31,653 nucleotides of DNA from a virus, in IMG/VR virus record IMGVR_UViG_3300023281_001116, positions 1 through 31,653 of that record. One strand, given 5' to 3'. Made by a program: the position numbers and the translations under genes. The notes beneath the pieces were generated by a model that saw nothing but the letters and a program-made list of their open reading frames with translations, had not been told where the DNA came from and ran no database searches. Shown one piece after another: positions 1 through 31,653 of the stretch (the first letter of the stretch is position 1; every line of letters starts with the position of its first letter).

Positions 1-32
1 GTTTTGATGCCTGCCGGGCGGGCCTCGCGCAA

Positions 33-60
33 TTGATCACTTTTTGACCATGCTTGACCA
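33..60. repeat. Three helically phased TTGAYCA repeats upstream of terS
   Basis: TTGATCA (33-39), TTGACCA (44-50) and TTGACCA (54-60) lie on one strand with start-to-start spacings of 11 and 10 bases, about one helical turn. They sit directly before a Nu1-like small terminase gene, where lambda-type phages carry terminase-binding R sites (cosB). The repeats are directly visible; a role as packaging-protein binding sites is inference. No cos nick site was identified. Confidence 0.35.
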
Positions 61-89
61 AGGGGAGGGGGGGTGTTAGGGTGCCTCCT

Positions 90-938
90 ATGGTTAAGAA
101 TTTGGTTACAAAGTCAGAGTTCGCGCGGTCTGTAGGTGTCTCGGCAGGTGCCGTGACAAAGGCTTGCGGTAGCGGTTTGAAAGCGGCAATTGTTGGCGGT
201 AGGATCGACATTGATCACCCCGCAGCAATTGAATACCGCAACAACCAGGCGCGTGGTCAGCTAGAACCCGCAGTCACTGGAATGGATCCACTTTATGAAT
301 CAACCGTAGCGTGGTGTGTGGCGAACGGGTGTTACTCGGTTAGCGGTGTAAAGAGGGGTATGAAAATCGGCCATACTCGATCCCAGAAACTTGTGACCTT
401 AATGCGGGTCAACGGGATGATACCGGAGCCTTTAAAAACAAGGGCGAAGGACCCTGCACCGAAACCGTTCGAGAAAGTGCCGGTTGTGAATGGTTATAAT
501 GCCAGGAATGAGCGAATCAAGCGGGAATCGGCAGAGAACCCCGACGACTTGATGGATAATATCCCCAAGCACATATCAAAGCTGGCGGACAAGTCGTTGA
601 GGGAATTGGTTCATATGTTCGGCACGGATCGTAGTTTTAAGGACTGGCTTGACGCCGCTAAAAAGATTGAAGACATCGATACCACACGAATTAAGAACGC
701 ACAATTGAAAGGCGAATTGGTTAACAAGGAATTTGTAAAAATATCTGTGGTGTCACCGATTGAGTCAGCGCATGTACAGCTACTGACAGACGGCGCCAAG
801 ACGATCACACGTAAGGTCATAGTGATGTGCGCGGCAGAAAACACTCCCGCCGAGATTGAAAAAGAAATTATCGACCAACTAGCGTCATTCATTCGACCGG
901 TTAAAACGAAAATTACAAGGGCTTTGAAAAATGTTTAA
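90..938 (+). CDS. Terminase small subunit (Nu1-like DNA-packaging protein)
   Basis: Likely the small terminase subunit, which recognises the packaging site and recruits the large subunit. The N-terminus (about residues 5-50) reads as an excisionase/Nu1-type winged helix: a short 'VTKSEFARSVGVS' helix-turn-helix, then 'GGRIDIDHPAAIEY', a pattern typical of phage Nu1-like proteins. The remaining ~230 residues are charged and helical, as expected for an oligomerisation and large-subunit-binding region. Length is 282 aa from ATG 90, longer than lambda Nu1 (181 aa). I chose ATG 90 because AGGG at 78-81 lies 8 bases upstream; GTG 81 and TTG 54 are in-frame alternatives. Phased TTGACCA repeats precede it, and the GpA-type large subunit lies 1.5 kb downstream in the same direction, separated by small genes, unlike lambda where the two are adjacent. 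Confidence 0.8.
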   Translation: MVKNLVTKSEFARSVGVSAGAVTKACGSGLKAAIVGGRIDIDHPAAIEYRNNQARGQLEPAVTGMDPLYESTVAWCVANGCYSVSGVKRGMKIGHTRSQKLVTLMRVNGMIPEPLKTRAKDPAPKPFEKVPVVNGYNARNERIKRESAENPDDLMDNIPKHISKLADKSLRELVHMFGTDRSFKDWLDAAKKIEDIDTTRIKNAQLKGELVNKEFVKISVVSPIESAHVQLLTDGAKTITRKVIVMCAAENTPAEIEKEIIDQLASFIRPVKTKITRALKNV

Positions 939-958
939 ATTATGTGAGGTATTTTAAA

Positions 959-1231
959 ATGGAACACACAATAACAAAGACTATTCCCGAACACACTGAG
1001 GAAGTTTACGACAAGACCACATGCGACAGTTGCGGCAAAGACCTTGAATGCGAATCATGTGATGAGTTTGATACTGTTACTATAGAGTGGGAGAGGGGAA
1101 CCCGGGGACATGGCGAAGCCGATACATATACCGATGATGTTGATCTGTGCGGCAAATGTTTTGAAACCAGACTTAAACCTTTTTTGATCTCTGAAATGGG
1201 TTGTAAAATAGTGACTAAAAACAAGTGGTGA
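959..1231 (+). CDS. Small zinc-ribbon-like hypothetical protein
   Basis: A 90-aa protein of unknown function. Its cysteines pair up as TCDSC, ECESC and DLCGKC, a layout of CxxC knuckles that suggests a zinc-binding ribbon. The rest is acidic with several Thr/Glu-rich stretches. ATG 959 is preferred over GTG 944 because GTGAGGT at 944-950 makes a good ribosome binding site 8 bases upstream. It lies between terS and terL, where phages often place small accessory genes. No catalytic motif is visible; a DNA- or protein-binding role is only a guess. Confidence 0.6.
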   Translation: MEHTITKTIPEHTEEVYDKTTCDSCGKDLECESCDEFDTVTIEWERGTRGHGEADTYTDDVDLCGKCFETRLKPFLISEMGCKIVTKNKW

Positions 1232-1290
1232 GAGAAGTACCATGATAGTATAAAACCGATTTACTCAAAACCAACCAAAAGGAACCAAAA

Positions 1291-1668
1291 ATGAAATATA
1301 TATTCACCTCGCTTTTACTTTTATTTGTCAGCACCTTTACCTTCGCCGAGTGTACGCAATGCCACAGTGTGGACTCAATGACTAGTTATACCGTTCAGGG
1401 TTTTGATATGAATGAAATTAGCGACTTTACGTTAGAGCCGTCACCGGATCTCATTCGTATACCGGTGTCGGGAATATACAAATCTACCGGCATCTATGCA
1501 GTCGAATCAAGTTTTAAAGCGGGTGACCGTATTCATGCAGCGTTTTCGAAAACCATCGAGATTCCTGATCGAGCGCATGTTATGAATCGTAAAGGTCGAA
1601 CATCCTTTGTTCAACGCGACGGCCTGCGACAATTTAAGAAAAATCTGTTATCGGAAATTATTAGTTAA
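1291..1668 (+). CDS. Secreted small protein with CxxCH motif
   Basis: A 125-aa protein starting at ATG 1291 with AAGGAA about 6 bases upstream. The first ~19 residues form a classical Sec signal peptide (Lys, long Leu/Phe core, ending TFTFA), with a likely signal-peptidase I site before Glu20. Immediately after cleavage comes CTQCHS, which fits the c-type haem attachment motif CxxCH. The mature ~106 residues do not otherwise look like a cytochrome c: only two methionines lie well after the motif, and no typical axial-ligand context is obvious. There is no lipobox. Alternatives are a disulfide or metal site in a periplasmic protein. A periplasmic location is well supported; haem binding is speculative. 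Confidence 0.6.
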   Translation: MKYIFTSLLLLFVSTFTFAECTQCHSVDSMTSYTVQGFDMNEISDFTLEPSPDLIRIPVSGIYKSTGIYAVESSFKAGDRIHAAFSKTIEIPDRAHVMNRKGRTSFVQRDGLRQFKKNLLSEIIS

Positions 1669-1692
1669 ATAATTAAAGTTATAAGTAGCGTA

Positions 1693-1720
1693 TGCATGGG
1701 TCACACATACGACCCATGCA
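1693..1720. promoter_or_regulatory. Perfect 10-bp inverted repeat with 8-base loop (operator or RNA hairpin)
   Basis: TGCATGGGTC (1693-1702) is followed by an 8-base spacer and its exact reverse complement GACCCATGCA (1711-1720). It fills the centre of the gap between stop 1668 and the proposed start 1740. No T-run follows on the + strand, so it is not a standard terminator. A TATAAG hexamer at 1680-1685 lies just upstream, so the dyad could overlap a transcription start, but no good -35 box is visible. An operator for a dimeric protein or a 5'-leader hairpin are both possible. Confidence 0.5.
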
Positions 1721-1739
1721 ACAAACAGTAGGTGGGCAG

Positions 1740-1976
1740 ATGAAAAGGCGCGCACGTGAATCGTACAATTATAATATTCGCAAAAAGTTTTCCTTTGTAT
1801 CTTGGGTTAAATGTTGCTGCTGCGAATTTGAATTTGTACGTGAATGGATGTGGGTGTGTGAGGTCGGACCCTACCACGGGGGTTCAGGGCGTTTGATTCA
1901 TTTTTGCGAGAATTGCGCACCCAACACTGTGGTGGCCTGCGAAATTATTGAAAAGCGGAATTTAAACGATGACTAG
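1740..1976 (+). CDS. Cysteine-rich hypothetical protein
   Basis: A 78-aa protein of unknown function with a basic N-terminus (MKRRARES). It carries a CCCCEF cluster near residue 25 and CENC near residue 57, suggesting a four-cysteine zinc-binding fold. A longer frame opens at ATG 1692, but that would translate through the perfect dyad at 1693-1720. ATG 1740 has AGGTGGG at 1729-1735, a good ribosome binding site, and is preferred. It is the first gene of a chain of overlapping frames leading to the large terminase: its stop (1974-1976) overlaps the ATG at 1969. Confidence 0.5.
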   Translation: MKRRARESYNYNIRKKFSFVSWVKCCCCEFEFVREWMWVCEVGPYHGGSGRLIHFCENCAPNTVVACEIIEKRNLNDD

Positions 1977-2064
1977 CACCCTACGACCCATTTCCCCCAA
2001 ACGTGCCAGGACGTTGCGCAAGCAAGGTGTGGACGTATGGCACGAACGATTCGTGTCCCCATGA
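1969..2064 (+). CDS. 31-aa micro-ORF in overlap chain
   Basis: ATG 1969 lies inside the end of the preceding gene (8-base overlap). The frame runs 31 codons to TGA 2062-2064 and gives a basic peptide (MTSTLRPISPKRARTLRKQG followed by about 11 more residues). The stop overlaps the next ATG as ATGA. The reading frame and overlaps are directly seen; expression is inferred from the chain, in which every gap between 1740 and 4451 is closed by such overlaps. It may be a real small protein or a device that carries ribosomes across to the next gene. No known family recognised. Confidence 0.4.
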   Translation: MTSTLRPISPKRARTLRKQGVDVWHERFVSP

Positions 2065-2138
2065 CGTTTTTAAATAAAACAAAACTCGTTTCATTGGATA
2101 TATCGTTTGATGTGGAGATCGACACAGATGTTTATTAA
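2061..2138 (+). CDS. 25-aa micro-ORF in overlap chain
   Basis: It starts at ATG 2061, overlapping the previous stop (ATGA), and ends at TAA 2136-2138 after 25 codons. The peptide is MTFLNKTKLVSLDI followed by an acidic end. It overlaps the proposed start of the next gene (ATG 2128) by 11 bases. Evidence is only position and overlap; the peptide matches nothing I recognise. It may serve mainly for translational coupling. Confidence 0.3.
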   Translation: MTFLNKTKLVSLDISFDVEIDTDVY

Positions 2139-2478
2139 TTACGAACGTAATGAATCATTATCTCGCGAACAATGGGAGTTGACAATGGATGATGTCCAGG
2201 AATGCAACGTTCTTAATGACAAGGTTAGAGCACTTGAAGATTATTTGTTGTGTGTGATTGGGAAATCTCGTGGTCCTACGTTCGATGTCAGGTCTAATTA
2301 TGATCGCCAACAATTAAACGATAGAATCAACGAGCTTTCTTGTCTTATCGCCACTATTCCGCCTCAGGTTACCCGCATGATGTTTCGTGATGAGAATTAT
2401 AAGGCGTCGAAAGCAGCGGTCGGTAAACTCAGACAGTTACTCCCACAAATTGAAGATGCCGTTCTATGCTTAACCTAG
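2128..2478 (+). CDS. Helical hypothetical protein upstream of terL
   Basis: A 116-aa, mostly helical protein of unknown function. Heptad-like hydrophobic spacing appears in the N-terminal third (roughly residues 25-45) and near the C-terminus (LRQLLPQIEDAV), so coiled-coil pairing is plausible. ATG 2128 has GGAG about 10 bases upstream; TTG 2107 and ATG 2110 are in-frame alternatives. Its end overlaps the large terminase start by 13 bases, which suggests translational coupling and a packaging-related role. Its position directly before gpA is where lambda has Nu1, but here the Nu1-like gene lies further upstream. Confidence 0.6.
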   Translation: MFINYERNESLSREQWELTMDDVQECNVLNDKVRALEDYLLCVIGKSRGPTFDVRSNYDRQQLNDRINELSCLIATIPPQVTRMMFRDENYKASKAAVGKLRQLLPQIEDAVLCLT

Positions 2479-4451
2479 ACACCATTGGCCAGGATTGGTT
2501 GATAAGTGAGGTTGACGGATTAACAGAAGAAATTATCAAAATTGCCCCCAGTGTTTTTAACGAGGAGAATCGTTATTTACCGGCGTCGGTCACGTCAATA
2601 CCGGGGTACATCCGGTTTGCGGTAAATCCGTATATGCGTGAAATACTGGATTGTTTCGACGTCGACAGCGATGTGCGCGAAGTTAATTTAAAAAAGGGTG
2701 TACAAATTACATGGACGACGTTGATTGAATCTATACTTTTGTATTACATGTTCCATGTTAAAACGTTGCCCATGATGTATATGACGGCGGATAAGGAACT
2801 CGCCGAAGAACGTGTTTCTAATAATATTATTCCAATGATCAATCAATCGGGGTTTGCGGATAAAATACGGTCAAGTGACGAAGGTAATTCACGAAAAACC
2901 GGCAAGACAAAAAATCATATCCAGGTAGAAGGCGGCGCATACATGGTGCCGTTTGGTGCACAAAATGCGGCTAAAATGCGATCCTATTCTATCGCTTTGA
3001 TGTTTAAGGATGAGTTAGACGCGTGGCCGGACGTGGTTGGCAAGGACGGTGACCCCGATGCGATCAGCGACGACCGATGTTCGGGGTACTGGGAACGTCG
3101 GAAAATTGGGCGCGGGTCCACACCGTTGATTAAAGGAATGTCAAAAATTGAAGACGCGTACCGTCGCGGCGACCAACGCAAGTATATGGTGTTGTGTAAA
3201 GCTTGCTCGTTCCCTCAATCGCTGCGGTGGGAATCAGTCAACAAGGAAACCGGTGTTGTGGGCGGTTTTCGGTGGGAGATGGAAGATGGGGCTCTTTTGT
3301 TGGGTTCCGTTTGTTACTGTTGCCAATCTTGTGGCCACCCTCACTACGAACATGATAAAGAGCGTTTATTTTCTCCTAATCACGGTGCACATTGGAAGCC
3401 TACGGCCCGACCTGTCGAACCAAACATACGATCCTACCACTTGCCTGCGTTGTATAGCCCTATTGGTATGCAGCCTTGGTATAAATCTGTTAGTGCTTAC
3501 CTGCAAGGATACGACCCTGTTGATCGAAAAGTGATCGACATCGGCAAGTACCAAAAATTTTACAATAACGTGTTGGCTGAACCATTCGAAATTAAAGGGG
3601 CGAAAGTCCTGTTTGAAGCAGTATCCCTCCATCGACGTACTGTTTATCGGTTTGGGCAAATCCCCAACGCACACGCGCAAGAACACGCAGGGTCTCGTAT
3701 TTTATTTCTTACTTGTCAGATTGACGTGCATAAAAGTAACCTGGCGGTGTCGGTCATGGGTTGGGCTAAAGACGCGAAGTGTTATTTGATTGATTATTGG
3801 CGGTTTGAGGCAGGCGGGCTCGCCGAGGATTGTACTGAGCTCGGCGATCCCGTTTGGGGAAAGGTACAACAATTGATCGAGGAGACCGAGTATATATCAG
3901 ATGACGGACTGAAATACAAGGTAACATTAACGCTTATCGATGGGGGGTATGCTAATGATACGGTCTCGACGTTTTGTTCGTCGTACGGCTGGGGGGTTTT
4001 CCCCATCTTGGGTCGCGAACGCCCGGCGAAAATTCAGAAAATCAGTGAATTCGCGGAATTTAAAACGCAAGCCGGTGGTCGTGGGTACCGAATTTTAGTT
4101 GATCATTATAAGGATCGTATAGCCACGGCGTTGCGCCGTGAGTGGTCTGAAGGGTCAGGAGAGCAACAGCGATTCCACTTTAACGCCCCCGTCGATACCA
4201 CCGACGCTCAAATTAAGGAGCTCACTGTCGAAGTCAGGCAGAAAAAGACCGACGACCGAGGCAACGTGTCGTATATTTGGTACCGTCCAGGCAACGCACG
4301 GAATGAATTGTGGGATTTGTTGGTCTATGGGCACGCTGCTGTAGAAATCCTCGCGTGGAATATTTGCATCCAACATTTTGAACTTGAGACCGTTGAATGG
4401 GGTCAATTTTGGGCTTATATGGGTGAACAATTGCCTGCCGCGACAACCTAG
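2466..4451 (+). CDS. Terminase large subunit, GpA family
   Basis: ATPase-nuclease that cuts concatemeric DNA and drives packaging into the prohead. At 661 aa it matches the GpA family (lambda gpA is 641). Visible parts: a degenerate Walker A at residues 76-84 (KKGVQITWT), the same numbering as lambda gpA's KSARVGYSK; a Walker B acidic motif DELDAW at 182-187; a cysteine cluster at about 244, 247, 283-289 (CKAC, CYCCQSC) resembling the zinc knuckle of GpA proteins; and the nuclease domain from about 410, with TCQIDVH (D420), LIDGGY (about 492) and a C-terminal WDLLVYGHAA. The glycine before the Walker A threonine is replaced, but GpA proteins vary there. It starts inside the previous gene. Confidence 0.93.
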   Translation: MLNLDTIGQDWLISEVDGLTEEIIKIAPSVFNEENRYLPASVTSIPGYIRFAVNPYMREILDCFDVDSDVREVNLKKGVQITWTTLIESILLYYMFHVKTLPMMYMTADKELAEERVSNNIIPMINQSGFADKIRSSDEGNSRKTGKTKNHIQVEGGAYMVPFGAQNAAKMRSYSIALMFKDELDAWPDVVGKDGDPDAISDDRCSGYWERRKIGRGSTPLIKGMSKIEDAYRRGDQRKYMVLCKACSFPQSLRWESVNKETGVVGGFRWEMEDGALLLGSVCYCCQSCGHPHYEHDKERLFSPNHGAHWKPTARPVEPNIRSYHLPALYSPIGMQPWYKSVSAYLQGYDPVDRKVIDIGKYQKFYNNVLAEPFEIKGAKVLFEAVSLHRRTVYRFGQIPNAHAQEHAGSRILFLTCQIDVHKSNLAVSVMGWAKDAKCYLIDYWRFEAGGLAEDCTELGDPVWGKVQQLIEETEYISDDGLKYKVTLTLIDGGYANDTVSTFCSSYGWGVFPILGRERPAKIQKISEFAEFKTQAGGRGYRILVDHYKDRIATALRREWSEGSGEQQRFHFNAPVDTTDAQIKELTVEVRQKKTDDRGNVSYIWYRPGNARNELWDLLVYGHAAVEILAWNICIQHFELETVEWGQFWAYMGEQLPAATT

Positions 4452-4459
4452 CATATACT
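4431..4459 (+). promoter_or_regulatory. Candidate sigma70-like promoter before the head genes
   Basis: TTGCCT (4431-4436), a 17-base spacer and TATACT (4454-4459) match the sigma70 consensus at 4/6 and 5/6 positions. It spans the terL stop and would direct transcription into the gpW-like and portal genes. A 6-bp dyad, CGTGTA (4461-4466) and TACACG (4485-4490), lies around the expected start and could be an operator or leader hairpin. This 55-base gap is one of the few non-coding stretches in the late region. Consensus match only. Confidence 0.35.
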
Positions 4460-4506
4460 GCGTGTAATTATTGATCTATTTTTGTACACGAGGCTAGGGT
4501 AATGTA

Positions 4507-4761
4507 ATGGATCGGACGTTTTTGCAGGGTCGCATTGATGCTACTAAAGCGTTAATTGTTGCGTATGAAGACGCCTCAGTTGCCATTGCATCTGGGACGA
4601 TAGAGTCATACACCCTTGATACTGGTCAAGACCGTCAAACTGTTACTAAAATGAATATTGCTTCTCTCAATAAAGTCATCGATAGTCTTTATAGTCGTTG
4701 TGCGGTGCTACAAACCAGGCTCACCGGCAGTGGCGTCGTGAATGTGAGGCCGGGATGGTAG
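4507..4761 (+). CDS. gpW-like head-tail joining protein
   Basis: An 84-aa protein in the lambda gpW position, between large terminase and portal. The middle has the typical 'YTLDTGQDRQTVTKMNIASLN' type strand-then-helix pattern of gpW/DUF6148-like proteins: a short beta hairpin carrying a QTV(T) motif, then a helix beginning with the N-capping segment before residues LNKVIDSLYSR. gpW proteins plug the portal and prepare it for tail attachment. The C-terminus (VNVRPGW) overlaps the portal start by 7 bases, so translation is probably coupled. Assignment rests on position, size and motif. Confidence 0.65.
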   Translation: MDRTFLQGRIDATKALIVAYEDASVAIASGTIESYTLDTGQDRQTVTKMNIASLNKVIDSLYSRCAVLQTRLTGSGVVNVRPGW

Positions 4762-6416
4762 CGGAAAAACCACGCTATAGGGTTAATAACGACGGTTCGT
4801 TCGTGCATGTGTCGGGCGAACCCCCCACCGTTAACGTCAACAATCTTGGCGCATTTCAGGGTCAACAGAACTTCTCCCGGTGGGAAAACTCTATTTATGA
4901 CGGCGGCAAATTCGCCGGTGGTTTCGGCCCTACTGAAATTCAACATGTTGATTATTGGACCCTGCGACAGCGGTCGTCACAATTATTCACCGAAAACCTT
5001 TATGCGCGCGGACTCATCCGACGCCTAGTTACTAACGAGATTAATACCGGACTATGCCCCGAAGCCACCCCCGATGAGGAAATTATAGGCATTGAAGATG
5101 GGAGCTTACAGGATTGGTCAGAAACGGTTGAAAATCGATTTAATATTTGGGCTCAACAACCACTGGTGTGTGATTGGAAGCAACAAGACACTTTCGGTGA
5201 ATTGCAGGCTGCGGCACGCGAGGAAGCGCTTGTTGCGGGTGACGTGCTTGTCGTTTTGAAGCAATCACGACAAACCCGATTGCCGATGGTGCAGTTAGTA
5301 CGCGGTGAAAGTGTGCAAAGTCCGCTAAGCGACCAGGACGGAAAATTACGTAAAGGTCACGAGGTGAAGCATGGGGTTGAACTCAATCGACTAGGACGTG
5401 TGGTTGCATATTGGGTCAGGCAGAAAGACGGTGAAACCTCTCGTTTGCCTGCGTTTAGCGAGCGGACAGGTCGCCGCGTGGCGTGGCTTGTGTTTGGCAC
5501 GGACAAGCGCCTTGATGATGTGCGCGGTCAACCGCTGTTGTCGTTGGTATTGCAATCGTTAAAAGAGATCGATCGATACCGAGACTCTGCACAACGCAAG
5601 GCTGTCGTGAATTCAATCCTGGCGATGTTTATTAAAAAGACAGAGGACAAGATAGGGTCGCTACCGATGACGGGCGGTGCAGTTCAACACGGTTCAGTCG
5701 CCACCACCGACGCTGACGGCACCCCTCGTCAATACAACATGGCAAAGTCCATACCCGGTGTGGTTATGGAAGGACTCCAACAAGGTGAAGAACCTGTCGG
5801 ATTTCATAGCCAAGGTACTGACATCAATTTCGGGACGTTCGAAGCGGCAATTTTACAGACTGTCGCGTGGGCTAATGAGGTCCCCCCCGAAATATTGACG
5901 CTTGCGTTCAGCAATAACTACTCAGCCAGTCAAGCGGCTATTAATGAATTTAAGATTTATCTTAATAAGGTGTGGGCAACTTTTGGCAGTAAGTTTTGCG
6001 TGCCTGTGTACATCGAATGGTTGTTAAGTGAGACATTGTTGCAAAATATCAAAGCGTCGAAACTGTTAGAATCATGGCGTGACCCTCAGAGTTACGATGT
6101 GTTCGGCGCGTGGACTTTAACAGAGTGGTACGGATCGATTAAACCCTCTACTGATATGTTTAAGCAAGCTAAGGGTAGTCAGTTGGCTGTTAATGAAGGT
6201 TGGTCGACTAACGCACGTGAGTCGCGTGCGTTAACGGGTACGAAATATTCGAAAAATATTAAACGTTTGTTACGTGAAAACGAACAAAAGGTGGCGGCGT
6301 TGAGGCCGTTGCTCGAACTCAAGGCGGAGTTTGGTGATGTAGCAGCGGTAGACGATGCTGTCAAGGCGCTTGAGTCCGCCCATTTATCACTAGTGGGGGA
6401 TATTCGGAATGAGTAA
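4755..6416 (+). CDS. Portal protein, lambda gpB family
   Basis: Forms the dodecameric DNA entry ring at one head vertex and is the docking site for terminase and connectors. At 553 aa from ATG 4755 it is close to lambda gpB (533). Recognisable family features: an N-terminal segment with RSSQLFTENLYARGLIRRL; the core sequence REEALVAGDVLV; a beta-rich wing with HGVELNRLGRVVAYW; and LKEIDRYRDSAQRKAVVNSI, typical of the lambda-type clip/stem region. An in-frame upstream start exists at 4698, but ATG 4755 has GAGG at 4746-4749 and overlaps the preceding stop by only 7 bases. The 3' end overlaps the next gene by 8 bases. Confidence 0.92.
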   Translation: MVAEKPRYRVNNDGSFVHVSGEPPTVNVNNLGAFQGQQNFSRWENSIYDGGKFAGGFGPTEIQHVDYWTLRQRSSQLFTENLYARGLIRRLVTNEINTGLCPEATPDEEIIGIEDGSLQDWSETVENRFNIWAQQPLVCDWKQQDTFGELQAAAREEALVAGDVLVVLKQSRQTRLPMVQLVRGESVQSPLSDQDGKLRKGHEVKHGVELNRLGRVVAYWVRQKDGETSRLPAFSERTGRRVAWLVFGTDKRLDDVRGQPLLSLVLQSLKEIDRYRDSAQRKAVVNSILAMFIKKTEDKIGSLPMTGGAVQHGSVATTDADGTPRQYNMAKSIPGVVMEGLQQGEEPVGFHSQGTDINFGTFEAAILQTVAWANEVPPEILTLAFSNNYSASQAAINEFKIYLNKVWATFGSKFCVPVYIEWLLSETLLQNIKASKLLESWRDPQSYDVFGAWTLTEWYGSIKPSTDMFKQAKGSQLAVNEGWSTNARESRALTGTKYSKNIKRLLRENEQKVAALRPLLELKAEFGDVAAVDDAVKALESAHLSLVGDIRNE

Positions 6417-6648
6417 GGCAGTATTGAACATTACACAAGCTTGGCAGACTGTGGCGGTAGGCGCTGCTATTTTTACAATTAAAGTAAAAGGTGCCGGTGC
6501 TATTTTTTTTAATGAAACGGAAGACGACGCGAGCGCATATGTTGCTGCGGCATTGCCGGGGGAACAGTTCAGTCAGAATGACGCTATTTTAACAAAATGT
6601 CGCGCTACCGGCAGTGGTTGGGTAATTATCGCGGACGGGGTACTTTAA
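6409..6648 (+). CDS. Small beta-rich structural-type protein
   Basis: A 79-aa protein inserted between portal and head protease. Strands such as WQTVAVGAAIFTIKVKG, AIFFNETE and SGWVIIADGVL suggest a compact beta-sandwich. Small beta proteins of this look occur among phage virion-associated proteins, but I do not recognise a named family. It overlaps the portal stop (ATG 6409) and is followed after 1 base by the 424-aa accessory gene. A capsid-surface or adhesin role is inferred from position and fold impression only. Confidence 0.6.
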   Translation: MSKAVLNITQAWQTVAVGAAIFTIKVKGAGAIFFNETEDDASAYVAAALPGEQFSQNDAILTKCRATGSGWVIIADGVL

Positions 6649-6649
6649 C

Positions 6650-7924
6650 ATGTCATTTCAACGTCTATCTAAGGCGTTCGGTGGTTTTTTTGGTGGCCTC
6701 CCCCGAGGTTTTGTACCACCTGCCAATTGGGTGTCAGTGAACAGTCTTAGTAATTTAGTTGCTCAGGACGAGGATAATATTTTTTTAGAAGACGATAAGG
6801 TTTATTTGCCAGGTGCCGGTATATCCACACCTAAACGTTTTGTTGTCGGCAAAAATGTCACTATTGCATCATTTAATTCGGGTCCCACAGGTAACGTGTG
6901 GGAGTCAAATAGTTCGGACGATATGTTTGTGGGTACTGACGTTGGTAGTTTTACGTTATTCAATGCTCCCGTGCGTTGCCCGAACGGTCAATTATTTAAT
7001 ATATCGGGAAGTGATCCGAGTGAATTAAATATCGTACGAATGGATGGTCTCACCGGGCATGGCGCTGACGGAAGCTCTCTGATTGCTCAAAAATTCGGTA
7101 CGTTCACGGACATCACAACTTTATCGATTTCAACAACGGCGGCAAGTTTACCTATCGGCGGGATTGGTGTTAATGATGGTGTTACTATCGGCGGGACAAC
7201 GCTCAGTATATTGTCCATACGTGAATTAGCTATGTTGAGTTTTTCACCTACGTTTGTCGGGTTGGATCTCGGCGCTGCGGTGGTGTCGGTGGCGTTCGAA
7301 GTGCAAAACCTTGTTAATATTGGTTTGGGTGTTGGAAGCATTGGTATTAAAGGGTTGATTGACTCGGGCAACATTGCGCCGGGGATTCGCGGTACTTTCC
7401 AAGGCTGTGATTTCATCGGACCTGTCACACCGTTGAGCGGTGTTAGTGAGTCCGATTTACGCTTGCGGTTCAATAATTGTGCTCCCGTCCCCAACAGTAC
7501 GGTTGCGGCGGATTCATTTCTTACAGTACCTGAGACTGTTGATATTACGGCCGCAAATACATTTTTTCCAATTGGAGGCGGCAACTGGGACAGCACGGTG
7601 TCTGAGCGAATCACTGTGGACACCAATGGATTAATGACTTATGTTGATCCTGTTCCCGGTTTTATTCGACCCTCATTTAAAGCAACGATTGAAAAAGATG
7701 GTGGAGGGTCCGATAAGCTATTGGTGGGGATATTATACAAGGGTGGTGTGCTGGTTGATCGTGATGGCGAGACCGAAAATAACGCACCCACGTCGGTATC
7801 TGCGTCGGGACTTGTGTTCGCGACAGCGGGGGATACTTTTCAGGGTGGTGTCGCGAATGTTGATAGCGCGGTCACAGATGTGATAGTTTCTAAAGGCAAC
7901 TTAGATGTCATTAACGGGTTTTAA
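6650..7924 (+). CDS. Probable head-fibre or virion accessory protein, beta-helical
   Basis: A 424-aa protein of unknown family, rich in Gly/Ser/Val and with very few Lys/Arg. The N-terminus (MSFQRLSKAFGGFFGG, then PPANWVSV) is short and amphipathic and could be an anchor. Residues ~35-285 contain many short repeated strands (KNVTIASF, LFNISGSD, KGLIDSGNI, FQGCDFIG), the rhythm of a right-handed beta-helix or similar stacked-strand fold. From ~300 onward the pattern changes to a jelly-roll-like domain (VDTNGLMTYVDP, FIRPSFKATIEKDGG), as seen at the tips of phage fibres. Lying inside the head cassette rather than beside the tailspike, it is more likely to decorate the capsid. No enzymatic motif was seen. 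Confidence 0.55.
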   Translation: MSFQRLSKAFGGFFGGLPRGFVPPANWVSVNSLSNLVAQDEDNIFLEDDKVYLPGAGISTPKRFVVGKNVTIASFNSGPTGNVWESNSSDDMFVGTDVGSFTLFNAPVRCPNGQLFNISGSDPSELNIVRMDGLTGHGADGSSLIAQKFGTFTDITTLSISTTAASLPIGGIGVNDGVTIGGTTLSILSIRELAMLSFSPTFVGLDLGAAVVSVAFEVQNLVNIGLGVGSIGIKGLIDSGNIAPGIRGTFQGCDFIGPVTPLSGVSESDLRLRFNNCAPVPNSTVAADSFLTVPETVDITAANTFFPIGGGNWDSTVSERITVDTNGLMTYVDPVPGFIRPSFKATIEKDGGGSDKLLVGILYKGGVLVDRDGETENNAPTSVSASGLVFATAGDTFQGGVANVDSAVTDVIVSKGNLDVINGF

Positions 7925-7926
7925 TT

Positions 7927-9096
7927 ATGTGGCTACTTGAGGCAAGTGTTCGTCAAGCTATTGAGAAAGCTGAAAAGGCGGGATTGACGCCGACTACTGA
8001 GCAAGAAGTCGAATTCATGGCCCAACGTGGGGGTGGTTCTGAAGATGACACCTCTCGAATATTGACCATAGCGGGCAATAACGCGGAGATATCGATAAAG
8101 GGTGTTTTGACTAAAGCGCCTAGTTTTTTCGCTATGATTTTCGGTGGCGGAAATACGGCATACCCCGAAATAATTTCGGCGATTGCGCAAGCTGAACAAA
8201 ACCCTGATGTTGATAATATTCGGATGTCAGTGGATAGCCCCGGTGGGAGCGTTGATGGTTTGTTTGACACGCTTGATGCTATTCAGGCAGCAAAAAAACC
8301 CATCACTGCCACGGTTCACAACACGGCGGCGAGCGCCGCATTTGCAATTGCTGCACAAGCGGATACAATTGTCGCAGCAAACCACGCGGTGCGCGTTGGT
8401 TCGGTGGGTGTTGTGGCTAGTTATGCGGTTCATGACGAAGTTGTCACAATCGCAAGTACCAAGGCACCAAAAAAGGCGCCGGATGTATCAACCCCCAAGG
8501 GGGTTGGAATGGTACGCGAGGAATTAGATGCATTGCATGATATTTTTGTTGAGTCAATTGCGAGTGGTCGTAGTACGACCGTTTCAAAAGTTAACGCGGA
8601 TTTCGGTCAAGGCGGTGTGGTCTTGGCGAATGAAGCGGTAAAGCGCGGTATGATTGACAGTGTGGTGGGTGTGAAGCTTGCCCCCGTTCAGTCTGCCTCA
8701 ACTATAAAAACCGCCCTCGTTGGCGGGGGAAAACCGGAGATCGGATCTATGGACCGTAATACACTGATGGCCCTACACCCCGACGTTTACGCGGCGGTGG
8801 TTAAAGAGGGGGTCGATCAAGAACGTGATCGCGTAACGGCGCACATGACAATGGGCGAGGCGTCTGGCGATATGAAAACCGCAAGCGAAGCTATTAAAAA
8901 TGGCGACGGTATGACGATGACCTTACAAGCAACCTACATGACCGCAGGCAGAAATAATGCGGACATCAACGCGCGCCAAGGTGATGCGGATGACAGCTCA
9001 GCTTCTGACAATGCTGATTCCAGCGCTGCGGATGCGGATTCCGAAGCGAAGCAAGTCGCCGACATGGTCTGTGCTCGTATTGCAGGGGGTGCCTAA
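7927..9096 (+). CDS. S49-family head maturation protease with C-terminal scaffold region
   Basis: Cleaves scaffold and possibly other head proteins during capsid maturation, as lambda gpC does. The SppA/ClpP fold is visible at about residues 45-250: an oxyanion segment DSPGGSVDG at 103-111; the nucleophile region HNTAASAAF with probable catalytic Ser136; and a downstream Lys-containing stretch STKAPKKAPD (177-186), where the base lysine of S49 enzymes is expected. Residues ~275-389 are helical, acidic and Ala/Asp-rich, with the MGEASGDMKTA-type sequence common to phage protease-scaffold fusions. This part can probably also be made alone from an internal ATG (8749). The start lies 2 bases after the previous stop with a weak ribosome binding site. 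Confidence 0.88.
   Translation: MWLLEASVRQAIEKAEKAGLTPTTEQEVEFMAQRGGGSEDDTSRILTIAGNNAEISIKGVLTKAPSFFAMIFGGGNTAYPEIISAIAQAEQNPDVDNIRMSVDSPGGSVDGLFDTLDAIQAAKKPITATVHNTAASAAFAIAAQADTIVAANHAVRVGSVGVVASYAVHDEVVTIASTKAPKKAPDVSTPKGVGMVREELDALHDIFVESIASGRSTTVSKVNADFGQGGVVLANEAVKRGMIDSVVGVKLAPVQSASTIKTALVGGGKPEIGSMDRNTLMALHPDVYAAVVKEGVDQERDRVTAHMTMGEASGDMKTASEAIKNGDGMTMTLQATYMTAGRNNADINARQGDADDSSASDNADSSAADADSEAKQVADMVCARIAGGA
8749..9096 (+). CDS. Nested in-frame scaffold protein (Nu3-like), internal start
   Basis: ATG 8749 (codon 275 of the protease) is preceded by GGAG at 8736-8739 with a 9-base spacer and would give a 115-aa protein identical to the protease C-terminus. It begins MDRNTLMALHPD, contains a helical core and ends in a Ser/Ala/Asp-rich tail. 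In lambda, scaffold Nu3 is made in exactly this way inside gene C. The ribosome binding site and frame are seen directly; separate expression is inferred from the lambda precedent. Confidence 0.5.
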   Translation: MDRNTLMALHPDVYAAVVKEGVDQERDRVTAHMTMGEASGDMKTASEAIKNGDGMTMTLQATYMTAGRNNADINARQGDADDSSASDNADSSAADADSEAKQVADMVCARIAGGA

Positions 9097-9098
9097 TT

Positions 9099-9803
9099 AT
9101 GGGAGATCCTATAATCACAAACGTTGATATTGGTGGAGTCATCTTTAAAAACGCATCCTTTCGCGACGAGCTGTTGACTTTTGCAGGTGCGGGCACCGTG
9201 CTAGGTGGGACCATTTTAGCTCGCAAAGCTGTGGCTGACGCGGTTGTTGCTGCGGCAGATGGAGGCAACACGGGTAATGGTACGGTCACGCTGAGTACTG
9301 TTGCAGCGGGTACAATTGTACCTGTGGTGGGGGTGTATGTGTTGACTGTCACTACTGCGGTTGCTACTGGCGGCGTGTGGAAATTAGAGGACCCTAACGG
9401 CAACATTGTTGCTACTGAGTTGACGATGGTGTTAGCTACTCCGACGGTGTTCACTGTCGCCGGTCTTACCTTTACCATCACAGCGGGCGGTACTGACTTC
9501 GCATTGGCTGATTTTTTCACTTTGACCGTTGCTGCGGATGGCAAAATGGTACCATTTGCTATTGCGGGCGCGGGTGGTGCTCAAATCCCCAACGCCGTTA
9601 TTGTAAATGACGTTGTGGCCACAGGGGCAGGCAACGAGCCTGTACGTCCGATGATTTCCGGTCACGTCCGCAAAGAAAAATTGATTATCGATGCCGACGG
9701 CGACGGTAGTAACATCACCGATGCTATTCTTGATCAGCTTCGTGATTTCACAATCGTTTCGGATGATGTTCAAGAACTGAACATCTTCGATAACCAACCA
9801 TAA
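9099..9803 (+). CDS. Head decoration protein (gpD-like) with inserted beta domain
   Basis: Binds the expanded capsid surface and stabilises it. The C-terminal part (TLTVAADGKMVPF, IPNAVIVNDVVATGAG, then a VRKEKLIIDADG strand) and the N-terminal FRDELLTFAGAGTVLGGTILAR segment resemble lambda gpD-type decoration proteins, which are normally ~110-130 aa. Here the protein is 234 aa because a ~90-residue, Thr/Val/Gly-rich stretch (about residues 55-145) is inserted. Its alternating pattern (NGTVTLS, GVYVLTV, GVWKLEDPNG, FTVAGLTFTI) looks like an Ig-like or similar beta-sandwich. It follows the protease and precedes the major capsid protein, as in lambda C-D-E. Confidence 0.78.
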   Translation: MGDPIITNVDIGGVIFKNASFRDELLTFAGAGTVLGGTILARKAVADAVVAAADGGNTGNGTVTLSTVAAGTIVPVVGVYVLTVTTAVATGGVWKLEDPNGNIVATELTMVLATPTVFTVAGLTFTITAGGTDFALADFFTLTVAADGKMVPFAIAGAGGAQIPNAVIVNDVVATGAGNEPVRPMISGHVRKEKLIIDADGDGSNITDAILDQLRDFTIVSDDVQELNIFDNQP

Positions 9804-9816
9804 GGGGGCACCGGTT

Positions 9817-10908
9817 ATGAGCGATAAAGAAACAATACGCATGATTGAGGCGTACAACCAATCGGCTGAACCCACGTTGTTTTTTAGCGGGTTTTTTCAA
9901 AGTCCACCTCGAAATTTTTACGATGCTCAGTCTGTAGAATTCGACATTGTTCGTAGTGATGAGGATATTTCTATTGCTGTCACGGACATGACCACAGGTT
10001 ATCGTGCGAATAGTGCTGATGATTATACGAATAAGAAATTTACAGCGCCCGTCCATAAAGAGTCATTTTCTTTGGATTCTTATGAATTGATTAATCGCAT
10101 GCCTGGTCAAGACCCATTTGCCGATATTAATTTTCGAGCGAATTTGATTGGACGATTTTTTGGCGGCATGACTAAGATCGAACGCAAGATCCGTCGTTCG
10201 ATTGAGTTGCAAGCGTCTCAAGTCTTACAAACCGGTACAGCGCTGTTGACTGATGAAAACGGTGTTGCGATTTATAGCATTAACTACAGTCCTAAAGCCA
10301 CACACTTTCCAACATCGGCCATCGCGTGGAACGCAGTTGGCGCTACGATTGTTTCAGACATTAGTAGCTTAGCTGAGATCATCCGTAATGATGGCTTAGA
10401 CGACCCCGACCAGTTGATTATGGGTATTGACGCGTTCGAAGCGTTCATCGCTGACCCCGCCATCATCCAACGATTTGAAACCCGCCGTATTGATTTGGGT
10501 TCCATCGCTCCCATGCAACCGCGAGGTAAGGGTGCTAGTTTTCGGGGTGTCGTTAATATTGGCAACTACATGTTTGACGTGTGGACTTATGCCGGTCGAT
10601 ACAAACATCCGCAAACAGGTGTTAAAACTCAATACTTGGATCCTGCTAAAGTTATTGTTCGGTCAAGTGGGGGTCGCCTTGATGCAACGTTTGGCGGGAT
10701 TCCTAACATCGGTCAAATACTCAATGTCAATAGTATTAGCATACCCGGTTTGCCTAACCGTGTGAGTAATGTTGACGGTGGAACCGACATGTTCACCAAT
10801 GTGTGGTTGACCGAAGGTGGTGAGCAATTGATGGGTGGTGTTGGTACGCGCCCATTGTATATACCGACAGCTATTGACACTTACGGTTGTTTAGACACGG
10901 GTGTGTAA
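9817..10908 (+). CDS. Major capsid protein, lambda gpE family
   Basis: Builds the icosahedral shell. At 363 aa it is close to lambda gpE (341). Family-like features include an early PPRNFYDAQSVEFDIV segment, the KESFSLDSYELINRMPGQ region, the GTALLTDENGV stretch and a C-terminal VWLTEGGEQLMGGVGTRPL. A strong ribosome binding site (AAGGGGG, 9802-9808) precedes ATG 9817. The start region can pair with upstream sequence (ATAACC 9790-9795 with GGTTAT 9813-9818). It follows the decoration gene by 13 bases. Confidence 0.92.
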   Translation: MSDKETIRMIEAYNQSAEPTLFFSGFFQSPPRNFYDAQSVEFDIVRSDEDISIAVTDMTTGYRANSADDYTNKKFTAPVHKESFSLDSYELINRMPGQDPFADINFRANLIGRFFGGMTKIERKIRRSIELQASQVLQTGTALLTDENGVAIYSINYSPKATHFPTSAIAWNAVGATIVSDISSLAEIIRNDGLDDPDQLIMGIDAFEAFIADPAIIQRFETRRIDLGSIAPMQPRGKGASFRGVVNIGNYMFDVWTYAGRYKHPQTGVKTQYLDPAKVIVRSSGGRLDATFGGIPNIGQILNVNSISIPGLPNRVSNVDGGTDMFTNVWLTEGGEQLMGGVGTRPLYIPTAIDTYGCLDTGV

Positions 10909-10936
10909 ATTTACTAAGTAGGTGGGAGTTACTATT

Positions 10937-11188
10937 ATGAGTAAGAAAGATAAACAAACGTTCGCGGCACCTGCGGCTGTTGAACCTGAACCTGAAAAGT
11001 TCGCGGCACCTGCGGTTCATACTGCAACTCGTAAAAATGTTGTGGTTAAGGCCGGAAAATGCGTAACGTCACCGGTGGGTATGTTGGAAGCTGGCGATGA
11101 AATCAAACCTGAATATTTTGTTGCCCCGGCGGATGCCGAGAAATCTATTAAGCGTTTGATTGATATTGGTTGCGCAGAAGTAAAATAA
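10937..11188 (+). CDS. Small hypothetical protein after the capsid gene
   Basis: An 83-aa protein with a low-complexity N-terminus containing a duplicated FAAPA(A/V) peptide, encoded by two nearly identical 17-base stretches (about 10959-10975 and 10998-11015), separated by EPEPE. The C-terminal ~50 residues (VVVKAGKCVTSPVGMLEAGDEI, then SIKRLIDIGCAEVK) look like a small folded domain. GTG 10922 is in frame, but ATG 10937 has GGTGGGAG at 10921-10928 and is preferred. It sits where lambda has gpFI. I do not recognise the family; a head-completion or packaging-accessory role is inferred from position. Its stop shares one base with the next ATG. Confidence 0.6.
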   Translation: MSKKDKQTFAAPAAVEPEPEKFAAPAVHTATRKNVVVKAGKCVTSPVGMLEAGDEIKPEYFVAPADAEKSIKRLIDIGCAEVK

Positions 11189-11571
11189 TGGGACTACGAT
11201 CTGTTGCCGAAGCCGACCTTGCGTTCACTCTTGAAGATGATGTGAACGGCTTCGCGTGGCCCATTACCGTGACCGACCCTGCCGGGACAGTGGGGTCGCT
11301 TACGGGTGCATCGGGGGATATCGGTCAATTAATCGATCCTGACACCGGTGCAGCCGTAAGCGGACGCTTAGCGCATGTATCGTTGCGTATTGCTACGTTG
11401 ACCGCGAAAGGTTTGGCGATACCTGAAAATATTACGGAATCATCACTTAAGCCTTGGATTGTTGCATTTGATGATATTAATGGTAATTCCTACACGTTTA
11501 AAGTGATGCAATCAAATCCCGATAGAACATTAGGTCTCGTTACTTGTGTGTTGGAGGTTTACGCACCGTGA
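11188..11571 (+). CDS. Putative head-tail connector protein
   Basis: A 127-aa beta-rich protein in the connector position between capsid and sheath genes. It starts MGLRSVAEADLAFTLED and has a VTVTDPAG-like strand-turn, GDIGQLIDPDTGAAVSGRLAHVSLR and SNPDRTLGLVTCVLEVY. This resembles small phage proteins annotated as head-tail joining (gpFII-like), but the assignment is by impression. ATG 11188 shares its A with the preceding TAA, so translation is probably coupled; an in-frame start at 11170 is less likely. The 3' end overlaps the next gene as GTGA. Confidence 0.55.
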   Translation: MGLRSVAEADLAFTLEDDVNGFAWPITVTDPAGTVGSLTGASGDIGQLIDPDTGAAVSGRLAHVSLRIATLTAKGLAIPENITESSLKPWIVAFDDINGNSYTFKVMQSNPDRTLGLVTCVLEVYAP

Positions 11572-12233
11572 CAATACCGACGCTGATCGACAAACAAGAC
11601 ACGTTCGAAATCGTTCGAGATCAAATCGCAATGATTTTAAAAACGGAAGTCATTAGTCAAATGGCGTTAGCAACGACAGCGATGAAAGACCCCGAAGAAT
11701 GGAATTTACGTATTTTTTCGGAACGATCAAATCCGTGGGAACAACTGTTGAATCAGCAAACAGTGCGGACGCCTATTGTTAATGTGTGGTTTGATAATTC
11801 GAATTTTTTGAAAAGTAAAAGTAATATAGGTGAACGACAACAAGCCGCGTGTGTTTATAACATTGATTGTCTTGGGTTCGGTGTTGCGTCGGATAATCCG
11901 GGCGGCGGACACAACCCCGGCGATAAAGAGGCCGCGTTTGAATTGCAACGTACGTTGCGACTTGTGCGAAATATTCTGATGGCTGCCGAGTATACGCATT
12001 TACTTTTGCGTGGTACCGTTGCCTCACGGTGGCCACAGTCAATAACCGCCATGCAACCTCCCTTGTCAGATAACCCGATACAACAAGTTGCTGGCGGGAG
12101 AATTGCATTTAATGTAGAGTTTTTGGAGTTTTCGCCGCAGGTTGCGAGTGAAACGTTAGAATTGTTATCTTTGGATATTAAACGGGCCGAAACTGGCGAA
12201 TTGCTCGCCGAGGCTGATTATGATTACAGTTAA
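11568..12233 (+). CDS. Putative tail terminator or tail completion protein
   Basis: A 221-aa protein starting at GTG 11568, which overlaps the previous stop (GTGA) and has GGAGG about 10 bases upstream. It begins with a DTFEIVRDQIAMIL helix and includes FSERSNPWEQLLN, TPIVNVWFDNSNF and a C-terminal beta-rich IAFNVEFLEFSPQ segment. The helix-then-beta layout and the position directly before the sheath gene fit tail terminator/completion proteins of contractile-tailed phages, which cap the tube and join it to the head. I recognise no specific family motif; an alternative is another neck protein. Confidence 0.5.
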   Translation: MTIPTLIDKQDTFEIVRDQIAMILKTEVISQMALATTAMKDPEEWNLRIFSERSNPWEQLLNQQTVRTPIVNVWFDNSNFLKSKSNIGERQQAACVYNIDCLGFGVASDNPGGGHNPGDKEAAFELQRTLRLVRNILMAAEYTHLLLRGTVASRWPQSITAMQPPLSDNPIQQVAGGRIAFNVEFLEFSPQVASETLELLSLDIKRAETGELLAEADYDYS

Positions 12234-12245
12234 GGGGGAAAACTC

Positions 12246-13742
12246 ATGGCGATAAGTACGGCTATTGATGCTTCGGCAGTTGCGCGCGTTCTCGGTATAA
12301 AAACAATTTATGAGGACCTTCGTGGGGCGAATGTGGTTCTACTACCGCAACGTGTCGCGCTGGTTGGTCAAGGCGCAACTGCCTCGACCTACTCAACAAC
12401 TAAAGCGCAAGTGACGAGTGCACAAGAGGTTGCCACAAATTATGGTTTTGGTTCACCGTTGCACTTGGCGGCGCTACAGTTGTTGCCCGCTAACGGTGAT
12501 GGCATCGGAACCATCCCATTGACCGTCTATCCTCTTGTTGACGATGGGTCCGGTGTGGTTTCCGCAGGCGATATTACCCCCAGTGGGGCTGTAACAAAAG
12601 CAGGATCGTTTATTGTACGTATTAACAACATTGACAGTGCGTCGTTCGTTGTATCTGTCGGTGACGCCGTTGCTACGATTATCACAAACATTGCAACGGC
12701 TGTCGCGGCGGAACTTAATCTTCCTATGCTTGGGGTGGATAATACCACTGTATTTGATCTCACTTCGAAGTGGGCCGGAACAAGCGCCAACGATTTATTT
12801 ATCGAAGTTGTCGGACCGACAGACACGGGTGTATCGTTTGCGATCACTCAACCCGTGGGCGGCCTGGTTAATCCTGACATTGACGCCGCGTTGGCGCAGG
12901 TTGGTGGGGTGTGGGAAACTGTAATTCTTAATTGTCTGGATATTGCCGACACCGCGACGCTTGATAAATATCAAGTGTTTGGTGATGGTCGGTGGGGTGC
13001 AATTGTTAAAAAACCTTTGGGTGTGTTTACAGGTAATACCGCAACGACCGTTAGTGCGGCAACAGCCGTTTCTGACACGCGTAAACCAGATCGAACAAAC
13101 GGTCAGTTGGTTGCGCCGGGCTCCAAAGATTTACCGTTTGTTGTTGCGGCTCGCGAGCTTGCACCCATTGTGGTATTAGCGAACAACAACCCCGCACACG
13201 ATTATGGTAGTCAGCCCGCGACAGGATTGACCCCCGGCACCGATGGCGAACAATGGACTTATACGCAACGTGATGCGGCTGTGAAAGCAGGCAGCTCGAC
13301 TATTGAAGTTAAAGACGGTGTGATTAATGTGTCAGACACTGTCACATTTTACCACCCTACGGGTGATCCTAACCCCGCATTTCGTTTTTTTGTTGATATC
13401 GTTAAATTGCAAAACATCATTTTCAATTTTGATTTGCGGTTTGCAACGGATGAGTGGGACGGTGCGCCTTTAATTCCAGACGACCAGTACACAACCAATC
13501 GTTCGGCGAAAAAACCACGTACGGCGGTTACTGTTGCGAATACCGTCATTGACGCGTTAGCCGCCGAAGCATTGATTAGCGATCCAAAAACGGCGAAAGC
13601 TAACACGATTGCTGAAATTGACGGGGCTAATCCTAAACGTTTGAATTTATCAGTGACTATTCAACTTGTGGGCAATAGTAATATTATCTCAATGGATTTA
13701 AATTTTGGGTTTTTCTTTGGCCAATCAACACTAGCCGCGTAA
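12246..13742 (+). CDS. Tail sheath protein, Mu gpL-like
   Basis: The contractile sheath subunit that surrounds the tube and shortens on infection. At 498 aa it matches Mu-type sheath proteins. Family-like features include an N-terminal arm with GANVVLLPQRVALVGQG; the central segments PLTVYPLVDD and WETVILNCLDIAD; and, towards the C-terminus, WTYTQRDAAVKAGSSTIEVKDG, the strand IINVSDTVTFYHP-type region and RFFVDIVKLQNIIFNFDLRF. The C-terminal strand region needed for sheath interlocking (LSVTIQLVGN, MDLNFGFFFG) is present. A strong ribosome binding site AAGGGGGAA precedes ATG 12246. The presence of this gene shows that the phage has a contractile tail. Confidence 0.9.
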   Translation: MAISTAIDASAVARVLGIKTIYEDLRGANVVLLPQRVALVGQGATASTYSTTKAQVTSAQEVATNYGFGSPLHLAALQLLPANGDGIGTIPLTVYPLVDDGSGVVSAGDITPSGAVTKAGSFIVRINNIDSASFVVSVGDAVATIITNIATAVAAELNLPMLGVDNTTVFDLTSKWAGTSANDLFIEVVGPTDTGVSFAITQPVGGLVNPDIDAALAQVGGVWETVILNCLDIADTATLDKYQVFGDGRWGAIVKKPLGVFTGNTATTVSAATAVSDTRKPDRTNGQLVAPGSKDLPFVVAARELAPIVVLANNNPAHDYGSQPATGLTPGTDGEQWTYTQRDAAVKAGSSTIEVKDGVINVSDTVTFYHPTGDPNPAFRFFVDIVKLQNIIFNFDLRFATDEWDGAPLIPDDQYTTNRSAKKPRTAVTVANTVIDALAAEALISDPKTAKANTIAEIDGANPKRLNLSVTIQLVGNSNIISMDLNFGFFFGQSTLAA

Positions 13743-13762
13743 CACAGAGGAGTAAATAAGTT

Positions 13763-14146
13763 ATGTCTGCAATAGGTGGTAGTATTGAATCGGTAACTCT
13801 TGCTGGCCGAGAATTCCCGGTTGCTGCGGATGCTGAATCACAGCGTAAATTGGGAGGCTTCGAAAATGAAGTCCAAGCAAATGGTGACGGTAGTACTCGC
13901 ACGGTTAAAACTCGCGTGCCTTGGTCAATTGACGGGTTAACACTAGAGGTTGATGATGACAGAGGCGACCAAGAATTTCTTCAAGATTTGTCCGATGCTA
14001 ATACGGATTTTGCGTTCGGTGCGAATTTTGTTTCGGGTGCAACATATCAAGGTACCGGACAGATTGTAGGTGAAACCCAAGTAAGCAGCCAAAACGCCAC
14101 AGCGGCTGTTTCGTTCATGGGTCCAGGTGTTTTAACCAAGCAATAA
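13763..14146 (+). CDS. Tail tube protein, Mu-type
   Basis: A 127-aa protein that polymerises into the inner tail tube. It has the expected position directly after the sheath and the expected size (Mu tube ~118 aa). Sequence pattern: IESVTLAGREFPVAADAESQ, then LGGFENEVQANGDGSTRTVKT, VPWSIDGLTLEVDDDRGDQEFLQ and a C-terminal ATAAVSFMGPGVL, consistent with the tube beta-barrel plus short helix. GAGGAG at 13747-13752 is the ribosome binding site. The next 90 bases contain no conventional gene but a strongly structured element. Confidence 0.85.
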   Translation: MSAIGGSIESVTLAGREFPVAADAESQRKLGGFENEVQANGDGSTRTVKTRVPWSIDGLTLEVDDDRGDQEFLQDLSDANTDFAFGANFVSGATYQGTGQIVGETQVSSQNATAAVSFMGPGVLTKQ

Positions 14147-14152
14147 AAATAA

Positions 14153-14212
14153 AGTAGGACATTATGCTGCGTGCGAGTCCTACTGCTCATCCCGGTTCGC
14201 CGGGGCGCAGCA
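14153..14212 (+). ncRNA. Predicted structured RNA element: pseudoknot with UUCG hairpin
   Basis: In the 90-base gap between tube and chaperone genes, three perfect helices can form. Stem A pairs AGTAGGAC (14153-14160) with GTCCTACT (14177-14184), 8 bp. Stem B pairs CCCGG (14191-14195) with CCGGG (14200-14204) around TTCG, 5 bp. Stem C pairs TGCTGCG (14165-14171), which lies in the loop of A, with CGCAGCA (14206-14212), 7 bp, and encloses B. A and C together make an H-type pseudoknot with B nested in it. CCA follows stem C (14213-14215). No U-run follows, so it is not a terminator. It is not a canonical tRNA: there is no anticodon arm and no proper T-arm. An ATG (14164) with AGGA upstream lies inside the loop, so it could regulate translation of a short frame or of the chaperone gene at 14237. 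Confidence 0.45.
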
Positions 14213-14236
14213 CCATTAACATAGTAGGGTGTTATT

Positions 14237-14653
14237 ATGATCGAAGAAAAAATCCCAAAAGACATGGCCGAACTCGAATTTTTAAAATTTGCGGAAGCTA
14301 TGGGAATATATACAGCATTAGATACCTCCGAATTAGAAGCGGACGATTTGACTCAATTTAATACTCATAAAGAAAAACTTTTATGGGCTATTCGAACAGG
14401 CCATCTCGAATTTAATGAAAATGGCGAGGCAGTTTACACCCCCCACCGTTCGGATTACAAAGAACCTATCACTTTTTATGAGCGCACCGGCGCGTCTATG
14501 ATTGCTATGGACAGCAAGAAAAAAGGTCATGATATGGCTAAGACTTACGCTGTGTTAGCGAACATGTGTCGTCTCCCAATTAAAACAATAACCTCATTGA
14601 AAGGGGTTGATATTGGGGCTTGCGAGTCAATCTTTGCGCTTTTAATGGGGTAG
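14237..14653 (+). CDS. Tail assembly chaperone, gpG-like (pre-frameshift product)
   Basis: A 138-aa, largely helical acidic protein in the position of lambda G, P2 E or Mu gp41, between tube and tape measure. These chaperones coat the tape measure protein during tail assembly. It starts MIEEKIPKDMAELEFLKFAE with AGTAGGG upstream and contains ERTGASMIAMDSKKKGHDMAKTYAVLA, a helix-rich region common in such proteins. The frame ends FALLMG at TAG 14651-14653, where GGGG immediately before the stop would allow a -1 slip into the downstream frame. Function is assigned from location, size and the frameshift arrangement. Confidence 0.7.
   Translation: MIEEKIPKDMAELEFLKFAEAMGIYTALDTSELEADDLTQFNTHKEKLLWAIRTGHLEFNENGEAVYTPHRSDYKEPITFYERTGASMIAMDSKKKGHDMAKTYAVLANMCRLPIKTITSLKGVDIGACESIFALLMG
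14647..14653 (+). other. Probable -1 programmed frameshift site (GGGG TAG)
   Basis: The zero-frame codons are ATG GGG TAG. The glycine codon GGG can re-pair perfectly one base upstream because the four bases 14647-14650 are all G, with the slow-decoding stop codon in the A site. The -1 frame then stays open to 14862. It is not a canonical XXXYYYZ heptamer; TTTTAA at 14640-14645 offers a weaker alternative. A possible stimulator is the purine-rich TTGGGG about 30 bases upstream. Confidence 0.5.
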
Positions 14654-14862
14654 TATGTACATTGTTGGTGCGCAATGGTGCCAGTGAAATGTTGAAAAAA
14701 GGAACACATACTTTTTACAATGTATATACTGAAATGTTTTATCAAATTTGTCGCGATTATAATACATTGCCGGACATCCGAAGTTTAACGGCGCGGGAAA
14801 TTGTATTTTTTTATGAAGGGCTGCGTCAAGAATTAATCGAACATACTAAACCGAGGGGGTAA
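14650..14862 (+). CDS. Tail assembly chaperone extension, GT-type, made by -1 frameshift
   Basis: This open frame is -1 relative to the chaperone gene. After slippage at GGGG (14647-14650) the fusion would be 208 aa: 138 from the first frame plus 70 more. The extension has NVYTEMFYQICRDYN, then LPDIRSLTAREIVFFYEGLRQELIEHTK, a pattern I associate with GT/E'-type extensions in which a 'LT..EI.FFY.GLR.EL..HTK' helix ends the protein. Such extensions link the chaperone to the tube and tape measure. Independent initiation is the alternative: ATG 14689 is in frame but has only a weak ribosome binding site. The stop is 1 base before the tape measure start. Confidence 0.6.
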   Translation, partial: VVCTLLVRNGASEMLKKGTHTFYNVYTEMFYQICRDYNTLPDIRSLTAREIVFFYEGLRQELIEHTKPRG

Positions 14863-14863
14863 T

Positions 14864-16726
14864 GTGGCGGGACGTTTTACAGTCGAAGCAATTTTTAAAG
14901 CGGCTGACCGCATTACCGAACCGGTTCGGCGCATGCAGAAAGGTGTCGGTAAATTCACGCGTTCTGCGGAGCGCGGGTTTCGTCGGTTAGATCGTGCTGT
15001 TGGTAAGTTTGGTGATGGTATTAAACGTGGCGCAGCTACTGCCGCCGTGGCTTTAGGTGTGACCGCTGCCGCAATGGGTAACGTTATCAGTGTCGGTGCT
15101 GATTTCGGTCGTGCCATTGGTTCGGCTGCGGCTAAATTTCCCGAGCAAATTGAACGCGGTACTCAGGCATTTGATGACCTGGCAATTGCGGCACGTGGGG
15201 TAGGTGCGGCTACGGAGTTTACCGCTACTCAATCCGCGCAAGGTCTGAAGTTCCTAGCTAAAGCGGGCTTCACCGCCAAGGCGTCAATCGCGTCACTCCC
15301 CTCTATTGTTGATTTTGCTACAGCCTCAGAAATTGAACTTGCCGAAGCGGCTGACATCGCGTCCGATGCGTTGGGTGCGTTTGGATTAGATAGCACGGAC
15401 ACGGGTAAAAAACTGAAAGGGTTGCGGCGGGTGATGGACGTTATGAGTTCTACCGCGAACGCTACTAATACTTCAGTGTCAGAACTATTCGAAGCCGTAA
15501 AAGATGGGGCGCCTATTTCGGCGGCCGCAGGTGTGTCTATTGAAACTTTTTCGGCCGCAATGGGGTTTCTCGCCAGTAACGGAATTAAAGCGTCTAAAGC
15601 GGGTACCGCTGCGAAAAATATCACGCTTGCTTTAGCGGGTGTTGGTAATAAAGCGGCGGAAACTTTCAAACGTTTGGGAATTAGCCTGGCAGATTCTAAT
15701 GGTAATTTACGCGATCAATTTGACGTGATGGACGATTTGAGGAAAAAATTGGCAGGGGTCGGAGAAAAAAGAAGGGTGAATTTGATCGCTGCTATTTTTG
15801 GAAAAATCCCCATTGCTGCGGCGACTAAATTATTAGCGGACTCAAGCGGTAAAGTCAGGGAATTGCGCAAGGCATTCGAAGCAGCGGGAGGGTCGAGTAA
15901 ACGTATTGCGGCATTTATCCGAAATGATGTAAAAGGCAGTTTGGATGGTTTAGGTTCTGCTATAGAAGGTGTCAAGATATCTATATTCGAAATTAATAAG
16001 GGACCACTTAAAGAAGCAATCGACAAAATGACTATGTGGGTTCGCACTAATGATAAATTAATTGCGTCAAAAATCGGCGGATTTTTCCTGAGTATCATTA
16101 ATAATTTTGAAAATATTGTTAAATGGGTTAAACGCATCGGTGTTGGTCTTGGAATATTCCTTGCATTGACGGTAGTGTTGAAAACGCTTGTGTTGGTGAT
16201 GACGGCTGTCAACTTGGTGATGGCTCTCAACCCAATAGGTTTAATTGTGTTGGGTGTTGTTGCGCTTATTGCTGCGGTTACAGCGCTGGTTGTATGGTGG
16301 GACGAACTAAAGGCAGTATTTGTTTCGTTGCCAGGACCTGTTAAAACGGCTTTTGCTGTGTTGATGGGACCCATTGGCGCCTTAATTGCTGCGGCATCGT
16401 TCGTGATGGATGCATGGGAACCCATTAAATTATTTTTTACGGATTTGTTTGAATCAATCGCAAAAGTTGCAAACGTTGTGTCCGCCATACCGGGGGGTGC
16501 ATTCAACGTACTCAGTGATACGTTATTTGGGGGTAATCAAGAAGGTGAGGGGCAAGGTGTAAAACCGAAGGTTGTGAGTCCGCAAGAACGTGTCGCACGT
16601 AGTATCGAAGAGAGACAAACAACCAATACGTCACAAGTTACTATTCGTGACGAGACGGGTCGCGCCGAAGTGACAAACGGCAATTTGGGTCGTGGTGTCA
16701 CATTACAAGAAGCGGGAGCGTTTTAA
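14864..16726 (+). CDS. Tail tape measure protein, TP901 type
   Basis: Sets tail length and is ejected with the DNA during infection. At 620 aa it is short for the family, implying a short tail. The N-terminus is basic and helical (FTVEAIFKAADRITEPVRRMQKG). The core TP901-like region (roughly residues 100-330) carries GAATEFTATQSAQGLKFLAKAGFTA, LGAFGLDSTD, SSTANATNTSVSELFEAV and KAGTAAKNITLALAG, all typical of this family. Hydrophobic segments at about 422-480 could span the host membrane. The start is GTG 14864, after a GAGGGGG ribosome binding site. At roughly 1 Angstrom-scale rise per residue used for such rulers, the tail should be under about 100 nm, an estimate only. Confidence 0.9.
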   Translation: MAGRFTVEAIFKAADRITEPVRRMQKGVGKFTRSAERGFRRLDRAVGKFGDGIKRGAATAAVALGVTAAAMGNVISVGADFGRAIGSAAAKFPEQIERGTQAFDDLAIAARGVGAATEFTATQSAQGLKFLAKAGFTAKASIASLPSIVDFATASEIELAEAADIASDALGAFGLDSTDTGKKLKGLRRVMDVMSSTANATNTSVSELFEAVKDGAPISAAAGVSIETFSAAMGFLASNGIKASKAGTAAKNITLALAGVGNKAAETFKRLGISLADSNGNLRDQFDVMDDLRKKLAGVGEKRRVNLIAAIFGKIPIAAATKLLADSSGKVRELRKAFEAAGGSSKRIAAFIRNDVKGSLDGLGSAIEGVKISIFEINKGPLKEAIDKMTMWVRTNDKLIASKIGGFFLSIINNFENIVKWVKRIGVGLGIFLALTVVLKTLVLVMTAVNLVMALNPIGLIVLGVVALIAAVTALVVWWDELKAVFVSLPGPVKTAFAVLMGPIGALIAAASFVMDAWEPIKLFFTDLFESIAKVANVVSAIPGGAFNVLSDTLFGGNQEGEGQGVKPKVVSPQERVARSIEERQTTNTSQVTIRDETGRAEVTNGNLGRGVTLQEAGAF

Positions 16727-17971
16727 ATGCCTTGGCAGGATCGACTAAGACAAGCGGCGTATACTTCGCCATCGGAGATACGTACCGTTTTTGACTACAC
16801 AAACGTCGGCTTATCGGTTGAGAAGAAAACGACAGCTTTTGAATTTCCTGATGCTGACGGCACGTTTGTTCAAGACTTAGGACCTTCGGGGCGTCGCTAT
16901 CCGTTACGGCTGTTTTTTTCCGGTGACGATTATGATTTGGTCTCGAATGCATTTCTTGAGACGTTGCTTGAAATAGGACCGGGAAAATTAGAACACCCGA
17001 TCTACGGTGCAATCACTGTTGTGCCGTTCGGCGAAATAAAACGGCGTGACGATTTAGTAACGGCAGCAAACCAGGCTGTGTTTGATGTTACTTTTTGGGA
17101 CACCATTGGCACTCTGTACCCTACGGCACAAACGGACCCTGGCAGTGAAGTATTAAACGCCGTTTCTGAGTATGACGACGCTGCTGCCGATGAGTTCCAA
17201 GAATTTACAGATTTGGATAATGCGGTTGAGCAAGCCAATTTTAAAGCGGTTTATCAAAACCTTTTAGGTGCTGCCGAAACCGGATTACGCGCCGTTGCGG
17301 ATACACAAGAAAATGTACAGCAACAATTTGACGCGATTGTGGATTCCATTAATACAGGTATTGATATTCTTGTCGAGCAACCGTTGGCATTAGCTTTTCA
17401 AACTACGTTAATGATCCAAGCCCCTGCCAGGGCGTTAACGAGTATAACCGCGAGATTGGACGCGTACAAAAATCTAACAAATTCGTTGATTACTGGCAAT
17501 GGTGCTGTATTACCTCCGAGCGTCGGTTCTGAGAACTCGAACAAGTTTCATACACGGGATTTGTATGCGTCAACTTATATAGCAGCGTCAATGATTGCGG
17601 TTGTTAATAATCAGTTTGCAACAAAACCGGAAGCGATTGCGGCAGCCGATGAAATACTCTCACAATTTGAGGCAGTTACAGCATGGCGAGACGACAATTT
17701 TCAATCACTTAGTGAGATTGACACCGGGGGCGCTTATCAGCAATTACAGGAGGCCGTCGCACTGACGGCTGGGTTTCTTGTTGAAGTTTCATTCAGCCTT
17801 GCCCAAGAACACATCATTGTATTAGATCGCGCTAGAACAATTGTGGATTTATCCGCAGAAATATACGGGAGTGTCGACGATAGATTGGATTTTTTAATTA
17901 ATTCTAACGATTTGAGCGGTTCTGAAATTTTAGAACTGCCTCGCGGTAAAGAGATTAAGTATTACATATGA
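16727..17971 (+). CDS. Mu gpN-like tail/baseplate protein (DNA circularisation N-terminal family)
   Basis: A 414-aa protein following the tape measure, as in Mu where gpN (gp43) is a baseplate component; the family name 'DNA circularisation' is historical. The N-terminal ~130 residues match the family well: MPWQDRLRQAAYTSPSE, then FDYTNVGLSVEKKTTAFEFPD, FVQDLGPSGRRYPLRLFFSGDDYD, LEHPIYGAITVVPFGEIKRRD and VFDVTFWDT. The rest is helical, with long Ala/Gln-rich segments. It starts directly after the tape measure stop and its end overlaps the next gene by 4 bases (ATGA). Confidence 0.85.
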   Translation: MPWQDRLRQAAYTSPSEIRTVFDYTNVGLSVEKKTTAFEFPDADGTFVQDLGPSGRRYPLRLFFSGDDYDLVSNAFLETLLEIGPGKLEHPIYGAITVVPFGEIKRRDDLVTAANQAVFDVTFWDTIGTLYPTAQTDPGSEVLNAVSEYDDAAADEFQEFTDLDNAVEQANFKAVYQNLLGAAETGLRAVADTQENVQQQFDAIVDSINTGIDILVEQPLALAFQTTLMIQAPARALTSITARLDAYKNLTNSLITGNGAVLPPSVGSENSNKFHTRDLYASTYIAASMIAVVNNQFATKPEAIAAADEILSQFEAVTAWRDDNFQSLSEIDTGGAYQQLQEAVALTAGFLVEVSFSLAQEHIIVLDRARTIVDLSAEIYGSVDDRLDFLINSNDLSGSEILELPRGKEIKYYI

Positions 17972-19197
17972 GTACCTACACGGTTGTGTCGGGGGATACA
18001 TTTGATTTAATTGCGCGTAAAAAATACGGTACTGAAAAAGAGTCCGGTTTTATTGCTCGTGCTAATCCTGGTGTTGCCGAACCGTTGACCCCTGGCACTA
18101 ACGTCAATATCCCTGATTTGCCGGGTGCTCCGCGTGATGTGGTACAACAGACTGTTTCAGACAATATTGACGAGGTTGCGATCTCAATCGAAGGTAAACG
18201 TTTTCGATATTGGACAAACGTCCGTATAACCCGCGCAATTGACAATATGGATACGGTCGAATTTAGTGCGCCGTTCGATGCGAAAAACCCAGAATTAAAA
18301 AAAACATTCCGTCCTTTTTCATTTAAATCGGTTGAGATCACCATTGGGGGTGTTCCATTTTTTACGGGAACAATGGTGGGTGTCCGCCCCAAGCTGGATA
18401 ATAATAAACGTACAGTTGACGTCAGTGCCTATTCAAAACCTGGCGTATTGAATGATTGCACAATGCCTGCCAGCGCATACCCAATCGAATATAACAACCA
18501 AGGACTAACCGAAATTGCCGCCACAATGGCCGCACCATTTGGTATTAGCGTTGAATTTCAGGCAGACCAAGGCGCAATATTTGAACAGGTGGCCTCAGAT
18601 ACGGGCGAACGTGTACTAAAATTTCTCCAAAAATTGGCAAAACAACGTAATTTAGTAATATCAAGTACTCCCCTTGGGGCACTCTTATTTCTTCAGTCCG
18701 CCGATGCCGGACAACCCGTTGCTCAGTTTGTGCAAGGTGAACCCCCAGTCACAGGCATTACACCCTTTTTCAATGAGCAGGAATTTTATAGCCATGTGAC
18801 GGGTTTAGAGCCTATGCTTGTAGGTCTCGCGGGGTCATCGTTTGTTGTAAGCAACCCTCGTTTAAAAGGGGTCACTCGACCTATAACGTTTAAAGTGCCT
18901 GACACTGAGGGTGCAGACATCAAAGCGGCGGTCGAAGCTAAGGCGGGGCGTATGTTTGGCAACGCTGTTGCTTACGCAGTGGAGGTGCCAACCTGGCGGG
19001 ACAGTAAAGGAAATCTTTGGCAGCCAAACAGCACCATACATTTAATTGCCCCTGACATGATGATTTACACAGAATATGCATTCATTGTCAGATCTGTTGA
19101 GTTCAACCGCGACCGGAAGTCCACAACGGCGATATTAACTCTCGTTATACCGGGTGCATTCAGCGGGAAAATACCGGAGACATTACCATGGGATTGA
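17968..19197 (+). CDS. Baseplate hub protein, Mu gp44/gpP-like, with N-terminal LysM
   Basis: A 409-aa protein predicted to form the hub ring under the tail tube. Residues 1-50 (YTVVSGDTFDLIARKKYGTE, then a PLTPGTNVNIPDLPG end) form a LysM module, a peptidoglycan- or glycan-binding fold often fused to tail hub proteins. From about residue 65 the gpP-like region begins: ISIEGKRFRYWTNVRITRAID, DTVEFSAPF, VEITIGGVPFFTGTM and RTVDVSAYSKPGVLNDCTMPA, characteristic of Mu gp44-type hubs. The C-terminus repeats hub-type strands (WQPNSTIHLIAPDMMIYTE). It overlaps the previous gene by 4 bases and the spike gene by 10. Confidence 0.87.
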   Translation: MSTYTVVSGDTFDLIARKKYGTEKESGFIARANPGVAEPLTPGTNVNIPDLPGAPRDVVQQTVSDNIDEVAISIEGKRFRYWTNVRITRAIDNMDTVEFSAPFDAKNPELKKTFRPFSFKSVEITIGGVPFFTGTMVGVRPKLDNNKRTVDVSAYSKPGVLNDCTMPASAYPIEYNNQGLTEIAATMAAPFGISVEFQADQGAIFEQVASDTGERVLKFLQKLAKQRNLVISSTPLGALLFLQSADAGQPVAQFVQGEPPVTGITPFFNEQEFYSHVTGLEPMLVGLAGSSFVVSNPRLKGVTRPITFKVPDTEGADIKAAVEAKAGRMFGNAVAYAVEVPTWRDSKGNLWQPNSTIHLIAPDMMIYTEYAFIVRSVEFNRDRKSTTAILTLVIPGAFSGKIPETLPWD

Positions 19198-19811
19198 TCG
19201 CCAAGTTGTTGTCTTTCACCCGTGTGACTCGTCGCGGGGCTAAAATGTCGGACGTGAAAGTCGATCCGGGCGGGGGACCTAATATTACTCCGTTGCATTA
19301 TTCAGCACCGGGCGACGATTCTTTTCCGTTGACTACTGACTATGCTGTTGCCAGTAAAATAACGAATAGCGGCGGGGCTGCGGTGGTCGGTTATCTCGAC
19401 CCCATTAATGACGCCAAGTCGCTCGAAGGTGATAAGCGCATCTATGGGCGCGATCCCGCCACACAACTAGGCGTCAACGAGGTGTGGCTGCAAAGTGACG
19501 GGTCGGTCGTTGTGTCAAATGCGAACGGTTCGGTGGTTTTACGACAAGACGGAGGTTGTGTTTTAACTACCCCATTGTCGATATTTGACGCTGCTGCCGA
19601 CGGGTCAATAGCGGGAACTAACGGGTCAGGTAGTTTCGAACTTGAGGCGGGAGGTGATTTTGTCGTCAATGGTGTTACAATCGATATTGCCGGAAATATA
19701 GACAGCCCGACCAGTATTTCAGCACCGTCGATAGTTGTGAATGGCAAAGAATTGGGCGGTCACACTCATGCGGCCGGCACACCCCCGGGTAACACAGGAC
19801 CTAACAACTAA
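19188..19811 (+). CDS. Baseplate spike protein, Mu gp45/gpV-like
   Basis: A 207-aa central spike that pierces the outer membrane. Features in order: an N-terminal OB-like part with VKVDPGGGPNITPLHYSAPGDDS; a middle of short repeating strands (DGSVVVSNANGSVVLRQDGGCVL, then IAGTNGSGSFELEAGGDFVVNGV), the layout of the triple-stranded beta-helix; and a C-terminal GGHTHAAGTPPGNTGPN whose HxH motif is known in P2 gpV/phi92-type spikes to bind an iron ion at the tip. ATG 19188 overlaps the hub gene by 10 bases and the stop overlaps the next ATG by one base. Confidence 0.9.
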   Translation: MGLIAKLLSFTRVTRRGAKMSDVKVDPGGGPNITPLHYSAPGDDSFPLTTDYAVASKITNSGGAAVVGYLDPINDAKSLEGDKRIYGRDPATQLGVNEVWLQSDGSVVVSNANGSVVLRQDGGCVLTTPLSIFDAAADGSIAGTNGSGSFELEAGGDFVVNGVTIDIAGNIDSPTSISAPSIVVNGKELGGHTHAAGTPPGNTGPNN

Positions 19812-20239
19812 TGCAAGAGGGCGATATACTACTGTTTCAGACAGTTGATGAGGGCGAGATAAACGTCGAAAACGGTCTCATTCAAATGTCCCGGGGTTTA
19901 GAGACTGCGGCATATCTTGCCTTGTTTGGCGGTAATGAGGATGACCCCGGCGGCTCAGACACAACTTTGTCGTGGTGGGGTAATGTTGATGAGACAGACC
20001 CTGCGGAGCAATACCGCAGCGAGACTCAAAATTTAATCGACGGGCTACCGGCAACAGCTAGTAATTTACGTCGTATTGAAGATGCAAGCAATCGTGATCT
20101 GGCATTTTTTGTTGACAAAGGTATTGCGTCGGAAGTCGTCGCTGTAGCCACTATACCGGGTCTGAATAAACTTAAAATAGCCATCGCGATTGATCAACAA
20201 CAATTTGACTTCATTATTAATTGGGCGGTGCGACCATGA
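19811..20239 (+). CDS. Mu gp46-like baseplate protein
   Basis: A 142-aa protein between spike and baseplate J-like genes, the position of Mu gp46 (a gpW/gp25-like baseplate wedge part). It shows the family traits of an early GLIQMSRGLETAAYLALFGG, the conserved WWGN motif (residues 55-58), a YRSETQNLIDGLPATASNLRRIEDA helix and a final beta segment with LKIAIAI. The start shares one base with the spike stop. The 3' end overlaps the next gene as ATGA. Confidence 0.85.
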   Translation: MQEGDILLFQTVDEGEINVENGLIQMSRGLETAAYLALFGGNEDDPGGSDTTLSWWGNVDETDPAEQYRSETQNLIDGLPATASNLRRIEDASNRDLAFFVDKGIASEVVAVATIPGLNKLKIAIAIDQQQFDFIINWAVRP

Positions 20240-21426
20240 GTTTAACTACACCTACAACAAGCGAAATTGCTTCCAATATACTTGCGCAACTCGAAGCCTC
20301 ATTTAATCAAACTATACCGTTGTTGCCTAAATCGTTCTTGCGCGTATTGTCGAAAGTGTTGTCAGGTGTGTTTGTACTGTTGTACAAATATGCCGGATTT
20401 ACGTTTTTGCAACTTTTTGTCAAGTATGCGAGCGACAAAGAGACGGTCGTCAACGGGGTCATAATTGTTCCGTTGATTGAGTGGGGGAGATTAATCGGAG
20501 TAGGGGATCCCACATCGGCTACGAATGCTGAGATATTGATCAATATCACTGTTGAAAATCAAACAGGTGTATTGATTTCGGGGTCTCAACTGGTCAACAG
20601 CGCAAACGGCTTTACTTATATCACAATTGGCGCTGTGACCTTAGACGCCCCCATTGTTCAAGCAACAATCAGAGCTGTACAAGACCAAGCAGACGGCGGC
20701 GGTAAGGGTGCGCTTGGCAACCTTAACCCTGGCGATACTGTCACATTTGCTAATCCGTTGCCCAATGTTGCGCGCGACGCCGTTGTGGATTCTCAGGTTG
20801 TTACAGGAGCTGACGCCGAAGCTACGGAGGTTTACCGACAAAGGGTTATAGATCGTTTTCAACAACGACCACAAGGTGGTGCGCTTGCCGATTACAAAAT
20901 ATGGTCTGAGGAGGTCGAGGGTATTTTAACGGCGTATCCGTACACTTCGGATTGTCCTGGTCAAGTTGATGTATATATCGAAGCTGTGCCGACGATATCG
21001 AGCCCCGATGGTATTCCTACGACCGCACAACTCGAAGCTGTTTTAGACTCTATTGAATTTGATGAAAACGGATTGCCGACGCGTCGTCCGGCGAATGCGT
21101 TAGCCAACACGTTTCCTATTACTCGAACCTTGTTTGATGTACAAGTGTTGGGTGTCGTCGTGGATGACTTAGCGCAAGTTCAAGCTGATATCGAACAAGG
21201 TATTGACGAGTATTTTTTAGACCGGAAACCGTTCCTTGAAGGGCTTTCAGTATTGCCTCGCAAGGATCGAATCACCAACAGTGCTGTTGCAGGGATTGTT
21301 GAAGACATTGTCAGTGCTGGCGGGGGGATATTTCAATCCGTTGCAATTACACAAGTCACCGTGCCGGTGCTGCTTTACGGTCTTGGTATCGGTGAGGAAG
21401 CTAAGTCGTTGGTGACATTTGTATGA
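20236..21426 (+). CDS. Baseplate J-like protein, Mu gp47 type
   Basis: A 396-aa baseplate wedge protein at the edge of the baseplate. Family traits: an N-terminal LTTPTTSEIASNILAQLEASFNQ helix; then GRLIGVGDPTSATNAEILINITVENQTG with the strand FTYITIGAVTL; the AEATEVYRQRVIDRFQQRPQGGALADYKIWSEEVEGI stretch characteristic of Baseplate_J proteins; and a C-terminal DRITNSAVAGIVEDIV helix. ATG 20236 overlaps the preceding stop (ATGA) and is preferred over the in-frame TTG 20221. The 3' end overlaps the following gene by 4 bases. Confidence 0.9.
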   Translation: MSLTTPTTSEIASNILAQLEASFNQTIPLLPKSFLRVLSKVLSGVFVLLYKYAGFTFLQLFVKYASDKETVVNGVIIVPLIEWGRLIGVGDPTSATNAEILINITVENQTGVLISGSQLVNSANGFTYITIGAVTLDAPIVQATIRAVQDQADGGGKGALGNLNPGDTVTFANPLPNVARDAVVDSQVVTGADAEATEVYRQRVIDRFQQRPQGGALADYKIWSEEVEGILTAYPYTSDCPGQVDVYIEAVPTISSPDGIPTTAQLEAVLDSIEFDENGLPTRRPANALANTFPITRTLFDVQVLGVVVDDLAQVQADIEQGIDEYFLDRKPFLEGLSVLPRKDRITNSAVAGIVEDIVSAGGGIFQSVAITQVTVPVLLYGLGIGEEAKSLVTFV

Positions 21427-22244
21427 GTTTATTTTTCCGCATATTCACGCATTTATTGCCTCGTGCGCGCGCATGGCGAATTACTGTTGATAAACGGTTG
21501 CGTGAGTTATTCGACGGGTTGTCGGGTCTTGGTGATGACATAAGAGTCTTTATTGATGATGCATATGATGATTTAAAGCCGTCAACAACTCGTGAATTAG
21601 ATGCGTGGGAAGAACAATTCGCCTTACGTAAAAATGCAAGTCTAACAGAGCAACAACGACGCGATAGAGTCGATGCGGCGTGGAAAGCGTTGGGCGGACA
21701 AGACCCTCGCTATTTACAAGATACTTTGCAATCAAATGGGTTCGATGTTTACTTTCACGAATGGTGGGAGCCAGGCACCGAACCTGCAGTAGGTGTCAAA
21801 TCGTGCGTCACACCTCGCTCTCCTCTGACTGTATTACGTCGAGAATTTACAGGAACGTCATTATTGATTGAATGTGGCGAGGCGAACGCAGCGTGTGGCG
21901 AGGTTGATGCGGAATGCGGTAATGGGTTGGAACCTGTGGGGTATCCGCTCGTCAATAAGATTTTTGAATCTATTCCTGATTATTTCACTTTGTGCGGTGA
22001 GGCGGTGGCGGAATGTGGAGAAGACTTAGCAACATGCGGTAATTTTGTTGAGTTTACGGACGCACTTAAAGAATATATTGTTCCTTCGGACCCTGCCAAA
22101 TGGCCTTACTTTTTATATATTGGTGGTCCTACGTTTGGCGATGTGGCCACAATTGAAAATAGCAGGCGTAACGAGTTTGAAGCGCTTTGTCTTGGAATTT
22201 GCCCAGCACAACAGTGGCTAGGCATAATAGTGCAGTACACGTGA
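21423..22244 (+). CDS. Mu gp48-like baseplate/tail-fibre attachment protein (DUF2313), cysteine-repeat insert
   Basis: A 273-aa protein after the J-like gene, where Mu has gp48. The N-terminal half fits the DUF2313 family: LLPRARAWRITVDKRLRELFDGLSG, STTRELDAWEEQFAL, LTEQQRRDRVDAAWKALGGQDPRYLQDTLQSNGFDV. Residues 151-167 and 191-207 are two copies of a 17-residue motif of form CGEAxAxCGExxAxCGN, giving six regularly spaced cysteines, which suggests a disulfide- or metal-stabilised strand repeat. The C-terminal part has WPYFLYIGG and an LCLGICPAQQWLG end. It probably links the baseplate to the tailspike that follows 12 bases downstream. Confidence 0.82.
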   Translation: MSLFFRIFTHLLPRARAWRITVDKRLRELFDGLSGLGDDIRVFIDDAYDDLKPSTTRELDAWEEQFALRKNASLTEQQRRDRVDAAWKALGGQDPRYLQDTLQSNGFDVYFHEWWEPGTEPAVGVKSCVTPRSPLTVLRREFTGTSLLIECGEANAACGEVDAECGNGLEPVGYPLVNKIFESIPDYFTLCGEAVAECGEDLATCGNFVEFTDALKEYIVPSDPAKWPYFLYIGGPTFGDVATIENSRRNEFEALCLGICPAQQWLGIIVQYT

Positions 22245-22256
22245 GGGTGTAATAAT

Positions 22257-24491
22257 ATGGCGATCAATCCTGAGTTAACCTATGTAGGTAAAATTACACC
22301 GTCAAGTGCGGATTATCCCTATGGCGAGGCGCGTAATATTACTTTGCCAGGCGATGGCACGGGAACGCCGTTTTTAGCTTCGCTGGTAAATGATCAGTTC
22401 GGATTTCAACAAGCGGTATTACAAGCCGCAGGCATTGTTCCGAGTAACAACCCTGAGAAAGCTACGGCATCACAATATCTTACTGCGATGCAAGCGCTTT
22501 TTGGTAATGTTGTTGCAGACCTCGCCGCATTGAGGGCTATCGACTCAACACGCCACGAAAACGGTGATATAGTACACGTTACTGACGGCCGTCGTGCGGG
22601 TTTCTTTAAACTTAATAAGGCCGACGCAGTAACGGCCGATGACGACGGAATTGATATTGTCGGAATCGACCTAGCACGTTGGAAGCGCGAATTTACAGGA
22701 GCGATCAATTCATGGTGGTATGGTGCAAAAGGCGACGCGTCTTTAGCTACTGATAACAGCCCGGCATTTGACGCAGCGAGGGACTACGGAGAGCTGAATA
22801 ATCTTCCACATTATATTCCAGGCGATGTAGGATATTATCGTTACACCACACAATATCAAATCAACGCGTTAAGTGGGTCGTTATTTGGTGACGGTCGACA
22901 AACTATTCTCTTTGCTGATACTGCCGGACAATCGGGCATTGTGGTTGATGGGGCGTCGCATTTTAGAATTAAAACCCTTGGTTTAGCGGGCGGGGTCGCA
23001 AGTGGTAACGGCATTGAGATTAATAACGGAGCACATCGCGGTCTAGTAGAAGATGTGTGGTTAGGTTACTTCGCGGCTAGTTGCATTGCTCAAACTAGCG
23101 CAATATCAATGACTTATATTTCTGTCAGAATTGACCAAAATAATGGGTATCGACCTGGCGGTTTAAATGGTATACCTGCGTCGTTGGGCGTCCCAACACG
23201 TGGTATGAATATTGACGGTGGAGGTCAAAATAATAACGCTAATTGTGCCAACTGCTCGATTGAGGGTGTAGGTACTATCTACGGGCTGCAAGTGGGCGAT
23301 ACTATTGGCGGCGCAGTTCAATCGTTTATATGGGAAGGTGGTACTATAGAGGGAATACCATCGGGTGAACTGATCTACCTAGTTACAACCGAATCGATGA
23401 TATCGAACGCTCATGTCGAAGGGAACACACCCTTAGATCCCGCAGAATGGGGAATCACATTAGAAGATTGCATCGACACGGTAATTGTTGGCGGTTTTTC
23501 AAATGTTGATTACCGTCAAATAGGTGGTACAACAAGATCGGGTTGTAGAGATTTTCCGGCGGCGTCGTTTAATTTTGCGAGCACTGTTGTTGATCCGTTT
23601 TTAGATAAGTGCGCATATGGTTCGCTATCTACCGGTCCAGGCATGGGCCAACTTATCGATTTGTCGAGTACGGGCGAATTCACATTTATGAAAAATAACG
23701 CTAATGCGTTGTTTGCCTACGGCGACGGATTGAAGCAAAGAAGGAAGACACTATTTAATACAGAATTCGAACTCGATGAATTTAACTTTAATACTGCGAT
23801 ACCAACTGGCTTCCGTGCTTCGGGTACTGGTGAAGTCATTAGTCGGGACACGGTTGTTTTTGACAGCGGGACATCATCTGTCAAAATGGTTGCGGGTGGT
23901 GCGGGAGACTTTCTTACACATGAATTGCCTGTTCCTGCTCAATTATCGGGGAGACGTGTAAAAGCTACTGCACGCATTCGAAACACAACCACTGTGGGTT
24001 TGTCAGGTCTTGTATTTAATTTCAATGGTGGCGCAACCATTGTTACTCAAGCCACACGGCAGGCCGATGCGTGGGAAACAGTTCAAGCCACATTTAATGT
24101 ACCGGCGGGCGGCGTGTTTTTACAAATGCAAATATTCAGTAATGCGGCAGGCACCATCAATGTTGACTCGTTTACGATTGAAGCGGAACGCGGTGAGCAT
24201 CCGAAAGAATTCACCGTCGATGCCACGACAACTCCCTCGCTTAATGGTCAAACAGGAAAGGTTGCACCTACTGTTCGCAGTGGTGCGGCGGTTACAATTA
24301 CTGATTTCTTGGACCCTATTGTCGGTGTTCCTTTTTTGTTTGTATTTGACCACGCAGCGACCATTCAAAAAAATGCAAAATTTATGTTGCCTGGCGGCGT
24401 TAATCTTGTCGGCACGCTAGATGATGTTGTGGAGATCACGTTTGGTACGGATGGAATTTATAGAGTCGCGGCAGTGAGTGTGAATGCATAA
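22257..24491 (+). CDS. Tailspike / tail fibre protein with pectate-lyase-like beta-helix
   Basis: A 744-aa host-recognition protein at the end of the tail cluster. The N-terminal ~160 residues read as a virion-anchor: TYVGKITPSSADYPYGEARNI, GTGTPFLASLVNDQFGFQQAVL, then DGRRAGFFKLN. A pectate-lyase-type entry motif follows, WWYGAKGDASLATDNSPAFDAA (about residue 155-175), and a long stretch of beta-helix strands to about 480 (FRIKTLGLAG, GIEINNGAHRGLVEDVWLG, NCSIEGVG, EGGTIEGIPS). From about 500 the pattern changes to a carbohydrate-binding-like beta-sandwich (VISRDTVVFDSGTSSVKMVAGG) and a small C-terminal domain (LPGGVNLVGTLDDVVEITF). An enzymatic depolymerase role is possible but the catalytic residues cannot be identified by eye. 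Confidence 0.88.
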   Translation: MAINPELTYVGKITPSSADYPYGEARNITLPGDGTGTPFLASLVNDQFGFQQAVLQAAGIVPSNNPEKATASQYLTAMQALFGNVVADLAALRAIDSTRHENGDIVHVTDGRRAGFFKLNKADAVTADDDGIDIVGIDLARWKREFTGAINSWWYGAKGDASLATDNSPAFDAARDYGELNNLPHYIPGDVGYYRYTTQYQINALSGSLFGDGRQTILFADTAGQSGIVVDGASHFRIKTLGLAGGVASGNGIEINNGAHRGLVEDVWLGYFAASCIAQTSAISMTYISVRIDQNNGYRPGGLNGIPASLGVPTRGMNIDGGGQNNNANCANCSIEGVGTIYGLQVGDTIGGAVQSFIWEGGTIEGIPSGELIYLVTTESMISNAHVEGNTPLDPAEWGITLEDCIDTVIVGGFSNVDYRQIGGTTRSGCRDFPAASFNFASTVVDPFLDKCAYGSLSTGPGMGQLIDLSSTGEFTFMKNNANALFAYGDGLKQRRKTLFNTEFELDEFNFNTAIPTGFRASGTGEVISRDTVVFDSGTSSVKMVAGGAGDFLTHELPVPAQLSGRRVKATARIRNTTTVGLSGLVFNFNGGATIVTQATRQADAWETVQATFNVPAGGVFLQMQIFSNAAGTINVDSFTIEAERGEHPKEFTVDATTTPSLNGQTGKVAPTVRSGAAVTITDFLDPIVGVPFLFVFDHAATIQKNAKFMLPGGVNLVGTLDDVVEITFGTDGIYRVAAVSVNA

Positions 24492-24493
24492 TT

Positions 24494-25066
24494 ATGAAAC
24501 TTTGGGATATTGTTAAAACAGTTGGGTCCGGGATTATTAAAGAGGTCGTGCCAGGCGGTGGCGCGATCTTGAGCGTTATTAACGATCTGTTGCCGGATGA
24601 TAAAAAGTTACCGCACACGGCAACCGGATATGATATTAATAACGCGATTGAAACACTGCCTCCCGAACAACGAGTAGCCGTATTTGAAAAGGAATTTGAT
24701 GTTGACATCACTCGGATAAAAGAGGCAGGATCAACATTAAGGGCGATGCTCGAATTTGATTCGCAAAATCCACACTCTACTCGTCCTAAAATTGCTTTGT
24801 ACTCCTTTTATGTCATTGCTTTTGCTATCGTTGTGGCTATATCGGCGTGGGGCGTGGGAGTGCTGAGAAGCGATGAGGACATGATTAAAGCTGTAGTTGA
24901 CGGGTGGCCGTTCATCCTGGCAATGATTGGACCTCTCGTTATATTATTACACGGCTATTTCGGGGTGCTGAAAATAGAACATAAAAACCGACTTGATGCT
25001 GCGGGTGGAAACTCGACACCGTCGGGCATTGTCGGTATATTATCATCTCTAATTAAAAGGGGGTAA
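24494..25066 (+). CDS. Holin-like membrane protein (3TM/GTA type)
   Basis: A 190-aa protein with a soluble N-terminal ~90 residues (MKLWDIVKTVGSGIIKEVVPGGG, VAVFEKEFDVDITRIKEAG) and two clear membrane segments (about residues 98-120, IALYSFYVIAFAIVVAISAWGVG, and 135-157, WPFILAMIGPLVILLHGYFGV). The EFDSQNPHSTRPKIA segment just before the first membrane span resembles the 'holin of 3TMs' proteins found in phages and gene-transfer agents. Located after the tailspike, it probably starts the lysis cassette. No endolysin follows. The ATG comes 2 bases after the previous stop. Confidence 0.6.
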   Translation: MKLWDIVKTVGSGIIKEVVPGGGAILSVINDLLPDDKKLPHTATGYDINNAIETLPPEQRVAVFEKEFDVDITRIKEAGSTLRAMLEFDSQNPHSTRPKIALYSFYVIAFAIVVAISAWGVGVLRSDEDMIKAVVDGWPFILAMIGPLVILLHGYFGVLKIEHKNRLDAAGGNSTPSGIVGILSSLIKRG

Positions 25067-25070
25067 CATT

Positions 25071-25205
25071 ATGGCTGAGAAGAATAAGGATGCCGCAGGC
25101 GGTCGCGGCAGGCGTCGAGTAAAAGAGGATAACAAGAAGGATGCCGCAGGCGGTCGCGGCAGGCGTCGAGTAGTAAAACAACAGGCTGTTGTGCCTGTTA
25201 AATGA
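25071..25205 (+). CDS. 44-aa arginine-rich repeat micro-protein
   Basis: Starts at ATG 25071 with an AAAGGGGG ribosome binding site 6 bases upstream and ends at TGA 25203-25205, which overlaps the next ATG (ATGA). The peptide contains a perfect tandem duplication of KDAAGGRGRRRV separated by a few charged residues, then a hydrophobic end (QQAVVPVK). It is very basic (about 16 Arg/Lys of 44). Nucleic-acid or membrane binding is possible; no family recognised. The good ribosome binding site and stop/start overlap support expression. It is too short to appear in many gene predictions. Confidence 0.55.
   Translation: MAEKNKDAAGGRGRRRVKEDNKKDAAGGRGRRRVVKQQAVVPVK
25086..25172 (+). repeat. 36-bp tandem direct repeat, 51-bp period, within the micro-protein gene
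   Basis: Two identical 36-base copies at 25086-25121 and 25137-25172 are separated by 15 bases; the 51-base period keeps the reading frame. The unit is G/C-rich and encodes KDAAGGRGRRRV. The exact identity indicates a recent duplication. It is a potential slippage hot spot, so copy number may differ between relatives. Confidence 0.85.
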
Positions 25206-25672
25206 TGTTCTTGGTAATAACGGTGTTGCTGTACGGGTGCGCCGTTATTGCCCTTTTTAGACGTGTTTATGTTGCTATACCGCTGACAGTCCTTAATATT
25301 TTTCACGACCTTATATCTCCAAATCTTGGCGACACCGCGTATTACGTCGCGGCCGGTGTCGTTGATGTGTTCGCAATGATAGATTTGACTAAAATTCGCC
25401 CCATTCCTAAAATAATTGTACAATTGCATCTAATTTGTTTTGTGTCAATTTTGGTTAATTTTGCAGGGTGGATAATTTACATGTTGTGGTTACCTCCCGA
25501 AATATACGACGCAGCTTGCGTGATTGTTTATATGGGGTTGTTCATTGTGTTAATTCAACGGGGCGGGTGCGTCGATGTGGGATGTTATTCAGTGGGTAGC
25601 TGGTTTATTGGCTTTTGGCGCAATAATTACACGCGCCTATGTGACTTATTCAAACACGAGGGCGCAACGTGA
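25202..25672 (+). CDS. Multi-pass membrane protein of unknown function
   Basis: A 156-aa protein with about four hydrophobic segments (residues 2-22, ~24-58, ~75-100 and ~108-130), separated by short charged loops. ATG 25202 overlaps the micro-protein stop and its 3' end overlaps the GTG of the next holin-like gene (GTGA at 25669-25672), so it is embedded in a coupled chain. It is probably part of the lysis or membrane-modifying cassette; it does not match a holin class I can name. Its last ~33 codons overlap another frame at 25575. Confidence 0.55.
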   Translation: MMFLVITVLLYGCAVIALFRRVYVAIPLTVLNIFHDLISPNLGDTAYYVAAGVVDVFAMIDLTKIRPIPKIIVQLHLICFVSILVNFAGWIIYMLWLPPEIYDAACVIVYMGLFIVLIQRGGCVDVGCYSVGSWFIGFWRNNYTRLCDLFKHEGAT

Positions 25673-25784
25673 ATTCCAGCAACTTTCTACACATGCTAAC
25701 CAGCGACATAAAAGTAGCAGCGGCGACGGGGGCGGCCACGGGGGCGACAGGGTTAGGTCTGATTCTAGATTGGATTCCAAATGA
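25575..25784 (+). CDS. Overlapping small single-span membrane protein
   Basis: A 69-aa frame starting at ATG 25575 (GGGCGGG about 8 bases upstream) and overlapping both the preceding (98 bases) and following (116 bases) genes in another frame. The N-terminus has one membrane span (about residues 3-22, VIQWVAGLLAFGAIITRAYV), then a polar helix (SNTRAQREFQQLSTHANQ), and a Gly/Ser/Asp-rich end. Topology and position recall inner-membrane spanin or small lysis proteins that overlap neighbours, but it is much shorter than a typical Rz and shows no lipoprotein partner. It could also be chance. Confidence 0.35.
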   Translation: MWDVIQWVAGLLAFGAIITRAYVTYSNTRAQREFQQLSTHANQRHKSSSGDGGGHGGDRVRSDSRLDSK

Positions 25785-25935
25785 CATCGCCAAGCTTGGG
25801 GTTTTGATTGGTGGCGTACTTTCAACGGTGTTAATTTGTAACCAGATATTAATATACAAAAAAACACTGTTCGAACTTAAAATTATGAGACGTAAAGAAG
25901 CGGAACGTTTGGCGCGTTCCGCCGATGATGATTAA
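25669..25935 (+). CDS. Small holin-like membrane protein
   Basis: An 88-aa protein starting at GTG 25669, which overlaps the previous stop (GTGA). It has two hydrophobic segments (about residues 17-35, AAATGAATGATGLGLILDW, and 42-62, KLGVLIGGVLSTVLICNQIL), followed by a basic cytoplasmic tail (KIMRRKEAERLARS). Two spans plus a charged C-terminus on a 60-150 aa protein is the usual class II holin layout. It is the last gene on the + strand; its TAA shares bases with the stop of the converging minus-strand gene. A hairpin usable as a terminator lies in its final codons. Confidence 0.6.
   Translation: MNSSNFLHMLTSDIKVAAATGAATGATGLGLILDWIPNDIAKLGVLIGGVLSTVLICNQILIYKKTLFELKIMRRKEAERLARSADDD
25894..25922 (-). 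terminator. Candidate terminator of the minus-strand operon
   Basis: GCGGAACG (25900-25907), a 7-base loop and CGTTCCGC (25915-25922) form a perfect 8-bp hairpin just beyond the end of the last minus-strand gene. Read on the minus strand it is followed by TTCTTTACG, a short T-rich tract. It lies within the 3' coding end of the last + strand gene. On the + strand no T-run follows, so it would be weak in that direction. Confidence 0.45.
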
Positions 25936-26234
25936 TCAAGTTCAATAGAGCGTTCAATAGCTTGAATGGCTTCTCGTTTATCTTGAGTAGATGATTTACT
26001 TCCGCGTTGACCTGCCGCCAAACATTTTTTAATGGCATGGGCCATTGCGGGACATGTAACATCAAAAGTTTTTAGCACATCGTAAACGTCCACCCATACA
26101 CCGGGTTTAATTTCACGTACGTATTTGTTAGGCAATACCGGGAGATGGGGCGCTTGTGGGACGCCTAACTCATCCACAGCGTAAGGTAGTGTCCCAAGTG
26201 TACGTTTAAGTGCGTCTTTTATTTCGTCATTCAT
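25932..26234 (-). CDS. Small conserved-type phage protein of unknown function
   Basis: A 100-aa protein, last in the minus-strand operon. It contains KYVREIKPGVWVDVYDVLKTFDVTCPAMAHAIKK followed by CLAAGQRGSKSSTQDKREAIQAIERSIEL. I recall this layout (a 'DVYdVL.aF.Vt.PA..HAiKK.L..GqRG.K....D..EA..aI.raI' pattern) from small phage proteins near replication or nucleotide genes, but cannot assign a reaction. The ATG overlaps the end of the MazG-like gene by 8 bases, which suggests co-translation and a related role. It converges with the + strand cluster and shares 4 bases at the stops. Confidence 0.6.
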   Translation of the reverse strand: MNDEIKDALKRTLGTLPYAVDELGVPQAPHLPVLPNKYVREIKPGVWVDVYDVLKTFDVTCPAMAHAIKKCLAAGQRGSKSSTQDKREAIQAIERSIELD

Positions 26235-26784
26235 CGTTTTTATCTCTCTGTGCTAGTGCGGCTTCATTAGTGTATTCGACATTGCCGAATCGTTTGTCGA
26301 GCTTGTTTTTGTTAATTTCAAGAACCTCTTCGCGGGTGATTTTAATCTGGTGCATTATTGATTCCAAATAATAATCAACGTTGTACAGTACGTCGCGCAT
26401 GTCATCGTTGGTAAGACATGCTTCGTATACGATGTGGTTTTTAATCAGTGTAATAAGAGATCCGACAATGGTGTGCAAGTCGACACCTAACTCAGGTAAA
26501 GAATGTTGTCTAGGCGTATAAGACAATATCTCTATGCGACCCCCGACACCTAATCCCTCCAAATAAAATTCAAGATCGCCTAATTCTTTTATCAGCTTTG
26601 TTCTACACTCCCGTGATGGCCACTCGGTTATTATTTCTTGAATTTCGGCACATTCTGTTGCGAGACCAAAACACATGTGAGTCAAATGCATTTTACGCAC
26701 AGTGAGGGTTCCTAAAATTTCTTCGGCAGGTTTACAATATTTATTAACAACGTCGGAATAATGTTTCATTAGAAAGGTACCCAT
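26227..26784 (-). CDS. MazG-like nucleotide pyrophosphohydrolase
   Basis: Predicted to hydrolyse (d)NTPs to monophosphates and pyrophosphate, adjusting the pool available for phage DNA synthesis or a stress signal such as (p)ppGpp; the exact substrate cannot be read from the sequence. The characteristic MazG metal motif ExxE...ExxD is present: ATECAEIQE (E44, E47, E50) and KELGDLEFYLEG (E67, D70). It is 185 aa, longer than a minimal MazG domain, with an extra helical insert and a typical NKNKLDKRFG-type C-terminal segment. M6 (base 26769) is an alternative start. It lies downstream of the DNA polymerase, consistent with a nucleotide-supply role. Confidence 0.75.
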   Translation of the reverse strand: MGTFLMKHYSDVVNKYCKPAEEILGTLTVRKMHLTHMCFGLATECAEIQEIITEWPSRECRTKLIKELGDLEFYLEGLGVGGRIEILSYTPRQHSLPELGVDLHTIVGSLITLIKNHIVYEACLTNDDMRDVLYNVDYYLESIMHQIKITREEVLEINKNKLDKRFGNVEYTNEAALAQRDKNDE

Positions 26785-26854
26785 TCATTTTTTGGTATCG
26801 GTGAGTGTTTAGAGCGCGGCGAGCTGTTGCGCTTTGCGATGTATTCTGAATATT

Positions 26855-29014
26855 TTACGCATTTAAACAATCCACCAATTTGTGAGTTTCATTAATGTAA
26901 TAATCAAAATCAATGTTTGACCATTCCGCGTCACGGATATCGTTGCACGGTGCGACGACACGACCAACATTAAAATTTGTTCGACGTATTTCGTACTTCG
27001 AACGGTTTTTAGTATTAATACGTTCGTCCCATGGTACCCCGAGCGCATCAAGTTCGACAGGAGGGGGAGGCGATAAACTTTTTAATTCATCTAAAACACT
27101 GTTGTAAAACTGGTCGGTTAGCTTATTGGCGCGCTTCCATTGACCCACCGTGTAACCTTTTGTTGGAGGGCTTATTTTTGTTAATGCCCCCCCCTTTTTG
27201 CCGATGTAATACCGCGTGATATTCTGTAATTGTTGTTCAACACCCTTTTGAGTCATCACCAACTTATCAGCACGACCCACTTTAGTTCGCAACATAAAAT
27301 CCATTATATCCGTGTGACCGGTGATAAATGTCGTTATATCGGTGCCGTGTAACAATGCGGTCTCGGCTGCTTTCGGTACGATCAATGCAGAGTGGTTTTG
27401 ATGCCAGTCCAATTCATATTCATAAGTGCCTTTACGCTTAACCTTACCGTCGTCATACTCAGCTATATAATTATTAACATCGCGAATGAACATTCGATTA
27501 TAAATTGCTGACTCTAAATTTAAACACGTGAATTGCTCCCACCATTCGCAAACAGCTTTCATATGATCGACATATTTGCGAGGACATAACACAGTTAGTC
27601 CGTCGGTGTTGGCTTGTATCATTTTTAAGTGTGGAATATCAATTAAATTTTCCGCCAATAAACACAACAATAATTGACCGTTGATTGTGATCGACATTGT
27701 GTACTGTGGGTCATGGAACGGGCTATAGTCGCTGTTACTGTCGCCATATACACCGTTTGCTGCCAGTTTAAACATAGCATTTTCGGGGGTGCCTTTGGCG
27801 TAGTCTAACCGTTGATTACAAATGTCTTGATAAATACCGCAGAACTCGTCACCTAAATGATTTGGATGCAAGTTGTTTGCGATAGCGAGGCTAGGATAGT
27901 ATCCTGTCACATCCCAATCATAAATAACATAATCGTCGTCCGAATAAACTGTTGTGGATTCAATAGAGCCATGAATTCCACCGACACCGAAGTCATATTG
28001 AAAACCGTTTACAACAGTGTGTAGTCCGGCAAAAACCCCTTTTGTTTCGTAGATGGTTTGTGCTGCTAACCATTCTTTTATTTGTGTAAATTCATGGCGT
28101 TTAAAATTGATGTACGGTAATATGACCTCATTTAACGATATTGAATCGCGACGTGTTTGCCTTACAACTTTACGACCGTCGTCTTTAACGTAATAACCGT
28201 TTTCAATCTCGTAACAAGAACCGGGCAACATCCTTTCCAGTTCCATAATAAAATAATCATTTCCCACTTTCTTGTCGCTATGATTTAAAAAATTACGATC
28301 ATATTTTTCGCTAAGTTTTTCACGAAAACGTATCATTTCTAAAGAACGTATATAAAATTTTTCGGTTTCATCAACGTCATGGTCGTTATATAGAATCAAA
28401 TTTGCAATTTCGTCATGGGTCAAGTATGTGCCGGGGGTGTATGGCAAGTCTTGAATATTTTGTGAACGCATGTTGAATTCAAGCAACTTCAAGGATGTTC
28501 GACGCGATTTATTATCAAAGTGATGTATTTTAAATAGGTCGATTTGTTGAATATGTACATCCCACGGCGCTATTAAATTATCAAATCGATTCTCCCATGG
28601 TGTGTCGATGATCGATTGTGATTTTGTAAAGATATCTTCTAAACCAATTCCACAACTGAAATTTTCAATAATAAAATGCAATATGGGGTAATCATAACCG
28701 ACATTATTAAATCCGACCATTCGGCAGTCAGATTGAGAAAGCATCTGTAAAAACCACACGAGTTGTTCAAGCTCGTTTCGTCTGTCGCTTATTTCAAATA
28801 AAAGCCTGGTGCCTGTGTTAGCGTGCTTGAATGACGCGGTGAAAACGTTCGGGTAACATTCAAGGTCGTATATCCAGTCGAGAGGGTTGAACGACATGAA
28901 ATGGCTGAATGTTTCGGGGGTGCCGCAATGTGGGCAATTGTCGGTTATTTCGTGGCTGTAAAATTTGCCACATCCACAAACAGCATCACATTGTCGGCGC
29001 CCCCTGGTTGTCAT
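26855..29014 (-). CDS. Family B DNA polymerase with 3'-5' exonuclease and N-terminal zinc ribbon
   Basis: The phage replicative polymerase, 719 aa. In order: an N-terminal Cys cluster (C9, C13, C15, C27, C30) resembling a zinc ribbon; proofreading exonuclease motifs YDLECY (D50, E52), GFNNVGYDYP (Exo II, D108) and YNDHD (Exo III, Y209/D213); GGIHG at ~346; motif A DVTGYYPSL (D368, Y373, P374, S375); motif B KLAANGVYG (K416, N420, Y423, G424); and motif C QANTDG, where the usual DTD is NTD (N469, D471). In RB69 polymerase the second motif C Asp (D623) and the motif A Asp (D411) are the key metal ligands, so activity is plausible. The 3' third is helical with an SPPPPVEL linker. No TPR insertions of protein-primed polymerases are evident. 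Confidence 0.9.
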   Translation of the reverse strand: MTTRGRRQCDAVCGCGKFYSHEITDNCPHCGTPETFSHFMSFNPLDWIYDLECYPNVFTASFKHANTGTRLLFEISDRRNELEQLVWFLQMLSQSDCRMVGFNNVGYDYPILHFIIENFSCGIGLEDIFTKSQSIIDTPWENRFDNLIAPWDVHIQQIDLFKIHHFDNKSRRTSLKLLEFNMRSQNIQDLPYTPGTYLTHDEIANLILYNDHDVDETEKFYIRSLEMIRFREKLSEKYDRNFLNHSDKKVGNDYFIMELERMLPGSCYEIENGYYVKDDGRKVVRQTRRDSISLNEVILPYINFKRHEFTQIKEWLAAQTIYETKGVFAGLHTVVNGFQYDFGVGGIHGSIESTTVYSDDDYVIYDWDVTGYYPSLAIANNLHPNHLGDEFCGIYQDICNQRLDYAKGTPENAMFKLAANGVYGDSNSDYSPFHDPQYTMSITINGQLLLCLLAENLIDIPHLKMIQANTDGLTVLCPRKYVDHMKAVCEWWEQFTCLNLESAIYNRMFIRDVNNYIAEYDDGKVKRKGTYEYELDWHQNHSALIVPKAAETALLHGTDITTFITGHTDIMDFMLRTKVGRADKLVMTQKGVEQQLQNITRYYIGKKGGALTKISPPTKGYTVGQWKRANKLTDQFYNSVLDELKSLSPPPPVELDALGVPWDERINTKNRSKYEIRRTNFNVGRVVAPCNDIRDAEWSNIDFDYYINETHKLVDCLNA

Positions 29015-29865
29015 GAGTCTAGTGCTTCCTGAATTTGTGCCTCACTATAGCCGCCTGCCTGTAACTGTTCCTTTGTGTATTTATTGCCTGCGACTGTGTA
29101 CGTGGCGGGCGGTGGGGGTGGAAGTGATGCGTTAGGGTCGAGGAAATCTTGGGCCGGTGTTACGGGCGGTGCGGGTGGGGGTGGTGCTTGACCGGGCACC
29201 TGCGTAAGTGGAGGTGGTGCTTGAACATTGGGGTCCACGAGTGCGCCTGCTGGCACTTGTCCGACGCTACCACCGAACGCCGCGTTAGCATCTACCGAAC
29301 CCTCACTAACAATAAGGATTCCCGCCCGCGTGAGTTCTAACGCTTCCGGGTTTATATATAACCCCGACGTTAGGACGGGGCCGTTGATGTTATTGCCACA
29401 CACAGAAATAAGCATTCGAACGTAGTCACCTTTTTTAATTTCGGCTTTATTCTGAATGACCTGATGGGGTTCGTATCGATTGACGTGATAGCACGACACC
29501 GGAAATCCGTTTGAAGCGAAAATAATCCAATTGCCAGCGTATCCTTCACGTTCCGCAGGTATTTTTTGTTGTTTGTTAGGCACCATACTGTCGCCGTCAA
29601 CAATTTTCCACGAAAAAGAGGGGACGTTGTAATCACCCTTCGGGAAAGATTGTACGGCCTCATTATAAATTAGTGCACCCCACTCTGTTTGATTCCAATG
29701 TTGTTCGCCATTTTTTGGGATAGCCAGACCGACTGTCGTTGACATTAACGGCTCACCATTAACATTAACTTTCGGCTGTTTGGTCTTATCATCCTTGACA
29801 GCATGTGATTCCATTGGATGGCCCGCAACCATTCGGCCGACTGGTGTAAGAATTTCGATTGTCAT
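29011..29865 (-). CDS. Single-stranded DNA-binding protein, DUF2815/Enc34 type
   Basis: A 284-aa protein just upstream of the polymerase. The first ~180 residues form a beta-rich core (KVNVNGEPLMSTTVGLAIPKNGEQHW, SFSWKIVDGDS, GNWIIFASNGFP, GDYVRMLISVCGN, then SGLYINPEALELTRAG) that fits the OB-fold SSBs of phages (Enc34 type). It is followed by a long Pro/Ala/Gln-rich linker (APPPPAPPVT, LPPPPPATYTV) and a C-terminal helical/acidic tail (KEQLQAGGYSEAQIQEALDS), the part that usually recruits partner proteins. It overlaps the polymerase start by 4 bases. It binds ssDNA at the replication fork. Confidence 0.8.
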   Translation of the reverse strand: MTIEILTPVGRMVAGHPMESHAVKDDKTKQPKVNVNGEPLMSTTVGLAIPKNGEQHWNQTEWGALIYNEAVQSFPKGDYNVPSFSWKIVDGDSMVPNKQQKIPAEREGYAGNWIIFASNGFPVSCYHVNRYEPHQVIQNKAEIKKGDYVRMLISVCGNNINGPVLTSGLYINPEALELTRAGILIVSEGSVDANAAFGGSVGQVPAGALVDPNVQAPPPLTQVPGQAPPPPAPPVTPAQDFLDPNASLPPPPPATYTVAGNKYTKEQLQAGGYSEAQIQEALDS

Positions 29866-29867
29866 AA

Positions 29868-30293
29868 TTAATTTTCCTCAGAATCAAAAACGGTGACGTC
29901 AACGTAGATAACCGCATGCTTTTCGCGCATAACCGCCATCTCGCATATTGTTTGGGTTTGTTTGTGGACATATTGCAATGCAAGCCCGTTGTTCTCTACC
30001 GCTGCCAAACAAAGCTCGTTGGTTTGTGAATGAACGTGACGCAATGCAAGCCCGTTGCTCCTGACGGTTTCTAACTCCATCTCATACTGCGAAACCGCCG
30101 GTATTGCAGGCACATATGCAACCGCAGGTATTGCCCTCACGTGCGGTGTTACAACGTCGCCGGTGATAGGATCGAGCACTTGTGGCACGTACTCTACAGC
30201 CTCGACAGCTTCGACCGCAGGTAATGCGGCGCAACCCTTAATAACGACGGGTACTTCAGTGCAACCGAGTGCTAACAATTCTGATAGTTTCAT
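29868..30293 (-). CDS. Hypothetical protein with three ~22-residue helical repeats
   Basis: A 141-aa protein between the nuclease and SSB genes. The N-terminal half is Val/Ala/Pro-rich (EAVEAVEYVPQVLDPITGD, VRAIPAVAYVPAIPAV), a low-complexity region common in phage proteins. From ~residue 72 there are three tandem repeats of period 22: (E/A)xVxxNGLALxxVHxQT... , with TVRSNGLALRHVHSQT and AVENNGLALQYVHKQT the two best copies and MAVMREKHAVIYV a partial third. This resembles DUF4116-type repeats. A protein-interaction role is possible. The ATG (30293) overlaps the nuclease stop by 4 bases, and the SSB follows after 2. Confidence 0.5.
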   Translation of the reverse strand: MKLSELLALGCTEVPVVIKGCAALPAVEAVEAVEYVPQVLDPITGDVVTPHVRAIPAVAYVPAIPAVSQYEMELETVRSNGLALRHVHSQTNELCLAAVENNGLALQYVHKQTQTICEMAVMREKHAVIYVDVTVFDSEEN

Positions 30294-31450
30294 TTTTCAA
30301 ATATCCTCTTTGTGTGGTTACTATCCATATAGGCCAATTTCATTTTACCTCGTGGTTTGGTACTGTACTCCTCAATGACAGTATCGTCAATACCCAATGC
30401 TATAGCTTGAGTGGGTGTGATTGCTTCTATGGGTTTTTGAATATCCTTTTCTAACAAAACACCCATAGATATGACTTCCTCGACGGGTGCGGTCCATTTT
30501 CTGCGACCGTAAGTTTGTTCTAATACCCAAAGTGGTATGGGAATACCCCCTTTTATTTTTTTCTCGACTTCCTTTTCAAGACCTGTTTCTAAATATTCCA
30601 ACTGTTCACGCGCACGACGAACAACGGCAAGGTGTACACCCAACGCTAGGGGTGATAAATCCACAGGGGTTGGTTTATTAACGGACTCATACAACCCTAA
30701 ACCTGCGTCGAGCGCTGCCGGACATGCGTGGCGTGCTTGACAATCACGGCAGTGTTTGCCGGTGCGTAATTCGGAGTTGTCACCTAAAGCGCGTTCAGCA
30801 TTATTCGCAAGTATATTAAAGTAAGGTCGCAAATCGCTCGCTTTAACGCGCCACTCCCTAACCGGACCTGACGGGTGGTACGCGCGAGGTTGAACAATAA
30901 TCATACACACCGTAATGACTTGGTCATCTAATCCGAGGCGTTTTAAAACACCCGCTACGTAATTGATTAACTGCCAATTTTCATAAGCGGCAACAAAACG
31001 ACGACCAAACTTAAAATCAACGATATACAACACACCATTTTTAACATCAAACAACCAGAAATCAACGGTACCAAAGGATTGATTGTGGATTTGAGGCGCT
31101 TCGATGCGGTCTTCAACACCTAAATATTCACCACCATAGACATTGGTGTCACGCATTAATTCGCCAAGGTAATCTGCGTACATCTTCGCGCCGTCGTACA
31201 TCTCATCTGTGGCCACAACGCCGTTAGTTGTGAGTGTGTCTGCAAGATTTTGCCGTGTCGGCATACCAAGCACACCACGTTGATACGCTTCAATCATTGG
31301 TACCGCGATTTCGTGAGCTGCTGTACCTTCCATGGACTCATCAGATTCTTCAGTTTCCGGGTATTGTAACGACATCAATACCCACCCAGTGCACCCCCCT
31401 GGTGCACCCCACATGTACGCAGATGAGGGGGGAATAATTGAGTGTGTCAT
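30290..31450 (-). CDS. RecB/Cas4-like PD-(D/E)XK nuclease, DUF2800 type
   Basis: A 386-aa protein starting at ATG 31450 (GGGGGA upstream on the minus strand); an upstream in-frame start at 31477 is less likely. N-terminal family features include SAYMWGAPGGCTGWVLM, then the GTAAHE segment; next come GVEDRIEAPQIHNQSFGTVDFWLF and IVDFKFGR, giving the nuclease core Asp and Lys (D-x-K, as in DFK). A C-terminal CRDCQARHACP with an earlier-lying cysteine resembles the [4Fe-4S]-type cluster of Cas4/AddB-like nucleases. It probably processes DNA ends in phage recombination or replication. It is first or second in the minus-strand operon here, followed by the helical-repeat gene. Confidence 0.8.
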   Translation of the reverse strand: MTHSIIPPSSAYMWGAPGGCTGWVLMSLQYPETEESDESMEGTAAHEIAVPMIEAYQRGVLGMPTRQNLADTLTTNGVVATDEMYDGAKMYADYLGELMRDTNVYGGEYLGVEDRIEAPQIHNQSFGTVDFWLFDVKNGVLYIVDFKFGRRFVAAYENWQLINYVAGVLKRLGLDDQVITVCMIIVQPRAYHPSGPVREWRVKASDLRPYFNILANNAERALGDNSELRTGKHCRDCQARHACPAALDAGLGLYESVNKPTPVDLSPLALGVHLAVVRRAREQLEYLETGLEKEVEKKIKGGIPIPLWVLEQTYGRRKWTAPVEEVISMGVLLEKDIQKPIEAITPTQAIALGIDDTVIEEYSTKPRGKMKLAYMDSNHTKRIFEK

Positions 31451-31451
31451 A

Positions 31452-31653
31452 TTATCCCCCGAATAAATGTGAAGCAACCTGTGGTATTAAATCGGGTCGC
31501 GCCGAAAGCAGTTGAATCGATGCGATACCGTGAAGCATTAACGCCTCTTGTATTTTGTTTTGCGGAACCTTTTCTTCACCTATTTTTTTCAATAATGTAG
31601 GAAAGTTTAATTCAGGTGCAGCGTCAACCGGTGGTGGTGGTGGTGGTGGTGGT
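31452..31653 (-). CDS. Partial CDS: C-terminal 66 residues of a proline-linker protein
   Basis: The frame is open to the window edge and ends at TAA (minus-strand 31454-31452). The visible C-terminus starts with at least eight prolines, encoded by (CCA)7-CCG, followed by VDAAPELNFPTLLKKIGEEK, a helical region, then HGIASIQLLSARPDLIPQV and ending HLFGG. The stop is just upstream of the nuclease ATG (31450), so it is the preceding gene of the same operon. The upstream domain lies outside the window, so no function can be given. Confidence 0.7.
   Translation of the reverse strand, partial: PPPPPPPPVDAAPELNFPTLLKKIGEEKVPQNKIQEALMLHGIASIQLLSARPDLIPQVASHLFGG
31630..31653. repeat. (GGT)8 trinucleotide tract at the window edge
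   Basis: Eight tandem GGT units on the + strand read as CCA proline codons on the minus strand within the truncated gene. The tract continues to the window end, so its full length is unknown. Trinucleotide slippage may make the proline number variable. Confidence 0.8.

Follow-up and report, generated by a model that had tools for sequence, protein, structure and literature searches.

A pseudoknotted RNA element between the tail tube and tail assembly chaperone genes of myophages: a candidate cis-acting control of chaperone translation

Background

The gap between the tail tube gene and the tail assembly chaperone gene of related myophages harbours an RNA element which, judged by comparison of sequences, is probably a cis-acting translational control in the chaperone leader: a pseudoknot that hides the chaperone Shine-Dalgarno sequence (SD) would be opposed by a decoy SD further upstream. 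Phages make very unequal amounts of tail proteins from shared late mRNAs. The element, which Rfam lacks, is widespread; its fold and its target, the chaperone SD, are defined, natural variants with and without it occur, and its decoy-SD design is, to our knowledge, unusual.

Locus and relatives

The window, i.e. the whole stretch of 31,653 nucleotides analysed here, is a 31.7-kb virus record carrying a myophage late operon (Table 1). The ORF downstream of the element (14237-14653) matches phrog_4648, a family of unknown function, and is named a chaperone here because of its position, together with the label 'tail assembly chaperone' that the homologous gene bears in Acinetobacter phage Scuro and the matches of its predicted structure in BFVD. 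The AlphaFold model of its product (mean pLDDT 89.8), built on an IMG/VR-only alignment, scored E 6.6e-3 (prob 1.00) against a 'tape measure chaperone' and E 0.17 (prob 0.98) against a 'tail assembly chaperone', hits that are weak yet specific; a comparison with solved structures found no match. The end of the chaperone gene (stop at 14651-14653) is overlapped in the -1 frame by an ORF at 14620-14862 (+ strand), open from a stop at 14608, which resembles the G/GT-type extension that tail assembly chaperones gain by frameshifting; inspection of this overlap by eye recognised no classical slippery heptamer.

Table 1. Features of the window (positions 1 to 31,653), with the parts of the element and the neighbouring genes
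Feature	Position	Strand	Remarks
Sheath gene	12246-13742		late operon
Tail tube protein gene	13763-14146	+	phrog_4699 tail tube, E 6.8e-41; upstream neighbour of the element
Upstream strand AGTAGGAC (decoy; duplicates the chaperone SD)	14153-14160	+	pairs with the anti-SD loop, pseudoknot A
P2, 5' strand TGCTGCGT	14165-14172	+	outer stem of the three-way junction; 94.6% of cells paired
P4, 5' strand	14173-14178	+	GCG at 14173-14175, or GAGU at 14175-14178 in the predicted fold
Anti-SD loop GTCCTACT	14177-14184	+	common to both alternative pseudoknots
P4, 3' strand	14184-14188	+	TGC at 14184-14186, or GCUC at 14185-14188 in the predicted fold
P3 hairpin with UUCG loop	14191-14204	+	CCCGG-TTCG-CCGGG, stacked against P2
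P2, 3' strand GCGCAGCA	14205-14212	+	94.6% of cells paired
A/U-rich linker	14213-14222	+	between P2 and the SD helix; begins with CCA in the window
Chaperone SD AGTAGGGT	14223-14230	+	pairs with 14177-14184, pseudoknot B
Tail assembly chaperone gene	14237-14653	+	tape-measure chaperone type; phrog_4648; between tube and tape measure
Tape measure gene	14864-16726		late operon

Searches with the tube protein yielded L001-L125, a set of loci drawn from IMG/VR and from two MAG contigs (Nitrospinota, Shimia), to which ten stretches of named phages were added: Shewanella phages SppYZU01 and SFCi1, Acinetobacter phage Scuro, Aeromonas phage AeroV_348, Oceanospirillum phage vB_OsaM_PD0307, Pseudoalteromonas phage PY6 and the Vibrio phages 1.009.O, VP16C, 97.13 and 1.164.O. 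Most loci share one layout of the gap between tube and chaperone. From these related myophages 78 distinct homologous elements could be parsed, 51 of which are less than 80% identical and served as representatives; the automatic parse misassigned a few members, and four of them were set by hand.

Fold of the element

A first-pass annotation, made from the letters of the window, had proposed an H-type pseudoknot in the gap. Two of its helices, the 8-bp duplex of AGTAGGAC (14153-14160) with GTCCTACT (14177-14184) and the 5-bp hairpin closed by TTCG, were confirmed, while the helix given as 7 bp (14165-14171 with 14206-14212) is present and really comprises 8 bp including one G.U pair (14165-14172 with 14205-14212). 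Two parts had escaped it, namely the second partner of the loop strand, the chaperone SD at 14223-14230, and a short stem (P4) which presents the anti-SD loop.

Nested folding of the region was only modestly more stable than that of shuffled sequences (z -2.25, 3 of 200 shuffles; z -2.51 for the core alone). Single-sequence stability is therefore weak evidence, and comparative evidence was sought. On this evidence the core of the element is a three-way junction of the outer stem P2 and the hairpins P4 and P3, and the loop of P4 contains the anti-SD; free-energy folding likewise predicted this junction in all seven members tested. P4 is a short stem directly inside P2, which forms in 55 of 55 elements with inner pairs as different as GC, CG, UA, AU, UG and GU. 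When its partners were permuted the native value was never reached in 5000 trials, and when the stem was refitted to shuffled loops it was complete in 34 of the 55 on average (maximum 42).

P2 is at once the most variable and the best-kept helix: 46 different 5' arms occur among the 51 representatives, and its length in the automatic parse ranges from 6 to 14 bp with unrelated sequence. L052 and L023 carry long insertions with additional hairpins in place of P3; the size of P3 is free, whereas P2 and the anti-SD loop are kept. The linker has 71% A+T and 8% G across relatives. The CCA directly after P2, which the first-pass annotation had pointed out, does stand at 14213-14215 of the window and is not conserved in the relatives.

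Covariation

Covariation was counted on a MAFFT alignment built without reference to structure. Changes on both sides were found at 16 of 20 pairs, with 66-67 double-change cells against about 15 in shuffles, and none of 500 shuffles matched the observed values, which holds for P2, P3, the SD pairing and the upstream strand alike. P2 is paired in 94.6% of cells and changed on both sides at seven of eight pairs, and P3 is paired in 86.3%, with double changes at four of five pairs. Apart from the start codon, all nearly invariant positions lie inside the helices P1, P2, P3 and P4 or the SD pairing.

Shuffles and permutations leave the shared ancestry of the elements in place. When partners were slid by 1-3 columns, however, pairing fell from 90-92% to 39-48%, and this control, along with the variety of P2, P4 and SD pairs, speaks against shared ancestry as the source of the signal. 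Because pairing is kept in relatives despite sequence change, we accept the helices and the pseudoknot as real; covariation among these sequences shows P2, P3, P4 and the pairings of the loop with the SD and with the upstream strand. Compensatory changes in relatives, whose absence the first-pass annotation had named as grounds for abandoning the structure, were thus found, and its H-type pseudoknot is borne out by the 78 distinct homologous elements. Its observation is confirmed as a whole and its interpretation partly supported.

Two partners of the anti-SD loop

In each of the 51 representatives the loop strand (14177-14184 in the window) forms 6-10 bp (mean 7.4 bp) with the chaperone SD. 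This duplex beat every permutation of partners (0 of 2000), in a test biased by an underlying parse that rewarded SD pairing; a parse without that reward and the MAFFT count gave identical loop-SD pairing. Altogether 94.2% of cells are paired, and double changes occur at five of seven aligned pairs, some of which lie beyond the AGGG core. The extremes of compensatory change in loop and SD include CTCAGCCCT/AGGGCTGAG in L130, CTCGCCTT/AAGGTGAG in L105, GTCCTGA/TCAGGAC in L113 and GGATCCCCAC/GTGGGGGTTC in L041. The SD pairing is poor in L049 and can be fitted in L116 only with a different part of its loop.

The same loop pairs with the upstream strand, which begins a median of 7 nt past the tube stop; here 88.3% of cells are paired, with double changes at five of seven pairs. 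The two pairings are mutually exclusive. In all 51 representatives the SD pairing spans 6 bp or more; the upstream pairing does so in 43, and upstream pairing without SD pairing occurs in none. In the remaining eight the upstream pairing falls short of 6 bp, so that two-state switching is not universal. Considering helix energies alone, the SD duplex is on average the stronger in the family (-10.5 vs -8.8 kcal/mol for the upstream duplex); the window reverses this trend, its upstream duplex reaching -11.0 kcal/mol and its SD duplex, with two G.U pairs, -9.0 kcal/mol, again as helix energies alone.

Association with the chaperone start

In some phages tube gene and element are parted. In Scuro, Vibrio phage 1.164.O and L094 the tube gene is followed by inserted sequence, which in the first two consists of annotated genes, and the covariance model still recovers the element beyond it; in AeroV_348 the model locates the element after a terminator-like hairpin. 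In all four it directly precedes the chaperone start. Loop and SD, read by eye, are GCCTTG/CAAGGC in Scuro, GTCCTG/CAGGAC in 1.164.O and, shorter, GCCCT/AGGGC in L094; in AeroV_348 they are TAGCCCTG/CAGGGCTA. The E-values of the covariance model are modest (4.6e-4 for Scuro, 7.3e-3 for 1.164.O), and these two assignments therefore depend in part on the agreement between loop and SD.

Since the element stays beside the chaperone start when parted from the tube gene, it is tied to chaperone initiation, and the same cases argue against roles at the 3' end of the tube mRNA; closeness to the tube stop is not indispensable, as Scuro, 1.164.O and L094 demonstrate. The suggestion in the first-pass annotation of a cis-regulator of chaperone translation is strongly supported by this constancy of position and by the covariation of loop and SD. 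It had also considered a phage small RNA, which finds no positive support here; the pairing with the SD in cis is a sufficient reason for the conservation. The tube-element junction accepts new genes: L127, L128, L135 and L094 carry terminator-like hairpins after the tube stop and before the element, with longer inserts in three of them.

Distribution and loss

An element accompanies 71 of the 100 distinct tube sequences. The other 29 lack it, so the element is dispensable. Mapped on the tube tree, presence and absence require 14 changes, seven of which are forced by well-supported branches; the element appears to be old in the group and repeatedly lost, the root being uncertain. A scan of IMG/VR with the core pattern returned 47 contigs, and of 18 seemingly new ones two (L161 and L188) gave a covariance-model match. 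The MAG contigs L082 and L083, labelled Nitrospinota and Shimia, share the arrangement of tube, element and chaperone, which hints at hosts beyond the Gammaproteobacteria, provided that both were binned correctly.

L001-L003 lack exactly the segment between two TAGGG copies that is present in L015, and retain one SD. An origin as a mobile insertion flanked by direct repeats was considered and rejected; presence is scattered on the tree, and the direct repeats are explained by the pairing of both copies with one loop. Loss by recombination between the TAGGG repeats is the simpler reading of this type of absence. Having nearly the same genes, L001-L003 are natural element-free relatives and a useful control. 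Another element-free relative, L059, possesses a longer structured gap (3378-3525) with a 10-bp outer inverted repeat, in which CCGTGTTT complements AAACACGG at the chaperone SD; this may be an enlarged form of the same design.

Second copies of the element in the same phages were likewise rejected: weak covariance-model matches 3-4 kb upstream are for the most part simple hairpins that accompany a G-rich SD behind the major capsid gene. L136, L137, L138 and L141 have a small GC-rich hairpin between the major capsid stop and the SD of the next gene, some with a UUCG loop, which matches the RNA model weakly and has no anti-SD loop.

Proposed mechanism and alternative explanations

The three-way junction would present the anti-SD in the P4 loop. 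Docking of this loop on the chaperone SD some 40 nt downstream would yield the H-type pseudoknot B, hide the SD and reduce initiation, whereas its pairing with the SD copy just past the tube stop would form pseudoknot A and leave the true SD free. The pairings come from covariation; from them we infer repression by B, relief by A and, if there is one, a trigger. That B lowers initiation is assumed by analogy because it is established for other SD-occluding pseudoknots (preQ1-II, preQ1-III; PMC11625349). What most likely shifts the balance between A and B is the order in which the strands are transcribed, combined with ribosomes that finish the tube gene: the upstream strand is made first, and such ribosomes would cover it. 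They might thereby free the loop to seize the SD, or they might unfold the whole element; one of the accepted models of translational coupling has ribosomes on the upstream gene unfold the RNA (PMC12548453). We tentatively consider a bistable RNA switch, whose loop alternates between real and decoy SD and in which tube-terminating ribosomes or the tube protein set chaperone synthesis per mRNA. A fixed set-point without a trigger is possible and a serious alternative. The likely purpose is to set chaperone output apart from that of the abundant tube protein on one late mRNA.

Regulation by a protein would start from the same SD-hiding form, which a phage protein (tube, chaperone) or a host protein might stabilise, as gp32 does in T4. 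A pseudoknot just upstream of a ribosome site recalls the T4 gene 32 operator (PMC3014915), and a compact junction could be recognised by its shape; yet no invariant unpaired nucleotides were found for a protein to read, and stem sequences vary freely, as the different P2 arms attest, which leaves such an operator rather unlikely. That no conserved unpaired nucleotides were found to form a pocket bears also on a small-molecule riboswitch, whose ligand would set the balance of the two pseudoknots. Docking of a loop on an SD in the 3' tail is indeed the expression platform of preQ1-III (PMC11625349), but no Rfam family matches at gathering score and neither gene nor phage setting suggests a metabolite, so that a riboswitch seems very improbable.

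Readings that place the function elsewhere than at the chaperone SD fare worse. The first-pass annotation had entertained a tRNA-like element, which as an RNase P substrate (acceptor stem, T-arm and ACCA) might cut or protect the late mRNA, and close relatives do align a 7-bp stem, a 5-bp hairpin and ACCA like the acceptor/T half of a tRNA. This is unsupported in the family, where ACCA or GCCA follows P2 in only 18 of 52 elements, P2 varies in length and sequence as given above, the loop differs from a T-loop, the A in the would-be discriminator position mostly pairs with the U before P2 and ARAGORN was negative; we consider it highly unlikely. Much the same improbability attaches to a partial transcription terminator or a 3'-end stabiliser of the tube mRNA that would lower downstream expression. 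At least five T occur in the 8 nt after P2 in 19 of the 51 representatives, but such a stretch is missing in 32, the window gives no terminator-like match at the element, and the covariation of loop and SD is left unexplained; moreover, in the four loci where terminator-like hairpins directly follow the tube gene, the element keeps its place at the chaperone. Least credible of all is a small gene or leader peptide that would begin at ATG 14164 and use AGGA for its SD. The ATG and the AGGA in the loop, noticed at first pass, exist, the two are suitably spaced, and a 65-aa ORF (14164-14361) follows; however, relatives have an ATG in only 20 of 51 cases and in all three frames, in 11 of the 20 a stop precedes the chaperone start, and no family match was obtained.

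Comparison with known systems

Searched against Rfam, neither the window nor any of 17 relatives reached the gathering score of a family. The Glutamine-II riboswitch, which at a lax threshold reaches 14.7 bits in the window against 33 needed, was dismissed; it is absent in L126, whose chance matches at that threshold differ from those of the window. A text search of open-access papers found no description of the element, and the genome paper of vB_OsaM_PD0307 mentions neither tail tube nor intergenic, RNA structure or noncoding. In terms of functional class, the element has an anti-SD loop that pairs with the SD of the adjacent gene, with compensatory changes. By analogy its mechanism would be close to the SD docking of preQ1-III and to the rpmI-rplT operator, and the element is a member of neither.

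The rpmI-rplT leader of E. coli is a pseudoknot-containing leader under the control of L20, and like the tube-chaperone pair it involves two adjacent genes on one mRNA. There, upstream translation can keep an inhibitory structure over the downstream ribosome binding site open (PMC12548453). The fold of our element differs, no effector protein is known for it, and an upstream SD copy competes for its anti-SD. With preQ1-III it shares a hairpin-loop anti-SD that docks on an SD in the 3' tail, giving a pseudoknot that controls translation (PMC11625349). It has, however, neither a preQ1 aptamer nor an Rfam match, and its anti-SD hairpin is an arm of a three-way junction with a second partner, the SD copy upstream. 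PreQ1-II similarly occludes the SD by a pseudoknot with several pairing regions (PMC11625349), but its model does not match the element, which has no conserved pocket and belongs to a phage late operon rather than to a queT leader of Bacillota. Finally, the T4 gene 32 operator is also an H-type pseudoknot upstream of a phage ribosome site that controls translation (PMC3014915); the T4 pseudoknot lies well upstream and nucleates the binding of gp32, whereas here the SD itself would be a strand of the pseudoknot.
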